Shown: in pieces, positions 1 through 64,000 of the stretch
How the letters are laid out: each line of letters starts with the position of its first letter
How positions within the stretch are numbered: the stretch's first letter is position 1
Assembly (NCBI RefSeq): GCF_014861365.1
Contig: NZ_RRYW01000003.1
Location: forward strand, 1 to 64,000
Length of the DNA stretch: 64,000 nucleotides
Direction of reading: 5' to 3'
Source of the DNA: Psychrobacter sp. FME6
GTDB taxonomy: Bacteria > Pseudomonadota > Gammaproteobacteria > Pseudomonadales > Moraxellaceae
Made by a program: the position numbers and the translations under genes
Notes under the pieces: generated by a model
What the model was told of the DNA's origin: nothing
The model's input: the letters and a program-made list of their open reading frames with translations, nothing else
Database searches by the model: none

Positions 1-38
1 TTCTCGCTTGTGTCTTTATCTGGCTGCCGCTGATTTGA
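1..38 (+). CDS. IS transposase, C-terminal end only (truncated by window edge)
   Basis: The third forward frame from base 3 encodes LACVFIWLPLI and stops at 36-38, with the stop overlapping an inverted-repeat end at 37-55. Ending a transposase inside the terminal repeat, with a hydrophobic A-C-x-x-I-W-L tail, resembles IS5-type transposases. Only 11 codons are visible, so the family is a guess. The link to a mobile element rests mainly on the same repeat bounding the 270-bp element at 27398-27667. Confidence 0.4.
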   Translation, partial: LACVFIWLPLI

Positions 39-55
39 ATTCTATACAGCCCCTA
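37..55 (+). mobile_element. Right terminal inverted repeat of an IS element
   Basis: GAATTCTATACAGCCCCTA is identical to the right end of the element at 27649-27667 and the reverse complement of its left end at 27398-27416. The body of this IS lies to the left of the window. Confidence 0.7.
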
Positions 56-140
56 GAAAACTTTATTCCGCCATAGTTTACCTGTCAATGGATAAAATCC
101 CAACTTTATTTCATAAGTCGTATCCTACAATTATGTAGAT

Positions 141-175
141 AAAAAAATACCGAACGTTAAGTCCGGTATTTTTTT
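141..175 (-). terminator. Bidirectional rho-independent terminator after hemH
   Basis: A stem of AATACCG and CGGTATT is flanked by an A-run on one side and a T-run on the other. It lies about 20 bases beyond the hemH stop, so it can end hemH transcription and also insulate hemH from the IS at the window edge. Confidence 0.8.
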
Positions 176-196
176 ATGATTTTAAAATTCAATCAA

Positions 197-1216
197 TTAT
201 GCCCAACCATCTAGCGTTCCCGCCCAGCCTTTTACCAATGGCGCACTTAATGCTTCAAGCAAGTCGATATGCGCCTCATCGAGGTTCAAGGCGGGAATAT
301 AATGATACTCTTGCCCGCCTGCACTGAGAAAGTTATCACGGTTTTCAATGGCCAGTTCTTCTAGCGTCTCTAAACAATCCGCTGAGAATGCCGGACTAAT
401 CACTTGTACTGAGCGCACACCAGACTTGCCCCAATCCTCTAATACCACGTCAGTATAAGGTTTCACCCACTCTTGTTTACCAAAGCGCGACTGGAAACTG
501 ATAATCCATTCATCGTCTTTTAAGCCAAGCGCCTGGGCGACTTGCGCTGCGGTACATTTGCAGCGCTTAGGATACGGGTCACCTTTATCGGCATAAGGCT
601 GCGGGATACCGTGAAAGCTAAACATCAGCTTTTCAGGTTTGCCATGCTCTGCTTGAAAACGGCGAATCGAATCGGCCAACGCCTGAATATATAACGGATG
701 GGCAAAGTAATCTTTGACTATCGTATAATTTGGCAAATTACGTTGCTTAAGCGTCCACTTGGTCAGCGCATCATAGACCGCGCCGCCAGAAGATGCGGAA
801 TACTGTGGAAACAATGGCAAGATAACAAAATGGTCAACACCTTCATCACGCAAAGTATCCATCACATCAGGCAATCCAGGATTGCCATAGCTCATCGCAG
901 AGTGTACAGAAACCCGAAATGGGGCGACACTATCGGCCAAGCGTGGCTCTAGCATCTCAACTTGGCTGTTTAATATCTTACGAATGGGCGAATCACCTTC
1001 CCAAATACTGGCATAGGCTTTGGCCACACGCTTAGGACGACTTGGCAACACAAAAATATTAAGGATAATTGCCCATAAAAACTTGGGAATCTCAATCACT
1101 CGTGGGTCTGATAAAAACTGTTTAAGATAACGTCGCACAGCAGGCGCAGTCGGCTCATCTGGTGTACCAAGGTTAACAAGTAAGACGGCAATACGTGGGG
1201 GCAGTTCAGGTTTCAT
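197..1216 (-). CDS. hemH: Ferrochelatase (protoheme ferro-lyase)
   Basis: HemH inserts Fe2+ into protoporphyrin IX, the last step of protoheme synthesis, as a soluble or membrane-associated enzyme. The 339-residue product is family length. It begins with the typical NLGTPD segment (residues 15-20), carries the SFHGIP motif whose His is the metal-site and catalytic residue, and has the conserved KRCKCTAAQ region and a late [15 protein letters not shown] segment with the conserved Glu. The gene stands alone: a terminator follows it, and a 337-bp spacer separates it from the divergent metX. The ATG at 1216 has no strong Shine-Dalgarno sequence, but the N-terminus matches the family. No other function is plausible. 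Confidence 0.97.
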
Positions 1217-1553
1217 AGCAGCACTATTTTATGGTCAGGTTGTTAGAGATAGGATTATTAAGACATGATTAAAGTAACACCATGTTAGTGTAGCATTTTA
1301 TCCATTGGCTACGCATTGCAAAAGTGTCTTTATACAATTTGATACGCAGTGGTGAACCATAGATTTTATCCATTATTTACTTGCTATAAAAACTAAGCTC
1401 GAAAGACTACTTTCGAAGGTTGTACTCATACGCGCATCGCCATACAATAGGCAAGCACATTGTCAAACAAAGAAACAGTGTAGACAAAAACCGTTTAAAA
1501 AAATGTCGATAAAACAGTCCGTCGACATAGTCCCCTTCTTATTTTATTGATGA
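1217..1553. other. hemH-metX divergent spacer
   Basis: AT-rich 337-bp spacer holding the unmapped promoters of hemH (minus) and metX (plus). No repeat copy, RNA gene or clear sigma70 promoter was recognised. A 13-codon ATG ORF (1550-1591) starts four bases before the metX TTG in another frame and overlaps the metX start. Confidence 0.5.
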
Positions 1554-3068
1554 TTGTTGTCTTGCGAGGTAGATTTGAACGCACGCCCTGATAATACCAG
1601 TGACCAGTCCCCCACAAATAAATCTAATTCGGTGGGCATCGTTACTCCCCAGAATTTTCATTTCGCCGAGCCGTTGACCTTAGAGTGTAATCGCACTTTG
1701 CCGTCATTTGATCTGATAGTCGAAACTTACGGCACGCTGAATAGTGACAAATCAAACGCCATACTCATTTGCCACGCCCTTTCAGGCAGCCATCACGCGG
1801 CAGGCTTTCATCATGCCGATGATAAAAAGGCGGGCTGGTGGGACAATATGATTGGCCCCAACAAAGCCATCGATACCAATCGATTTTATGTGGTCTGCGT
1901 CAATAATATTGGTAGCTGTTTTGGCTCTACTGGCCCAACGACGATTAATCCAGAAAGTGTCGGCTCAGACCAGCACAATTCAGACAAAAACAATCAGGCC
2001 AACGAAGCAGCAGTTTATGGCCCTGACTTTCCACTCATCACGATTAAAGACTGGGTAAAGACCCAAGCGATGCTCTCAGACCGTCTAGGTATTGATGTTT
2101 GGCATGCCATTGTCGGTGGCTCAATGGGTGGCATGCAGGCCATGCAATGGTCAGTTGACTATCCAAATCGGTTAAAACGCTGCGTCATTATCGCCAGTAC
2201 CCCTAAGCTCTCTGCCCAGAATATTGCTTTTAATGAAGTGGCGCGCCAGTCCATTCTTTCTGATCCCGACTTTAAAGACGGACGCTATTTGCAAGCGGGC
2301 ACTTATCCTCGTCGCGGGCTGATATTGGCACGCATGGTTGGTCATATCACCTATTTGACCGACGATGCGATGAAAGCCAAGTTCGGTCGTGATTTAAAAT
2401 CTGGCAAATTTATGTATGGCTACGATGTTGAGTTCCAAGTCGAGAGCTACCTACGCTATCAAGGCGAACGCTTTAGCGAGAACTTCGACGCCAATACTTA
2501 TCTGCTCATGACCAAAGCTTTAGATTATTTTGACCCGACTCGTGATTATCCATTAAAGCCATCAATGTCATCAGAACAATCACATCCATCAGTGCCTACC
2601 GCATCATCAGCACAGCTCAAAGACTCTATTGCTGCGTCAGTCAAAGACGCTCAACAACCTGCGCAAAAAAATGAACCAAAGGACGCGGTAGCAGCCGTAG
2701 ATGAGAGCGAGGATATCCATCAGCAAGAGCTAACGGCATTGAAAGCCGCCTTTGCCCATACACAATGCCAGTATTTAATCGTGTCATTTACCACAGATTG
2801 GCGTTTTGCACCGGAGCGCTCACAAGAAATCGTCGATGCACTGATGGCCACTGGTAAGCCAGTCAGCTATATCAATGTCGATGCACCGCATGGCCATGAC
2901 TCATTTTTATTTGATATTCCACGTTATATGGGCGCGGTCAGAGGGTTTTTGAATGCTCCCTTTATCACGGCGAATAAGTCAAAAGATAGCCTGTCAAAAA
3001 GTAACGATCAAAACAGCAAGAAAAACAATCATCAAAGCAGTTATAAAGAATCAGGAGCGCGCTCATGA
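1554..3068 (+). CDS. metX: Homoserine O-acyltransferase (MetX family)
   Basis: MetX acylates homoserine (acetyl- or succinyl-CoA; substrate not decidable here) at the entry to methionine synthesis. It is an alpha/beta hydrolase: the nucleophile elbow GGSMGGMQ places Ser190, and the acid and base are Asp415 (TTDWRF) and His448 (PHGHD). At 504 residues it is about 120 longer than usual. The excess is a polar insert at about 134-155 and a larger low-complexity Ser/Ala/Gln/Lys insert at about 337-395, just before the Asp strand. The start is uncertain: the frame opens with TTG 1554 or 1557 and no clear Shine-Dalgarno; GTG 1632 would give the family-like start VGIVTPQ. The stop overlaps metW by four bases, so the pair is translationally coupled. 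Confidence 0.93.
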
Positions 3069-3679
3069 GAATGGATCATCAATTGGCCGAGCGCTGGATT
3101 GCTCCAAACTCACACGTTTTAGACTTGGGTTGTGGTAACGGTGAGCTGCTCGCCCATTTACAAAAAAATCGCGGCGTGACTGGATACGGGCTTGAGATTG
3201 ACGAAGACAAAATCAACGAGGCGATCTCCAATGGCTTATCCATTGTCGAGCAAGACCTCAATGACGGCTTAGCGCGTTTCGCTGATAATAGCTTCGATAC
3301 GGTGGTGATGGCGCGGGCGTTACAAGCCGTCAAATCGCCTGATGTGTTACTGCTTGATATGTTGCGAGTCGCGCGCGAGGCGGTCATCACCTTCCCTAAC
3401 TTTGCGCACTGGCAAAACCGACTACATTTAGGGCTAAAGGGGCTAATGCCCGTCTCAGAAGCCTTGCCTTATGAATGGTATAACACCCCAAACATTCATC
3501 TGTGCACTTTTAAGGATTTTGAACAGCTTTGCACTGAGCATGATATTCATATTATCAGCCGTTTCGCCGTCAGTGATTCTGAAAAAGCGCATACACCACT
3601 GATGACTGCTTTGATACGGCAGGCTCCCAACCTGTTGGCAGATGTTGCCATCTATCGTGTTACTAAGCAAAAGCCATAG
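3065..3679 (+). CDS. metW: Methionine biosynthesis protein MetW, SAM-methyltransferase fold
   Basis: The ATG overlaps the metX stop (ATGA), the usual metXW arrangement. The 204-residue protein has the class I methyltransferase motif I ([12 protein letters not shown], about residues 19-30) and the post-motif acid in GLEIDEDK. MetW is conserved beside MetX in many proteobacteria and is thought to support or activate MetX; its own methyl acceptor is unknown. The length is normal for the family. Two repeat copies lie downstream, with no obvious terminator before them. Confidence 0.95.
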
Positions 3680-3721
3680 CAATGGCAGTAGGTATGGCTA
3701 TGATCAACTCAATCTAAAAAA

Positions 3722-3775
3722 GATACAGTGCTATTGGCTATGCAACCATATAAACTAATAGCCACTCTACAATAA
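3722..3775 (+). repeat. R3 short dispersed repeat, copy 1
   Basis: The segment containing GTGCTATTGGCTATGCA and ending in ACAATAA aligns with 11495-11550 with scattered mismatches. It also resembles the first half of the R1 family, so it may be a degenerate R1 remnant. Confidence 0.45.
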
Positions 3776-3819
3776 GCCGTGTTTCAACCTTAGCGCCTGT
3801 GGAACATTCAAATACCTTA

Positions 3820-3960
3820 ACTATAGTCAGTGAAAAGTAAAATCGATACATCACGTACTGCAGGTACCGTTTTTTCTAGCTTGCTGTGCCTACGCAGACA
3901 GAGGCTACAAAAAAACTATACCCGCAGTATCGTAGCGTTTTTAAAGTATTTTAACTATAC
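3820..3960 (+). repeat. R1 palindromic repeat, copy 1
   Basis: The ends ACTATAGTCAGT and AACTATAC are imperfectly inverted. The core reads GCTGTGCCTACGCAGACAG in the orientation also seen at 31180-31303 and opposite to the copies at 10499, 27049 and 55123. Confidence 0.65.
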
Positions 3961-4332
3961 CACCAGTGCCACATTTGAATATTCCATAAATCCTAACAAA
4001 GTGTTATTATTTTCTTACCCTCTAGTAACTGTATGATTTTACTGGAGACAATAACGTATAATTGGCTATTAAATCTTGTAATTAGTATTTGAGTTTCGTA
4101 AGTTTGGGTGTTAAGCTAACAAAACAGTGTCAGCCAGACCCTAATTACGACCGTTTATCGGATCGACTAGAGTCAATATGACGCTATCATCATTGGTTAC
4201 ATTACTAATAATTAGGTAAGTTGGTATCGCAAGGGTCCACCTAATTGTTATCGCCGTCTAACTGTCTTTAGCGAGACAATGTTTAGCGGTACCATTCTTT
4301 TTGCTTATTAACTGCCTAATTTTGGAGCTGCT

Positions 4333-4914
4333 ATGAAATTATTAAAAGCTGCGTTGTTTACTGCATTATTTTCTTGTGCGGGCTTAGCCAATGCTGAGTT
4401 AATATCGAACGTGCCACTTGATACCTCTCGTTTTGAGCTGATGCCGGTTAGTGAGCTGTCTGCGAGCGCTGCTCAAGGCAATCATCACGCCCAGTTTTAT
4501 TTAGCCAAGCGCCTACAAAAAGGCCAAGGTATTGCTCAAAATACACCACAAGCCATCCAATGGTATACCAAAGCTGCCCAGCAAGGTGTTGCCCCTGCCC
4601 AGCTAAATCTTGCCATTATGTACTTGCGCGGCGAAGGTGTAAAACCTAACCTACAACAAGCCCGCGTTTGGTTAGAAAAAGCGGCGATGCGCGGTGATAA
4701 CCGTGCCAGCTATACGCTTGCACTGTTAGATGAGAAACAAAAAAATCTGGTTGATGCCTATAAATGGTACGACTTGGCTGCTCGCGATGGCATGCTTGAC
4801 GAAAAAGTGCGTAACAAAGCACGTGGCAAAATCGGCCAGTTGGCATTGAACTTATCAAGCTCAGACATTGCTAGCGCTCGCAGCAAAGCAGATACTTGGT
4901 TTCAAAGTAAGTAA
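4333..4914 (+). CDS. Exported Sel1-repeat (TPR-like) protein
   Basis: The 193-residue product starts with a signal peptide (MKLLKAALFTALFSCAGLANA, cleavage after ANA at about residue 22). Consecutive Sel1-like repeats follow, with signatures AQFYLAKRLQKGQGI, AIQWYTKAAQQGVAPAQ, LAIMYLRGEGV, ARVWLEKAAMRGD and AYKWYDLAARDG. Such solenoids act as protein-protein scaffolds; no enzymatic residues are expected. The location is periplasmic. The ATG follows GGAG with good spacing, and a strong terminator follows the gene, so it is monocistronic. The specific partner is unknown. Confidence 0.88.
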   Translation: MKLLKAALFTALFSCAGLANAELISNVPLDTSRFELMPVSELSASAAQGNHHAQFYLAKRLQKGQGIAQNTPQAIQWYTKAAQQGVAPAQLNLAIMYLRGEGVKPNLQQARVWLEKAAMRGDNRASYTLALLDEKQKNLVDAYKWYDLAARDGMLDEKVRNKARGKIGQLALNLSSSDIASARSKADTWFQSK

Positions 4915-4942
4915 GCTTTTAATAGTTTAGAGCATAATAAAA

Positions 4943-4971
4943 AAATCCAGCTTATTAGCTGGGTTTTTTGT
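4943..4971 (+). terminator. Rho-independent terminator after the Sel1 gene
   Basis: Perfect 6-bp stem CCAGCT (4947-4952) and AGCTGG (4957-4962), loop TATT, followed by a T-run. Confidence 0.85.
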
Positions 4972-5261
4972 TTTTCATCATTGTTCTACGCTATATTGTT
5001 TCGATAAACGTATCGATAAATCTGCAAAAACCCCATCAAATTTGCTACACTACGCGCGCATTTGGTTAATTCCACAACTGCACCAATGTTATAACCCTTT
5101 CTAAACTAACAAAGTCTAACCCGAGTGATTACGATATAAGGAAACCGAGCGCAGATAGTATCCAAAGTACATCAAGCGAGGATGACACAATAGCGTATTG
5201 ATATGGGTTTGACTGTCCACCCAATGCACTAGGTTTGCGACCTAGCCAGCAGGAGAAAAAC
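4972..5261. other. Spacer upstream of trhO
   Basis: Together with the terminator this makes a 347-bp gene-free stretch. It contains the trhO promoter region; no repeat copy, RNA gene or clear promoter hexamers were recognised. Confidence 0.5.
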
Positions 5262-6320
5262 ATGAGTACCTCACAAGCTACTAACGTAAAAGCACCAACC
5301 CATGCGACCGAATACGATAGCGTCACCAACAACATCGTCGTTGCTGCCCTTTATAAATTCACCCGCTTTGCTGATTTCGAGCAATACCGCGAGCCAATTT
5401 TAAACACCATGCTCGATAACGAAGTTAAAGGCACATTATTGATTGCTGCTGAAGGTATTAACGGAACGATTTCTGGCACACGCCAAGGAATTGATAACGT
5501 CCTTGATTATCTGCGTAGTATCGAAGCGATTGGCAGCTTTACCTTTAAAGAGTCTTATACCGATGCCCAGCCTTTTTATCGCACCAAAGTGAAGCTCAAA
5601 AAAGAAATCGTCACTATGGGCGTAGAAGACATCGACCCATTACAATCGGTCGGACGTTACGTTAAACCAAGCGAGTGGAATGCGCTTATCTCAGACCCTA
5701 ATGTTATCCTTATCGATACGCGTAACGACTACGAAGTACAAATCGGTACGTTCCAAAATGCGGTCAACCCAAATACCGAAACGTTCCGCGAATTTCCAGA
5801 ATACGTCGCCAAAGAGATGGATCCAAGCAAACATAAAAAAGTTGCGATGTTCTGCACCGGTGGTATCCGCTGTGAAAAATCCACAGCATTTATGCGCGAA
5901 CAAGGCTTTGAAGAGGTCTACCATTTAGAAGGTGGTATCTTAAAATATCTAGAAGAAATCCCTGCCAATGAGTCTATGTGGCAAGGCGATTGCTTTGTCT
6001 TTGACAACCGTGTATCAGTCAATCATAACCTAGAAAAAGGCAACTATGAGCAATGTTTTGCTTGTCGTATGCCAATTACTGTCGATGAGATGCAAAGCTC
6101 TGCCTATATCAAAGGCGAATCATGCCCGCACTGTATCGATAAAGCCACCGATGAGCAAAAAGCCCGTTTCCGTGAGCGTGAGCATCAGATGCAGCTGGCC
6201 AAAAAACGTGGCGAAGCTCATATCGGTAGCGACGTCATCGATGTGATTGAAAAACGTAAAGCAGCTAAAACAGAAGCTCGCCTGCAAGCAGAAGCTGCCA
6301 ATAAAGCCAAAGCAAAATAA
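5262..6320 (+). CDS. trhO: tRNA uridine(34) hydroxylase TrhO (rhodanese family)
   Basis: TrhO (formerly YceA) makes 5-hydroxyuridine at position 34 of certain tRNAs using molecular oxygen. The N-terminal acylphosphatase-like part contains the segment [12 protein letters not shown] rhodanese domain follows, with the active Cys in CTGGIRC (Cys198), and then a Cys-rich segment (CFACRMP and CPHC). The frame is open from a TTG at 5235, but the ATG at 5262 has an ideal AGGAG eight bases upstream and gives the expected 352 residues. The basic tail is rich in Lys and Ala. A strong terminator follows, so it is monocistronic. Confidence 0.95.
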
Positions 6321-6345
6321 AACGACGCCGAAAAAAGCCATAAAG

Positions 6346-6376
6346 AAGCCCCAATCAAATTGATCGGGGCTTTTCT
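6346..6376 (+). terminator. Rho-independent terminator after trhO
   Basis: Stem AAGCCCC (6346-6352) and GGGGCTT (6366-6372), followed by TTTTC. Confidence 0.85.
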
Positions 6377-6415
6377 TATTTTTACTTTCTTCTAAAACGT
6401 GTACTTAATAAAACT

Positions 6416-6520
6416 TATACCATTCACAAAAATTAGAGTGGCAAGAAAAACGCGTGTAAGTACTACCTCTTGTAGACTAAACAAGTTTGACACAGCCAAT
6501 CTTACCTTTTGGGTTTGGTA
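6416..6520 (+). repeat. TATACCA-ended element (family M), copy 1
   Basis: Starts TATACCATTCACAAAAATTA and ends TTTTGGGTTTGGTA, so its termini form an imperfect inverted repeat. Copies at 28801-28920 and 35467-35572 share the order TAGAGTGGCAAG, TAGACTAAACAAGTTTGACA, CCAATCTTA and GGGTTTGGTA. The right end touches the TAA stop codon of the minus-strand gene at 6521. Confidence 0.75.
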
Positions 6521-6949
6521 TTAGCTACCACGGTAAGTGCTGTAGCCGTATGCTGACAAGGTAATTGGCACATGATAATGCTTGTCGCCTTCGATATTAA
6601 AATTCACTTCAACATAAGGGTAAAAAGACTCTAAGCTTTGATTACGAAAATAAGGTGTCGTCTCAAATATTAACTTATACGTACCATCGTGATCGACATT
6701 GCCACTATTTGGTAAAAAGTTATTAATACGGCCATTGTCGTCGGTCGTTTTAGTACTAAGTAATTTCCAGGCGCCATCATCTTGCATCATAAGTTTTACA
6801 TCGACATTTGGTGCAGGCTTGCCTGTACTAATATCTAGGATATGACTCGATAACTGATATTTATCTTGGTCACCAGCCGCAAAACTTGCTGTCGCACTCA
6901 TAGCCAGCACGCCACCTAATGCAGCAGCTTTTATCATCGTTGTTTTCAT
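6521..6949 (-). CDS. uraH: Exported 5-hydroxyisourate hydrolase (transthyretin-related)
   Basis: The enzyme hydrolyses 5-hydroxyisourate, the uricase product, to OHCU in urate breakdown. Hallmarks of the active family are all present: SSHILD near the mature N-terminus (His), NGRINNF (Arg), HYHVPITLS (His) and the diagnostic C-terminal YRGS. From the ATG at 6949 (AAGGG five bases upstream) the protein is 142 residues and begins with a signal peptide ending ASFA at about residue 24, so it is periplasmic. The frame extends to 6973, where there is no Shine-Dalgarno. No other purine gene is nearby. A repeat element abuts its stop codon. Confidence 0.92.
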   Translation of the reverse strand: MKTTMIKAAALGGVLAMSATASFAAGDQDKYQLSSHILDISTGKPAPNVDVKLMMQDDGAWKLLSTKTTDDNGRINNFLPNSGNVDHDGTYKLIFETTPYFRNQSLESFYPYVEVNFNIEGDKHYHVPITLSAYGYSTYRGS

Positions 6950-6973
6950 AAAAACCCTTATATAACGTTTCAT

Positions 6974-7331
6974 TTATTTATACTAATTTGGTTCTATTTA
7001 TCATGCTAGGCGTCTATTAGATAGTTGCCTCACTACTTCACTTCATATCATAACGAAGAAGCAATTAACTTTGTGTCTGAGCAATATGTTCGTTTAGTAT
7101 AAGTTGTCATACAGATATCATTGTAAAGAAAATGTTAATTTATATAATAAAGTTTTATAGGCTGTGGTGATTGTGCTAATCAATACCCGTTAGACGAAAA
7201 CAGTTGAACAAAGAATAACCGACAAAAAAATAGCAGACAATTATTTCAATTGCCTGCTATCGATATACGAGCGTTTAATTTTAGATCTACCTGCTATTTA
7301 AATATCCGTGTTATCTAAATATAAGTGCTAC
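6974..7331. other. Spacer between serA and uraH
   Basis: AT-rich 358-bp stretch between two minus-strand genes. It holds the serA terminator and presumably the uraH promoter; nothing else was recognised. Confidence 0.5.
7224..7260 (-). terminator. Rho-independent terminator after serA
   Basis: On the minus strand, a stem of ATAGCAGGCAATT pairs imperfectly with AATTGTCTGCTAT and is followed by a run of seven T. It lies about 70 bases past the serA stop. Confidence 0.8.
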
Positions 7332-8558
7332 TTAGAACAAAATACGCACGCGAATGGTTTCTTCGACGTCTTTTAACTGATCTAAAGCCGCTGTTGAATC
7401 GTTATAATCAACATCCATCACCAGATAACCCACATCACCTTCAGTCATTAGGCTCTGCGCTAAAATGTTGATATGTGCTTCAGCAAATAAGCGGTTAATC
7501 TGTGACAGTACGCCTGGGACGTTTTTGTGGATATGTAACAGACGATGCGAGCCTTCTTTGAACGGCAGAGAAACTTCTGGGAAGTTCACAGCTGTCGCCG
7601 TGTCGCCTTGATCAGAATATCTGACGAACTTATCTGCGACTTCTAGACCGATATTGGCCTGTGCTTCTTGCGTTGAGCCACCAATATGCGGGGTCAAGAT
7701 GACATTATCAAACTTACGCAGTGGGGATTCAAACTCTTGATCAGCAGATTTTGGCTCTTTTGGGAACACATCAATCGCCGCGCCCAATACTTTGCCAGAC
7801 TCAAGTACAGCCGCAAGGTCATCAATCTCAACACACGTACCACGAGCAGCGTTGATAAAGTAGCTGCCATCTTTCATATGCGCGAACTGCTCAGCTTTCA
7901 TCATATAGCGCGTGCTTGGGACATCAGGCACATGCAAGGTGACGATATCAGCAGTCGATAGTAGCTCTTCTAAGCTACTGACCTGTACGGCGTTGCCAAG
8001 TGGTAATTTGGTCACTACATCATGATAAATGACTTTCATACCGAAACTTTCTGCCAATACAGACAGTTGCGAGCCGATAGAACCGTAACCGACGATACCG
8101 ATGGTTTTGCCGCGCACTTCATGAGAATTGGTCGCCGATTTGCCCCAGCCGCCGCGATGTACCGTTGCATTCTTTTCAGGAATACCGCGGTATAGCATAA
8201 TGGCTTCCGCCAATACCAATTCAGCCACCGAACGTGTGTTCGAAAATGGCGCGTTAAAGACGGGAATACCCAAATCACGTGCCGCGTCCAAATCTACTTG
8301 GTTGGTACCGATACAAAAGCAGCCAATACCGATCAACTTGTTTGCATGCTCAAGTACTTCACGGGTCAACTGGGTGCGCGAGCGAACACCAATGAAGTGG
8401 GCATCTTTAATTTTTTCGATCAGCTCATCTTGATCTAGAGCGTGACTGATATTCTCAATATTATGATAACCAGCGCCTTCTAATACTTTTAAAGCATTGT
8501 CGTGTAGACCTTCAAGCAATAAAAACCGGATTTTGTCTTTTTGGAGTGATAACGCCAT
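7332..8558 (-). CDS. serA: D-3-phosphoglycerate dehydrogenase
   Basis: SerA oxidises 3-phosphoglycerate to 3-phosphohydroxypyruvate with NAD+, the first step of serine synthesis. The 408-residue product matches the E. coli type: a Rossmann motif GIVGYGSIGSQLS, catalytic Arg in NAARGT, Glu in the DVFPKEP region and His in LTPHIGGST, and a C-terminal ACT domain (about 335-408, HIHKNVPGVLSQINRLFAE) for serine feedback. The ATG has AGGAC upstream. The divergent neighbour is a D-2-hydroxyglutarate dehydrogenase-like enzyme. In pseudomonads SerA also reduces 2-oxoglutarate to D-2-hydroxyglutarate and depends on such a partner, which suggests functional coupling here. Confidence 0.97.
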   Translation of the reverse strand: MALSLQKDKIRFLLLEGLHDNALKVLEGAGYHNIENISHALDQDELIEKIKDAHFIGVRSRTQLTREVLEHANKLIGIGCFCIGTNQVDLDAARDLGIPVFNAPFSNTRSVAELVLAEAIMLYRGIPEKNATVHRGGWGKSATNSHEVRGKTIGIVGYGSIGSQLSVLAESFGMKVIYHDVVTKLPLGNAVQVSSLEELLSTADIVTLHVPDVPSTRYMMKAEQFAHMKDGSYFINAARGTCVEIDDLAAVLESGKVLGAAIDVFPKEPKSADQEFESPLRKFDNVILTPHIGGSTQEAQANIGLEVADKFVRYSDQGDTATAVNFPEVSLPFKEGSHRLLHIHKNVPGVLSQINRLFAEAHINILAQSLMTEGDVGYLVMDVDYNDSTAALDQLKDVEETIRVRILF

Positions 8559-9048
8559 ATGAGAACTGTCCTATAATTGTCTTATAAAATTATCTAAGCG
8601 ATAACTTATGATGGATGAAACGAAAACAGTTTGGATATCTTACACAAAATCGGGCGGCGATGTTAGCAGATTAGATGAATTATTGGTTATCAAGCCTGAA
8701 AACTTTTTATGCTATAGTGAATCAGTTTATCTAAACGTTATATAATAGATTCATTTTAAAAACGACACAGTGTTATTGGCTATCATTTTTTTGCAATCGC
8801 TGGCAAGCCTGCGAACGGCAAACAAGAGAAATTATAGCAATAGCACGTTACTTTTTACTTTACTAAATTTAATTTACTAAAGTCGTATCGCTTTTATTTT
8901 GAACTGACCGCGACTATTTGTGAAGCTTCAACTTGTGAAGGTTCAACACGCCCTATATAAACATACTTATGTACACCTAGATATATCAATTTAGCGATAT
9001 AATAATCCTTTTTATGCATAGCACTTACGTTTATACCGAGATTTGACC
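8559..9048. other. Divergent spacer serA / FAD dehydrogenase
   Basis: 490 bp holding an R1 repeat (8742-8915) between two start regions. On the serA side, an ATTATA hexamer just before the AGGAC Shine-Dalgarno could be a -10 element. No RNA gene was seen. Confidence 0.5.
8742..8915 (+). repeat. R1 palindromic repeat, copy 2 (diverged)
   Basis: Begins ATAGATTCATTTTAAAAACG, has a core GCCTGCGAACGGCAAACAAG, and ends GTATCGCTTTTATTTTGAAC with CTGACC. It is the most diverged copy, stretched by AT-rich sequence on its right side. Confidence 0.55.
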
Positions 9049-10491
9049 ATGACTTCTTTATCTAGCCAAAGCACATCCGACACCCCTACTGCTGCCGTTC
9101 AAAACATTTTAAGCACTCTGCTAAATACTCATCAGTTTGACGCCAACCAAATCAAAACCGATAGCGAAAGCTTAGAACATTGGGGCAAAGACTGGACTAA
9201 GCACTTTGCCCCTAATGCTGCGGCCATCGTTTTTCCAAAGACCACCGAGCAAGTACAAGCCATCGTCCTACTTGCCAACGAGCACAATGTCGTACTAACG
9301 CCAAGTGGTGGTCGTACGGGATTGTCTGCGGGTGCAGTGGCAGCCAATGGCGAGATTGTGGTCAGTATGGATAAGATGAACCATATTGGTCAGTTCTATC
9401 CTGCCGATCGTATGGTTGAAATTGAAGCAGGCGTCGTCACTCAACAACTACAACAATTTGCCGAATCAAAAGACCTCTATTATCCTGTTGATTTTGCCTC
9501 AGCAGGCTCTAGTCAAATCGGCGGCAATATTGGTACCAATGCTGGTGGTATTAAAGTCATTCGTTATGGCATGACCCGTCAATGGATTATGGGGCTGACC
9601 GTGGTCACGGGTAAAGGCGACATCTTGCAGCTCAATCGCGGGATGATAAAAAATGCCACGGGTTATGATTTGCGTCAACTCTTTATTGGTAGTGAAGGCA
9701 CGCTTGGTTTGGTCACCCACGCCCAAATCAAGCTTGAGCGTCAGCCACAAGACTTAAACGTCATGGTGCTCGGCATGGACAACTTTAATGATGTGATGAA
9801 TGTCTTGTCTGCCTTCCAAGCGAAGATTGATTTAACCGCTTTTGAATTCTTTGATGATGTGGCGATTGATAAACTGATGGCACACGGTCAAGTACAAGAA
9901 CCGTTTGAATCGCGTACCAAGTTTTATACGCTGTTAGAGTTTGAAGCGCCATACGAGCCAATCATGGATAAAGCCATGGCCATATTTGAGCATTGTATGG
10001 AGCAAGGTTGGGTCGTCGATGGAGTCATGAGTCAAAGTATTGCACAGGCTGAAGAGCTGTGGAAACTGCGCGAATATATTTCTGAGACCATCTCGGTATT
10101 TACCCCTTATAAAAACGATGTTTCGGTACTCATCAGTTATGTTCCTGAATTTATCGCTGAGATTGATCATATCGTCAGCAGCAATTATCCTGACTTTGAG
10201 GTGTGCTGGTTCGGTCACATCGGTGATGGTAATTTGCATCTTAATATCTTAAAACCTGAAAATATGAGCAAAGATGATTTCTTTGCCGAGTGTCAAATCG
10301 TCAATAAGCATGTGTTTGAGACGGTACAAAAATATGGCGGCTCGGTATCTGCAGAACATGGCGTGGGGATGACTAAAAAGCCGTATCTAAACTATAGCCG
10401 TAGCGAGGCTGAGATTGACTATCTGCGTGAGGTCAAAAAAGTCTTTGACCCCAATAATATTATGAATCGTGGTAAAATTTTTGATATGTGA
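9049..10491 (+). CDS. FAD-binding D-2-hydroxyacid dehydrogenase (D-2-hydroxyglutarate type)
   Basis: A 480-residue flavoenzyme of the GlcD/D-lactate/D-2-hydroxyglutarate family. An N-terminal PCMH-type FAD domain carries SGGRTGLSAGAV, SSQIGGNIGTNAGG and GSEGTLGLVTHA. The C-terminal domain has the metal-binding His pair in GHIGDGNLHLN and the conserved AEHGVGMTKKPYL. It oxidises a D-2-hydroxyacid to the 2-oxoacid, passing electrons to an acceptor such as ETF. Divergence from serA favours D-2-hydroxyglutarate as substrate (inference). The ATG at 9049 is preferred to the in-frame TTG at 9043. Confidence 0.88.
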   Translation: MTSLSSQSTSDTPTAAVQNILSTLLNTHQFDANQIKTDSESLEHWGKDWTKHFAPNAAAIVFPKTTEQVQAIVLLANEHNVVLTPSGGRTGLSAGAVAANGEIVVSMDKMNHIGQFYPADRMVEIEAGVVTQQLQQFAESKDLYYPVDFASAGSSQIGGNIGTNAGGIKVIRYGMTRQWIMGLTVVTGKGDILQLNRGMIKNATGYDLRQLFIGSEGTLGLVTHAQIKLERQPQDLNVMVLGMDNFNDVMNVLSAFQAKIDLTAFEFFDDVAIDKLMAHGQVQEPFESRTKFYTLLEFEAPYEPIMDKAMAIFEHCMEQGWVVDGVMSQSIAQAEELWKLREYISETISVFTPYKNDVSVLISYVPEFIAEIDHIVSSNYPDFEVCWFGHIGDGNLHLNILKPENMSKDDFFAECQIVNKHVFETVQKYGGSVSAEHGVGMTKKPYLNYSRSEAEIDYLREVKKVFDPNNIMNRGKIFDM

Positions 10492-10498
10492 TGTATTG

Positions 10499-10660
10499 AT
10501 ATAGTTGATTCACTTTAGAACCGATACAAGTGCTACTGGAGTAAATTTTTCGCAGCCTCTGTCACGCTTGCGAACAGCAAGCAAGAAAAATTTATAACAG
10601 TAGCACGTGGCTACCTGTGTATCGATCAGTGTATCGATTTTATATGGAACTGCCTATACT
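10499..10660 (+). repeat. R1 palindromic repeat, copy 3
   Basis: Begins ATAGTTGATTCACTTTAGAA, has a central arm pair GTGCTACTGG and AACAGTAGCAC around GCAGCCTCTGTCACGCTTGC, and ends GTATCGATTTTATATGGAAC. It is closely matched by the copy at 27049-27197. It starts about eight bases after the preceding stop codon. Confidence 0.75.
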
Positions 10661-10681
10661 GCTTTTCACTACTACCAACAA

Positions 10682-10717
10682 AAAAGACGCTAAACTGAGC
10701 ATGTTAGCGTCTTTTTT
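10682..10717. terminator. Bidirectional terminator between convergent genes
   Basis: Stem GACGCTAA (10686-10693) and TTAGCGTC (10704-10711), with an A-run before and a T-run after. It serves both the flavoenzyme gene and the BLUF gene. Confidence 0.88.
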
Positions 10718-10751
10718 GTTACTCGTCTTATGAACTTTACGATTTTTTAAC

Positions 10752-11384
10752 TTATAAATATAGCAATATAAGCGCCAGTATAAGTAGCACGCTCAGAAAA
10801 CCTTGAACGATTAAAAAGGCTTGATGCGGCGCGGCGATATGACGAAACATATTACCCAGTGCATTATAAGTAATGCCTGCTGCTCTGACATGTGGCGGAC
10901 TATCAAAAGCTTTGATGATTTGTAAAAACTGCTCGGTACGATCTGGCACCCAACCATGCGGTGCAAACGGCAAAAACGGTGACAACTGTGCGGCTTGGCT
11001 TTTGGTGGCAGGTGACCATAACCAACGCTCCAAAAACAGCAAATGCATACGCCAATCATCAAAGCTGCGATGCTCTATCGCTTGCAACAATAACATCTCG
11101 ACATTCTTATGACGGTTATCGGTAAAGATACGCTGTTTTAAGGCAAATACATGCGCCTTTTCGCCTTCGATACATTGCAAAAAGTGACCATTACCATAAC
11201 ATAAAGTACCTGTAATACCATGCTGCTGATTATAATTACGCGCGTGGCACTCTACCTCCTCAAATATAGAGGTGTTTAAGCGTGAGGTCATGGTCAGAGT
11301 GCTGACATACACCAATTGCACGATAGCTGAATCCCCTATTTCGTCCCACGTACTGACTTTATTGGTATGATCTAAAGGCATCAT
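10752..11384 (-). CDS. BLUF-domain blue-light sensor with C-terminal membrane helix
   Basis: The 210-residue product has a BLUF flavin photoreceptor domain at about 20-115. The flavin-switch residues are present at the expected spacing: Tyr26 (QLVYVS), Asn52 (NQQHGITGTL) and Gln70 (GHFLQCIEGE), with the later signature DNRH and HRSFDDWRM. Family knowledge: blue light rearranges hydrogen bonds around FAD. There is no EAL, GGDEF or cyclase output domain. A linker of about 75 residues leads to a single hydrophobic helix at the extreme C-terminus (FLIVQGFLSVLLILALILLY), suggesting a tail-anchored short BLUF protein that signals to a separate partner. The gene is monocistronic and convergent with the flavoenzyme gene. 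Confidence 0.9.
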   Translation of the reverse strand: MMPLDHTNKVSTWDEIGDSAIVQLVYVSTLTMTSRLNTSIFEEVECHARNYNQQHGITGTLCYGNGHFLQCIEGEKAHVFALKQRIFTDNRHKNVEMLLLQAIEHRSFDDWRMHLLFLERWLWSPATKSQAAQLSPFLPFAPHGWVPDRTEQFLQIIKAFDSPPHVRAAGITYNALGNMFRHIAAPHQAFLIVQGFLSVLLILALILLYL

Positions 11385-11790
11385 AAAACAATCCTAAAAA
11401 GCCGCTGCAATACGACTAAAAAATAAGCAACAGATGTCTAAATCAACAAGAGGTACGGCAAGCAACTCACAAAAACATAGCAAATATTTACCGCGATAGA
11501 CTGTTATTGGTTATGCAGCTTGCTATCATAACTAGCCAATTTCACAATAATAAACGCGTTAATATAAGCGCTTTGAAAACCACTTCAGCAACACTAAAAT
11601 AGATAGGTAAAATACGCTAAAATATAACCATAAGCGATTGTAAATACAACAATAAATTATTGTAGCGGTAATATTTTATGATTGAAACTTCTTTATCGCC
11701 TTTGTTACACAAAAGCTTGGCCGTTTGCATGCTATCACACCACCATATTCGCTCTTACTAAAACCAGTAAAGCATCAAAACAGGAATATT
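11385..11790. other. Divergent spacer BLUF gene / GNAT-nitrilase gene
   Basis: 406 bp with one R3 repeat copy (11495-11550) and otherwise AT-rich DNA. The frame upstream of 11791 (from 11725) lacks a ribosome-binding site and was not included in the following gene. Confidence 0.5.
11495..11550 (+). repeat. R3 short dispersed repeat, copy 2
   Basis: Aligns with 3722-3775 through TGTTATTGGTTATGCA, ATAACTAGCCA and ACAATAA. Confidence 0.45.
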
Positions 11791-13428
11791 ATGAGTAAAA
11801 TAGAAAAGATAGACGACTTTCATCTAACGATTGCTGAAATTAAGAAAAAAGACTATTTGCAACTAAAGGAACTGATGGACCGTGTCTATGTAAACTTAGG
11901 CGGCGCATGGTCAAAGACCACCATTCATACTTTGATTGATGCCTTTCCTGAAGGTCAGATTGCATTATTTGACCATGATAGGCTGATCGGCATCGTCCTC
12001 TCTATGCGCGTTGATTATGCTAAGTTTTCTAACCCGCACACCTATGATGATTTGATTGGTCATAAAGAAATTATCAGAGACAACCCCGAAGGCGATGCTA
12101 TTTATGGTCTCGATGCCTTAATTGATCCTGAATATCGCGGCTATCGTTTAGGCCGCAGGCTTTATGACGCTCGTAAAGAGCTGTGCCGCCAGTTAAACTT
12201 CCGCGCGATTTTGGCCGGTGGTCGTATTCCCAATTATCATAACCACCAAGACCTCACGCCTGGTGATTATATCGATGCGGTTGCCGCTCGTGAAATTCAT
12301 GACTCTGCGTTGTCTTTCCAATTATCGAATGGCTTTATCGTCAAGCGTATTTTGACCGCCTACTTACCAGATGACGCTCAATCTAAAGGCTTTGCCACTT
12401 TACTTGAGTGGGCAAACATTTATTATGAGCCACAAGATTACAAACCAAATACTCGAAAGTCTGAGGTGCGCATTGGGGGTATTCAATGGCAAATGCGTGA
12501 AGTCGAGTCGCCTGAAGAGTTGCTCCAGCAGGTCGAATTCTTTGTCGATATTATGGCCGATTACAACTCAGACTTTGCTTGTTTGCCCGAGTTTTTTAAC
12601 GCACCATTGATGGGTTTGTGCGAATCGACGGATCAAAACATCGCTATTCGATTTTTGGCAGGTTATACCGAATGGTTCAAAAACGAGATTTCACACTTAG
12701 CCGTCAGCTATAATGTCAACGTCATCACTGGCTCTATGCCCCTGCTTGATGAAAATGACACCTTATATAATGTCAGTTACCTCTGTCGCCGCGACGGCAC
12801 GGTAGAAGAACAGCGCAAAATCCATATTACCCCACATGAGCGTAGCGCTTGGGTAATCGAAGGCGGTGATGAAGTCAAAGTATTCGATACTGATGCCGGC
12901 CGAATTGGTATTTTGGTCTGCTATGACGTCGAGTTTCCTGAGCTTGCCCGCTTGATGGCGCTTGATGATATGGATATTTTATTCGTACCATTTTGGACCG
13001 ATACCCAAAACGGCTATCTGCGTGTGCGTCACTGTGCCCAAGCACGAGCGATTGAAAACGAATGTTACGTGATGATTTGTGGTTCAGTTGGTAACTTACC
13101 GCAAGTCGAAAGCTTAGATATTCAGTATGCGCAGTCGTCTATTTTCTCACCGTCAGATTTTGCCTTCCCTCACGATGCGATTATGGCAGAAACCACCGCC
13201 AATACCGAAATGGTATTCTTTTCGGATTTAAATTTAGACAAGCTTATCCACGTGCGCAACGAAGGCTCGGTACACAATTTGATTGACCGCCGTGACGATC
13301 TGTTTAGCTTAAAATGGAAAAAGAAAGCCAAAATTTCAGCAAGTAAATTGACCGATGAAGAGCGCCGTGAAAACTCAGGCAGCGTCCTTATCGGCAACCC
13401 ATTACAAGACCGCGCACAAAAGCCTTAA
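11791..13428 (+). CDS. Bifunctional GNAT acetyltransferase / carbon-nitrogen hydrolase
   Basis: The ATG at 11791 has AGGA eight bases upstream and gives 545 residues. Residues about 10-210 form a GNAT N-acetyltransferase (acyl-CoA loop region DPEYRGYRLGRRLYDARKEL). Residues about 230-510 form a nitrilase-superfamily amidohydrolase with the Glu-Lys-Cys triad in CLPEFFN, EEQRKIHIT and LVCYDVEFPE. This fusion is a recognised family (B. subtilis YhcX-like), but substrate and physiological role are not established. One reading is paired amide formation and cleavage on a related substrate (inference). A hairpin follows, and the next gene appears to be separately transcribed. Confidence 0.92.
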   Translation: MSKIEKIDDFHLTIAEIKKKDYLQLKELMDRVYVNLGGAWSKTTIHTLIDAFPEGQIALFDHDRLIGIVLSMRVDYAKFSNPHTYDDLIGHKEIIRDNPEGDAIYGLDALIDPEYRGYRLGRRLYDARKELCRQLNFRAILAGGRIPNYHNHQDLTPGDYIDAVAAREIHDSALSFQLSNGFIVKRILTAYLPDDAQSKGFATLLEWANIYYEPQDYKPNTRKSEVRIGGIQWQMREVESPEELLQQVEFFVDIMADYNSDFACLPEFFNAPLMGLCESTDQNIAIRFLAGYTEWFKNEISHLAVSYNVNVITGSMPLLDENDTLYNVSYLCRRDGTVEEQRKIHITPHERSAWVIEGGDEVKVFDTDAGRIGILVCYDVEFPELARLMALDDMDILFVPFWTDTQNGYLRVRHCAQARAIENECYVMICGSVGNLPQVESLDIQYAQSSIFSPSDFAFPHDAIMAETTANTEMVFFSDLNLDKLIHVRNEGSVHNLIDRRDDLFSLKWKKKAKISASKLTDEERRENSGSVLIGNPLQDRAQKP

Positions 13429-13487
13429 GTTGCTACGAGCAAAGATGGGATAATACTTAAAACTCGTTACTAAAACACTTTAATCAT

Positions 13488-13517
13488 ACGGCTGACCATT
13501 CAGCCGTTTATTTTTAT
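13488..13517 (+). terminator. Terminator after GNAT-nitrilase gene
   Basis: Perfect 8-bp stem ACGGCTGA (13488-13495) and TCAGCCGT (13500-13507), followed by TTATTTTTAT. The T-tract is imperfect. Confidence 0.65.
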
Positions 13518-13551
13518 CTATTAAAAGCTATCCAGCAAAAAAGCAGCCACT

Positions 13552-14115
13552 ATGACGACTGATATTCAAAAGATAAAAGAAAACCCTAAAGAAAATCCCA
13601 AAAAGACCCCGCAGCAAAAAGCGCTGTCGATAATAAAAACGGTATTATTATATGGTCTAATATTTGCCGTGATTTATACGGCCATTAATTGGTGGCGACA
13701 ACCAGTCATGCCAGCCAATCCGCAGTTGCAACTAACCGACTATCAAGGGCAAACTGTTGACTTAGCAGCGATGAGCCACGATAAACCAACGCTGGTCTAT
13801 TTTTGGGGTACGTGGTGTCCTGTATGTAGCGTCACCTCGCCGACTATAAACAAACTTGCCACGGCAAATAATTATCCTGTGGTCACTATTGCGATTAAAT
13901 CAGGCTCAAATCAAGAGTTGCATAGCTATCTTGATGAGCATAGCTATAGTTTTACGACAGTTAATGATCAAGAAGGAGTCATTTTTGATGACTGGCAAGG
14001 ACAAGTTACGCCATCGTATGTGATATTAAAAGACGGTGAGATGGCACAAGGATTGACCGGTATTCAGCCACTTTGGTCGCTTAAATTGCGACTGTGGTTG
14101 TCGTCTGTTTTTTAA
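13552..14115 (+). CDS. Membrane-anchored thioredoxin-like protein (ScsD/TlpA type)
   Basis: The 187-residue product has a charged cytoplasmic N-terminus, one membrane helix at about 28-46 (IIKTVLLYGLIFAVIYTAI) and a periplasmic thioredoxin fold. The active site is CPVC in FWGTWCPVCSVTSP, and the cis-Pro is in QVTPSYVIL. The family (protein disulfide oxidoreductase, ScsD/TlpA-like) handles periplasmic thiol-disulfide exchange. The other Scs genes are not adjacent, so the partner reductant and substrates are unknown. The next gene is an exported Cys-containing protein 168 bp downstream, but a shared operon is not shown. Confidence 0.87.
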   Translation: MTTDIQKIKENPKENPKKTPQQKALSIIKTVLLYGLIFAVIYTAINWWRQPVMPANPQLQLTDYQGQTVDLAAMSHDKPTLVYFWGTWCPVCSVTSPTINKLATANNYPVVTIAIKSGSNQELHSYLDEHSYSFTTVNDQEGVIFDDWQGQVTPSYVILKDGEMAQGLTGIQPLWSLKLRLWLSSVF

Positions 14116-14283
14116 TTTCTAGCTTAAAAAGTCAGCTTAACAATGCTTATGGTATTTTTGATTTAATTTATACCACTTTACTTCAAATTAAATAAGTAAT
14201 AGAAAATCCAAGCCCATTAACTAACAAACATTTGTTATAGTAAACTTTCATTTAATCTTAATAATGGACTTGGAGTTTGAAAA

Positions 14284-14691
14284 ATGAACTGGAAGAGTAC
14301 TGGTGTCACAATAGTTACGGCTACGTTAATCAGCATTTTAAGCATGACTTCAGCAAATGCCGAGCTTAAGGATTATTATAATGAATGCATGAGCAAATAT
14401 GAGACGATAAATAATTCGAGACTTTATGAATGTGCTGGATATGCCGATCCAAAATATAAAAGTGCCATGAATAAGGCTTACAATAAAATCTACAAATCTC
14501 TCAAAGCTAATGGACGAAACGCTACTGATGCCGATAGTTTTGAAAAATCACAACTCGGTTGGCTAGACTATCGTAATCAACAGTGTGGCTTAGAGGGCAT
14601 GTATATTGGTAGTCCAGCACACCCGTTGTGTTTAGCATCTAAAAATAAAGCGCGCGCTGAAGAGTTAATAGATTTCTCAGAAAATTTCTAA
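14284..14691 (+). CDS. Exported LprI-like (DUF1311) protein
   Basis: The 135-residue product has a signal peptide ending SANA at about residue 26. The mature part carries the family's Cys-bearing pattern: YNECMSKYET, LYECAGYADPKYKSAMNKAYNK, SQLGWLDYRNQQCG and HPLCLASKNKARAEEL. Some members of this domain family inhibit lysozyme; others are uncharacterised, so the lysozyme link is family knowledge only. The even set of conserved Cys suggests disulfides, consistent with an upstream periplasmic thioredoxin. ATG with GGAG upstream (ACTTGGAGTTTG). Confidence 0.85.
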   Translation: MNWKSTGVTIVTATLISILSMTSANAELKDYYNECMSKYETINNSRLYECAGYADPKYKSAMNKAYNKIYKSLKANGRNATDADSFEKSQLGWLDYRNQQCGLEGMYIGSPAHPLCLASKNKARAEELIDFSENF

Positions 14692-14765
14692 TCAAAAAAC
14701 CTCTAAAAAGACATTCTTCTGAAATATGTCTATTACACCAAATATATCAAAAACCGACTTATAAA

Positions 14766-14802
14766 GTAAAAACCTGCCAATCATTGACTGGCAGGTTTTT
14801 GG
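14766..14802. terminator. Bidirectional terminator between LprI-like gene and ald
   Basis: Stem AACCTGCCA (14771-14779) and TGGCAGGTT (14789-14797), flanked by A- and T-runs. Confidence 0.88.
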
Positions 14803-14849
14803 GTGTTTTCAATAAAAGATTAGCGTTGCTTTAATAAAACCAGCCCACC

Positions 14850-15965
14850 CTAGCCCACCAAAGAGTCCAGCTGCTTATATTTATAATCCAGCGCTTCTGC
14901 CACGGCTTTATAGGTCATATGACCTTGCGTGGTATTCACGCCTTTTGCTAACGCGGCGTTGCTATTACAGGCATCTTTAAAGCCTTTTTTGGCAAGGGCT
15001 TGTATATACGGCAGGGTGACATTAGACAAGGCGATGGTTGAGGTGCGCGGTACAGCTCCTGGAATATTGGCCACGGCATAATGAATAACACCATGCTTGG
15101 TATAAGTTGGCTTATCATGAGTGGTGATTCGATCTGTGGTCTCAAATAAACCGCCCTGATCAATCGCGATATCGATAACCACGCCACCATCATTCATCTC
15201 TTGAATCATCTCTTCAGTGACCAGCTTCGGCGTTGCTGCACCTGGAATCAATACCGCACCAATGACCAAGTCACTGTCTCTTACGCTCTCGGCAATGTTG
15301 ACTTTATTGGATATGAGAGTCTGCACGTTATTGCCAAACATCTCCGATAACTGTTTCAGGCGTTTGGGGTCCAGATCTAAAATAGTGACGCTAGCATGGA
15401 GACCAACAGCGATTTTTGCCGCTTCAGTCCCTGATACGCCGCCGCCGATAATGGTGACCCTACCCTTTTTTACTCCTGGTACGCCACCAAGCAACATGCC
15501 CTTGCCACCATAAAAAGACTGCAAAAACTGCGCGCCTATCTGTGTACTCATGCGTCCAGCGATTTCACTCATCGGAGTCAGCAGTGGCAGCGAGTTATCC
15601 GCCAGCTGTACGGTTTCATAACCGATGGCGGTTATTTTGTTATCAATCAATACTTTGGCAAGCTCAGGCTCATTGGCCAAATGCAAATAGGTAAATAACA
15701 TTAAACCGTCTGTTAAATATTGATATTCGTCAGTCTGTGGTTCTTTTACTTTAATAACCAATTCGACATCCCATGCTTTAGCAGCGTTATCGACAATGGT
15801 TGCACCCACTTCTTTATAGTCATCGTCAGTAAACTGTGAACCCATGCCCGCATCTGTTTCGACGAGGACTTCATGACCGTCATCGATCAACGCACTGACA
15901 CCGTTTGGGGTTAGACCAACGCGGTTTTCGTTATTCTTTGTTTCCTTTGGGATACCTATTTTCAT
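14850..15965 (-). CDS. ald: Alanine dehydrogenase
   Basis: Ald interconverts L-alanine and pyruvate plus ammonium with NAD(H). The 371-residue length is exact for the family. Signatures are [20 protein letters not shown] at the N-terminus, the KVKEPQ segment with the catalytic Lys, YLHLA with the catalytic His, the Rossmann motif [13 protein letters not shown], and the DIAIDQGG active-site loop. The start ATG has a very good AAGGAG in GTAACAAGGAGC-like context on the minus strand. A 759-bp spacer separates it from ileS. Alanine catabolism or assimilation is the expected role. Confidence 0.97.
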
Positions 15966-16724
15966 AACTGCTCCTTGTTATATTAATTTCAGATAAAACA
16001 GACAAATTTATAGCAGCATACTACGAGCATTATGTTGTTCTTAATGCTTACAAGCGCGCGATAGGCTACAAAAAACCCCTAAAAGTAGGTGTATGTTTTG
16101 TTTTTTAAATCAAATTGAATCGGATATGATATTTGATGCAGATTAAAATTAATTAATAAAAACGGCTAAATCAAAAACGACGATAGACTACTGAGAGTAG
16201 GGATTATCTGAGGATAGTGATATGATGCTGTCTTGAATATAAAAACAGCGTAGACATTGATTGCTCAATTTTTATTATCACTTTTATTATCCTAGCAGAT
16301 ATAAAATAAGTAGCAATCACTAGTTAAACAAATTTTGTGAGTGGTTTTGATGGCTGCAAATGCGATACTGGACAGCTCTTTTTACCCCACTGTTTTTGTC
16401 ATATAATAGCTGACGTTATTTTTATAAACGTTCTCATTATCTTATTAGATGTATTTTATGTTGCATTCGTCTTATTAGCACTTATGATTGACATGACTAT
16501 TTTATAAGTAATTTATAAGCAGCTGATTGTTGTTCATCGCTTATTTACGACACCTTATAATAAGCCGGAGAAACAACTGCTACTAAGCATTAATCCCGAT
16601 TTTGCCCTAAATTGTATTGCCTTGAACAGTATGACCTTTAATATTGCCGCTAGCTTTTAGCGCACTTTTAATCCAATTTTAATCACCACTCTAATTTTAA
16701 TCACCACTCTAAAAGACACCTTCT
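15966..16724. other. Long divergent spacer ald / ileS
   Basis: 759 bp without a credible gene. It contains a sequence pair (TTGTGAGTGGTTTT then GATGGCTGCAAA, 16335-16361) that recurs, split, at 27695-27756, and a TATAAT hexamer at 16402-16407 that could be a -10 box but has no good -35. A near-duplicate, CACTCTAATTTTAATCACCA, lies just before ileS (about 16680-16710). No T-box or other riboswitch was recognised. Confidence 0.5.
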
Positions 16725-19586
16725 ATGACTGATAAAAGTACTGATAAACCAAGCCACGACTATAAAGACACCCTAAACCTTGCCGATACGCCATTTGCGA
16801 TGCGCGCCAACCTTGCCAAACGTGAGCCAGATTGGCTTGCTGCTTGGGAAGCTGACGACGTATACGGAAAAATCCGTCAGGCGCGTGCTGGGGCGACCAA
16901 GTATATTTTGCACGATGGCCCTCCATACGCCAACGGTCAGATTCACTTGGGTCACGCGGTGAATAAAGTACTGAAAGACATTATTGTTAAATCAAAAACG
17001 CTATCAGGTTTTGATGCGCCTTATGTGCCCGGTTGGGACTGTCATGGCCTGCCTATCGAACAAAAAGTCGAAGCCAAAGTCGGTAAAGTTGGGAAAAAAG
17101 TTTCGGCGACTGAATTTCGTGGGCTGTGCCGTGAATATGCCAGCACGCAGATTGAGCTACAAAAAGCTGATTTTAAACGTCTAGGTGTGTTTGGCGATTG
17201 GGACAACCCTTACCTAACCATGAATTTTCACCAAGAAGCTAACATCGTACGCGCGCTAGCCAAAATTCATGATAACGGTCATGTGACACGCGGTATGAAG
17301 CCGGTCAACTGGTGCTTGGACTGTAGCTCGGCGTTGGCTGAAGCCGAAGTTGAGTACCAAGACAAAGTCTCTGACGCTATCTATGTTAGCTTCGATGTTT
17401 TGGATACCGAAAAAGTAGCCGCATTGGCTGAGCTAGAGGGCAATATTGCCGCTGTTATCTGGACAACAACGCCTTGGACCTTACCTGCTAACCAAGCTAT
17501 CGCTGTACATCCTGAACATGACTATAGTGTAGTTGCTACTGAAAAGGGCAACTTCCTATTAGCAACTGACTTAGTTGAAACTGCCTTAAGCGAGCTAAAA
17601 CTTAGCAATCAAGGTATGTTAGCGACTGTATCAGGTCGCGAGCTCGAAGGTTTACGTGCTCAACATCCATTAATTGTAGAGCGCCAAGTGCCGCTTATCT
17701 TAGGCGACCATGTAACCACCGATAGCGGTACGGGTCTGGTCCATACGGCACCCGGTCACGGTTTAGACGATTATATCGTTGGTCTTAAATATAACTTACC
17801 GGTTGAAAATCCAGTGAGTGGAACAGGCGTTTACCTAGAAAGTGCGGCAGTATTTGCTGGTGAGCATATCTATAAAGCCAACCCAAAAATCATCGCCACC
17901 TTACATGAAAACGGCCACTTAATCAGCCACACTAAGATTGAACACAGCTATCCGCATTGCTGGCGTCATAAATCGCCGATTATCTTCCGTGCGACGCCGC
18001 AGTGGTTTATCAATATGGAAACCAAAGGTCTGCGTGAGCGTGCGCTTGCTGATATTCCTTCAGTCAATTGGACCCCAGCGTGGGGGCAAAATCGCATTGA
18101 GGCGATGATGACCGGTCGCCCTGATTGGTGTATTTCACGTCAGCGTACTTGGGGTGTACCGATTACTTTCTTTACCCATAAAGAAACGGGTGAGCTGCAT
18201 CCAAATACCCTAGAGCTGATGGAAGTAGCGGCGCAAAAAATCGATGCAGGCGGCGTGGAAGCTTGGTTTGATGCCAACTGTGAAGACTTCTTGGGTAGCG
18301 AAGCCGCTGATTATGATAAAGCGACTGATACCTTAGACGTTTGGTTTGACTCAGGTACGACGCACTTTACCGTACTTGAACAACGTGACGAGCTGACCAA
18401 TCCAGCCGATTTGTATTTAGAAGGCTCTGACCAACATCGCGGTTGGTTCCAGACGTCATTACTGACCTCTGAGGCCATGTACGAGCGCCCACCGTTTAAG
18501 CAAGTATTGACCCATGGTTTTGTGGTCGATGAAAACGGCCGCAAAATGAGTAAGTCACTTGGCAATATCATTACCCCGCAAGATGAGATCAATAAAACAG
18601 GCGCAGATATGCTGCGTCTGTGGATTGCATCAAGCGATTATCGTTATGAGATGAGCGCGGGTAAAACGGTGTTTAAAGGGGCGATTGATATGTATCGCCG
18701 TATCCGTAATACGCTACGTTTCTTGCTTGCCAACACCGATGACTTTGATCCAGCAACCAACAGCGTCGATATCAATGAGTTGGTCAGCCTAGATAAATTT
18801 ATCATTGAACGCGCGCAAACGGTACAAGCACAAATTATTAGTGCTTATGATGCGATGGACTTTCACCAAGTCACCCAGCATATCACCGCGTTTTGCTCAC
18901 AAGATTTAGGTAGCTTCTATTTAGATATTATCAAAGACCGCCAGTACACCACCCAAACTGATGGTCAGCCGCGCCGTTCTGCACAAACGGCGATTTATCA
19001 TATTACCCATGCTTTGATCCGCTGGATTACACCAATTTTGTCGTTCACTGCGCAAGAAGCATGGGAAGTATTAGAAGGTAAAAACGGCAACGAAGCAGGC
19101 TATGTGTTTACTGAAGAATGGTATACCTTCCCAGAGTTTGAGCTAAGCGCCATCAGCAACGATGACTGGCAACGCATCATGCAAGCAAAAGATATCGTCA
19201 ATAAACATATCGAAACGGCGCGCGGTGAAAAAATCATCAATGCTAACTTATCTGCCGATGTCAATCTTTACGCGGAGGGTGCGATGCATGACAGCTTAGC
19301 CAAGCTTGGCGAAGAACTGCGTTTTGTACTTATTACCAGTAGCGCAACATTAAAACCAATGAGCGCGGCACCTACTGCTCATAAAGAAGCTACAACAGAG
19401 CAAGCTGATAGTAGCGCCGATGAGTCTGTCGACTTGGTGGTTAATGTGAGCGCAGCAACTGGCACCAAGTGTGTACGCTGCTGGCATATCCGTGATGATA
19501 TCGGTACCGATAGCACACATCCTGAACTTTGTGCTCGCTGTGCAACCAACGTCAGCGGCGATGGCGAGGTGCGTCACTATGCCTAA
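16725..19586 (+). CDS. ileS: Isoleucyl-tRNA synthetase
   Basis: Class Ia aminoacyl-tRNA synthetase charging tRNA-Ile, 953 residues. The HIGH motif is in [11 protein letters not shown], the KMSKS in [10 protein letters not shown], the CP1 editing domain contains [16 protein letters not shown], and the [12 protein letters not shown] segment is typical. The C-terminal zinc finger reads [10 protein letters not shown] and CARC. A short acidic/Ala-rich insert (about residues 885-905) precedes the finger and slightly lengthens the protein. The last eight bases overlap lspA, giving translational coupling of the ileS-lspA pair seen in many gammaproteobacteria. Confidence 0.98.
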
Positions 19587-20235
19587 CCTAACGCCTAACC
19601 TAACGCCTAACCCAGCGGATTCAGCAGAAAATAAGCAGCCGAATATCGAGGTCGATAATTCGCCTACGCCTGCCCATGCCACAACAGGTAGCTCATCGAT
19701 ACCTAAAGGTCGTTTGAATAAAACCCCAAAAGTGATCGCTAATGGCAGTCGCGCATTTTCTTGGTATCTGTTGGCACTGGTCGTACTTATTGGAGATCAG
19801 TGGACCAAGTGGCTCGCCGAAACCAATCTAAACTTCCTTGACCCCGTCCCTGTCATTGAGCCATTTCTGAACTGGACGCTCGCTTATAACTACGGCGCAG
19901 CTTTTAGTTTTCTATCAGATGCTGGCGGCTGGCAAAAATGGTTCTTTTCTGCACTGGCTTTGATCATGTCGCTGTTTTTAATCATCTACTTGGTTAAAGT
20001 ACCGCGAAAAGCCAAGCTACTATCCACAGGGTTGGCTCTAGTACTCGGTGGCGCGCTTGGCAACCTAATTGATCGCTTGCTCCATGGTCACGTTATCGAT
20101 TTTATCCATGTTCATTATGCTGACGTTTGGCATTATCCGATTTTTAATATTGCCGATGTTGGCATTTGTATCGGTGTGGCATTGATTGTCATTGATATGC
20201 TGTTTTTGGAAGGTAAGCGTAACGCTAAAGCATAA
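19579..20235 (+). CDS. lspA: Lipoprotein signal peptidase (SPase II)
   Basis: LspA cleaves the signal peptide of diacylated prolipoproteins in the inner membrane. From the ATG at 19579, which overlaps the ileS stop, it is 218 residues, about 50 longer than usual owing to a polar N-terminus ([13 protein letters not shown] onward). Four membrane helices follow. The aspartyl protease motifs are the NYGAAFSFL region, the first Asp in [16 protein letters not shown] and the second in [12 protein letters not shown] 12-bp tandem repeat encodes the first residues. The open frame continues upstream inside ileS, but the overlap start is the expected one. A terminator follows. Confidence 0.96.
19582..19611 (+). 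repeat. 12-bp tandem repeat at the lspA start
   Basis: CCTAACCTAACG occurs twice (19582-19593 and 19594-19605), followed by a half unit CCTAAC. It spans the ileS stop and lspA codons 2-11. Confidence 0.85.
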
Positions 20236-20257
20236 TATTAAAAATACAGTCTACTTG

Positions 20258-20300
20258 TCATCAATCCCCCAATATAGACAACTGTATTGGGGGATTGTTT
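20258..20300. terminator. Bidirectional hairpin terminator between lspA and the CSD gene
   Basis: Perfect 13-bp stem CAATCCCCCAATA (20262-20274) and TATTGGGGGATTG (20285-20297). T-rich tract is short on either side. Confidence 0.75.
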
Positions 20301-20339
20301 ATGCAGGGTTTCTTAAAAATTGAGAAAGAAGGCATTTTT

Positions 20340-20999
20340 TTACAGCCACTCTGCTAAAGTTTCTAAGCCACCGCCCGCTAATATAAACAACAATCCTGCC
20401 ATATTAATGACTACCGTCAAATAATACGCCATGCGGAACTCAGGCTTTTGTGACTTATGACGTAGATAAGTCTGCGCGACCATCGCCCCGACCCAGCCAC
20501 CAAGCGCGCTCATAATATGCAATGTCATCTCAGGTGTTCGCCAATCACCATTTTGGGCAGCAGCCTTATCTTTGGCGTAGGTGAGGTAAGTTATTACGCC
20601 CAATGCTACATACCAACCAACGACTAGCCAGCTTAGCTTGTTCATGACCACCAGTAAGATTAATACCCCATAAAATCCAGCACCAAGAAATAAACGTTTC
20701 TTTTGCCCTGCTTCAAACTCTGCTTGCGCGCTACGCTTTTGGTTTCGCTGACGGATTTTCTGATTTTTTTGTGCCATTTTTTGTTGTATAAAGCCCAGCT
20801 CTTGCACTGATTTTGCCTGCAGTCGCCCTTGATTGTCTTGCCCAACACTAAAAACAACCTCTTCACCAATATTAGGACGACGCTGGGCTTTAAATTCGCT
20901 CACATGAAAAAACACCGTCTCGCCTGTTTCGGTTTCAATAAAGCCAAAACCCTTATCATCTTGCCACTTTTTCACCCGACCTTGTTGCTTATGTGCCAT
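20340..20999 (-). CDS. Cold-shock domain / DUF1294 membrane protein
   Basis: The 219-residue protein fuses an N-terminal cold-shock nucleic-acid-binding domain (residues 1-65, with RNP1-like DKGFGFIETETG and RNP2-like VFFHVSEF) to a basic helical linker (about 70-100, QQKMAQKNQKIRQRNQKRSA) and a C-terminal DUF1294 region with several membrane helices (about 103-219, including LSALGGWVGAMVAQ). The architecture is known in proteobacteria but has no assigned function. It suggests a membrane-tethered RNA- or DNA-binding protein (inference). It is inserted on the opposite strand between lspA and fkpB, which are often neighbours. Confidence 0.85.
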   Translation of the reverse strand: MAHKQQGRVKKWQDDKGFGFIETETGETVFFHVSEFKAQRRPNIGEEVVFSVGQDNQGRLQAKSVQELGFIQQKMAQKNQKIRQRNQKRSAQAEFEAGQKKRLFLGAGFYGVLILLVVMNKLSWLVVGWYVALGVITYLTYAKDKAAAQNGDWRTPEMTLHIMSALGGWVGAMVAQTYLRHKSQKPEFRMAYYLTVVINMAGLLFILAGGGLETLAEWL

Positions 21000-21145
21000 C
21001 GATATTATCGCTCTCTATTAGATTCGCTAAATATATTACACTATTTGGGTTACACTATTTAGGCTTACAACCTTTCTTAGATGGCTTATCATTTCTAACA
21101 TCGTTCTCAACCCATTCCCGACTCCAGCAATAGGTGGCTACTATT

Positions 21146-21643
21146 ATGACCGACTCTCAATTTATTACCCCTAATGAAGATATACGTATCACACACGGCA
21201 GCCTTGTGAAGCTACATTTTGAAGTATCGCTAGAAAATGGTACGGTGATTGACTCAACCTTTAACCGCGACGCTCCAGTGTCATTAACCATTGGCGACGA
21301 GAGCTTATTGCCTGGTTTTGAGCAAGTGTTGATGAACTTACGTGCTGGAGATACGCGTACGGCTCACCTTGAGCCTGAGCAAGCATTTGGTGAGTGGAAT
21401 TCTGACAATATTCAGCATTTTAGTCGCACCCAATTTGCGTTAGTTGCTGACAATCCTGAAATTGGCATGCTGGTTGAGTTTGAAGACAAAGGTAAAAATA
21501 CTCTGCCCGGTACGATTAGCGCCATCAAAGACGACAATATAGAAGTTGACTTCAACCATCCGCTTGCAGGTCAGTCGGTGTTATTTAAGGTCAAAGTATT
21601 TAAAGTCACTCCACCGGGCGTCACTGGTGTAAAGCTGATGTAA
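21146..21643 (+). CDS. fkpB: FKBP-type peptidyl-prolyl isomerase (SlpA/FkpB)
   Basis: The 165-residue cytoplasmic protein matches SlpA-type FKBPs: the N-terminal strand ITHGSLVKLHFEVSLENGTVIDST, the FKBP flap insert (about 75-130, LRAGDTRTAHLEPEQAFGEW) and the return VDFNHPLAGQSVLFKVKVFKV. It acts as a prolyl isomerase and chaperone. The frame is open from a GTG at 21134; the ATG at 21146 gives MTDSQF and is taken as start. In many gammaproteobacteria fkpB follows ileS-lspA and precedes ispH; here ispH is absent and a repeat follows. Confidence 0.93.
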   Translation: MTDSQFITPNEDIRITHGSLVKLHFEVSLENGTVIDSTFNRDAPVSLTIGDESLLPGFEQVLMNLRAGDTRTAHLEPEQAFGEWNSDNIQHFSRTQFALVADNPEIGMLVEFEDKGKNTLPGTISAIKDDNIEVDFNHPLAGQSVLFKVKVFKVTPPGVTGVKLM

Positions 21644-21660
21644 ATGCTAAAAACGGCTGA

Positions 21661-21771
21661 CGATATAGTCGTTTCAAGGTAAATTGGACAAAAAAAGGCT
21701 ACTGGAAGTACTACAAATAATAGACTGAGTAAGCCTGACACCGTAGCCATTTTATATAGGATTGGCTATAG
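21661..21771 (+). repeat. R2 dispersed repeat, copy 1
   Basis: Contains AAGTACTACAAATAATAGAC and TGAGTAAGCCTGAC. Its reverse complement aligns over its full length with 59191-59306. It ends 20 bases before the aldo-keto reductase start, in what should be the promoter or leader. Confidence 0.7.
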
Positions 21772-21790
21772 AATAAAAAAGGATAAATAG

Positions 21791-22831
21791 ATGCAATATC
21801 AAACACTGCCACAACTCGATGAACAAGTCTCCAAAATCTGCTTGGGGACGATGACCTGGGGGCAGCAAAATAGCGAAAGCGATGCACACGCGCAGATGGA
21901 TATGGCACTCAGCGAAGGGGTGAACTTTTGGGATACCGCTGAGATGTATCCGTCACCGCCAGATAAAGACAAGCAAGGCGATACCGAACGCTTTATGGGC
22001 ACTTGGTTCCATAAGACCAAACAGCGCGACAAGGTTATTCTTGCCAGCAAAATGTCACCGATGGACTTTTTACGTGAGGGGCAAACGCGTTATACCGCTG
22101 AACAAATCAGCAGCGCCATCGATGGCAATCTTGAGCGTTTGCAAACCGATTATATCGATATCTATCAGCTGCATTGGCCTGAACGGCAAGCGAACTTCTT
22201 TAGTCAGCGCGGTTATAACGAAGCAATGGCAGCGCAGCCATTAGAGGATTTAACGCCTTTTTTGGAAACCATTCAAGCGTTAAATGATGAAATTAAAAAA
22301 GGTCGTATTCGTGCTTATGGCCTATCGAACGATACCGCGTGGGGACTGATGCGCTACTTATGGGAAGCTGACAAAAATGGTTTAATCGCGCCGATTACGG
22401 TGCAAAATCCCTACAGCTTACTTAACCGCCTCTATGAAGTCGGCATGGCAGAGATTGCCCACCGTGAAAATGTTGGTTTACTGGCTTATTCGCCGCTTGG
22501 TTTTGGTGTATTGTCTGGTAAATATCTCGATGGTCAACGACCAGCAGGGGCGCGCCTGACCAAATATGAGCGCTTTGCGCGTTATACCAATGAGCAAGCA
22601 AAGTCAGCCACCGCTCAATACGCCAAAATTGCCGCTGATGCCGGTTTGGATATGGCACAAATGGCATTGGCTTTTGTCAATTCGCGCTCGTTTGTCACCA
22701 GTAATATCATTGGCGCGAGCAGTACCGATCAGCTCCAATCCAATATCGATAGTATAAATTTAACCTTAAGCTCAGATGTATTAGCCGCTATCGAAGCAGT
22801 ACATACCCAGCAACCAAACCCATCACCTTAG
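21791..22831 (+). CDS. Aldo/keto reductase (Tas-like)
   Basis: A 346-residue TIM-barrel NADPH-dependent oxidoreductase of the Tas/YajO-like aldo-keto reductases. Signatures: LGTMTWGQQNSE at the N-terminus, NFWDTAEMYP with the catalytic Asp and Tyr, ILASKMSP with the Lys, DYIDIYQLHWPERQ with the His, and the cofactor segment NIIGASSTDQLQSNI near the C-terminus. Tas itself complements prephenate dehydrogenase defects, but the natural substrate is unknown. The gene is single, with an R2 repeat upstream and a bidirectional terminator downstream. Confidence 0.93.
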   Translation: MQYQTLPQLDEQVSKICLGTMTWGQQNSESDAHAQMDMALSEGVNFWDTAEMYPSPPDKDKQGDTERFMGTWFHKTKQRDKVILASKMSPMDFLREGQTRYTAEQISSAIDGNLERLQTDYIDIYQLHWPERQANFFSQRGYNEAMAAQPLEDLTPFLETIQALNDEIKKGRIRAYGLSNDTAWGLMRYLWEADKNGLIAPITVQNPYSLLNRLYEVGMAEIAHRENVGLLAYSPLGFGVLSGKYLDGQRPAGARLTKYERFARYTNEQAKSATAQYAKIAADAGLDMAQMALAFVNSRSFVTSNIIGASSTDQLQSNIDSINLTLSSDVLAAIEAVHTQQPNPSP

Positions 22832-22886
22832 TTTGATACTTATTACCTATCAATAAATAGATGGTTAAAATCACTAGGTTAAAACT

Positions 22887-22936
22887 AAAAAAGGCGCAAA
22901 TCGCAGTTATAAACCTAGCGATTTTCGCCTTTTTAC
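22887..22936. terminator. Bidirectional terminator between aldo-keto reductase and acyltransferase genes
   Basis: AAAAAAGGCG with AAATCGC pairs with GCGATTT and CGCCTTTTT, flanked by A- and T-runs. Confidence 0.85.
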
Positions 22937-22962
22937 TTAGTAACTTTTTATCTGAAACAGTA

Positions 22963-23763
22963 TTATGCTTTAATTAATTTCGTTAATACGCGCTTATGTA
23001 GCTCAGCCAAACCTTCTTGCATACGTGTCTGCAATAGATCAGTCAGCTGACTTTTATTTAAGCCTTTGGGGTCTATCGGTGCCAGTGGCAAGACATAAGC
23101 GGTGACGTCTTTACTATCGAGCACCTTTTTTAAGCTATCTTTCATCGTTAGTTTACCATAATAAGGCAGTTCTTCACTTAGTGTGCCATCTTTATTGACA
23201 TAAGCAATCACCAGCGGCCGTACAGGAACGTCAGCATCTATCGCCGCTTGTAACAAGGTACCATGAATACGCTTGATTCTTTTACCATCGGTAGTGGTCG
23301 CCTCAGGGAAGAATATGACCGAGAAACCTTTGGTTAAGAAGTTGGCAATTTGCGTCGCAACTGAGCCTGCATCACCGGAACCTCGCTCGATAAATACGGT
23401 GCCTGCTGCATGAGCCAATTTACCAAATACTGGCCATTCACCAATTTCAGCTTTGGATAAGAAAAAAGCAGGGCTCAGCGTACCCACTACCGGAATATCC
23501 ATCCATGACACATGATTAGATACCCATAAACCATGATGTTGCTCTACTCGCTCGACTGCGATAACCTTTACGCCAAAAGAGCCTGCCATTTTGCGGCAAA
23601 AGGCTTGGATATAGCGTGGTAGTGTTTCGCGCGGCGGTTGTTTGAATGCTCCAATACGTTGGGCGGCACGCAGTCCGCCAGCGATGGTGGTGGTCATGCC
23701 AGCAATCTGTTTGCCGCGTCCCAATTGCTGTTTGAGTGAAAAGCCTGACTTAGATTGGCTCAT
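22963..23763 (-). CDS. 1-acyl-glycerol-3-phosphate acyltransferase family protein (PlsC-like)
   Basis: The 266-residue membrane-associated acyltransferase carries the HX4D catalytic motif in NHVSWMDIPV, the second block KAEIGEWPVFG, block III FIERGSG and block IV FFPEATTTDGKRI. These define the PlsC/AGPAT superfamily, which acylates lysophosphatidate or a related lysolipid; the exact acceptor (for example ornithine lipid or lysophospholipid) cannot be set from sequence. The start has GAGG upstream. It is divergent from hflX. Confidence 0.9.
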   Translation of the reverse strand: MSQSKSGFSLKQQLGRGKQIAGMTTTIAGGLRAAQRIGAFKQPPRETLPRYIQAFCRKMAGSFGVKVIAVERVEQHHGLWVSNHVSWMDIPVVGTLSPAFFLSKAEIGEWPVFGKLAHAAGTVFIERGSGDAGSVATQIANFLTKGFSVIFFPEATTTDGKRIKRIHGTLLQAAIDADVPVRPLVIAYVNKDGTLSEELPYYGKLTMKDSLKKVLDSKDVTAYVLPLAPIDPKGLNKSQLTDLLQTRMQEGLAELHKRVLTKLIKA

Positions 23764-24119
23764 CTGTGCCCCTCGTGGTTAAAAACTTATTGGTTAAAAA
23801 ACTTATGATTATATATCGTAAACAAAGGCCATGAGTATAACAAAATTTATTAACTCAGTGACGATTTGTTCACTGAGTTATAATCTTAATGATTCTATAT
23901 GGTCGAACAACGTTAAAAAAATATGCCGGGCTACTGCGATGTTTGCTTTTAATAATCACCTCTGTAACATAAAAGCATCGCTAATTGAGCGGATACGCTT
24001 TAATATCAAGCGATAAGACCACATATATATGGTCATATAAATGCTATTTCGACGTTTACTAAGGCGTTTACTCAATTGATAATAGCGATATATCTACTTT
24101 ATTAAATAGGTGATACTCT
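23764..24119. other. Structured divergent spacer upstream of hflX
   Basis: 356 bp with three successive hairpins: a perfect 11-bp stem TAACTCAGTGA/TCACTGAGTTA (23851-23861 and 23870-23880), GCGAT..GCTTTTA with TAAAAGC-ATCGC (23936-23951 and 23970-23981), and CGCTT/AAGCG (about 23996-24012). No protein gene is supported; a small RNA, leader or operator is possible. Confidence 0.5.
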
Positions 24120-25556
24120 TTGGATTATTTTGAAAGACATGAAGGTGGCGAACGCGCCATTATAGTACATTTAGACATCCACCAAATTCAAGACCCTGAC
24201 GATCTTAGCGAGTTTGAACTATTGGCAGACTCAGCAGGCGCAGACCGCTTAGCACTGGTCACAGGCGCGCGCTCACGTCCCGACGCCAAATACTTCGTCG
24301 GTAGCGGAAAGGCAGAAGAAATTGCAGAATTGGTACGCGAACACGACGCTGACATTGTACTGTTTAACCACAGCTTATCGCCATCCCAAGAGCGAAATAT
24401 CGAAGCTCTGGTAAAATGTCGCGTCCTTGATCGTACCGGCTTAATTTTAGATATTTTTGCTCAGCGTGCTCGCACCTACGAAGGTAAGCTACAAGTGGAG
24501 CTGGCACAGCTTAACCATCTATCGACTCGCTTGGTACGTGGTTGGACGCATTTAGAACGCCAAAAAGGCGGTATCGGTCTGCGTGGGCCGGGTGAAACTC
24601 AGCTTGAAACGGATCGTCGCTTATTACAGACGCGCGTCAATCAGCTAAAGAACAAACTAGAAAAGGTACGCCAAACGCGTGCCCAAGGTCGCGCACGTCG
24701 TCAAAAGTCAGACGTACCAACTATTTCGCTCGTCGGTTATACCAACGCGGGTAAATCCACTCTTTTCAATCGTTTGGTCGATGAAAACATCTACGCTGCG
24801 GACAAACTGTTTGCCACGCTTGATCCGACCTTACGTCGCCTAGACTGGCAAGGTGTTGGTCGCGTTGTTTTGGTTGATACCGTAGGTTTTGTACGTCATC
24901 TACCGCATGAGTTGGTAGAATCGTTTCATGCGACGTTAGAAGAGACACTAGAGGCGGATTTATTGTTGCACGTTATCGATTCTAGTAGCGAAGATATGCA
25001 TGAGCAAATTCAAGCAGTCAAAGACGTGCTAGCTGAAATCGACAACGATGTGCCAGTGCTCAATATTTATAACAAAATTGATTTGACCGATGAGCCTGCG
25101 CATATTGGTTATGCTAGCGAAGGCCAACCCAATCGAGTGTATGTCTCCTCTCGCGAAAATCTAGGGATGGAGGAGCTATCGCTTGCCGTACAGCAGCTGC
25201 TGACTGGCGCACTGACGACGTTTGATTTGACCTTACCTTACAATGCTGGTCAATTTAAAAACACGTTATACGAGTTAGGCGTTATCTTAGAAGAAAGCTA
25301 CGACGATAGCGGCCATGAATGCTTAACCATTCGTTTGCCAAGCGAAAGGCTCAAACAGCTACTTGGCCAAGCCAATCTAGAGCCTTCAGATGTCTTGCCA
25401 CTGGCGCAAGCAACGTTACTAATGCCAGTACTTGAAGAGTTCGAAAAGCCTGATGAGGATGAGCAGCAGACAATGACCGAAGCCGAAGAAAAAGCCTTTG
25501 CGGAATTTGAAGCATTGAATTCGACAGCAGAAAAATCGCTCGATTCAGAAACCTAA
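24120..25556 (+). CDS. hflX: Ribosome-associated GTPase HflX
   Basis: HflX binds the large ribosomal subunit and can split stalled 70S ribosomes after stress. The 478-residue product has the N-terminal HflX domain (to about 180, ending in the helical segment with GGIGLRGPGETQLETDRR) and a G domain: G1 GYTNAGKSTL, G3 DTVGFVRHLP, G4 NKID. A short acidic tail follows (EKPDEDEQQTMTEAEE). The start is TTG at 24120 with AGGTGA upstream; no ATG or GTG lies near the family start. Hfq, hflK and hflC are not adjacent, so this is not the E. coli operon layout. A terminator follows. Confidence 0.96.
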   Translation: MDYFERHEGGERAIIVHLDIHQIQDPDDLSEFELLADSAGADRLALVTGARSRPDAKYFVGSGKAEEIAELVREHDADIVLFNHSLSPSQERNIEALVKCRVLDRTGLILDIFAQRARTYEGKLQVELAQLNHLSTRLVRGWTHLERQKGGIGLRGPGETQLETDRRLLQTRVNQLKNKLEKVRQTRAQGRARRQKSDVPTISLVGYTNAGKSTLFNRLVDENIYAADKLFATLDPTLRRLDWQGVGRVVLVDTVGFVRHLPHELVESFHATLEETLEADLLLHVIDSSSEDMHEQIQAVKDVLAEIDNDVPVLNIYNKIDLTDEPAHIGYASEGQPNRVYVSSRENLGMEELSLAVQQLLTGALTTFDLTLPYNAGQFKNTLYELGVILEESYDDSGHECLTIRLPSERLKQLLGQANLEPSDVLPLAQATLLMPVLEEFEKPDEDEQQTMTEAEEKAFAEFEALNSTAEKSLDSET

Positions 25557-25588
25557 ATCATGTATTTAACGTACTTTATTTAATAGCT

Positions 25589-25622
25589 AAAGGACGATAT
25601 CAAGCGATACCGTCCTTTTTTG
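25589..25622 (+). terminator. Rho-independent terminator after hflX
   Basis: Stem AAAGGACGATATC (25589-25601) and GATACCGTCCTTT (25606-25618) with one mismatch, then a T-run. Confidence 0.82.
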
Positions 25623-25759
25623 TATGCTAAGGCGTGTCCTCAATTCAAGCGATTGTATCTAAATAGGCTAAAAATGGCAGCAAGCCCAATTATTCTATAC
25701 ACTTTATTAGTTTGCTGACTTTATATATAATCACTTTTATATGGCATTCGTGAGGATAT

Positions 25760-26242
25760 ATGCTCTCATCCTCCTATTTATACATGACGTGGCCAAAATT
25801 ACTTATGAAGTCTACTCATTCCCCCAATATACCTCTATGGTTGGCGTTAATCTTAACCTTAGCCATGATTGTTTTTGTTCGTGAAGCCGCCGTTATTGTC
25901 TGTCAGTGGGCAGGTATCGAAAAAGCCGCCAATATCGTTGGGTTAATCGTGATGTTTATTATTTTGATCACGTGGCGACTGCTTAAAGGGCTACCCAACT
26001 GGCTCACTCAAGCCAGTAATACCTTATTGGTCGATAGCGGCTTTGCCTTTTTACCAGTCTCTGCAGGCGCAGGTTTGCTACTATTTGCGCTAGGTGATGA
26101 GTTGTGGGGGGCGATGCTGACCATGATTATCAGTACACTTATCCCACTTTGGGGTCTGGCGATTTTATCTAATCGCTGGTTAAATCGTGAAATAGACACT
26201 GACAGAGACAGCACTATCAACGAGCACAAGGGCCAGCTTTGA
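25760..26242 (+). CDS. lrgA: CidA/LrgA family holin-like membrane protein
   Basis: A 160-residue, mostly hydrophobic protein with four predicted membrane helices (about 24-40, 55-72, 94-115, 118-136) and the family segments NWLTQASNTLLVDSGFAFLP and PVSAGAGLL. The CidA/LrgA family acts with an LrgB partner in control of murein hydrolase activity or in small-molecule (pyruvate) export, as studied in Gram-positives. The ATG follows TGAGGAT. lrgB starts 19 bases after the stop, so the two form an operon. Confidence 0.87.
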   Translation: MLSSSYLYMTWPKLLMKSTHSPNIPLWLALILTLAMIVFVREAAVIVCQWAGIEKAANIVGLIVMFIILITWRLLKGLPNWLTQASNTLLVDSGFAFLPVSAGAGLLLFALGDELWGAMLTMIISTLIPLWGLAILSNRWLNREIDTDRDSTINEHKGQL

Positions 26243-26261
26243 GCTGCGTGGTTAAAGGAAT

Positions 26262-26954
26262 ATGATGAGTTTTGATAGTATGTTTATGACCACCCTTGCT
26301 GCGATATTATTAACCTTAGTAGCACACGTGATAGCTCGCATACTGGCGCGCAAGCTCTCATGGTTGCCTATGGTGATTACTGCACTGGCTTTGGTGCTAT
26401 TGTTTTTGTTTATTTTGCAATGGGATTACAATCATTATTATAGTGCGGCCAAACCGGTATTTGACCACCTGTTAGGCTACGTTACTGTACTGTTGGCTGT
26501 GCCATTGGCAGCCATGAACTTTAAAGGCTTGCCGGTCAAAAAACTGACGATGATTGTCATGCTGGCCAGTTTGGTTGGGGCGTTGCTACCGATGTCATTG
26601 GCGTATGTATTTTCACTCAGCCACGACACCATACTTGCTTTTGCTACTCGTTCGGTGACCACACCGATTGGGTTGAGTATCGCAGATTTAATTAAAGCAC
26701 CTCTGGCTATGGCAAACCTAATTATTATTGTCTCAGGAATTATTGGTGGTACGTTGGCGCGCTTTATGTTTCGCGGTATCGATGATGATCGCGCCAAAGG
26801 GTTGGCGCTTGGCTTGGCCGCTCATGCATTTGGTACGGTAGAAGCCTGGCAAATCAGTCATACCGCTGGTCGTTATGCGGCATTTGGCTTGGCGGTGAAT
26901 GGTCTAGTAACCGCCGTTTGGGTGCCTATCTTTATCACGGCGCTTTCCATTTAA
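26262..26954 (+). CDS. lrgB: LrgB/CidB family membrane protein
   Basis: The 230-residue partner of LrgA, with about seven membrane helices. The family motif region is present: ATRSVTTPIGLSIADLIKAPLAMANL, followed by GLALGLAAHAFGTVEAWQ and AFGLAVNGLVTAVWVP. AAGGA precedes the ATG pair at 26262/26265. Whether the pair tunes autolysis or exports a metabolite in Gram-negatives is not settled. The next gene, 847 bp downstream, is a lytic transglycosylase, but repeats separate them. Confidence 0.9.
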   Translation: MMSFDSMFMTTLAAILLTLVAHVIARILARKLSWLPMVITALALVLLFLFILQWDYNHYYSAAKPVFDHLLGYVTVLLAVPLAAMNFKGLPVKKLTMIVMLASLVGALLPMSLAYVFSLSHDTILAFATRSVTTPIGLSIADLIKAPLAMANLIIIVSGIIGGTLARFMFRGIDDDRAKGLALGLAAHAFGTVEAWQISHTAGRYAAFGLAVNGLVTAVWVPIFITALSI

Positions 26955-27048
26955 TCGTGTTTAATAAAACTTCTATTTAACTAAAACAAAGCTTTATTAG
27001 TAAACATAGTCGATACTGAATAAAATGAATACACCACACTATACTATA

Positions 27049-27197
27049 CTATAGCTGATTCACTTTAAAACTGATACGAGTGCTACTGGAGTAAATTTTT
27101 CGCCGCCTCTGTCACGCCTGCGAACAGCAAGCAAGAAAAATTAGCACCAGTAGCACGGGATTATTGACGTGTCGATTTTATTTAGAACTGACTATAA
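27049..27197 (+). repeat. R1 palindromic repeat, copy 4
   Basis: Begins ACTATAGCTGATTCACTTTA, has a core TCGCCGCCTCTGTCACGCCT and CGAACAGCAAGCAAGAAAAA, and ends GTCGATTTTATTTAGAACTG. It is nearly identical to 10499-10660 in the core. Confidence 0.75.
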
Positions 27198-27397
27198 GTG
27201 TCTCTTTTATATGGACCTGACTATAATAGCTCATTACCATTAAAATATTAGCAGTGATAAATAAGCTTAAAAAACAGTGGACTAAAGCATGATTCAATGC
27301 CCTTAAAAACGTTAGGGTATTGATTTTTTTACAAATTAATCGCGACTTTTGTATTTCGTTCGGATAATCACATGCGTTGAAAAGTTATTATATGTTA

Positions 27398-27667
27398 TAG
27401 GGGCTGTATAGAATTCAGCTAAGGAACTGACAGAGACTATTTTTTAGGCAGTTCGACGCCAAAAATAGTAAGTTTAGTTATTCTAAGCGCGATAGTTTTG
27501 GCTATGAAGTGGCAAAAAATAGTCCTGTTCCTTCGGACTGATGCTAAAATCGCCCCAGACGTTGTTGTAAATCTAGCTAAGGTCTCGACATTACCTTCGA
27601 TTTACGCCTAGTCTGGAATTATTTTAGCGATCAGCAGTCCTAATAGATGAATTCTATACAGCCCCTA
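27398..27667 (+). mobile_element. 270-bp transposase-less element (MITE) with 19-bp terminal inverted repeats
   Basis: Perfect 19-bp inverted termini: TAGGGGCTGTATAGAATTC at 27398-27416 and its complement at 27649-27667. The right end is identical to the IS end at 37-55. The interior has no transposase frame but a strong second inverted repeat: the arm from GGACTG at 27535 to CCAGAC at 27560 pairs with 27611-27640. No clear target-site duplication was seen. Confidence 0.85.
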
Positions 27668-27867
27668 GTAAGCAAGTATTATTTTTTGTATCTATTGTGA
27701 GTGGTTTTTAATTAAACGTAGTTTTGCTGGATTGATATATCAATGATGGCTGCAAACACGGCAACCGCTTAAACGCGCAAAATAATAGACCTATAAACAA
27801 TATGTCTATAAACAGTGCGCCTATAGGCAAAGTAATTTGCTATGACTCGATAAAAAGTGATAACCCT

Positions 27868-28674
27868 ATGATGAATGTTGCAACCTTAGTGACTCGCTGC
27901 TTGTCTCCTGTTTTACTCACCGCCGTTGCTCTATCCAGTTTTTCTGTCACTGCCCAAGCGGGCAATATGTATATCTATAAAGACACAGGTGGCCAAGTCC
28001 TGCTGACCAATGTTAGTCCAAGTGGTAATTTCGATAAATTCACCAAAAAAGTGAAAGTAACCTACTACAAAGATTCTAAAATGTACGACGGTGGCAGCAA
28101 TAACTACGGTAGCAGCGCTAGCAGCAATAGCGGAAGCCGCAACTCATACGACAGTTATATTCGTGCCTCTGCTGCGCGTCACGGCGTAGATCCTGCACTT
28201 ATAAAGGCAATGATGCACACCGAGTCAGCCTTCAACCCTAATGCCCGCTCACCTGTCGGAGCGCAAGGCTTGATGCAGCTAATGCCGGCTACTGCACGCC
28301 GATTTAAAGTCAGTAATGCCTGGAATCCAGCCGAAAATATCGAAGGCTCTGCTAAATATATTGCATGGCTGATGAAGCGTTTTAATAACAATGTAGAATT
28401 TGCGATTGCAGGCTATAATGCGGGTGAAGGTAATGTCGATAAATATAACGGCATCCCTCCTTTTAAAGAAACCCGTAACTATGTCCAAAGAGTGATGAGC
28501 CGCTACCATAGCTTATATAAAAATGACGCCGGTCTTACTGAAACCAGTATGAATGCCAGTAACCAAACTGCCAATCCTAATACCAGTGGTGGCTTGCAAA
28601 ACGTCAGTTACGCGACCAATAATAATACCAATAACCCCAGCTACGCCAACTCAGCCTATGCGGCATTACGCTAA
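27868..28674 (+). CDS. Periplasmic lytic transglycosylase (SLT domain) with DUF4124
   Basis: Starting at ATG 27868 gives 268 residues with a signal peptide ending TAQA. The frame is open to 27802, but that extension precedes the signal peptide and is unlikely. A short DUF4124-like strand region (NMYIYKDTGGQVLLTNV) is followed by an SLT catalytic domain. The catalytic Glu is in MMHTESAFNPNA, followed by GAQGLMQLMPATA and the AGYNAGEGNV motif. The enzyme cleaves the MurNAc-GlcNAc bond of peptidoglycan, leaving 1,6-anhydro ends. The tail is Asn/Ser-rich. A strong terminator follows. Confidence 0.92.
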   Translation: MMNVATLVTRCLSPVLLTAVALSSFSVTAQAGNMYIYKDTGGQVLLTNVSPSGNFDKFTKKVKVTYYKDSKMYDGGSNNYGSSASSNSGSRNSYDSYIRASAARHGVDPALIKAMMHTESAFNPNARSPVGAQGLMQLMPATARRFKVSNAWNPAENIEGSAKYIAWLMKRFNNNVEFAIAGYNAGEGNVDKYNGIPPFKETRNYVQRVMSRYHSLYKNDAGLTETSMNASNQTANPNTSGGLQNVSYATNNNTNNPSYANSAYAALR

Positions 28675-28703
28675 TATAAAAACCAGCAGTAATAGCCCCA
28701 TAT

Positions 28704-28736
28704 AAAAAGCCCGCTAATGATTAGCGGGCTTTTTAT
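28704..28736. terminator. Bidirectional terminator after the transglycosylase gene
   Basis: Stem AAAAAGCCCGCTAA (28704-28717) and TTAGCGGGCTTTTT (28721-28734), loop TGA. It can also terminate tsf from the other side. Confidence 0.9.
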
Positions 28737-28800
28737 ATTTAAAAGATAAGCGATTAGCGCTATATCAAACAATCGACGTAGCACTCACTCTTTTAACATC

Positions 28801-28920
28801 TATACCATTCACAAGAATTAGAGTGGCAAGAAAAACGAGTTCAAGTACTATACCTTCAAGTACTATGTCTTATAGACTAAACAAGTTTGACACGGCCAAT
28901 CTTAATTTTTGGGTTTGGTA
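28801..28920 (+). repeat. TATACCA-ended element (family M), copy 2
   Basis: Begins TATACCATTCACAAGAATTA and ends TTTTTGGGTTTGGTA. It is about 13 bases longer than the others because TTCAAGTACTAT is duplicated inside. The right end touches the tsf stop codon (28921-28923), exactly as copy 1 touches the uraH stop. Confidence 0.75.
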
Positions 28921-29802
28921 TTATTTGTTTGCCGCTTGGGTAGCAGCAACTTCAGCAGCAAAGTCTTCTTGCTTCTTCTCGATGCCTTCACCAACTTCTA
29001 GACGTTTGAAACCAAGTACTTTTACGCCTTCAGCTTTTAATACGTCACCAACTTTTTTATCGTTGTCCATCACGTATGGCTGACGTAGTAAAGTGACTTC
29101 GTCTAGGTATTTACGTAGGCCACCTTCGATCATTTTTTCAACGATATTGTCAGGCTTGCCAGACTCTTTTGCTTTGGCTTCGATGATGTCTTTTTCGCGT
29201 GCTAGTACGTCAGCAGCAACGTCTTCGTCATCGACAGCAACTGGGTTAAATGCAGCGATATGCATGGCAAGATTTTTGCCAGTTTCTGCATTACCGCCTT
29301 CAAAAGATACCACTACACCGATACGTAGGCCGTGACGGTATGAGGCAATATTAGCGCCCTCTAGCGTTTCAACACGGCGAACTTGGATGTTTTCACCGAT
29401 TTTCTGTACCAATGATACGCGTGCTTCTTCAACCGTTTGACCATCGCCATACGGTAGCTCAGAGATAGCAGCGACATCAGTGACGTTGTTTTCTAGGGCA
29501 AGGTTAGCCACTTTTTCTGCAAATGCAGTGAAGCTGTCATCTTTTGCGACGAAGTCAGTTTGGCAGTTAACTTCTAACAAGAATGCTTTATTTTCGCCTT
29601 GAGCGATGATGATTGCGCCGTCAGCTGCGATGTTACCAGCTTTTTTAGCCGCTTTCGCTTGACCAGATTTACGTAGGTTATCAATGGCAGTTTCGACATC
29701 GCCGTTTGATTCTTCTAACGCTTTTTTACATTCCATCATGCCAAGACCAGTACGGTCACGCAATTCTTTTACCATTTTGGCAGATACTTTTACTTCTGAC
29801 AT
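28921..29802 (-). CDS. tsf: Elongation factor Ts
   Basis: EF-Ts exchanges GDP for GTP on EF-Tu. The 293-residue product has the N-terminal UBA-like module with [18 protein letters not shown], the core segment [14 protein letters not shown], and the HIAAFNP region. It follows rpsB by 235 bp on the same strand (the conserved rpsB-tsf operon); the spacer contains a strong hairpin. AAGGTAA precedes the ATG. The stop codon is directly joined to a family-M repeat. Confidence 0.98.
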
Positions 29803-29891
29803 AAGAGTTACCTTTTATTATGTATGGGGGTGCACGTGCACGATACTTATTTAGACGTATTTAAACGTGCTTAAATGCTGTTTAGCGTGTC

Positions 29892-29933
29892 AATAATAAG
29901 GCATGACGAGTAAAACTACATCATGCCTATTAT
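29892..29933 (-). promoter_or_regulatory. Hairpin in the rpsB-tsf intergenic region
   Basis: AATAATAAGGCATGA (29892-29906) pairs with TCATGCC-TATTAT (29921-29933) with a single-base bulge. There is no T-run, so it is more likely an attenuator, processing site or stabilising element than a full terminator. Confidence 0.5.
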
Positions 29934-30037
29934 GAACTTATACGTATGAGCTTATACGCTGTTAATAACTTTATATGGCTGCTAATAGGTTGACTATCAA
30001 GACATCCTTACAAAGTTAAACCTTATCGGTCAGCAAT

Positions 30038-30856
30038 TTATTCTGCTGGAGTAGCCGCTTCTTCTGCTTTGGCTTCAGCTGGTGCTTCTTCAGTAGCAGC
30101 AGGCGCTTGCTCTGCAGCTTCTTGTGCTTGGTCAGCTTTGCCGCCAGCTTGAGTCTGTGCGTATTCTTTACCAGCGATAATCGCATCAGCCATAGAAGTT
30201 ACGTACAAAGTCACCGCACGGATAGCATCATCGTTAGCTGGGATGATGTAATCAACGTCGTCAGGGCTAGAGTTGGTATCAACGATACCGATAACTGGGA
30301 TACCTAGATTTTTGGCTTCTTTGATAGCAATTGCTTCGTGATCAACGTCTACAACGAAGATTGCGTCAGGTAGGCCGCCCATGTCTTTGATACCGCCCAA
30401 TGAACGCTCAAGTTTTTCCATATCGCGAGTACGCTCTAACGCTTCACGCTTGGTAAGCTTAGCGAAAGTACCGTCTTCTGCTTGTTTCTCAAGCTCTTTT
30501 AGACGATTGATTGACTGGCGTAGTGTTTTCCAGTTAGTCAACATACCACCTAACCAGCGATGGTCAACGTATGGCATGCCAGCACGAGTCGCTTGCTCAG
30601 CGATGATGCCGCTTGCTGCGCGTTTGGTACCAACAAATAATACTTTGTTTTTCTTCGCAGCTAGGCCATTTACGTAAGTCAATGCTTCGTTAAACGCTTT
30701 TACGGTGTGCTCTAAGTTGATGATGTGAATCTTGTTACGCGCACCAAAGATGTATGGACCCATTTTTGGGTTCCAAAAACGTGTTTGGTGACCAAAGTGA
30801 GCGCCGGCTTGTAATAAGTCGCGCATTTCGATTTTGGTTGGATTGTTTGTAGCCAT
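30038..30856 (-). CDS. rpsB: 30S ribosomal protein S2
   Basis: S2 of the small subunit. The frame is open to 30895, but the ATG at 30856 (AGGAT upstream) gives [26 protein letters not shown] and 272 residues. Signatures include [23 protein letters not shown], and [13 protein letters not shown]. The C-terminus ends in an Ala/Glu-rich acidic tail ([19 protein letters not shown]), longer than in E. coli. It is first gene of the rpsB-tsf operon. Confidence 0.98.
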
Positions 30857-31077
30857 GTTAAATATCCTATTGGTTGGGTTATGCCTCCACATCACAAAAA
30901 CTGCCTATCTAGCGACACGCATTTGCTTTGGATGCACGTGTATAAATACAACACATAGCCATTAAGCAAATTAATCAAGTCGCCAAACACCCAGCAATTT
31001 TTTGCCATGATGTGTGTGTCATTGGTTGATGGGTGGGTTTAAAAAAGTGAGCCATGATTTTAACTTAACAATACTAA

Positions 31078-31083
31078 ATTATA
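31078..31083 (-). promoter_or_regulatory. Candidate -10 box for rpsB
   Basis: Minus strand reads TATAAT about 220 bases before the rpsB start. No convincing -35 hexamer sits 17 bases upstream (GATAAA-like only), so this is tentative. Confidence 0.3.
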
Positions 31084-31179
31084 AAAATAGCTGCGCTGTA
31101 TTTTATCATATAACGCTTGGCGACTGCTAGTGCTATTATGCTGTTTGAGCGTATGATATGGTCAATCGACTATAAAAGA

Positions 31180-31303
31180 GGTAGATTCAAAATAGCGTTC
31201 TACTGGTATAAATTTTTCTGGCGTGCTGTGCCTGCGCAGACAGAGGCTGCAAAAAATTCATACCAGTCCCGCTGTATCGATTTTATACTGAACTCACTAT
31301 ATC
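31180..31303 (+). repeat. R1 palindromic repeat, copy 5 (inverted core)
   Basis: TACTGGTATAAATTTTTC and GAAAAATTC-like arms flank a core GCGTGCTGTGCCTGCGCAGA reading opposite to the copies at 10499 and 27049. The end GTATCGATTTTATACTGAAC matches the other copies. Confidence 0.7.
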
Positions 31304-31312
31304 AGTGATGGA

Positions 31313-31762
31313 TTAAGCGATACAGATACCTATCACTGCCTTATAACCACGCCAGGTAAATGGTGTGACATAGCTTTGGCGGTCTTTGGGCAAATAAGAC
31401 ACGCTTGGCGCGCCCTCAACGATATGCGGCGGAGAGATAATAAACTCCGAGCCAAACTCAGTGCGCGCATTGCCAGAGATGGTATTTGCCATCTCACCCA
31501 ACAAGTCTTTCATCATCGTCATTGATGAATCAGGCTCGCCCATTACTTTTATCACCTCTCGCAGCATCACACTTGGCGCACTCACATACACACAGCCTTC
31601 AAGAGGACCTGATATCTCGATGACACCACTAAAATCATAACCAACCGCACTCTTGTTATGATTTAAATAAGGGGTATCAATAGACACATCCGAGCCATCA
31701 ATCTGCGCAAAAAACGCATTGATTGAGCTAAGAAACACACCTAGTTTTTCTACTTTAACCAT
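31313..31762 (-). CDS. CheX-like phosphatase-fold protein 2
   Basis: A 149-residue CheX/CheC-type protein. The active-site motif E-x-x-N is in LGEMANTISGNA (Glu90, Asn93), and the C-terminal strand pattern of the fold is present. CheX proteins remove phosphate from CheY-type receivers. It is paralogous to the next gene upstream (FFAQIDGSDVSIDTPYL against YFNQFGGEELVADTPYL). It is the last gene of a four-gene operon, 38 bp after its paralogue. Here it should act on the receiver encoded two genes upstream, or on another receiver (inference). Confidence 0.85.
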   Translation of the reverse strand: MVKVEKLGVFLSSINAFFAQIDGSDVSIDTPYLNHNKSAVGYDFSGVIEISGPLEGCVYVSAPSVMLREVIKVMGEPDSSMTMMKDLLGEMANTISGNARTEFGSEFIISPPHIVEGAPSVSYLPKDRQSYVTPFTWRGYKAVIGICIA

Positions 31763-31800
31763 AATATATTACTATCCAACTTTATTACGTGGCAGCAGTA

Positions 31801-32250
31801 TTAATCCTGCAAACAGACCACAATCTCGCCTACTTGCGAATGCCAAGTGATGGGAATGATAAAAGAACGCTCATCGTTCGGCAACACGATACTTTGTGGC
31901 GCGCCTTTGAACACAAACGGTACAGAAATATGAAACTCTGAGCCAAATTCTTTACGTGCATTGCCTGCGATGGTATTTGCTACTTCACCGGCTAAATCGA
32001 TATAATTCTCATCACTTTTATCGGTTTCACCCATGCTATCCAATATAGAGGACAGTAATTGACGGGTCGCCGAAAAATACACCACGCCTTTTTGTCCACC
32101 TGATATACCAATCACACCCGTATAATCATGAACTTTTGGCTGCTTGTTTTCCAACAAATAAGGGGTATCAGCAACGAGCTCTTCTCCGCCAAACTGATTA
32201 AAATAATTGCTAATAATACTTAAAAAAATCTGTAGCTTTTGTTCTTTCAT
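31801..32250 (-). CDS. CheX-like phosphatase-fold protein 1
   Basis: 149 residues from the ATG at 32250; a GTG at 32256 would add two residues. The active motif is in LAGEVANTIAGNARKEFG. The sequence is clearly related to the downstream protein but not a recent duplicate, since many positions differ outside the motif. Both keep the Glu and Asn, so both are probably active. It lies 29 bp after the receiver gene. Two intact CheX-like proteins beside one receiver is unusual. Confidence 0.85.
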   Translation of the reverse strand: MKEQKLQIFLSIISNYFNQFGGEELVADTPYLLENKQPKVHDYTGVIGISGGQKGVVYFSATRQLLSSILDSMGETDKSDENYIDLAGEVANTIAGNARKEFGSEFHISVPFVFKGAPQSIVLPNDERSFIIPITWHSQVGEIVVCLQD

Positions 32251-32279
32251 AATCACATCTACTTAAGTCATTGAATGGT

Positions 32280-32642
32280 TTAGTCTTGCATCAACTCATG
32301 CAAAGACTCTACAAGCTCTTCTTCTGAAAAAGGCTTGCATAAAAATCCGCTGGCACCCAACGACAACGCTTCAATACCCGTAGCCTTATCAGACAACGCT
32401 GACACGACCAAAATACGGACTTCAGGGTCAATCGCAATGATCTTTTCAATACACTCAAGTCCGTCCATCTGCGGCATGGTCAAGTCCATGGTAATCACAT
32501 CAGGACGATGAATATTGAACTTTTCAATAGCTTGAACGCCACTGGTTGCCGTAGCAACCAACATAAACTGCCCTGAATCATACGCGCGCTGAATACGGTT
32601 TCGGATGATATTTGAATCATCAACAATCATTAATTTATGCAT
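32280..32642 (-). CDS. CheY-like single-domain response regulator
   Basis: A 120-residue stand-alone receiver. The acidic pair is Asp8-Asp9 (MIVDDSN), the phosphoacceptor Asp53 (VITMDLTMPQMDG), the switch Ser/Thr in VVSALSD, and Lys103 in GFLCKPFSEEEL. There is no DNA-binding output domain, so it acts by protein contact, as CheY or as a phosphorelay intermediate. It lies 59 bp after the kinase gene and immediately before two CheX-like genes, so kinase, receiver and phosphatases form a complete phosphorylation cycle. Confidence 0.93.
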   Translation of the reverse strand: MHKLMIVDDSNIIRNRIQRAYDSGQFMLVATATSGVQAIEKFNIHRPDVITMDLTMPQMDGLECIEKIIAIDPEVRILVVSALSDKATGIEALSLGASGFLCKPFSEEELVESLHELMQD

Positions 32643-32701
32643 AACCTATTACCTGTAATGAGGTACGTGGTCATCCTTAACCGCGTACCTGTTGTCCCCA
32701 A

Positions 32702-34936
32702 TTAAGCTTTAGGTAACGTAATGACGAATTGCGTCATTTTACCCAGTTCACTATTGACATTCAGCTTGCCGCCGTAGTCTTTCACCAATGCTTTGATGAT
32801 ATCTAGACCCACACCGCGACCACCATCTTCATCGGCATCATCTCTGGTAGAGAAGCCAGAAGCAAATAGCTTTTTAAGTAAATCACCGTGAGTGAGCTGA
32901 CTTGCCTCTTCACTATTAAAGTGGTTTTCTTCAACCAGTTTATGACGGATACCATCATAGTCGATACCTTGACCGTCATCTTGCACAATCAGCATAAAGT
33001 CTTGACCAGTGTCTTGCACTTCTAGGTCAATTTTACCTGCCGCATCCTTCCCAAGAGAATGACGAACGCTTGGCGCTTCAACACCATGTACCACAGCATT
33101 GCGTAGTAACTGAATACCAATCTCTTTGATAGGCTTGGCAAGATGCTCTGGGATATTGACTTGCGCTAACGTGTGGCTGTTTAGCTGTATCTGCTTGCCT
33201 TGTCTTGCGGCGATATCCTTGGCAAAATCTCGATAAAATGAGAGCTGATCATCCTTTGGCTCATCGTTCAGGTCGATATCCTGACCACCAGCAATAGTGA
33301 TGCCACCAATCGATAGGCTGGCTGGCTGATGGCTAATAGCAGTATCAGGCGTTGCTGTTTTTACTGCGCTCTCTTTCGCCATCGCATCATTTAACGCAGT
33401 TGTTTTTTGCGTGGTGGCAGGTTTGGTAGGTGCTGGCGCTGAGCGGTTGATACGCTCACCGAGCGTTGCAATGGTATTAGACAAGCTCAACAAGTCATCT
33501 AAATGCACGGCAAGTGGCAAGAAATCATTACCCGATAGCTGACCTTGGTTTTGCAGCGCATGCAACTTGTCTTCAGCATCTGAGGCAATCTTAGTAAAGC
33601 TGTGCAGTTTTAGCGCAGAAGCCTCGCCTTTTAGACTGTGCATTTCGCGATAAATGGCTTTCAACTTGCTTTCTAGCTCAAATTGCGAGCTACCAGGGTT
33701 TTTCAAGATATTGTTCATCTTGTTGATATGCGCATCGGTATTGGCAATGAACTCGTTAATAATCTTCGGATTCACATTCAAGATAGTGGTGAGCATCTCA
33801 ATCTGCATATCGTTCTGAGAACGCTCTTTTTCTAAGCGCTGCTCAAGATAAACAGCATCAGAGACGTCATTGACGTTGACCAAGATACGGGCAATGTCTT
33901 TATTATCATACACGCGTGAGAATTTGAAATCTAAGAAACGGCTATTCGCGCCTTTATTGCCAGCAGCATTATGCAGCATGACTTTGTGTAGAGGGTTTAG
34001 AGAGTCCACCAGCTTTTCTTTGACTCGTGGGTTGTATAGCTGCTCAATAAACTGCTTGGTGGTGTTTAGGTCTTTATCAGAGATACGACCACGTAATACA
34101 CTGGTAAGGTTCTCACCTGCCAAGCTATCAGCACCGATAATGTCGTTTAAAGCGCGAGAATGCTGCTGACCAATCTTCAAATCTTTATCTAGCAGAAATA
34201 GACCGGTATTGACCGTTTGCATAATTTCTTGGGTTTCGCGGCGCGCCGTTATCAACTCTTCATCAGAGGATTTCAATCTACGCACAAAATATAGTACGAA
34301 TATGATGAAATATAAAATTGCGAATGAAATACCAAAAACTTGCAGATTCCGTAGGAACCCAGCACGCTGACCGTTCTCATTACCTAAACTATTACTAAGT
34401 GCGGTGGCATTATCATAAATACCTTGTGTACTCTCTCCAAACCTATCCTCTAAAGTACTTGCCGCTAAGACTGATTGTGAATCAACATAGCTGGTTGCTT
34501 CTTGTTTATAAGGCGTCCACAGATTTAAAGTGTTTTGTACATACTCAATCTGATCAGGCGCAACTGGAGGCTTATAAACATCTTCATCATCACGAATAGC
34601 AACATTACCGCCCTCATTAAGCGTAGTGATCTCTTTATCAAGCTCTTGCGTCAATTGAGTTATTTTTGCCGCTTGCGACTGTAGCGCAGATGCAGGTTGC
34701 TGCTGTTGACGCATAATATTGAGTAGATATATCTCTTGGGTGAGCGTTGGAATATCACTTCGAAGGTCCGAGCTCAACGTAGTACCAGCTCGCAAATCAC
34801 GAATCTTCAGTGAGTTATAAATACTAGTAACCAAAACACCTGACGTTAACAGTAAGAAGATAACGACTGAAACGACAATTGAGGTATAGCGGTTTTTAGA
34901 GATATCCAAATTTGAACGTGTAGAAGGTGCATCCAC
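32702..34936 (-). CDS. Membrane sensor histidine kinase with CheA-like Hpt and ATPase, no CheW domain
   Basis: The 744-residue product has TM1 at about 18-40, a periplasmic helical sensor region (about 41-200), TM2 at about 201-219, a PAS-like domain (about 232-360, TVNTGLFLLDKDLKIGQ), a coiled-coil linker, and an Hpt-type module with the likely phospho-His433 in MHSLKGEASALKLH. A disordered linker (about 498-560) precedes a CheA-type HATPase: N box LLRNAVVHGVE (Asn613), G1 DDGQGID, G2 GGRGVGLDII. There is no DHp H-box and no CheW-like C-terminus. It heads the operon with the receiver and two CheX-like proteins. The signal is unknown. Confidence 0.9.
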   Translation of the reverse strand: MDAPSTRSNLDISKNRYTSIVVSVVIFLLLTSGVLVTSIYNSLKIRDLRAGTTLSSDLRSDIPTLTQEIYLLNIMRQQQQPASALQSQAAKITQLTQELDKEITTLNEGGNVAIRDDEDVYKPPVAPDQIEYVQNTLNLWTPYKQEATSYVDSQSVLAASTLEDRFGESTQGIYDNATALSNSLGNENGQRAGFLRNLQVFGISFAILYFIIFVLYFVRRLKSSDEELITARRETQEIMQTVNTGLFLLDKDLKIGQQHSRALNDIIGADSLAGENLTSVLRGRISDKDLNTTKQFIEQLYNPRVKEKLVDSLNPLHKVMLHNAAGNKGANSRFLDFKFSRVYDNKDIARILVNVNDVSDAVYLEQRLEKERSQNDMQIEMLTTILNVNPKIINEFIANTDAHINKMNNILKNPGSSQFELESKLKAIYREMHSLKGEASALKLHSFTKIASDAEDKLHALQNQGQLSGNDFLPLAVHLDDLLSLSNTIATLGERINRSAPAPTKPATTQKTTALNDAMAKESAVKTATPDTAISHQPASLSIGGITIAGGQDIDLNDEPKDDQLSFYRDFAKDIAARQGKQIQLNSHTLAQVNIPEHLAKPIKEIGIQLLRNAVVHGVEAPSVRHSLGKDAAGKIDLEVQDTGQDFMLIVQDDGQGIDYDGIRHKLVEENHFNSEEASQLTHGDLLKKLFASGFSTRDDADEDGGRGVGLDIIKALVKDYGGKLNVNSELGKMTQFVITLPKA

Positions 34937-35466
34937 AATTAACTTCCTTGTTTAAATAGTGCATAAAATGAGATTAAAAATCTGAATGATTGATCGCTTT
35001 AATGTAGCCAAACATTTATGACATCTCTAAGCCTTAGTGTTATACAAGGCAACTGGCCATATAACCATTCAATCATCTATCCTTGAAGATTAGAGTAGGT
35101 CTAGGGCGTGTCCTACGTTTTTAGTGAAGAATTACTTTTAGCTTAAGCGTGTTTTATTAAAACCCATACCCTATCAATATCTTTTCCATAGGCACAGATA
35201 TGTATTCACATAGAGGATATGTTGAAATTTCCAGATAAGTTTAGATAAGATTTTTATAAAACGTTGAATAAAAACAATCTTAGACAATATGATTTAGAAG
35301 AAATATTTTTTTATGAATGGTTGCTTAATTACAATTAAGTAAGGTTTTACACAGGTATATTGCTTTTTATTACACAAAATTACATTTTTAATCATACTAA
35401 AATGAACTTGCGAATGCAACAATTTTATTTGACTTTTGTTATGGGTTAATTCTTATACTTCTTATA

Positions 35467-35572
35467 ATACCATTTACAAAAATTAGAGTAGCAAGGAAAA
35501 CGAGTGCAAGTGCTACGCACTGTAGACTAAACGAGTTTGACAGGGCTAATCGTACTTTTTGGGTTTGGTATA
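35467..35572 (+). repeat. TATACCA-ended element (family M), copy 3
   Basis: Begins AATACCATTTACAAAAATTA, ends TTTTTGGGTTTGGTATA. Internal blocks TAGAGTAGCAAGG and GTAGACTAAACGAGTTTGAC match the other two copies. This copy is not at a stop codon but sits just beyond a terminator hairpin. Confidence 0.75.
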
Positions 35573-35577
35573 AACAT

Positions 35578-35621
35578 AAAAAAAGCATTTAGACGTATAA
35601 TACGTGCTAAATGCTTTTTCG
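35578..35621. terminator. Terminator after the MFS gene
   Basis: Stem AAAAAGCATTTA (35580-35591) and TAAATGCTTTTT (35608-35619), with inner ACGTAT/ATACGT pairing. Bidirectional. Confidence 0.87.
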
Positions 35622-35627
35622 ACATTT

Positions 35628-35645
35628 ATTCTAGCTAGCTAGAAT
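35628..35645. repeat. 18-bp perfect palindrome
   Basis: ATTCTAGCTAGCTAGAAT is its own reverse complement. It lies between the MFS stop codon and its terminator. It could be a stem extension or a protein site. Confidence 0.7.
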
Positions 35646-35672
35646 TTATCTATTAACTACTCTGCCCGTTAA

Positions 35673-36932
35673 TTATTCTGCATTATCAAGATTCAAGTTA
35701 CGGTCGATTTGCCAAATCAAATAACAACCAAGGCTCATTAGGGAAAACATCGCGATACCCATTTTTAGGACTGGATTGACTGGGAATAAGTTTAATAATA
35801 AACCCCCAAAGATACCCACTGAAAACATCAGCGATCCTTGTAAGGCACTGGCCATACCCGCACGGTGCTTTTGAAAGGCCAGTGCAATCGCTGAAGCGTT
35901 GGGCTGGGTCAAACCTAAGCCTGCGATACAAAAGAAAATACAGGCCAATACCAGTGGTAGCCACGCATCCGCACCAAGAACCATACCAATGACGAACAAC
36001 ACACCCGCAGAAATGACCTGCATCATCGCCCCAAAACGCAAAATACTCAAAATACGAAAGCGATTGGTCAACCATTGGTTCAGCTGGGTAAGACCCACAA
36101 AGCCCGCCGCATTCATGCCAAACAGCCAACCGAAATGTGTCGCTGATACGCCATAGGTATCCATGATTAATTCAGAGGCTGAGCTAATATAGACAAACAT
36201 TGCGCCCATTAATAGCCCGCCACCAATCGCTGGATAGTTAAAAGTGGGGTCTTTTAACAAGTCCCAATATTGACTAAGGACTTCTTTGGCAGGGCGCGTA
36301 TTACGGTTTTCTTCGCTAAGCGTTTCAAAAAAGAAAAACTTCGTGAGTAATAAATTAAGTGTACCAAAAGCGGCCAAAAACCAAAAAATAGAATGCCAGT
36401 TAAAAAACTGTAAAAACAGCGCACCAAGCGACGGGGCTAATATCGGCGCTAAGCCCATCACCAAAATCATAATAGAAAAGGCTTTGGCAGTTTGTTTGGC
36501 AGTCAGGCGATCTCGAATAGCGGCGCGAGTGACCACTGCACCCACACACGCACCCAGCGCTTGCATGGTTCGCCCGACAAACAATACATATTCATTATTT
36601 GTGGTCGCACAGACAATGGAAGCGACGACATATAGCGTCATGCCGATATATAAAGGCTTTACTCGGCCAACACGATCACTAAATGGCCCATAAAACAGTT
36701 GTCCAAAAACCAAACCAACAAAATAAGCAGGAACGGAGTTGGCCATAAATGCTGTTGAGACGCCAAAATCATCTGCCATCGATGGTAATGCTGGTAGATA
36801 CATATCGATGGATAATGGCCCTACCGCTACGATAAGCCCAAGCATCATAATCCATGCAACAGGCAAATCAGCAGAGCGCACGCGATCAGCAGCAATCGGT
36901 TTATTGGGTAGGGAGGATTGTGGAGCAGACAT
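35673..36932 (-). CDS. Bcr/CflA-type MFS drug efflux transporter
   Basis: A 419-residue major facilitator protein with twelve predicted membrane helices. Family signatures: PLSIDMYLPALPSMADDFGVS in TM1 region, the loop 2-3 motif YGPFSDRVGRVKPL, and the TM5 segment LGLAPILAPSLGALFLQF typical of drug:H+ antiporters. The Bcr/CflA group exports bicyclomycin, chloramphenicol and related drugs; the true substrate here is unknown. It is a single gene with its own terminator. Confidence 0.92.
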   Translation of the reverse strand: MSAPQSSLPNKPIAADRVRSADLPVAWIMMLGLIVAVGPLSIDMYLPALPSMADDFGVSTAFMANSVPAYFVGLVFGQLFYGPFSDRVGRVKPLYIGMTLYVVASIVCATTNNEYVLFVGRTMQALGACVGAVVTRAAIRDRLTAKQTAKAFSIMILVMGLAPILAPSLGALFLQFFNWHSIFWFLAAFGTLNLLLTKFFFFETLSEENRNTRPAKEVLSQYWDLLKDPTFNYPAIGGGLLMGAMFVYISSASELIMDTYGVSATHFGWLFGMNAAGFVGLTQLNQWLTNRFRILSILRFGAMMQVISAGVLFVIGMVLGADAWLPLVLACIFFCIAGLGLTQPNASAIALAFQKHRAGMASALQGSLMFSVGIFGGLLLNLFPVNPVLKMGIAMFSLMSLGCYLIWQIDRNLNLDNAE

Positions 36933-37158
36933 ATTTAGACCATTCTATAGAGTGATTATTTATTTTATTATCGATGCGCTGTTTGTGTAATTTTACCTAA
37001 GAAATAATAATTTCTACAAACAATCATGCATACTTACGTCCAGTGACGCAAGCCGACCGTCTTATATCGTACTATCTGCTTGTAATTCAATAGACGTATG
37101 ACGTTAATAAAACAAACTTTCACACCTAAAACAATCTATCAAGATAGGGCACACTTTT

Positions 37159-37971
37159 CTAACGAAACTGACGCTTACCAAACGCGGTACTGGCTTGCTT
37201 GGCTTTTCTAAGTGCCAGCTTACGGTTACGTCCGAGCATCATTTTCAGCTGCCAGACTTTTTCTTTGTATAAGGTAGTCGCAGGCTGATGATGCATGGCA
37301 TTAATCACCCGTTTACTCGCCAGCACGGCATCGGGAGAGCGCTCGGCAAATTCAGCCGCAAGCTGCTGGGCTTGCTCAAGTGGCGTCTCACTACAATGAC
37401 TGACGAGACCCAGCGCTTTACCGGCATCGCCATCGACCATGCGCGCACTCATTGCCAGCTCTTTTAGTACGTCTTCTCGGACCACGCCAAACGCTGATTG
37501 TGTTAAACCCATATCGGGCACTAAGCCCCACTTGGCTTCCATGATAGACAGCTGGCAATCAGGATGGCTGATACGCACATCGCAGGCGAGCGCCAATTGC
37601 AACCCTGCACCAATACAGTGCCCTTCTAAAACTGCTATCACGGGCACTGGCAGATCACGCCACACCAGACAAACACGTTGGAACGAACTCTGCCATGGCT
37701 TTACCAGCTCCCAAACCGCGAATGCTTGGTTTTTGGGATGATTTAAATCGCCCAAATCGATACCCGCACAAAACGTCCCTTCCGCCCCATTGAGAATGAC
37801 CGCTCGTATCGTTTTGTCTTTGCTAATGCGACCTGCTACTGCAATCAGCTCGTTCACTACTTTAAAGCTCATGGCGTTTTTTTTGTGTGGACGATTTAAG
37901 GTAACCGTTACTATATTGTCAGTCGCACTGACTTGTAAGGTTTCATACTGATAAGTGGCGATAGTATTCAT
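37159..37971 (-). CDS. Enoyl-CoA hydratase/isomerase family protein (crotonase)
   Basis: The 270-residue protein has the crotonase fold: oxyanion-hole segments GTFCAGIDLGDLNH and EGHCIGAGLQLALACDVRI, and the later AKWGLVPDMGLTQSAF. The acidic residues at the hydratase positions are not cleanly matched, and Asp in the ...VPDMG region resembles enoyl-CoA isomerases more than hydratases (inference). It acts on an acyl-CoA of unknown chain. No fatty-acid oxidation partners are adjacent. The gene is single between the MFS gene and the hybrid kinase. Confidence 0.87.
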   Translation of the reverse strand: MNTIATYQYETLQVSATDNIVTVTLNRPHKKNAMSFKVVNELIAVAGRISKDKTIRAVILNGAEGTFCAGIDLGDLNHPKNQAFAVWELVKPWQSSFQRVCLVWRDLPVPVIAVLEGHCIGAGLQLALACDVRISHPDCQLSIMEAKWGLVPDMGLTQSAFGVVREDVLKELAMSARMVDGDAGKALGLVSHCSETPLEQAQQLAAEFAERSPDAVLASKRVINAMHHQPATTLYKEKVWQLKMMLGRNRKLALRKAKQASTAFGKRQFR

Positions 37972-38106
37972 AACAATCCTTATTAATGAGTAAAAAATGG
38001 CGCTGATAACTGATGGCAGTAATATTAACAGCCTTGTCCCTACGCTACCTTATCAATAACTGACTGCCACGATACGATTCACTCTTAATGTCATAAAATA
38101 TCGGCT

Positions 38107-41100
38107 CTAAATCATCTTCCATGTCATGTCGTTTTCACTCAAACGGTGATAATTGAGCTGAGGATAAGCAGACAAATCTAGCGTCTGTAAGTTATTTAGC
38201 GCGGTTAACAATGCCTCATAATACGGCGCAAGCATGGCAAACTGTGCCGGTGTAGTGTGCTGTACATTCAACAAGCACTTATCTTCTAAATTTTGACTGG
38301 CCTGACGTAATTGCGGCACACCCGTGTAGCGACTGCCGCCCAATATACGGTGGGCAATTTGCGCCAGTGTGCTACGGTCACGGGCTTCCCACGCTTGGGT
38401 GAGTGCTTGTTTTTCATCATTGATAGTATCGAGCATCATAATGATCAGCTTGGCTGCCAGATCAGGTTTGTTCGCTGAACGAGTAAGGGCATCTTGCCAG
38501 TTCAAAATGTTCGTATTATCACCATCACTGACGCTTAGATGGCTGGTTTCTTGGTAATACATCTGTTGTGCAGTATTCGCTGCTGCTTGTTCACTACTCA
38601 AGCCATCTACAGGATTTTGTGAGGGATACAGTAAGGGTGCTTGTCCCTGTTTATGCGAGCGTAAACTCTCATAGCGCGGCTGGGTTTCACGCGGTGTTTC
38701 GCGTCTATAATCTTCACGAGGCTGACTGTCTCGTAAATAATCATCACGGATTTTCTTTAATGATAACGGTCGAGTGATTTTTTGTTGATTGATCTTATTA
38801 GAAGCATTATTACGAATACTCTCATCACCTTTAATCATAGGATAAGTTATCGTAGAATCTGAAGGCCATGTCGAATACGCTTCAGCATTCACATCTTCAA
38901 AACCACCATTTACTGAGCTATCAAGTGGCGAGTCGCTTTCTGCTAAGTGGGTAGCCTGCAAACCCGTGCTATGTGCATGAGCACTAGAGGCTGTCGTCGT
39001 ACGCCCAAGCCATTTTTGTAGCACTTGCAACAACTGAGGCTGACTAATGGGCTTGCCGACATAGTCATTAATACCACTAGCGATAAGTTTGTCTCGCTCA
39101 TCAGCTAAACCATGTGCCGTCAACGCGATGATAGGAATATGGCTATCAGAATTTTCAATACTACGGATTTGCCTAGCCGCCTCATGCCCTGACATACGTG
39201 GCATCTGAATATCCATAAATATTAAATCAATACTATTTTTGTCCTGAGTGCTATTTTTGTCTTCGGTAGACTCTTCAGCGTGAAGCATATTATTCGATTT
39301 TTTATTTACTTCATCGCGGGTTTCAGCTTTAGAGATTTGAGTTTTATTCGACAGACTTTGTTTATCACTCTTCGTAGTTTTGATGTTTTTGGTTTGCTGT
39401 TTACTGATAATCTCTATGGCATCAAAACCGCTACTCGCGGTCATTACCTGAATACCAAGCTCGCTAAGCAAGGCATCAAGCACCAGCAGGTTAGGCAGAT
39501 GGTCATCAACGGCCAGTACCGTTACCCCTTTCCAACGCGGTTCTTGCAAGTTTTTTGGCATACTACGATTTTGCGTATCGAGCATGGCGTAGAGCTGTCT
39601 TTTATCCAATGGCTCATACAATATATTGGCTTGATAACGGTTCAATAGTGCTTGGTCGGCAGCCACTTGATAGCCAAATACCGCAAGCTTGCCTTGATAA
39701 TGTAGACGAATTTGTTTGAGTAGCGCCATCATATCGTCCTGGGTATCATCGTCAACGATGACCCAATCCCAATAGTTGCCGCGCTCTTTTAATGATTCAA
39801 GTACTCCTGGTAGCGAGTTGGCCTGAGTCAATTTAATCGGTAAATATTGCAAGCTGGCTTTAAGCACTTGAATAGACGCCGTATGATTAATCCATATCAA
39901 AACGTTAAATTCATCGGTATCACTCGCCAGCGGCGCCAATACTGGTAGCTCAATCGTCTGACCGGTGGCAGCTTCCAAAACATCCACGTGTGCTGGCATG
40001 CGAAACCAGAATGTGGCCCCTTGATTGGCGATGTTTTCTTGAGCGTTATCATGAAAACCAATATCCCCGCCCATCAGACGGGTTAATTGCTTGGAGATGA
40101 CCAAGCCCAATCCTGTGCCACCATATTGACGAGTGATTGATGGGTCACCTTGACTGAAGCTTTGAAACAGCATTTTTTGATCGGCTAGAGAGATGCCTTT
40201 GCCGCTATCTTGCACGCTAATCATCAAGTAATTGTCTCGGTAGTCATCCAAGCTAACGCGCACCACCACATCTCCGCTATCGGTGAATTTAATCGCATTA
40301 CCCACGATATTGGTCAGTACTTGCTTGAGGCGCAGGGCATCACCATTGATACGCATTGGCACATCGTTATAAAACAACACCGCCATGCGCAAACCCTTTT
40401 CTGCTGACACCGGTGAGAGCATATCGACCACGTCATAAATGGTGTCATAAAGGTCAAACTCATGGCGATCGAGTACCAGTTTACCCGCTTCAATCTTGGA
40501 AAAATCCAAGACATCATTTACCAACGCTAATAAATGTGCCGATGATTTACGTATGGTTTGCACATATAAATCTTGTTCGGGGTTTAGCTCGCCATGACGT
40601 GCAAGTAAGTTAATAAAACCATCAATACTGTTCAATGGTGTGCGCAGCTCATGGCTGATATTGGCCAAAAATGCTGATTTGGCTTGGCTGGTTGAGATTG
40701 CCGCATCACGCGCATTTCTGATAGAAATGTTTTGCATTTCCATCTCATCAAAAGCCAAACGCAAATCATCTTCAGTTTGCTCAGCATGGTCTTTTAACTC
40801 TTGAAAGCTCCTATGCAGGCGACGCAGCGTTTTGACCAAATCTTGCTGTAATAAATTCAGCTCACCATTTGATTCAACCGGTACGGGCTGGTATAGATTG
40901 TCAACATGGGTACGTTGTAATTGCAGACGCAGCTCATAAATTGGTGCGATCCAGCGCTTTGAATAGATATTTAAGCTGAGCAAGAGAATTAAAATAGTGA
41001 ACAAACCGGTAATCACCAATGCCATGGCAATACGGTAACGCGCAATATAAAGCGGCTCGTTGTCCATATCGACCAATAGCCACAACCTCTGCCCCTCAAA

Positions 41101-41607
41101 CTCTCCCAATATACTGCCATAAGCCGTGCCGATAGCCGTTGGCTGCTGTGATAAGAAGCGCTCTTGTGCATCTATCGATGGCCACGCTTCATCCAATCCA
41201 TAACCTACTGACGCGAGCACTTGGTTGTTTTCATTGATAATTGCGATACGCTGGACATGTTGCTCGGACTGCATGCGACCGAGTTTATCTTGGATTTCTT
41301 CAAGCTTACTTATGGCCGTTAACGCTGTTTTTGGTGTGCCTTCTGCCTCCCTCTCCTCTACAGTGACTTCGCTGTTTGCTTGCTGACGCTCTTGCTTTAA
41401 GAGCTCAGGAATCAGCTCGGCAACTGCTGGAGTGTAACGAATGAGCACCGCCTCCGCCAATACCTCTTGCTCTGAATTGCTGGCGCGCATGGTTTCATAA
41501 AAGACCAAAATACCACCGACCGCTGCCAACACACAAATTGGCAAAAACACCAATATGATGAGCTGACCATACGCACTGCTGGTATCAAAACGTTTTTTGT
41601 ATGCCAT
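38107..41607 (-). CDS. Hybrid sensor histidine kinase, BarA/GacS type
   Basis: A 1166-residue tripartite kinase. TM1 about 15-37, periplasmic sensor about 38-190, TM2 about 194-213, HAMP-like linker, DHp with His319 (ANISHELRTPLNS), HATPase (NAIKFTDSG, GTGLGLVISK), a degenerate receiver-like block (about 565-680), a receiver with acid pair at 701-702, phosphoacceptor Asp799 (IFMDIQMPRMSG) and Lys852, and a C-terminal Hpt with His1086 (IAHRILGGSRYTG). This is the BarA/GacS layout that drives GacA/UvrY and Csr small RNAs. A polar insert of about 55 residues (738-792) interrupts the receiver. A disordered linker of about 170 residues precedes the Hpt. No response regulator is adjacent. Confidence 0.93.
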   Translation of the reverse strand: MAYKKRFDTSSAYGQLIILVFLPICVLAAVGGILVFYETMRASNSEQEVLAEAVLIRYTPAVAELIPELLKQERQQANSEVTVEEREAEGTPKTALTAISKLEEIQDKLGRMQSEQHVQRIAIINENNQVLASVGYGLDEAWPSIDAQERFLSQQPTAIGTAYGSILGEFEGQRLWLLVDMDNEPLYIARYRIAMALVITGLFTILILLLSLNIYSKRWIAPIYELRLQLQRTHVDNLYQPVPVESNGELNLLQQDLVKTLRRLHRSFQELKDHAEQTEDDLRLAFDEMEMQNISIRNARDAAISTSQAKSAFLANISHELRTPLNSIDGFINLLARHGELNPEQDLYVQTIRKSSAHLLALVNDVLDFSKIEAGKLVLDRHEFDLYDTIYDVVDMLSPVSAEKGLRMAVLFYNDVPMRINGDALRLKQVLTNIVGNAIKFTDSGDVVVRVSLDDYRDNYLMISVQDSGKGISLADQKMLFQSFSQGDPSITRQYGGTGLGLVISKQLTRLMGGDIGFHDNAQENIANQGATFWFRMPAHVDVLEAATGQTIELPVLAPLASDTDEFNVLIWINHTASIQVLKASLQYLPIKLTQANSLPGVLESLKERGNYWDWVIVDDDTQDDMMALLKQIRLHYQGKLAVFGYQVAADQALLNRYQANILYEPLDKRQLYAMLDTQNRSMPKNLQEPRWKGVTVLAVDDHLPNLLVLDALLSELGIQVMTASSGFDAIEIISKQQTKNIKTTKSDKQSLSNKTQISKAETRDEVNKKSNNMLHAEESTEDKNSTQDKNSIDLIFMDIQMPRMSGHEAARQIRSIENSDSHIPIIALTAHGLADERDKLIASGINDYVGKPISQPQLLQVLQKWLGRTTTASSAHAHSTGLQATHLAESDSPLDSSVNGGFEDVNAEAYSTWPSDSTITYPMIKGDESIRNNASNKINQQKITRPLSLKKIRDDYLRDSQPREDYRRETPRETQPRYESLRSHKQGQAPLLYPSQNPVDGLSSEQAAANTAQQMYYQETSHLSVSDGDNTNILNWQDALTRSANKPDLAAKLIIMMLDTINDEKQALTQAWEARDRSTLAQIAHRILGGSRYTGVPQLRQASQNLEDKCLLNVQHTTPAQFAMLAPYYEALLTALNNLQTLDLSAYPQLNYHRLSENDMTWKMI

Positions 41608-41937
41608 GCTAGCTTTACTCTCTACTGGGGATTGGGCTATGTATAAATAACGGCGCTAATTGATGACAGCCCCTAAGTCTCTCAACTATTTTAACAGCAT
41701 TTATAAATATAAATATCGTCATTACCAGGCGTTGCTGATGATTGAGCACCAGTCACAATATCAAATTCAGACGCAATACTAAATATGGCGGCTGCCCACT
41801 CATTTACCAAAATCTGTTGATGCCATCAGCGTAGCCAAAAACAAAATGATATAATGATGCAACTTTTTACTTGTCGTCAGATTCTTTTGGTTGCTACAAA
41901 AATAAAATGATAGTTAAAATATAAATAAGGATACCTT
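41608..41937. other. Divergent spacer hybrid kinase / cysM
   Basis: 330 bp. A TATAAT hexamer at 41850-41855 could be the cysM -10 box, without a good -35. Nothing else recognised. Confidence 0.45.
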
Positions 41938-42906
41938 ATGTCCGCTACAGACCTGTTAAACGCCAATTTCATCACTCAAGTCACCGCCCTCGCTGATTGC
42001 GTCGGTCAAACGCCGCTGGTCAAGTTACAGCGCCTGCCTGAACAAGAGCAACTGCCTAATGGTACCGCATTACTGGCCAAGCTTGAAGGCAATAATCCAG
42101 CAGGTTCTGTCAAGGACCGTCCAGCGTTTAATATGATTTATCAAGCAGAACAGCGCGGTGATATCAAGCCTGGTGACATGTTGATTGAGGCTACTAGCGG
42201 CAATACTGGCATTGCTTTGGCGATGGTCGCGGCGATGAGTGGTTATCCAATAACGCTACTGATGCCAACTAACTCAACCCAAGAGCGCAAAGATGCCATG
42301 ATTGCCTATGGCGCGACGTTAATTGAGGTGGATGAAGGCATGGAAGCCGCCCGCGATTTGGCGCTGCAAATGCAGACCGATGGCAAAGGCATTGTCTTAG
42401 ACCAATTTAACAATCTTGACAATAGCCAAGCGCATTACCTCACCACAGGGCCTGAGCTATGGGCACAAACTGAGGGCAAAATCACTCATTTTATTAGCTC
42501 AATGGGTACCACTGGCACTATTACCGGCGTGTCACGATACCTTAAAGAACAAAACCCTGATATCAAAGTTATCGGCTTGCAACCTGATGAAGAAGCGTCT
42601 ATTGCCGGTATCCGCCGCTGGCCTGCTGCTTATATGCCAGGTATTTATGATGCGGATTTGGTCGACGAAGTCATGGATGTTGACCAGCATATCGCCGAAG
42701 TTTATATGCGCAAACTGGCACAAACGGAGGGCATATTCGCTGGTGTCTCTTCAGGCGCAGCAGCATGGGCAGCGGTGCAAGTGGCTAAAGAAAACCCTGA
42801 TGCCGTCATCGCCTTTATTGTCTGTGATCGCGGTGATCGTTATTTATCGACCGGTTTGTACAATGTCGATGACAGCATAGAAAACGCAGACAATAAAGCA
42901 CTGTAA
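41938..42906 (+). CDS. cysM: Cysteine synthase B
   Basis: A PLP enzyme forming cysteine from O-acetylserine (or O-phosphoserine) and sulfide or thiosulfate. The 322-residue protein carries the PLP Lys in NNPAGSVKDRPAF, the substrate loop EATSGNTGIAL, the phosphate-binding SSMGTTGTITG and the C-terminal VSSGAAAW. The sequence fits CysM better than CysK by its short length and N-terminal segment (VGQTPLVKLQRL). AAGGA precedes the ATG. It heads a run of three genes with short gaps (39 and 61 bp). Confidence 0.94.
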   Translation: MSATDLLNANFITQVTALADCVGQTPLVKLQRLPEQEQLPNGTALLAKLEGNNPAGSVKDRPAFNMIYQAEQRGDIKPGDMLIEATSGNTGIALAMVAAMSGYPITLLMPTNSTQERKDAMIAYGATLIEVDEGMEAARDLALQMQTDGKGIVLDQFNNLDNSQAHYLTTGPELWAQTEGKITHFISSMGTTGTITGVSRYLKEQNPDIKVIGLQPDEEASIAGIRRWPAAYMPGIYDADLVDEVMDVDQHIAEVYMRKLAQTEGIFAGVSSGAAAWAAVQVAKENPDAVIAFIVCDRGDRYLSTGLYNVDDSIENADNKAL

Positions 42907-42945
42907 CCTCAAAAGCAGCAAGCTTATAAATACTCAGGATTAACT

Positions 42946-43782
42946 ATGTCACAAGCCTTACCATCCGACCCTATATTGGTATTTGATATTGAGACCGTTG
43001 CCGATACAGATGCGGCACGTCGTATTTACCCGCAATTGGCTAAGCTTAATGATGCCGATACACTAAGCGCGTTGACGGCGCTACGCATACAGGAAGCGGG
43101 ACACGACTTTATGCGTTTGCCGCTACAGCGTATCGTTTGTATTTCAGCCTTATATATAAAAGATGGCAAGCTTTCATTGTTTTCGTTGACCGCTGATAAG
43201 TTTAGCGAAAAAGACATTCTTGCTAAGTTCTTTCGGGCATTTAGTGACCTAGAAAAACTGCCACAGCTCATCAGTTGGAATGGCTCAGGCTTTGATATTC
43301 CTGTGCTGATATATCGTGCGATGCAATATGACCTGTCAGCGCCTTGGCTGTTCGAAGAAGGCGCGCGTATCAAAAATATGCGCTTTGATAACTACGTCAA
43401 TCGCTTCCACACCCGTCACCTTGATTTGATGGACAGATTTAGCCAATACGGAGCCAGCCGCCGCGAAGCCATGGATGTGGTTGCCAGCTTATACGGTCTA
43501 CCAGGCAAAACAGATGTCGACGGCAGCATGGTTGGTGATCTGTTTCATAATGGTGACTGGCAAACGCTGTCTATCTATTGTGAGTCTGACGTCATGAATA
43601 CTTGGCTGATATATTTGCGTTGGTTGCGTTTAACTGGGCAGCTATCCTCAAAAGATTTTGATGCTTGGCAACAGCAAAGCTATGATTACTTAGCAAAATA
43701 CACCCAAGCGGATGGCAGTGCTCGTCATCAGGCGTTTATTGCTGATTGGTCATCTGCACCCAACTCACAATCAGCAGGGTAG
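42946..43782 (+). CDS. Predicted 3'-5' exonuclease, PolB-like RNase H fold
   Basis: The 278-residue protein matches the PF10108-type exonuclease. The acidic residues are in LVFDIETVADT (DxE), SWNGSGFDIPVLIYRA (Asp), and YCESDVMNTWLIYLRW (the last catalytic Asp), with a GLPGKTDVDGSMV stretch between. It probably degrades DNA from the 3' end in repair; the biological role is not established. It is within a probable operon with cysM and rlmD. Confidence 0.9.
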   Translation: MSQALPSDPILVFDIETVADTDAARRIYPQLAKLNDADTLSALTALRIQEAGHDFMRLPLQRIVCISALYIKDGKLSLFSLTADKFSEKDILAKFFRAFSDLEKLPQLISWNGSGFDIPVLIYRAMQYDLSAPWLFEEGARIKNMRFDNYVNRFHTRHLDLMDRFSQYGASRREAMDVVASLYGLPGKTDVDGSMVGDLFHNGDWQTLSIYCESDVMNTWLIYLRWLRLTGQLSSKDFDAWQQQSYDYLAKYTQADGSARHQAFIADWSSAPNSQSAG

Positions 43783-43843
43783 TGAACGTTTTGTTCCATC
43801 CTTGTTTTTTAGTATTTATCATTTAATTTATTAAGGCAGGTTT

Positions 43844-45385
43844 ATGCAACCCACCGATTCAAAAACGTCTACAGCGTCTGATGCTACACCGCAAGTAAGC
43901 GATACCCAAACCATCACTGTTCCGCCTAATAAGAAAAAGTCTAAACCCTCATCAAAGACGCGTCGTCGTCTAAAAGACGCTGAGCCACTACCCTTTGCTA
44001 TCGATGGCCTATCGCATGATGGTCGCGGCGTTGCGGTATACGGTAATGGTTTTGGTGTGGACGATGGTCACATCGAGGACAAACATGGCAAAAAAATCTT
44101 TGTCAGCTTTGCACTACCTGGTGAAAGCGCCCTAGTTAAAATTACCAATAGTCGTAGCAGCTTTGAAGAAGGCGATGCCATTAGCATCACTGCCAATCCA
44201 AATCCTGAGCGTGCCGTACCGCCCTGCCCGCACTTCGGTGTTTGCGGTGGCTGCAATCTACAGCATTGGCAGCCAGATGGCCAAATCAACTTTAAGCAAT
44301 CTGTGTTGGCTGAAATGCTTATGCACCAAGCCAATGTGGCGCCTGATAACTGGTTAGCACCCGTGGTTGGCGATCGTCTTGGTTATCGTACCAAAGCTCG
44401 ATTGGGTGTGCGTTATGTCACCAAAAAAGAAACCGCTTTGGTTGGATTTCGCGAGCGCTCAAGTAACTTTTTGGCAGAGCTCAATGAATGCCATATCTTG
44501 GACCCACGCATTGGCTTTGAGATTGAGAATTTAAAAGCGCTTATTAGCACGCTAGAAAGTCGTAACAAGATTGCCCAGCTTGAATTGGCCATGGGTGAAG
44601 AGATGCCAGAGCTACCCGATGGCAATCAGCCCGTGGCGCTTATCGTGCGAAACCTCGAGCCATTATCAGATGCTGATATTGATAAGCTAAAGACGTTTTT
44701 TGCGGCGCGTAACTGGCAGTTGTATTTGCAGTCTAAAGGTGCTGATACTATCCAGCGGATTGCTTTGACCGATGCTGATGATATGAGTCAGCAGTTTGGA
44801 CGCCTGTATTATCAACTGCCAGAGTACGATTTGACATTTGAATTTATTCCTACCGATTTCACCCAGGTTAATCTGTCTGTGAATCGTCAAATGACCAAGC
44901 TTGCTTGTGATTTGTTGGATTTAAAAGCAGGTGAGCGAGTGCTGGATTTATTCAGTGGTTTGGGTAACTTTAGCTTACCGCTAGCGCGACTGGTTGGCGA
45001 AACAGGTTCGGTGGTTGGTGTTGAAGGCAGTGAAGCAATGACCGCACGCGCCGCAGACAATGCCCGCCGTAACGGTATTCATAACACCGAATTTTATAGC
45101 CAAGATTTGACCCACGACTGTACCGATGAACCTTGGGCCAACCAAGGCTTTGATGCATTATTAATCGATCCACCACGCTCTGGCGCATGGGAAATCATGC
45201 AGTATTTACCCAAATTCAACGCTGAGCGTATCGTTTACGTCTCTTGCAATCCAGCAACCCTCGCTCGTGATACCAAAGCATTATTAGAACAAGGCTATCG
45301 TTTGACGGATGCGGGCGTGATGGACATGTTCTGTCATACCGGTCATGTCGAATCAATCGCGCGCTTTGAAAAAATCGCCGTTTGA
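43844..45385 (+). CDS. rlmD: 23S rRNA (uracil-1939-C5)-methyltransferase
   Basis: RlmD methylates U1939 of 23S rRNA using SAM. At 513 residues it is longer than E. coli RlmD (about 430); the surplus is a basic N-terminal extension with [21 protein letters not shown]-like domain follows, then the iron-sulfur cluster cysteines [15 protein letters not shown] and a later Cys in NECHILD. The SAM motif is [15 protein letters not shown], and the nucleophile and base are in [13 protein letters not shown]. It is the third gene after cysM and the exonuclease gene; a strong hairpin follows. Confidence 0.95.
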
Positions 45386-45442
45386 TTCTTTACTTTCTCT
45401 CAAATTAACGGTTCAGAGTATTAAATAACCGTATTAAAAGCC

Positions 45443-45473
45443 GCTGACACTCAACCAAAACTTGAGTGTCAGC
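45443..45473 (+). terminator. Hairpin after rlmD (possible terminator)
   Basis: Perfect 12-bp stem GCTGACACTCAA (45443-45454) and TTGAGTGTCAGC (45462-45473). It lacks a T-run, so it may be a weak or rho-assisted terminator. Confidence 0.5.
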
Positions 45474-45710
45474 AGTAGCAATCAATGACGGCTATTTATT
45501 CTGATTAACTGTAGACATTACATAGCCTCGCTTGATTTGTTACTGCAACATGAGATAATAATATAAAATTTTACTATCTCTTTTTATTGTTTTTCATTAA
45601 GGAAATAGTGAGTATTTACACCCATAGCTTTATATATTTTACGCACGTTTTATAACTGCTAGAAATGGACTTTTTAGCAGTTATACTGTTTTATCGCTGG
45701 CACTTTATAG

Positions 45711-45748
45711 ATCTTAAAAACAGATCTTAAAAACAGGTCTTAAAAAAC
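45711..45748 (+). repeat. Short near-tandem repeats upstream of relA
   Basis: The unit AGATCTTAAAAACAG is followed by a second and a third variant (AGATCTTAAAAACAG and GGTCTTAAAAAACA), about 13 bases apart. Confidence 0.6.
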
Positions 45749-45841
45749 ATCAGTCTTGAACTATTTATGAATCTTGAATCATAAGTGTCCACATAATAGA
45801 TAAAGTTATAATCAATTTAGAATGGCTAAGAGGAGTCGGCT

Positions 45842-48394
45842 ATGGTAAAAATTCGTGAAGGATTACCGCTGGTAGATGGACAGACCACGCAAGCCGACAG
45901 TGCCACACTAGCGGCGCAGCTGGTCGCCAGTCAACGTTCCCATCAGTCTGCCAATAGCTATGCCCAAATTCCACTGGATATCAAACATCAATTGGCGACT
46001 CATAAGCTACACACTACTTTTGATCGCTCGGCGCACTATGCTTACCATAGTCATGACCCAAACCTTGAAAACGAATATCTAGACAATAAAATCCTCGATG
46101 AATCACCCATACTCTCGGAAAAAGAGTTTGAAGCGATTGATTTGGACCAGATAAACATTGATGTCCCTACTTGGTTAGATAACGTCGCCAAGCGGATTGG
46201 GCAAGAGTCTGTACCTAACCTGAGCGCTGCCTGTGAATTTATTCGCAGCCATATGAATACTAGCGAATCGGAGCGCTCAGGCGCTTACGTGACTGGTATT
46301 GGTATGACCGATATCTTAACTTACCTTTATCAAGATGAAGACGCGCTTGTCGCTGCCATGCTCTATCGTAGTGCGCGCAAATCAATCATAAGTCTGGCTG
46401 ATATCGAAAAAAAATTCGGCACCGATATATCGACCCTAGTCAAAGATACCTTGGCAATGGGTAAGCTGTCTGAAATTATTGAGAGTAACAAACGCTTAGA
46501 AGATCATTTCGTCAATAACCAGCGTGACCAACTGTCCAATATCTATAGCATGCTCATTTCTGTCACTAACGATGTGCGCGTCGTGCTTATTAAGCTGGCT
46601 GAGCGTACCTTTGCCATGCGCGAATTAACCTTTTCTAACGAGGAGCGACAAAATCGCGTGGCACGTGAGGTCATGACCATTTATGCCCCATTAGCGCATC
46701 GATTGGGTATCGCCCAACTAAAATGGGAGCTTGAAGACTTAGCCTTTCGCTACCTTGCGCCTGAACGCTATAAAGAAATTGCTAAGCTACTATCGGAAAA
46801 ACGCAGTGAACGCGAGTCCTATATTCAGCGCGTACAAGACAAACTTAACGACGCCTTGGCAGAAGCCGATATTGAAGGTGAAGTCTCAGGACGCGTTAAA
46901 CATATTTATTCTATTTATCGAAAAATGAAGCAAAAAGGCTTGTCCTTTGATCAGCTTTACGACATTCGTGCTTTACGGGTTTTGGTCAATAATCCTTCGG
47001 ATTGCTATCATGTTTTGGGCTTGGTACACGGTCTATGGCGTTATATTCCTGAGCAGTTCGATGATTATATTACCAACCCAAAATCTAACGGCTATCGCTC
47101 GCTGCATACCGCGGTCATTGCTGAAAACAAATCGCTTGAGGTGCAAATTCGCACTCAAGAAATGCATTTTGAGGCTGAGCTTGGCATGTGCGCCCATGTC
47201 AATTACAAAGAAGGCCTAAAAAATAAGAGAGACAACTACCTAAACCAAAGAATCAGCTCATTACGTCAGCTATTGTCTATCAATAACGAAACACGCAATC
47301 AACCGCGCTCAACATTATTAACTGGTGAAGAGCTAGAAGAATTAGAGTTTGATGAAGAAGACCAAGTGGTTGATTTCGATGAGCTCGAGCGCATTTATAT
47401 TTTTAGCCGTGATGGCGATATTACTGAGCTACCAAAGGGCGCGACTGTTCTTGATTTTGCCTATTATGTCCATACCCAAGTTGGTAACCGCGCGCAAGCT
47501 GCTCGGGTCAATCAACGCTATGTACCGTTGACCTACCAGCTCAAAACGGGTGAGCAAGTCGAAATTATCACTAAGGCATCACGTGAGCCCAACCGCGATT
47601 GGCTGGTTGCATCACTGGGTTATATTCACACCAACCGCGCACGCTCAAAACTGCGTCAATGGTTTAATAAACAAGACCGCGACAAGAACATTGAAATAGG
47701 TCGACAGATGCTCAGCAAAGAGCTTGAGCGTTTATCAGTGCACCCCAATAGCATCGATTTAAATGACTATACGCAGCATTTTAATGTCAATAATACCGAT
47801 GATATTGTTGTGGGCTTGGTCACGGGCGATATTGGTCTTAACCAGCTTACCAGCCATATTTCTCGGCAACTGCATTTAGAACCTGAGAAAACTGAAGAAG
47901 ATTTTACTCCTAGTATTAACACCAGGGATTCTGGAAAGCTTGACGCCTACAAAATCCATATCGATGGCTTGGATAATATCGAGATTGGTTTAGCAGGCTG
48001 CTGCCATCCTGTACACGGTGAGCCAATTTCTGGCTATATCACTTTATCACGTGGCGTTAGCGTACATAATCGCGGCTGCCCAGAATATTTGCGTTTAATT
48101 GAACGTGATCCTGAACGCGAAATTGATGCTGCTTGGAAAGTTAAATCAGGTCGCTATCAACCGGTTGACATCCATGTAGAGGCATACGACAGACGCGGGC
48201 TACTGCGCGACTTGACCCAAATTATTGATAACGAAAACGTCAATATTCGTCAAGTTGAAACGCTGAGTAACGATGATAATATTGCCTTTTTAAAGTTTCA
48301 TATTGAAGTTTCAGGGCTGGCACATTTATCCAAGCTATTGGCTAAACTCGAACAGCAGCATGGCATCTTACATGCTCGCCGTGCTGTCGCTTGA
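45842..48394 (+). CDS. relA: (p)ppGpp synthetase RelA
   Basis: RelA is the ribosome-activated alarmone synthetase of the stringent response. AGGAG in GGCTAAGAGGAGTCGGCT precedes the ATG. The 850-residue product has an N-terminal extension of about 100 residues, a degenerate HD domain (AAMLYRSARK where HD would be, so no hydrolase), a synthetase domain (SGRVKHIYSIYRKMKQK, YDIRALRVLV, NPKSNGYRSLHTAV), a TGS domain, zinc-finger-type Cys region (GCCHPVHGE, NRGCPEYL) and a C-terminal ACT/RRM region. The RelA acidic motif, EFDD in E. coli, reads QFDD here (Gln405). Confidence 0.96.
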   Translation: MVKIREGLPLVDGQTTQADSATLAAQLVASQRSHQSANSYAQIPLDIKHQLATHKLHTTFDRSAHYAYHSHDPNLENEYLDNKILDESPILSEKEFEAIDLDQINIDVPTWLDNVAKRIGQESVPNLSAACEFIRSHMNTSESERSGAYVTGIGMTDILTYLYQDEDALVAAMLYRSARKSIISLADIEKKFGTDISTLVKDTLAMGKLSEIIESNKRLEDHFVNNQRDQLSNIYSMLISVTNDVRVVLIKLAERTFAMRELTFSNEERQNRVAREVMTIYAPLAHRLGIAQLKWELEDLAFRYLAPERYKEIAKLLSEKRSERESYIQRVQDKLNDALAEADIEGEVSGRVKHIYSIYRKMKQKGLSFDQLYDIRALRVLVNNPSDCYHVLGLVHGLWRYIPEQFDDYITNPKSNGYRSLHTAVIAENKSLEVQIRTQEMHFEAELGMCAHVNYKEGLKNKRDNYLNQRISSLRQLLSINNETRNQPRSTLLTGEELEELEFDEEDQVVDFDELERIYIFSRDGDITELPKGATVLDFAYYVHTQVGNRAQAARVNQRYVPLTYQLKTGEQVEIITKASREPNRDWLVASLGYIHTNRARSKLRQWFNKQDRDKNIEIGRQMLSKELERLSVHPNSIDLNDYTQHFNVNNTDDIVVGLVTGDIGLNQLTSHISRQLHLEPEKTEEDFTPSINTRDSGKLDAYKIHIDGLDNIEIGLAGCCHPVHGEPISGYITLSRGVSVHNRGCPEYLRLIERDPEREIDAAWKVKSGRYQPVDIHVEAYDRRGLLRDLTQIIDNENVNIRQVETLSNDDNIAFLKFHIEVSGLAHLSKLLAKLEQQHGILHARRAVA

Positions 48395-48458
48395 TTAAAA
48401 TAATTCGCATTTTTCAAAAACGCCTTTCATTCATAATAGAGTTTTCATAAAAAACACC

Positions 48459-49418
48459 ATGCCTGAATTACCTGAAGTAGAAACAACCAAGACCAGCCTT
48501 GAGCCATTATTAGGCCAACAAGTGGCCAATGTAAAAGTATTCCAACCCAAATTACGTTGGTCGATGCCAGATGATTTAAATAGTCTCGTTGGTTACACTT
48601 TAGAGAGTGTCAAGCGGCGAGCAAAGTACTTAATACTTAATTTTTTACCAGCAATGGGCGGTAATACCGACTCTTCTAAGCATTTACAGCCAAAACAACT
48701 CTTGGTTCATTTAGGTATGTCAGGGAGCTTACAACAGCACAATTACAGTACTGATAAACGCAAACATGATCATTTGGTTATGAGCTTCACTGATGCTGAT
48801 AATACGAAGACCCAGCTACATTATTATGATCCTAGGCGCTTTGGATCAGTCTTATGGCTTGAAGAATACGGTGATAAACTATTGGGTCATTTAGGACCTG
48901 AGCCGTTATCAAAGGAGTTTACTGCTGATTACTTATATCATTTAATCCAGCGTAGCAATAACTCCAATCAAACGCCTGATGACCCTTTAGCCAATAAAGC
49001 CAGCACCCGAAAAGCTACCGTCAATAAAACCACTACCAATAAGCAGCCTATCAAACGTGCCATAAAGTCTGTGATTATGGAACAGCAAGTGGTGGTCGGC
49101 GTCGGCAATATTTACGCGACTGAAAGCTTATATCTTTCAGGCATTCACCCCGCCACTCCAGCCAATGACGTCTCATATGAGAAAATAGTCATACTGGTCG
49201 CTCATATCAAAACTATTTTACAAAAGGCGATAAAACTTGGTGGTTCGACGCTACGTGACTTCACAGTGGCCAGTGGTCAAACAGGCTATTTTCAACAGAC
49301 GTTGAACGTGTATGGTAGACAAGGAGAAGCTTGTCCACATTGTGATACGGTACTCGATAATATCAAGCTTACTGGAAGAGCCAGTGTTTATTGCCCTAGT
49401 TGTCAGCCAATAATCTAA
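48459..49418 (+). CDS. mutM: Formamidopyrimidine-DNA glycosylase
   Basis: MutM removes 8-oxoguanine and FaPy from DNA and nicks the backbone. The mature N-terminus PELPEVETTKTSL gives the catalytic Pro2 and Glu3, the Lys is in VKRRAKYLIL, the H2TH domain has QQVVVGVGNIYATESL, and the C-terminal zinc finger is CPHC...CPSC. At 319 residues it is about 45 longer than usual; a Thr/Lys/Asn-rich stretch (about residues 170-197, KASTRKATVNKTTTNK) inserts just before the H2TH domain. It lies 64 bp after relA. Confidence 0.95.
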   Translation: MPELPEVETTKTSLEPLLGQQVANVKVFQPKLRWSMPDDLNSLVGYTLESVKRRAKYLILNFLPAMGGNTDSSKHLQPKQLLVHLGMSGSLQQHNYSTDKRKHDHLVMSFTDADNTKTQLHYYDPRRFGSVLWLEEYGDKLLGHLGPEPLSKEFTADYLYHLIQRSNNSNQTPDDPLANKASTRKATVNKTTTNKQPIKRAIKSVIMEQQVVVGVGNIYATESLYLSGIHPATPANDVSYEKIVILVAHIKTILQKAIKLGGSTLRDFTVASGQTGYFQQTLNVYGRQGEACPHCDTVLDNIKLTGRASVYCPSCQPII

Positions 49419-49747
49419 AAACCTTTTTATTTTAGACAATTGCTAGTTACTTTACCTTAGACGCCCTATTCTGGGCGTTCAGCCTCCTGACATACCAGAA
49501 AAACAATTGTTCCTAAATATCTTGCATTTTTGTGCTTCAATACACATATTGCACGCATTTTTATTGCTTATTAACGCACATCTTGCTTTAATGGTGCTAG
49601 CACTTACATAAATAGTGCATACTGTTTATGTATCTGTAATATTCGCCCTACCTATCGTTGCCGCATTGCTTATATAGAGAAATTATCTCTATGTTGGAGA
49701 TAGCAACAGCCAGTAATCATACCAATTATGAATTTTAGGATACCGTT
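49419..49747. other. Spacer mutM to unknown exported-protein gene
   Basis: 329 bp. Hairpin ACGCCC/GGGCGT (49461-49478) may terminate mutM. A second stem ATAGAGA/TCTCTAT (49674-49692) lies in the likely leader of the next gene. Confidence 0.5.
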
Positions 49748-50200
49748 ATGACTGTTAAAGCCAAGAACCAACGTACAGTTAAGCAAAGCACAGTTAAACA
49801 AAGTGTTTTTACTGTTGCCGTAAGCTTAGGTTTGATGGCTGCTAGCATGCAGCCTGCCTTGGCAGCGATAGAGATTGATGAAGCTTTTGGACCTTCTTAC
49901 GACACGATGGTGGTTGATACCGTGGTTGGTAAGCCTTTACAACTGGTCAGCGCCGTTGCGGGTACTGCAGCTTATATCGTTAGTTTGCCCTTTTCACTGA
50001 TCGGTGGTAATGCAGATCAAGCTCAGCAAAAGCTGTTCGTTGAACCTTGGGACGCAATGGGCCGCTGCTTAGGTTGTACCGTTGCTGAAGATAACTATTA
50101 TAAATCTCAAGTTGTTGATAATAATGTAGTGCGCATTGTCGTCGACCAACCCTCGGAGATTTTGATCAATACCAACGACTATGTGGTCGTCACACCTTAA
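49748..50200 (+). CDS. Unknown exported protein
   Basis: The 150-residue protein has a basic N-region (KAKNQRTVKQSTVKQS), a hydrophobic core and a cleavage site at about residue 40 (MQPALA-AIEIDEAF). The mature part has a hydrophobic stretch (VSAVAGTAAYIVSLPFSLIGG) and two close Cys residues (GRCLGCTV). The next block ends in TNDYVVVTP. It resembles conserved exported proteins of Moraxellaceae but I cannot name a family or function. GGAT precedes the ATG, and a bidirectional terminator follows. Confidence 0.75.
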   Translation: MTVKAKNQRTVKQSTVKQSVFTVAVSLGLMAASMQPALAAIEIDEAFGPSYDTMVVDTVVGKPLQLVSAVAGTAAYIVSLPFSLIGGNADQAQQKLFVEPWDAMGRCLGCTVAEDNYYKSQVVDNNVVRIVVDQPSEILINTNDYVVVTP

Positions 50201-50283
50201 ACGTTACTCACTCCATAGGTGTGATATTTAGAAAAATTAAGTAACATACATCTATTAAAGACAAAAACTTATCAATCGACAAT

Positions 50284-50314
50284 AAAAAAGGCTAACTTTG
50301 CGTTAGCCTTTTTT
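50284..50314. terminator. Bidirectional terminator between unknown gene and typA
   Basis: Stem GGCTAAC (50290-50296) and GTTAGCC (50302-50308), with six A before and six T after. Confidence 0.9.
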
Positions 50315-50342
50315 ATTGCTTTAATTTGGTTAAACCAAACTA

Positions 50343-52193
50343 TTAAGCACCTTTCTTACCACGACCATGACGCTTACGCTCACTTTCAGTCAAATAACGC
50401 TTACGTAGACGAATTGCTTTTGGCGTTACTTCAACCAACTCATCATCTTGAATAAATTCAAGTGCTTGCTCAAGCGTGAACTTAACTGCTGGAGTCAGCG
50501 TTAACGCTTCATCCGTACCACTAGCACGGACGTTGGTTAGCTGCTTAGCCGTTGTTGGGTTAACCGCCATGTCGTCGTTACGTGAGTTAAGACCGACGAT
50601 CATACCTTCGTATACTTCGAGCTGTGGTTCAGCAAATAACTTACCGCGCTTCTGTAAGTTAAACAGTGCAAAGCCTAGGCAAACACCTTTTGCCATAGAA
50701 ACCAATACACCATTGGTTCGGCCGCCAACGTCACCAATTTTCTGTGGGCCATAATGTGAGAAACTTGAGGTCATGATACCCGTACCTGAAGTCAATGTTA
50801 GGAACTCAGAGCGGAAGCCAATCAAACCACGGGCTGGTATAGTCGCTTCAATACGCATACGACCTTTACCATCAAGCTCCATATTGGTCATCTCACCTTT
50901 ACGTAGACCAACCTGCTCCATGATAGAACCTTGATGCTCATCTTCAATATCGAAGACGACATTTTCATACGGTTCTTGTAGTTTACCGTCAATTTCTTTA
51001 ACGATAACTTCTGGGCCTGAAACACCCATCTCAAAGCCTTCACGGCGCATGTTTTCGATAAGTACAGATAGATGAAGCTCACCACGACCCGATACTTTAA
51101 ATTTATCTGGAGACTCAGTGTCTTCTACACGTAATGCCACGTTGTGAATCAATTCACGCTCAAGACGCTCACGAATGTTACGCGAGGTCACAAACTTACC
51201 ATCACGACCAGCAAAAGGTGAGTTATTCACTTGAAAGTTCATAGATACTGTTGGTTCATCAACCGTTAGCGCTGGCAATGCTTCAACATGATTGGGATCA
51301 CAAATAGTATCAGAGATATTAAGAGAATCAATACCAGTAATACAGATGATATCACCTGCTTGTGCATCCTCTACGTCGATACGATCTAAACCGTGATAGC
51401 CCATAATTTTTAAAATACGACCATTACGAGTATTGCCGTTCTTATCAACGACCGTCACTTGAGTATTGGTTTTAACTTTACCACGCTGGATACGACCGAT
51501 ACCAATCACGCCCACAAAGCTATTGTAGTCAAGGCTAGAGATTTGCATACGGAATGGAGCATCAGCATCAACTTGCGGAGGCTGAACCACATCAACGATA
51601 GTTTTGAAAAGCGGTGTCATATCATCCGCTAAATTATCAGCTTCTAAACCTGCAATGCCGTTCAATGCTGAGGCATAAACAACGGGGAAATCTAGTTGCT
51701 CGTCGGTTGCACCTAGATTGTCAAACAGATCAAAGATTTGATCCATTACCCAATCAGGGCGTGAACCTGGACGGTCAATTTTGTTAATAACAACAATCGG
51801 CTTTAGACCTTGCTCGAACGCTTTCTGAGTCACGAAACGAGTTTGAGGCATTGGACCATCAACACCGTCTACTACTAGTAGTACGCAGTCAACCATTGAC
51901 ATAACACGTTCAACCTCACCACCAAAGTCGGCGTGACCTGGAGTGTCGACAATGTTGATACGGTATTCAGTTTCGTCAGTAGTATCTGTCCAGCGGATGG
52001 CTGTGTTTTTAGCCAAAATAGTAATACCACGCTCTTGCTCAATATCACCTGAATCCATCGCACGTTCAGCAATGTTTGCACGGTCGTCAAAAGTACCAGA
52101 TTGATGTAATAATTTATCAACCAAAGTTGTTTTACCGTGGTCAACGTGGGCAATAATTGCAATGTTACGCAGGTGTTTGATATCGTTCGCCAT
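50343..52193 (-). CDS. typA: Translational GTPase TypA/BipA
   Basis: TypA is a ribosome-binding GTPase needed for growth at low temperature and under stress, with a role in 50S assembly. The frame opens at 52232, but the ATG at 52193 (MANDIKHLRNIAIIAHVDHGKTTL) gives the family start and 616 residues. G1 is AHVDHGKTTLVDKL, G2 RGITI, G3 DTPGHADFGGEVER and G4 NKID, followed by EF-G-like domains (RGLIGFRSEFLT) and the C-terminal domain ending in a basic tail (KKRYLTESERKRHGRGKKG). It is convergent with the unknown exported-protein gene. Confidence 0.97.
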   Translation of the reverse strand: MANDIKHLRNIAIIAHVDHGKTTLVDKLLHQSGTFDDRANIAERAMDSGDIEQERGITILAKNTAIRWTDTTDETEYRINIVDTPGHADFGGEVERVMSMVDCVLLVVDGVDGPMPQTRFVTQKAFEQGLKPIVVINKIDRPGSRPDWVMDQIFDLFDNLGATDEQLDFPVVYASALNGIAGLEADNLADDMTPLFKTIVDVVQPPQVDADAPFRMQISSLDYNSFVGVIGIGRIQRGKVKTNTQVTVVDKNGNTRNGRILKIMGYHGLDRIDVEDAQAGDIICITGIDSLNISDTICDPNHVEALPALTVDEPTVSMNFQVNNSPFAGRDGKFVTSRNIRERLERELIHNVALRVEDTESPDKFKVSGRGELHLSVLIENMRREGFEMGVSGPEVIVKEIDGKLQEPYENVVFDIEDEHQGSIMEQVGLRKGEMTNMELDGKGRMRIEATIPARGLIGFRSEFLTLTSGTGIMTSSFSHYGPQKIGDVGGRTNGVLVSMAKGVCLGFALFNLQKRGKLFAEPQLEVYEGMIVGLNSRNDDMAVNPTTAKQLTNVRASGTDEALTLTPAVKFTLEQALEFIQDDELVEVTPKAIRLRKRYLTESERKRHGRGKKGA

Positions 52194-52549
52194 ATAAAAT
52201 GCTCGTTTCGTCTTAAGAAAATGCAGTAGCATTAAGCACCGCTGGATAAACTTTTATCTTCAATCAGGTAGATATTAAATACTTACTTTTAGGCGACTAC
52301 ACAATAGGTGCTGTCGTTTAATTATTTTCAGTATAATCAAACATCTACGCTGATAAATTCATCATACAGATAGCTATGCTAATGTACATTCTGTCAATTT
52401 ACAGAATGTTTGGGCAGCTAGTATAACATTATTGCTTGATAAATTTATGCAATAACTCACCTTTCTCAATACATAAATAAAAAAAAGCCACCCAATGGGC
52501 AGCTTTTTTTGTAACTATATATTTAAAATTATAACTAATGAGCGGTTAT
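52194..52549. other. Spacer upstream of typA
   Basis: 356 bp. It carries the ompA-like gene terminator near its right end and presumably the typA promoter. Nothing else recognised. Confidence 0.5.
52480..52512 (-). terminator. Terminator after the OmpA-family gene
   Basis: An imperfect stem AAGCTGCCCA/TGGGTGGCTT (minus strand) is flanked by A- and T-runs. One internal mismatch pair. Confidence 0.75.
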
Positions 52550-53857
52550 TTACTCAACAACCATATCTTTAGTTTGTTCAACAGTCATTGTTTTGTCACC
52601 AGTGATGATGGCATAAACACGACGGTTCATAGCGCGACCTTCTTCAGTATCGTTTGGCGCGATTGGGTTGTCATAACCATAACCAACAGTTGATAGACGG
52701 TTTGGAGCGATACCGAATTCATTAGTTAGCATAGATTTAACAGCAACGGCACGAGCTTCAGATAGGCGTTGGTTATAACGTGCTGAAGGACCAGTTTTAG
52801 AAGCATGACCTTCTACACGTGCTGTAGAGTTTGGATACTCACGCATCTTCTCTGCTACTTTAGCGATTTCTGGTTTGTATTGGTTTTTGATAGCTGATTT
52901 ATCGTTATCAAAGAATACACGTAGTTCCATTTTCAGCTCATCAGTAATATCTACTGGTACTGGGCAACCGCGCTCATCAACTACAACGTTCATAGGAGTG
53001 CCTGGGCATGCATCGATGCTATCAGGTACGCCATCACCGTCAGAATCAAGATCAGATTCCACAACCACTACTGGCGTATCATCAACCATTGGCTCTGCAA
53101 CTGGTGGTACAGCTACCGTAGGCGCTAAATGACCACCAAGTACAACTTCTAGGCCGGCCAACGCCATGCCTTCCCACCAGTTGTTATCGAAGTTATGAAT
53201 CGCACGAGCTTCACCACGTAGGCTTAGCGCGTCGTTGATGCGATACATAGCACCTAAACCTAGGTTACCGATAGTATCGGTTGTTTCTGATACTTCAGTA
53301 CCAGCAGCTATTTCAGTACCAGCTGGAATGCCTTGTAACGCACCCGTGGTTTTATATGATTCTTGGTTCTCTACTTTGATTTTAGACTGACCAGCACCAA
53401 CCAATACATATGGTTTGAATGCGTTATCAGTATAACCAGTGAATTCTTCCGTACCGATCAAGAAGTTACCAGAAATCATGGTTTGTTCGACGTCAAAGCG
53501 GTTAACGCCTGCATCAGCAGAATCTTCAGAAGCTTCGCCATTCGCGCTAGATACACCGTACTCTACTTGAAACTGAGTAGAAGGAGTTAGCTCGATACCT
53601 AATGCAGCACCAGTATATAGGCTACTTTCTTTGGCTACGCCACCATTGTTGTTACCACGAGTACCATCACCGATAACATCGCCATTGGCGTTTTCATAAA
53701 GGTTTTTACCAGTAGCAAGAAGATCACGTTGATCATCATGAGCTTCACCAGTGTAATGATAACCTAGTAATAATGGGCTGATAGTTACACCAGCATTAGC
53801 TGCTAAAGGTGCAGCCGCTACAGCAACAATAGCTAGAGCAATTTTATTCAATTTCAT
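52550..53857 (-). CDS. OmpA/OprF-family outer-membrane protein
   Basis: The 435-residue protein has a signal peptide ending NANA (about 21 residues) and an eight-strand beta-barrel region to about 245 (LSLRGEARAIHNFDNNWWEG). A Pro/Val-rich hinge with a calcium-type repeat follows (DLDSDGDGVPDSIDACPGTP). The C-terminal OmpA peptidoglycan-binding domain has RVEGHASKTGPSARYNQRLSEAR and NRRVYAIITGD. It is the major structural OMP type that links outer membrane and peptidoglycan and may act as a slow porin. GGAGGA precedes the ATG. Confidence 0.94.
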   Translation of the reverse strand: MKLNKIALAIVAVAAAPLAANAGVTISPLLLGYHYTGEAHDDQRDLLATGKNLYENANGDVIGDGTRGNNNGGVAKESSLYTGAALGIELTPSTQFQVEYGVSSANGEASEDSADAGVNRFDVEQTMISGNFLIGTEEFTGYTDNAFKPYVLVGAGQSKIKVENQESYKTTGALQGIPAGTEIAAGTEVSETTDTIGNLGLGAMYRINDALSLRGEARAIHNFDNNWWEGMALAGLEVVLGGHLAPTVAVPPVAEPMVDDTPVVVVESDLDSDGDGVPDSIDACPGTPMNVVVDERGCPVPVDITDELKMELRVFFDNDKSAIKNQYKPEIAKVAEKMREYPNSTARVEGHASKTGPSARYNQRLSEARAVAVKSMLTNEFGIAPNRLSTVGYGYDNPIAPNDTEEGRAMNRRVYAIITGDKTMTVEQTKDMVVE

Positions 53858-54354
53858 GGACTTCCTCCAAAGGATAATTTTAGTGATGCATTAAGCAAAA
53901 CCGCTTCTCAAGATGTTCTAAAATAGACATCTTTTACGAATTTGTAAGTGACAAAGCAAAACCAATTAAGGAGTAGCTTAGCGATTATCAATTCAGTTTA
54001 CAACTTTTTTCGTTAACGAGCTACACATTATTACACGATACTGTCGTAACTAAAACACAATAATCCGCTTAAGTTACCTAGAACTAACACACCTTACGAT
54101 TTTTATCTTTTGTATGTCAGTTCACAATAGATAGTCAGCCGAGCAATACCTACTGTCTGGACATATTTTAATACATTTAGACATTTTTCTCTATTACTAA
54201 AACCTGTCATTCACTAATTGAAACATTTTTTGACAGTAGACATATATTCTGTTTATATTGTATCAGTCAACATTATTTCATACATTACAAAGATAACTGT
54301 TGTTACAATTTATCTGTCGCTAGCCAACTTACTCATCATAGGCAATAAGACCTC
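53858..54354. other. Divergent spacer OmpA-family gene / FimT-like gene
   Basis: 497 bp AT-rich. The ompA leader lies next to the start at 53857. A run of AT-rich DNA follows, with a short TTTTTTGACAG/ CTGTCA-like block around 54225-54240. No gene, repeat or clear promoter was identified. Confidence 0.5.
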
Positions 54355-55086
54355 ATGACACTTCTTTATAAGATATTGTTAAGTTATGAAAGGCTATCTA
54401 AATTTTCTTTATTCACCCTAACTTTGGTTAGGAATGAGTTCGCGAACAGTAGTAGATCGAGTGTTTATGGTTTTTGGTTCTACTTCCAATGGCTTAGGAC
54501 ACCTAACTCTAGGAAAGAAAAAAGAATACAGATAAGGACTCTTGGGCATAGAGGCAGACAAGGTTTTACGTTGGTTGAACTCATAGTTACTGTCGCTGTA
54601 TTGGCCATCATAGCAAGTATCGCTACTCCGGCAATTCTAAATCAGTTAGCAAGTATGGAAGCTAAGCGCATCAAAAACCAACTAGAAAGCGCTCTACGTT
54701 TAGCAAAAGCAGAAAGTCTTATTAGACGCCAAAACGTGTTGGTTTGTCTATCTAATGCTGCTGGTCGTTGCGATAGAGACAGTGATAAAATACTTTTATT
54801 ATTTATAGACAGTAATGGTAATAATCACTTTGATGCTCAGGTAGATTTTTTGCTGAGCCAGCAAACTTTAAACTTAAAATACGGCAAGCTGAAATTGCGA
54901 GTAGGAAACGAGCGTCATTACACTAAGTTTTGGGGTAATAGTGGCACACCTCGAGGGCATTTTGGCCATATCAAATACTGCCCGATCGCTACTTATAGTC
55001 AAGCCATGTATCAAATCTCATTCAACCAGACAGGCATTATTAAACAGAAACTTAATGAAGACCACCCTACCGAGTGTAATAAATAA
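54355..55086 (+). CDS. Type IV prepilin-like / GspH-FimT pseudopilin
   Basis: The 243-residue reading has a type III signal-like processing site: RGRQG then FTLVELIVTVAVLAIIA (N-methylation Phe71, conserved Glu five residues into the mature protein). The mature protein of about 173 residues is FimT/GspH-like, with a minor-pseudopilin C-terminal domain (WGNSGTPRGHFGHIKYC and two Cys). Such proteins initiate type IV pilus assembly or bind DNA for uptake. The leader is odd: ATG 54355 makes it 70 residues and no ATG, GTG or TTG lies between 54427 and the cleavage site; a TTG at 54424 would make it about 47. The true start, or a frameshift, is unresolved. Confidence 0.85.
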   Translation: MTLLYKILLSYERLSKFSLFTLTLVRNEFANSSRSSVYGFWFYFQWLRTPNSRKEKRIQIRTLGHRGRQGFTLVELIVTVAVLAIIASIATPAILNQLASMEAKRIKNQLESALRLAKAESLIRRQNVLVCLSNAAGRCDRDSDKILLLFIDSNGNNHFDAQVDFLLSQQTLNLKYGKLKLRVGNERHYTKFWGNSGTPRGHFGHIKYCPIATYSQAMYQISFNQTGIIKQKLNEDHPTECNK

Positions 55087-55122
55087 TGCGACGAGTAATA
55101 AGGCCTGCCCGAATGCTTAAAA

Positions 55123-55250
55123 TATCGTCAGTTCGATGTAAAAAAGATACCGTGCGACTGGTATTAATTTTTTGCAGCCTCTGTCAGCGTAGACACCGCA
55201 AGCAAGAAAAATTAATACCCGTCACGCGTCAAAGAAAATGTATCTTAATT
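55123..55250 (+). repeat. R1 palindromic repeat, copy 6
   Basis: Begins AATATCGTCAGTTCGATGTA, has arms GACTGGTATTAATTTTTT and AAAAATTAATACCCGT around GCAGCCTCTGTCAGCG, and is cut on its right by a solo IS end at 55251. Confidence 0.7.
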
Positions 55251-55267
55251 TAGGGGCTGTATAGAAT
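55251..55267 (+). mobile_element. Solo IS/MITE terminal end
   Basis: TAGGGGCTGTATAGAAT matches 17 bases of the 19-bp inverted repeat at 27398 exactly. There is no partner end within reach, so it is a remnant. It lies inside the right edge of an R1 copy. Confidence 0.7.
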
Positions 55268-55281
55268 GTATAAAACATAGC

Positions 55282-56061
55282 TTAAGGTTTTTTGTGCATC
55301 GCTTCTTTCATCATAATAACCGCCTGCTCTAACCCTACGAATACAGCATCGGCAATGAGTGCGTGGCCAATGTTTAACTCATAAATGCCTTCAATCTGTG
55401 CAATAGCATTGACATTATCACGGGTTAAGCCATGTCCTGCATTAATCAAAAGTTCGCTATTGGTACGTTGCGCAGTAGCAATCGCATGTTTGATGCGTTT
55501 TAGCTCGGCACCTTGTGCCGCTCTATTGTCCGCTAAACCTGCTTCAGCGTAAGCACCCGTATGCAGTTCAATGGCATCAGCACCGCAATCTATGGCCGCA
55601 GAAACCTGCTTGTCTTCTGGATCAATAAATAAAGAGACCTTAATGCCTGCAGCCTGTAACTTGCTAATATAATCGGTCAGCCAAGCAACTTGTCCTGCGA
55701 CATCAAGCCCACCTTCTGTCGTTAGCTCTGCGCGTTTTTCGGGGACTAAACATACCCAAAATGGTTTAACTTCGCAGGCAATCACTAGCATCTCAGTCGT
55801 CGCTGCCATCTCTAGATTCATTCTAGTCGTCAACTGCCCTGCTATCTCATAGACATCTGAGTCTTGAATATGACGACGGTCCTCACGCAAATGGATAGTG
55901 ATACCATCGGCACCTGCACGCTCGCACAATAAAGCGGCCTCTAACGGACTGGGATAAATCACCCCACGTGCTTGACGTAAAGTTGCCACGTGATCAATAT
56001 TCACGCCTAACAAAGGGGTTTGAGAAGTATTTTTAGATGAAGCGAATGAAGAGGTGGTCAT
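55282..56061 (-). CDS. pdxJ: Pyridoxine 5'-phosphate synthase
   Basis: PdxJ closes the ring of pyridoxine 5'-phosphate from 1-deoxyxylulose 5-phosphate and aminoacetone phosphate. The frame opens at 56082 but ATG 56061 has AAGGA upstream and gives 259 residues. Signatures: [37 protein letters not shown], and the Glu/His-bearing [11 protein letters not shown], with late [10 protein letters not shown] and [12 protein letters not shown]. It is last in the lepA-lepB-rnc-era-recO-pdxJ series, 148 bp after recO. Confidence 0.96.
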
Positions 56062-56134
56062 AATAAATCCTTTTGATAACAAAACCTATATTTAAAAACA
56101 AGCATCCCAGCAGCACTATATTCTTTTAAAAGTG

Positions 56135-56165
56135 AATCAACTATAACTATAATTTGTCTTTTTTG
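56135..56165 (-). repeat. Partial R1 end upstream of pdxJ
   Basis: AAAGTGAATCAACTATA is the reverse complement of the outer end of the R1 copy at 10499. Only the tip is present. Confidence 0.45.
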
Positions 56166-56209
56166 AAGTAGCTCAACTATAGTGAAGCTATTAGCAAATA
56201 ACAATTCTA

Positions 56210-57010
56210 TTATTGATAGCGCTGTTGCTGCTGCCATAACAGACGACTTTGTAATGGTTGATAATCAAGTAGATGGTCTATCAGCTGCCGATGAATCCTT
56301 GACCAATTATTCAGTGTGGTTTCAGCAATACCCAATTTTGCCATCTCAATAATATCCGCACCTACAAAAAGGCTTTGTCCAGTAGCACTTTCTACATGCT
56401 CAGACGGCATATTATTCTGAGAAGTAGGCATAGAGACAGCAACCAAACCCACATCAGGTAAAAAACGATACACACAATCAGCTTCAATGCCATCCTGCAT
56501 ACTGTCATGAGCTAGCGCTAAGGTAAAACCCAACTCGCTAAATAAGTGCTGTTCAAACTGGCGCAAACACAGACGCAATTGATTGGCGCTTAAAGGCTGT
56601 CTAAGCTGAATCAGACTTTCTTTATAATGCTGCCACAATACTGGCATCGGGTCTTCAGTAGGTAGGAGACGCCACAGTATTTCATTTAAATACAATGCCG
56701 AGTATTGATGTTGGCCCGTGATGTTTTCGTAAGGAGCTGACTCTAGATAAGGCACTGGCTGTAGCAAAGTAGCAGCGTCTTTTGCGGCGCCTGTCTCAAT
56801 AATATTTTGTGAGGCAATATTAATTTGACTAAAAGTCTTTAAATCACGTTTACCAGTGGCGAAGAGTTGCAATGGCATAAATAAGGGCGCGCCTTTTTTC
56901 CCAATACCGTGTATCACCCCATGTTGCTGAGAAAAAAGATAATATAAGGCGCGCTTTTCTTGATAGGGGCGCTGATGCAATAGATAACCGACTAACGCTT
57001 CATTACGCAT
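56210..57010 (-). CDS. recO: DNA repair protein RecO
   Basis: RecO binds ssDNA and SSB and helps RecR load RecA in recombinational repair. The 266-residue protein has an N-terminal OB-fold region (GYLLHQRPYQEKRALYYLFSQ, HGIGKKGA), and a helical C-terminal part (YLNEILWRLLPTEDPMPVLW, LRQFEQHLFSELGFTLALAHD). The C4 zinc motif of some RecO is absent, as in many gammaproteobacteria. It follows era by 69 bp. Confidence 0.93.
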   Translation of the reverse strand: MRNEALVGYLLHQRPYQEKRALYYLFSQQHGVIHGIGKKGAPLFMPLQLFATGKRDLKTFSQINIASQNIIETGAAKDAATLLQPVPYLESAPYENITGQHQYSALYLNEILWRLLPTEDPMPVLWQHYKESLIQLRQPLSANQLRLCLRQFEQHLFSELGFTLALAHDSMQDGIEADCVYRFLPDVGLVAVSMPTSQNNMPSEHVESATGQSLFVGADIIEMAKLGIAETTLNNWSRIHRQLIDHLLDYQPLQSRLLWQQQQRYQ

Positions 57011-57079
57011 GTGTTATTACCTCAACATTAAGCATCAGTATCGAGCACATAAAAAAGTGATTAAAGCGCTACTTTGCGA

Positions 57080-58192
57080 TTAATACCCTAAACTGGTTAA
57101 CGCACGCTCGTCATCAGACCAACCGCGCTTCACTTTTACCCATAGTGTCAGCATGATTTTTTTATCAAAGAGCTGCTCCATATCTTTACGAGCATCCATA
57201 CCAACTTGCTTGATACGTTGACCTTTATCACCGATAACAATGGCTTTTTGGCCACTACGCTCGACATAAATAGTGGCATCAATAAAGGTACAAGCCTTAC
57301 GTGGACGACCTGTTTTTGGATCGGTATGCGCAGGCTCATCTTTGAACTCGTCAATCTGTACCGTTAAATCATACGGTACTTCATCGCCTGCGCTACGCAT
57401 GATTTTTTCACGGATAATTTCGCTGGCTAAGAAACGCTCTGAGCGGTCGGTGATTTGCTCAGTATCATAGATAGGTGCGGCAACTGGTAGATGTGAGGCA
57501 ATCACTTCTTGTAGACGGTCTAGGTTCTGACTTTTTAATGCGGAGACAGGTACAATATCAGCAAAATCGAAACTATCACTAAAGGTTTCAATAAGCGGCA
57601 ACACGCTGCCCTTATCTTTTAAAGTATCCGCTTTATTAATGACCAATACCACGGTCAAATTTGTCTCGCCGAGTTTCTGCAGGGTCAACAAATCATCGTC
57701 ACGCCACTGATCTGAGTCAACGACGAATAATACCAAATCAACATCTACTAAGGCAGATACTGCGGCTTTGTTCATGCGCTCATTGATAGCACGCACTTCA
57801 TTACGGTGAATACCTGGAGTATCTACAAACACAGCCTGCATTTCATGGTTTGATAAAATACCATGAATACGATGGCGAGTGGTTTGTGGCTTACGTGAAG
57901 TGATAGATAGTTTTTGACCCAATAAGTGATTCATCAAGGTTGATTTGCCGACGTTTGGACGCCCAACGATGGCCACATAACCTGCCTTAAAATCATCAGC
58001 AACATGCCCATGGCTACTAGGGGCAAAAAAATCTTCAATGGCCGTATCGTTTTCTGATGTAATATCTTCTGAATGCGTTATATCATCATTAGTGGTATCT
58101 TTATTACCTTGGTTTGGATTCAATTCTGTGTTTTCGGTCATATCGTCGGCATTATCTTCATTATTGGATGGCAAATCAGTACGATTGCTCAT
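57080..58192 (-). CDS. era: GTPase Era
   Basis: Era is an essential GTPase that binds the 3' end of 16S rRNA in 30S maturation. G1 GRPNVGKSTLMNHL, G3 DTPGIHRNE and G4 NKAD lie in the G domain, followed by the KH domain (GQKAIVIGDKGQRIKQVG). At 370 residues it is about 70 longer than E. coli Era: residues 1-70 are an acidic Asp/Asn/Glu/Thr-rich, probably disordered extension. AGGAT precedes the ATG, and no internal ATG lies near residue 70, so the extension appears to be translated. Confidence 0.96.
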   Translation of the reverse strand: MSNRTDLPSNNEDNADDMTENTELNPNQGNKDTTNDDITHSEDITSENDTAIEDFFAPSSHGHVADDFKAGYVAIVGRPNVGKSTLMNHLLGQKLSITSRKPQTTRHRIHGILSNHEMQAVFVDTPGIHRNEVRAINERMNKAAVSALVDVDLVLFVVDSDQWRDDDLLTLQKLGETNLTVVLVINKADTLKDKGSVLPLIETFSDSFDFADIVPVSALKSQNLDRLQEVIASHLPVAAPIYDTEQITDRSERFLASEIIREKIMRSAGDEVPYDLTVQIDEFKDEPAHTDPKTGRPRKACTFIDATIYVERSGQKAIVIGDKGQRIKQVGMDARKDMEQLFDKKIMLTLWVKVKRGWSDDERALTSLGY

Positions 58193-58351
58193 AGGGTAAT
58201 CCTGTAGGGTTTATAACCAGTCAAACGGTGATTAATAAGGCATTGATTGTATCAACACTAAAAAATCGGCACCGTTATTGGCTGGAAAATATTGAGGTCT
58301 TAAAATAGGTTGTCAGACTAGAATCATGTTTTGCGCCTAGCTACATATCCG

Positions 58352-59149
58352 TTATGTGCGCTTTTTAGCTGAATTTGGGAGTTTATGCAATTGATTGATC
58401 ATCAGCTCAGCGGCTTTTTGTTCAGCGATACGGCGGCTTTCGCCAGATTCAGTAATATCAGCACAGTTATTGATATTAACATGACAACGTACAACAAAGA
58501 TTTGATGCGGGGCGTTACCTCGGGTTTCCATCAGCTCATAATGAGGCAAGTCAAACTGCTTAGACTGTAGCCATTCTTGCAAGCGACTCTTGGCATCTTT
58601 TAGAGCTTTTTGATCATTGACGTTATCAATCAAACTGCCATACCAAGAGAGAACGCAATCGCGAGTAATGTCCATATCTTGGCTGTCTAAATAGATAGCG
58701 CCAATCAGAGACTCTACCGCATCCGCCAATATAGACGCACGATTACGACCACCGCTCTTGCGCTCACCTATCCCTAAGATAAGATGATTAGAAAGCTCTA
58801 AGTTTTGGGCAATGATAACCAACGACTCTTGCCTGACCAAAGTTGCCCGCATCCGAGTCAAGCGGCCTTCATTTTGGGTAGGATAACGATGGTATAGTGC
58901 CTCACCGACAATCATCCCCAATAATGCATCCCCTAAAAACTCTAGACGCTCGTAGTTTTTTTTGCTATCAAACGAGCGATGAGTGAGTGCCAGCTTTGGC
59001 AAGCTTAAGTTATTAAACACATAGCCTAACTTACGCGTCAAAATAGCTAACCGCTGAATAAACTCTGAGCTAACAACAAGCGTGTCGCCAGACATGCTGT
59101 TTTTTGGGGTAGTAGGAAGCGCTTGGGCGTTCTGCGAAGTTGGTTTCAT
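58352..59149 (-). CDS. rnc: Ribonuclease III
   Basis: RNase III cleaves double-stranded RNA, including rRNA precursors. The 265-residue product has the catalytic signature NYERLEFLGDALLGMIVGEAL, the acidic residues in the later DAVESLIGAIYLDS block, and a C-terminal dsRNA-binding domain (about 185-258). It is about 40 residues longer than E. coli at the N-terminus; an internal Met19 start is possible. An R2 repeat lies upstream at 59191-59306. Confidence 0.95.
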   Translation of the reverse strand: MKPTSQNAQALPTTPKNSMSGDTLVVSSEFIQRLAILTRKLGYVFNNLSLPKLALTHRSFDSKKNYERLEFLGDALLGMIVGEALYHRYPTQNEGRLTRMRATLVRQESLVIIAQNLELSNHLILGIGERKSGGRNRASILADAVESLIGAIYLDSQDMDITRDCVLSWYGSLIDNVNDQKALKDAKSRLQEWLQSKQFDLPHYELMETRGNAPHQIFVVRCHVNINNCADITESGESRRIAEQKAAELMINQLHKLPNSAKKRT

Positions 59150-59190
59150 GCGTGGCTTATGGTTATCCCTTCTGTTTTACTGATTTGGTT

Positions 59191-59306
59191 AATATCGTCA
59201 ATTCCATATAAAATCGAATACGGCGTCAGGCTCACTCAGTCTACTATTTGTAGTGCTTGCACTCGCCTTCTTTGTATCCAAATTACTTTAAACAGACTAT
59301 AGTCGT
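59191..59306 (-). repeat. R2 dispersed repeat, copy 2
   Basis: Reverse complement of 21661-21771, with AGTCTACTATTTGTAGTGCT in the centre. It sits between the DUF4845 gene and rnc, so it will be part of the polycistronic transcript if there is one. Confidence 0.7.
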
Positions 59307-59388
59307 TAATAACCATATTCATCAATTGGTTTTATAGAAAAATTCAAATTTTAAAGCTGTTTTATGAGTGCTTTAATAGACTCTTAAG

Positions 59389-59781
59389 CTAATCTATCGT
59401 GTCCATATCAATCGCCCCTTCGAAGCGATTAATGATATCAACATTATTAAAAAAATTCTTGGTCACTGCGTATTCTTTATAAATAGCCAGCTGTCCTGTT
59501 TTTTTATCAGTAAATGTAAATACGTCCTCTGCCTGAGTATCATAATCAGCATTAATAGATAGCTGTCTGTTGACACGCTCAACGAATTGCTTTGCAGTCT
59601 CTTTATTATTGTTCGATTCTTGAAGCTGTGCGCTTAACGTTTTAGTCAATTGATAATCACCAATCTGAGCGGGTACAATCGCGACCACCAGTTTGGCAGC
59701 AATGCCCAAAGCGATAATGATTAACACAATGCTCGTCACACTAGCACCGCGCTGCGTAGACAATCCAGATAGGTGCTGCAT
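59389..59781 (-). CDS. DUF4845-family membrane protein
   Basis: The 130-residue protein has a single N-terminal membrane helix (VTSIVLIIIALGIAAKLVVAIVP, about 16-38) and a short periplasmic domain. The family sits between lepB and rnc in many proteobacteria, and this gene does too. Function is unknown. The opening residues QHLSGLSTQRGASV resemble a processing site, but it lacks a type IV pilin motif. Confidence 0.82.
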   Translation of the reverse strand: MQHLSGLSTQRGASVTSIVLIIIALGIAAKLVVAIVPAQIGDYQLTKTLSAQLQESNNNKETAKQFVERVNRQLSINADYDTQAEDVFTFTDKKTGQLAIYKEYAVTKNFFNNVDIINRFEGAIDMDTID

Positions 59782-59987
59782 TATGATGTTCCTCTACGGG
59801 TAAATTGCTATTTTGCTAGATATTTTTTAACAGATAGCTGTTTTAATAAATATCTAGCTGCTGGGTAGTCATTTATTAGATAGCAATAATACTAGCACAA
59901 AACTATTATCGATAAACCAACCAATAGAGCACTCATAAATTTATCTTTTACAATCTCAATCACTTATAACATTAATCACTTATGCCA

Positions 59988-60890
59988 TTAATCAATACTA
60001 CCATTGCGCTTGAAGCTCGGTAAATTAAGCCCTGGTGGCTTATGCATCCAGATATAAACCGCCTTACCCGCTAGGTTTTCATCAGGTACAAAACCCCAAA
60101 ACCTGCCATCAGCACTACGATCACGGTTATCACCCATCACAAAATACTGACCTTCTGGCACATCGATACGCCATTCAGTACCTTCTGAGCTAACCACTTC
60201 TGGTGATTGCTGCTGCAAAAATGGCGCGTATTGCGAGCTGTTCATGCCATTTAAGTAGCGAACAAGGTGTTTATTCTCACCTTGAGTTTCTTGAAAATAC
60301 TGCGCCTCACCTTCCTCTTGCTCACCCATCGCCGCGGCACTTTCTTCTGTTAATACTTGTCCTGGACCAACTTGCCCCGGTAGATACAGCTGCGAAGTCA
60401 ACTCAGCATTTGCCGCAAAATCGATAGCTTTAGTGTCAACGGCAACATCATTGACTGCAAGTACCCCTTGGTCATAGCTAACAGTATCACCAGGCAAACC
60501 GATAACGCGCTTGATATAATAAATGCTAGGATTTTCAGGGTAACGGAACACGGCTACATCACCGTGGTCAGGCTCACCCGTATCCAACACTTTATTGTAA
60601 GTCAGCGGTAGTCGCACTCCGTAGGCGTATTTATTCACTGCGATAAAATCGCCTGTATATAAAGTCGGCACCATAGAGGATGAGGGAATATTAAAAGGCT
60701 CAATCAAAAACGAGCGCACTATCAATACCACTGCCAATACAGGAAAAAAATCGTAAGCCCAGCGTACCAACAAGCTTTCTTTACCGCGCCCACGGGTTTG
60801 ACGCTGTTTGAGCGTTAACTTATCTAATAACCAAACAATACCCAAACCTATGGTCAACGGCACTAAAATTAAATTGAAATCAAAATCCAT
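59988..60890 (-). CDS. lepB: Signal peptidase I
   Basis: LepB cleaves signal peptides of exported proteins in the inner membrane. The 300-residue product has two N-terminal membrane helices (about 5-21 and 48-65), the nucleophile Ser in IPSSSMVPTL, the general-base Lys in YYIKRVIGLPGDTV, and the later GDNRDRSADGRFWG box. A large Gln/Glu-rich insert (about 175-225) lies between the base and the GDNRD box. It follows lepA by 102 bp. Confidence 0.97.
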   Translation of the reverse strand: MDFDFNLILVPLTIGLGIVWLLDKLTLKQRQTRGRGKESLLVRWAYDFFPVLAVVLIVRSFLIEPFNIPSSSMVPTLYTGDFIAVNKYAYGVRLPLTYNKVLDTGEPDHGDVAVFRYPENPSIYYIKRVIGLPGDTVSYDQGVLAVNDVAVDTKAIDFAANAELTSQLYLPGQVGPGQVLTEESAAAMGEQEEGEAQYFQETQGENKHLVRYLNGMNSSQYAPFLQQQSPEVVSSEGTEWRIDVPEGQYFVMGDNRDRSADGRFWGFVPDENLAGKAVYIWMHKPPGLNLPSFKRNGSID

Positions 60891-60992
60891 ACCAAATTGC
60901 CTATTAACGAGCGGCTCATCTCATTACTTGAATGATAAGACCAACTACATTTGACGTATTATATGCAAAATCAAATAAGAGAGATTGTGCTA

Positions 60993-62792
60993 TTAGCTAT
61001 CAACTTGTAACACGGCTAAGAACGCCTCTTGAGGGATTTCTACGTTACCCACTTGCTTCATACGTTTCTTGCCCGCTTTTTGCTTAGACAATAGTTTTTT
61101 CTTACGTGAGACGTCACCACCATAACATTTGGCCAGTACATCTTTACGCATGGCTTTCACTGTGCTGCGGCCAATAATTTGACTGCCAATTGCCGCCTGA
61201 ATCGCCACGTCAAACATCTGACGCGGAATCAATTCTTTCATCTTGATCACTAGCTGATTACCACGATAACGCGCTTGGTCTTGGTGCACGATCATCGCTA
61301 ACGCATCAACTTTGTCACCATTAATCAGCACGTCTACCTTGACCAATTTATCAGCTTGATAACGCTCAAAGTTATAATCCAGTGAGGCAAATCCGCGAGA
61401 CACCGACTTTAGACGGTCAAAGAAATCCATGACCACCTCACCCATCGGAATATCAAATATCAGCTGCACTTGCTTGCCCATAAAGCGCATATCAACCTGT
61501 ACACCGCGACGCTCGATACATAGCGTCATCACGTTACCCAAGTAGTCTTGTGGCACCAAAATCTGGCAGCGAGCAATCGGCTCGCGGAATTCTTCGATAT
61601 TGTTAGGCTCAGGCAATCTTGATGGGTTATCCACATAAATCACTTCGCCATCTTTCTTTTCAATCTCATAGATGACCGAGGGCGCCGTGGTGATTAAATC
61701 CAAATCATATTCGCGCTCTAAACGCTCTTGGATAATCTCCATGTGCAGCATTCCTAAGAACCCACAACGGAAACCAAATCCTAGCGCATCAGAGGTATCG
61801 GGCTCAAAGAATAACGAAGCATCGTTAATCTGTAACTTTTGCAGCGCTTCACGGAATTTTTCAAAATCATTGGCGTCAACGGGGAACATACCCGAATAAA
61901 CCTGCGGGGTAATTTGCTTAAAACCAGGAATACGATCAACATCAGGTGTTTTGGCAAGCGTAATCGTATCACCAACTGGCGCGCCAGCAATATCTTTAAT
62001 ACCGGCAATAATAAAGCCAACCTCACCCGCCTCTAGAATACCTGTATCTAACGGCTTAGGTGTGAACACGCCAATAGAAGTGACTGGATGAGACTCTTTG
62101 GTCGATTTGATATAAATCTTATCGCCTTTTTTGACCGTCCCTTCACGGACGCGCACTAAGGAAACCACCCCTAAATAACTGTCAAACCACGAGTCAATGA
62201 TGAGCGCTTGGAGCGGCGCATCACGATCACCTGTTGGCGCTGGGATAACTTCAACCAAGGCCTCTAACAGCTTATCGACGCCCAGCCCTGATTTTGCTGA
62301 GACACGCGGCGCGTCAATCGCTTCAATACCGATAATGTCTTCAATCTCTTGAATCACACGCTCAGGCTCAACTTGCGGCAAATCAATCTTATTCAGTACC
62401 GCCATCACTTCTAAGCCTAGGTCAACGGCGGTATAGCAGTTGGCCACTGACTGCGCCTCAACCCCTTGTGCTGCATCAACGACCAAAAGCGCACCTTCGC
62501 AAGCAGCGAGCGAACGTGAAACTTCATAAGAGAAATCGACGTGACCAGGCGTATCAATAAAGTTAAGCTGATAACGCTCACCATTTGGATGGTCATAAAA
62601 CAAGGTGACCGATTGTGCTTTAATCGTGATACCGCGCTCACGCTCGATATCCATGGAGTCGAGTACTTGCGCCTGCATCTCGCGATCTTGCAAGGCACCG
62701 CACATCTGAATAAAACGATCCGCAAGCGTCGACTTGCCATGATCAATGTGGGCAATGATTGAAAAGTTACGAATATTGGCTAATGCAGTCAC
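60993..62792 (-). CDS. lepA: Elongation factor 4 (LepA)
   Basis: LepA is a translational GTPase linked to 30S maturation and ribosome back-translocation. The 599-residue length is canonical. G1 [14 protein letters not shown]2 RGITIKAQ, G3 [15 protein letters not shown]4 NKIDLP, and the LepA C-terminal domain with [24 protein letters not shown]. It is the first gene of the minus-strand series lepA-lepB-DUF4845-rnc-era-recO-pdxJ. Confidence 0.98.
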
Positions 62793-63160
62793 AAAGCGCC
62801 TACTAAATTAAAGGTGATAGAATAATAATAAAAAGAATACTGTCAGGCACACGCAATAAAATCAGTGACCAGCGTTGAAAAGAAGACGGTTAAAATCAGA
62901 TTATTGATTAACAGTATCGTCTCGAGTCAATCGCTTAGGATACAAACTCTTGCGCGCAGGTATGAAGGAGTATTCTAGCAGTTTTCCACTATAAAGTAAG
63001 GCGATTTTAGTAATAGAGAAATGATTTATAGGCGAAATTACCAGCGGATAAACCGTATAGATAAAAAAACGAGCCCATTATGAAAGTTCTAGGGCTCGTC
63101 CTCATTTTAAAAATACCGATAGTAACACTCTAGTCATACTCAAAACTAATGACAGATATA
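62793..63160. other. Spacer between the capsule gene and lepA
   Basis: 368 bp. It holds the capsule-gene terminator at 63063-63101 and presumably the lepA promoter. No gene was seen. Confidence 0.5.
63063..63101 (-). terminator. Terminator after the capsule gene
   Basis: Stem ACGAGCCC (63069-63076) and GGGCTCGT (63092-63099). On the minus strand it is followed by a run of seven T. Confidence 0.87.
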
Positions 63161-64000
63161 TTACTGAGGTGTATTGGTTTCAGAAAGCTCAACCTCTATA
63201 CGCTGGTCTTCTACTTGATTCAGATATTTATATATCCACGGCGACCGACCATAAAAAGAACCATTTAACTGGGTTTGTTCTATCAAATACTCACGAAAGC
63301 GCAGATAAAATTCATTGTCTGGGGCTTTAGGCTGTTGCCAAAAATCGTTGAGCGACTTTTGATCGGTCAGCTTCGGCGTATCGTAAATCGCGCGACCCAT
63401 GACCTTGGTTGGTTTTTTATGATAGACCGACTGCAGCCCTGTCGTGCTATTTATCGTTACCATCCCAATACTATGCTTCATTAGGGTTGGCAGGTGCATG
63501 TCACAACCATAAAAAACACGCTCCGACACTTGATAGCGCGCCGCCAAACTAGATACCAGCTCACGATAGTCTCGATGACCACGATCTAGCGGATGATGCT
63601 TAAATACTAGCAACTGCTTTTGCTCGGCATAACTGGCAAAGCTGGCGATAGACTCATCAATAAACTGCACCACGTCACGGTAATCACTATGATGCGTAAT
63701 CTGTGAGTCATTGTGCACTTGTAGGCTAATCAAAAAGTAATTGTCGCTCTCTTGTTTGGTCAGCCGGTGTTGCAACCGCATATCGGGTAAATAACCACGC
63801 AGCTTGCGCCATGGCGCTTTTAGCCAAGCGATTGCCTCTTGCCACGCGGTCATACCTCGGTAATGAGAATAGTGTGGATAGCGACTTTTATAAAGCCAAG
63901 CGATAATATAATAAACAATAGCAGCGATACTCAAACGATAGAATCTATTGTGTGTATATAAGGGTTTATCGTTGGCTTTTTTAAGTGCTTTGATATCCGC
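63161..64000 (-). CDS. Capsule polysaccharide export protein (KpsS-like), C-terminal part
   Basis: The frame stays open across the right window edge; an internal TTG at 63934 is not the true start, since ADIKALKKANDK...THNRFYRL continues in frame from 64000. At least 280 residues are visible. The sequence matches the C-terminal half of KpsS/Capsule_synth proteins: FLISLQVHNDSQI, FKHHPLDRGHRDY and the TINSTTGLQSVYHKKP segment. KpsS-type enzymes add beta-Kdo to the lipid anchor of group 2 capsules. The rest of the locus would lie to the right. Confidence 0.85.
   Translation of the reverse strand, partial: ADIKALKKANDKPLYTHNRFYRLSIAAIVYYIIAWLYKSRYPHYSHYRGMTAWQEAIAWLKAPWRKLRGYLPDMRLQHRLTKQESDNYFLISLQVHNDSQITHHSDYRDVVQFIDESIASFASYAEQKQLLVFKHHPLDRGHRDYRELVSSLAARYQVSERVFYGCDMHLPTLMKHSIGMVTINSTTGLQSVYHKKPTKVMGRAIYDTPKLTDQKSLNDFWQQPKAPDNEFYLRFREYLIEQTQLNGSFYGRSPWIYKYLNQVEDQRIEVELSETNTPQ

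Follow-up and report, generated by a model that had tools for sequence, protein, structure and literature searches.

The IS1031 group of the IS5 family and the PIF/Harbinger elements duplicate 3 bp of the form TNA/TWA, and ERIC sequences are about 127 bp long with TA as their target. RUP of Streptococcus pneumoniae is a 107-bp intergenic repeat, present in 108 copies, with ends that match the IS630-family element IS630-Spn1, and ERIC sequences are intergenic hairpins whose influence on mRNA stability downstream of a gene depends on their orientation (both from the part of PMC2229807 available to us). Studied IS630/Tc1/mariner elements duplicate the dinucleotide TA, as did ISY100 in 34 of 39 sequenced products (PMC2170065, in its available part). 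MITEAba12 is a 113-bp MITE with 16-bp ends and 9-bp duplications, for which ISAba12 was proposed as the parent (PMC6382973, also available in part). Here we describe family M of Psychrobacter sp. FME6. We consider it highly probable that family M is a MITE with a TNA duplication that restores stop codons, most likely moved by an IS630-family transposase with near-identical ends. No description of family M was found in the available portions of the literature on Psychrobacter MITEs, IS630 at stop codons, IS630 TNA targets, or MITEs downstream of stop codons, and the accessible part of a review of prokaryotic MITEs (PMC10969869) contains no mention of stop codons, orientation, Psychrobacter or IS630.

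The window, which is the whole stretch of 64,000 nucleotides that was analyzed (contig NZ_RRYW01000003.1), contains three copies of family M, all on the plus strand. Copy 1 (103 bp, 6418 to 6520) is flanked by the target duplication TTA at 6415 to 6417 and at 6521 to 6523; the right one is, on the minus strand, the TAA stop codon of uraH (hydroxyisourate hydrolase, TIGR02962/PF00576, 6521 to 6973, minus strand), which the right end of the element adjoins. Copy 2 (118 bp with a 15-bp internal duplication, 28803 to 28920) likewise has its right end at TTA (28921 to 28923), the minus-strand TAA stop codon of tsf (elongation factor Ts, TIGR00116, 28921 to 29802, minus strand). Its left flank, CTA at 28800 to 28802, is one base off the right flank, and the tsf copy therefore has no perfect target duplication. 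Copy 3 (103 bp, 35468 to 35570) lies off stop codons between two TAA duplications (35465 to 35467 and 35571 to 35573). The initial annotation had placed the ends of copies 1 and 2 at the stop junctions of uraH and tsf, and the last base of the element is indeed followed directly by TTA, the complement of the stop. It had also placed copy 3 past a terminator, in agreement with a hairpin at about 35579 to 35620, read by eye, beyond which copy 3 is situated, 102 nt downstream of the stop of a minus-strand gene. Its copies are real, but its start coordinates were 1 to 2 nt too early because part of the target duplication had been counted in.

Some further features of the window and its genes were observed. 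The 15-bp direct duplication TTCAAGTACTATACC inside the tsf copy was absent from the 39 other aligned FME6 copies. The best named relatives of tsf were from Psychrobacter (95-97% identity). The N terminus of the uraH protein resembles a signal peptide, and a second, more distant uraH-like match is present in the FME6 genome on contig C157. A repeat family of about 127 nt, by eye unrelated to family M and with inverted arms of the GTGCTACTG...CAGTAGCAC type, occurs in the window at 10500-10626, 27050-27176, about 31196-31302 and 55122-55229.

Family M is a 103-bp imperfect palindrome of the form TACCATTC...GGGTTTGGTA, and is also read as TACCATTCACAAAAATTAGAG...AATCGTACTTTTTGGGTTTGGTA. As expected of a MITE, it is short and non-coding, has the terminal inverted repeats TACCA/TGGTA and occurs in many dispersed copies. 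One DNA query recovered 40 near-full copies in the FME6 genome, and a covariance model built from these 40 gave 82 hits at E<=0.001, some of which belong to other families. Eighty of the 82 hits were read and two were left out. Recognisable ends were found in 61 of the 80, which puts the family at about 60 copies in FME6; the second 40 hits comprised 21 such copies of M and 19 that were of another family (B), core-only or fragments. These 19 were excluded ahead of the 118-copy counts described below, and among them the right end lay within 30 nt of a converging stop in five (L113, L120, L123, L124 and L131) and the left end in one (L136). For the 20 copies from other species, three orthologous duplicates were removed, including the left-end case L264, and L257 and L268, probably orthologous too but neither near a stop, were both retained. 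The G022 copies L193, L198, L202 and L208 entered only the replichore count, and L042-L060 and most of L187-L212 were fetched but stand outside all counts.

At least one match to the 103-bp query was found in 39 of 60 sampled genomes of the genus, FME6 among the 60, and a separate expansion in the genome G022 gave 52 model matches, some of them possibly other families. Orthologous insertions common to different species show some copies to be old; such shared insertions were seen at L268 (G043), L269 (G053) and L257 (G017). The G032 copy at L052 was absent from its neighbour G013.

We then analyzed the target site. The 3-bp flanks were identical in 32 of the 40 FME6 copies, against 16.3 expected from re-paired flanks, with 16 TTA/TTA and 14 TAA/TAA matches called by script and 2 more after end correction. 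At other lengths, the flanks of the FME6 copies were identical in 2 of 40 (k=2) and in 0 of 40 (k=4 to 10). Identical TNA flanks were found in 33 of 40 copies in G022 and in 13 of 20 copies in other species. A filled and an empty site could be paired: G032 has M between two TGA where G013 has a single TGA. In this pair, the sole exact one aligned, the flank alignments overlap by exactly 3 bp around the 103-bp insertion, giving a net insertion of 106 bp at the L052/L423 site. The target duplication is TNA, nearly always TAA/TTA, and a duplication of TA was ruled out by the empty site and the agreement of two W bases. Both a target-site duplication and an empty site, as expected of a MITE, were thus found for family M, and judged from its sequence family M is a non-autonomous mobile element.

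A scan of the fetched loci for M ends at a wider spacing revealed a 1084-bp (1.08-kb) IS with M-like ends in G022 (L247:405-1488). The ends were TACCAAACCC...GGGTTTGGTA or a close variant in the seven copies read. Of the two overlapping frames of the IS, the first contains HTH domains and the second a DDE_3 domain; NF033545 matches both frames and PF13358 the second, which identifies an IS630-family transposase. The second frame had no match among solved structures. Full-length copies were listed at 10 places, in G022, G045 and G002, while some match to the IS, from full length down to 30 bases, was present in 13 of the 60 sampled genomes; the FME6 genome had none at E<=0.001. The copy at L247 and six further full copies carry M ends, that is, family M has the ends of an autonomous element, as a MITE would. 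Judging solely by this identity of ends, we infer that M is most likely mobilised in trans by the IS630-family transposase. In 7 of the 7 IS copies read, the transposase frames are split at a conserved A6-A7 run, which suggests that programmed frameshifting may occur there.

All seven IS copies read had identical TAA or TTA on both sides. Neither these copies nor M show the 2-bp TA duplication of IS630/Tc1/mariner elements; both have 3-bp TNA. Since known IS630 elements duplicate TA and M duplicates TNA, we do not class M among the ordinary IS630-type MITEs. The 3-bp TNA duplication agrees with IS5/IS1031 or PIF/Harbinger elements, but the transposase type does not, being IS630. An IS5-type parent was rejected: the FME6 genome has six PF01609 hits, none enclosed by M-like ends, and one PF13359 hit, co-located with one of the PF01609 hits and also not enclosed by M ends. 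If an IS630-family transposase makes TNA rather than TA duplications, the range of behaviour presumed for the superfamily would become wider.

It was initially proposed that the element chooses sites at TA in stop codons, on the basis of two of three copies located at stops. To compare the positions of M with chance, we used sampled intergenic TWA sites as a background, with a home-made gene caller applied to sampled stretches. The first background included M bases; the second was M-masked and drawn from different, larger stretches, 41 of FME6 and 20 of G022, a few of the FME6 ones overlapping. Stop codons made up 3.2% of the intergenic TWA sites in the first background and 2.9% in the second, and 13-14% and 13.2-13.6% of the sites, respectively, lay within 30 nt after a stop. 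In FME6, 5 of the 40 near-full copies were located exactly on a stop codon, so that two in three is not typical. Over several genomes, however, 14 of 118 copies were exactly on a stop, which is above chance (p=2.7e-5 against 3.2%, p=1.0e-5 against 2.9%), and other copies did not show the lack of stop preference that would have refuted the initial proposal. A larger excess was found for copies within 30 nt after a stop (47 of 118 against 13-14%, p about 1e-12 with both backgrounds). Within this near-stop zone, the exact share of 14/47 did not differ from that of the TWA sites there (112/460, p=0.40) or in the second background (380/1714, p=0.22). The excess at stop codons is part of a broader excess in the first 30 nt downstream of stops and is not due to stop recognition. 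What stands of the proposed site choice is that the duplicated target is TNA, which a TAA stop fits and by which it is restored; the singling out of stops from nearby sites does not stand.

Loss of harmful insertions explains some of the near-stop excess. On the other hand, M may have no preference at all, inserting at random TWA sites with harmless intergenic copies surviving, so that the matches to stops would be due to chance. Such a reading agrees with the symmetric target consensus (about AACTWAGTT), which TAA stops fit, and with exact stops not being enriched inside the near-stop zone. We consider it quite unlikely, since survival accounts for the excess but not for which end of the element faces the gene.

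Near stops, the right end (GGGTTTGGTA) faced the gene 42 times and the left end 7 times (p=3.6e-7, with two copies counted on both sides). By set, the ratio was 18:0 for the most uniform FME6 copies, 9:2 for the more diverged FME6 copies, 10:2 for G022 and 5:3 for the others. At exact stops, the right end faced the gene 13 times and the left end once. When four later G022 copies were added, the near-stop counts became 44 right and 8 left and the exact counts 14 right and 2 left, and over nine gene-caller/distance settings the polarity ranged from 31:3 to 40:12. The target flanks looked symmetric by eye in the 71 copies located more than 30 nt from a stop; therefore, sequence preference is not an obvious cause of the polarity, and an asymmetric target was rejected as the cause. 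The most uniform cohort, which is presumably the youngest, has the strongest polarity (18:0), and our best guess is therefore that the polarity arises during or shortly after insertion, through polar insertion or through fast loss of copies with the other strand transcribed. We take the first 40 FME6 copies to be the youngest on account of their mutual similarity.

Recurrent occupation of one stop was found at argG. M lies at the argG stop in FME6, G032 and G051, in the same orientation, that is, in 3 of 30 species read; it was absent at the 27 other loci read, and G013, the neighbour of G032, is without it. A tree of one gene places the three species apart from one another, and the nearest copies to each argG M differ, those of G051 lying outside the compared set. 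The simplest reading of these sequences is that the argG insertions may well be independent, and one old insertion followed by many losses and gene conversion is conceivable. The 3/30 occupancy, scattered on the gene tree, also argues against insertion without any preference. At a glycosylase-like gene (L035), M lies at the stop in FME6 and a decayed M-like element lies at the same stop in 9 of 29 other loci, several of those nine being close relatives of one another. No comparable recurrence was found at tsf (0/18) or uraH (0/3). What is novel in this analysis, and unexpected to a specialist, is the end polarity together with the recurrence at argG, and these separate polar insertion from selection on the transcribed strand.

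Another possibility is that replication orients M, for example through contact of the transposase with the sliding clamp, and that the gene polarity is a by-product of gene co-orientation. In many IS families, the transposase binds the sliding clamp (PMC4549789, in its available part), which would fit. We examined this in the complete chromosome of G022, in which the contig starts at dnaA and the GC skew changes direction near 1.7 Mb (20 sampled stretches, one of which, at 1.02 Mb, runs opposite). Of the 52 model matches in G022, 44 copies were read, and 35 of these pointed against the fork (p=1e-4); away from gene ends, 24 of 30 did so. By replichore on G022:C1, 16 of 17 copies were on the minus strand before 1.7 Mb and 19 of 27 on the plus strand after it (L213-L252, L193, L198, L202 and L208). 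However, this bias was not reproduced in FME6 (30/52, p=0.33; 21/39 in the first FME6 set), where local GC skew served as the fork proxy, fourfold-site skew being a noisier fork marker than raw skew. Furthermore, only about two thirds of the genes in the G022 stretches were co-oriented, too small a share to produce 42:7. Since the G022 bias was not seen in FME6, we do not offer replication as a general cause, and we regard this possibility as doubtful.

The polarity could also have its origin in the transcript. M may be a functional RNA hairpin with a core under selection, retained in positions downstream of a gene in which its right strand is transcribed, for instance to insulate translation termination. 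In 31 diverse sequences, the core stems were paired in 93.3% of cells against 85.9% when shuffled, and 41 core cells were doubly changed against 13.1 shuffled, a count reached in 0 of 500 shuffles, while slid structures reached at most 11. Two of the five measures were weak: 24 of 500 shuffles had at least as many core pairs with double changes (8 of 15), and 209 of 500 had at least as many further pair types in the core (19). The remaining measures are inflated by relatedness, and the structure used for the test came from M itself. The same core hairpin occurs in elements with other transposon ends, namely, family B (ATAGTC...GACTAT) and the elements L120 and L124, which differ again. In addition, work on a synthetic E. 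coli operon shows that mRNA structures immediately after stop codons influence re-initiation (PMC7518266, in its available part). Against such a function, no Rfam family matched in the window, and one M copy gave two chance-level Rfam matches far below the gathering scores. The wobble pairs favoured no strand clearly (12 versus 7 in FME6, 45 versus 36 in G022), and a strand-specific RNA structure was rejected on this ground. Moreover, the older sets show no stronger polarity, and the palindrome may also be kept for transposition. We consider a functional RNA hairpin unlikely as the explanation of the whole pattern; for the core itself, a role as a mobile functional RNA and a role in transposition are equally possible.

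Family B, a second palindromic family that has other ends than M but the same core, was seen in the window at 21666-21768 and 59197-59297 and also at L113, L122, L125, L126, L128, L129 and L132-L136. Among the core-sharing copies (including L120 and L124), 7 of 13 have their right end toward a gene, 18-45 nt ahead of its start codon. M and B might belong to a set of mobile structured-RNA cassettes with a covarying core and at least two, probably more, end types, each with a fixed mRNA polarity, M behind stops and B upstream of starts, although we hold this to be rather improbable. If true, stop-restoring 3-bp transposition would be a means of adding a regulatory hairpin to genes without damage.

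It was also suggested that the element provides the mRNA 3' end of the adjoining gene. If M supplied a terminator or mRNA 3' end and were kept for that reason, its location directly behind stops, its hairpin on both strands and its A-run/T-run arms would be explained. However, terminator-like hairpins, read by eye, lie beyond M at both genes, at 6346 to 6373 between uraH and the converging gene past copy 1 and at 28705 to 28735 past copy 2. In 18 relatives, tsf is without M and has its TAA stop at the equivalent position to within about a residue, and the same C-terminal residues are present in the 3 nearest uraH relatives, two of which have a TGA stop; neither gene was found to run past this point when the element is absent. 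Likewise, argG stops at the equivalent position in 27 relatives that are without M, two of them with TAG. A hairpin, mostly of similar sequence, follows tsf in 16 of the 18 relatives, and one of other sequence lies at a similar place in all 3 closest uraH relatives (both by eye, in the 180 nt shown). Because the genes end alike without M and the hairpins persist beyond it, the element is not required for forming the mRNA 3' end, and at tsf and uraH it was inserted between the stop and the terminator. A simple scan for a GC-rich stem directly followed by a T run was negative for copies 1 and 2, although this is weak evidence, as the same scan missed the native hairpins outside M. A strict hairpin finder, which found a left-side hairpin within 100 nt in 11 of 42 near-stop copies, was not used since it too missed the tsf and uraH hairpins. 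The strand transcribed behind stops folds less stably than the other (mean -18.9 versus -23.2 kcal/mol, 40 copies), and a simple promoter scan around copies 1 and 2 found nothing. Retention of M as a terminator is very unlikely, and the suggested provision of the 3' end was not supported.

On insertion, M duplicates a TNA triplet, mostly TAA/TTA and thus TAA on one strand. Because the TNA triplet is duplicated, a TAA stop is a natural and restored target: with the stop as the target, a copy of it is kept on each side and the protein is unchanged. Such insertions would presumably persist, as nothing breaks, and would contribute part of the excess within 30 nt behind stops. A 3-bp TAA duplication is a simple, cost-free entry into the end of an essential gene such as tsf, and it makes safe-site insertion measurable.

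Compared with known systems, M is like RUP in being a short repeat with the ends of an IS630-family element (PMC2229807, in part), but the target of RUP is TA, whereas M duplicates TNA. The IS that carries the ends of M has an IS630-family transposase, as have ISY100 and the other IS630/Tc1/mariner elements, and is unlike them in its TAA or TTA flanks in 7 of 7 copies. MITEAba12 and M are both MITEs of Moraxellaceae and differ in the length of the duplication, being set apart here by the available part of the published description. ERIC and M, compared by description and in part, are both intergenic hairpins of different length and target. Finally, M shares the TNA/TWA duplication with the IS1031 group and PIF/Harbinger elements, but the transposase found with the ends of M belongs to IS630, not to IS5 or Harbinger.
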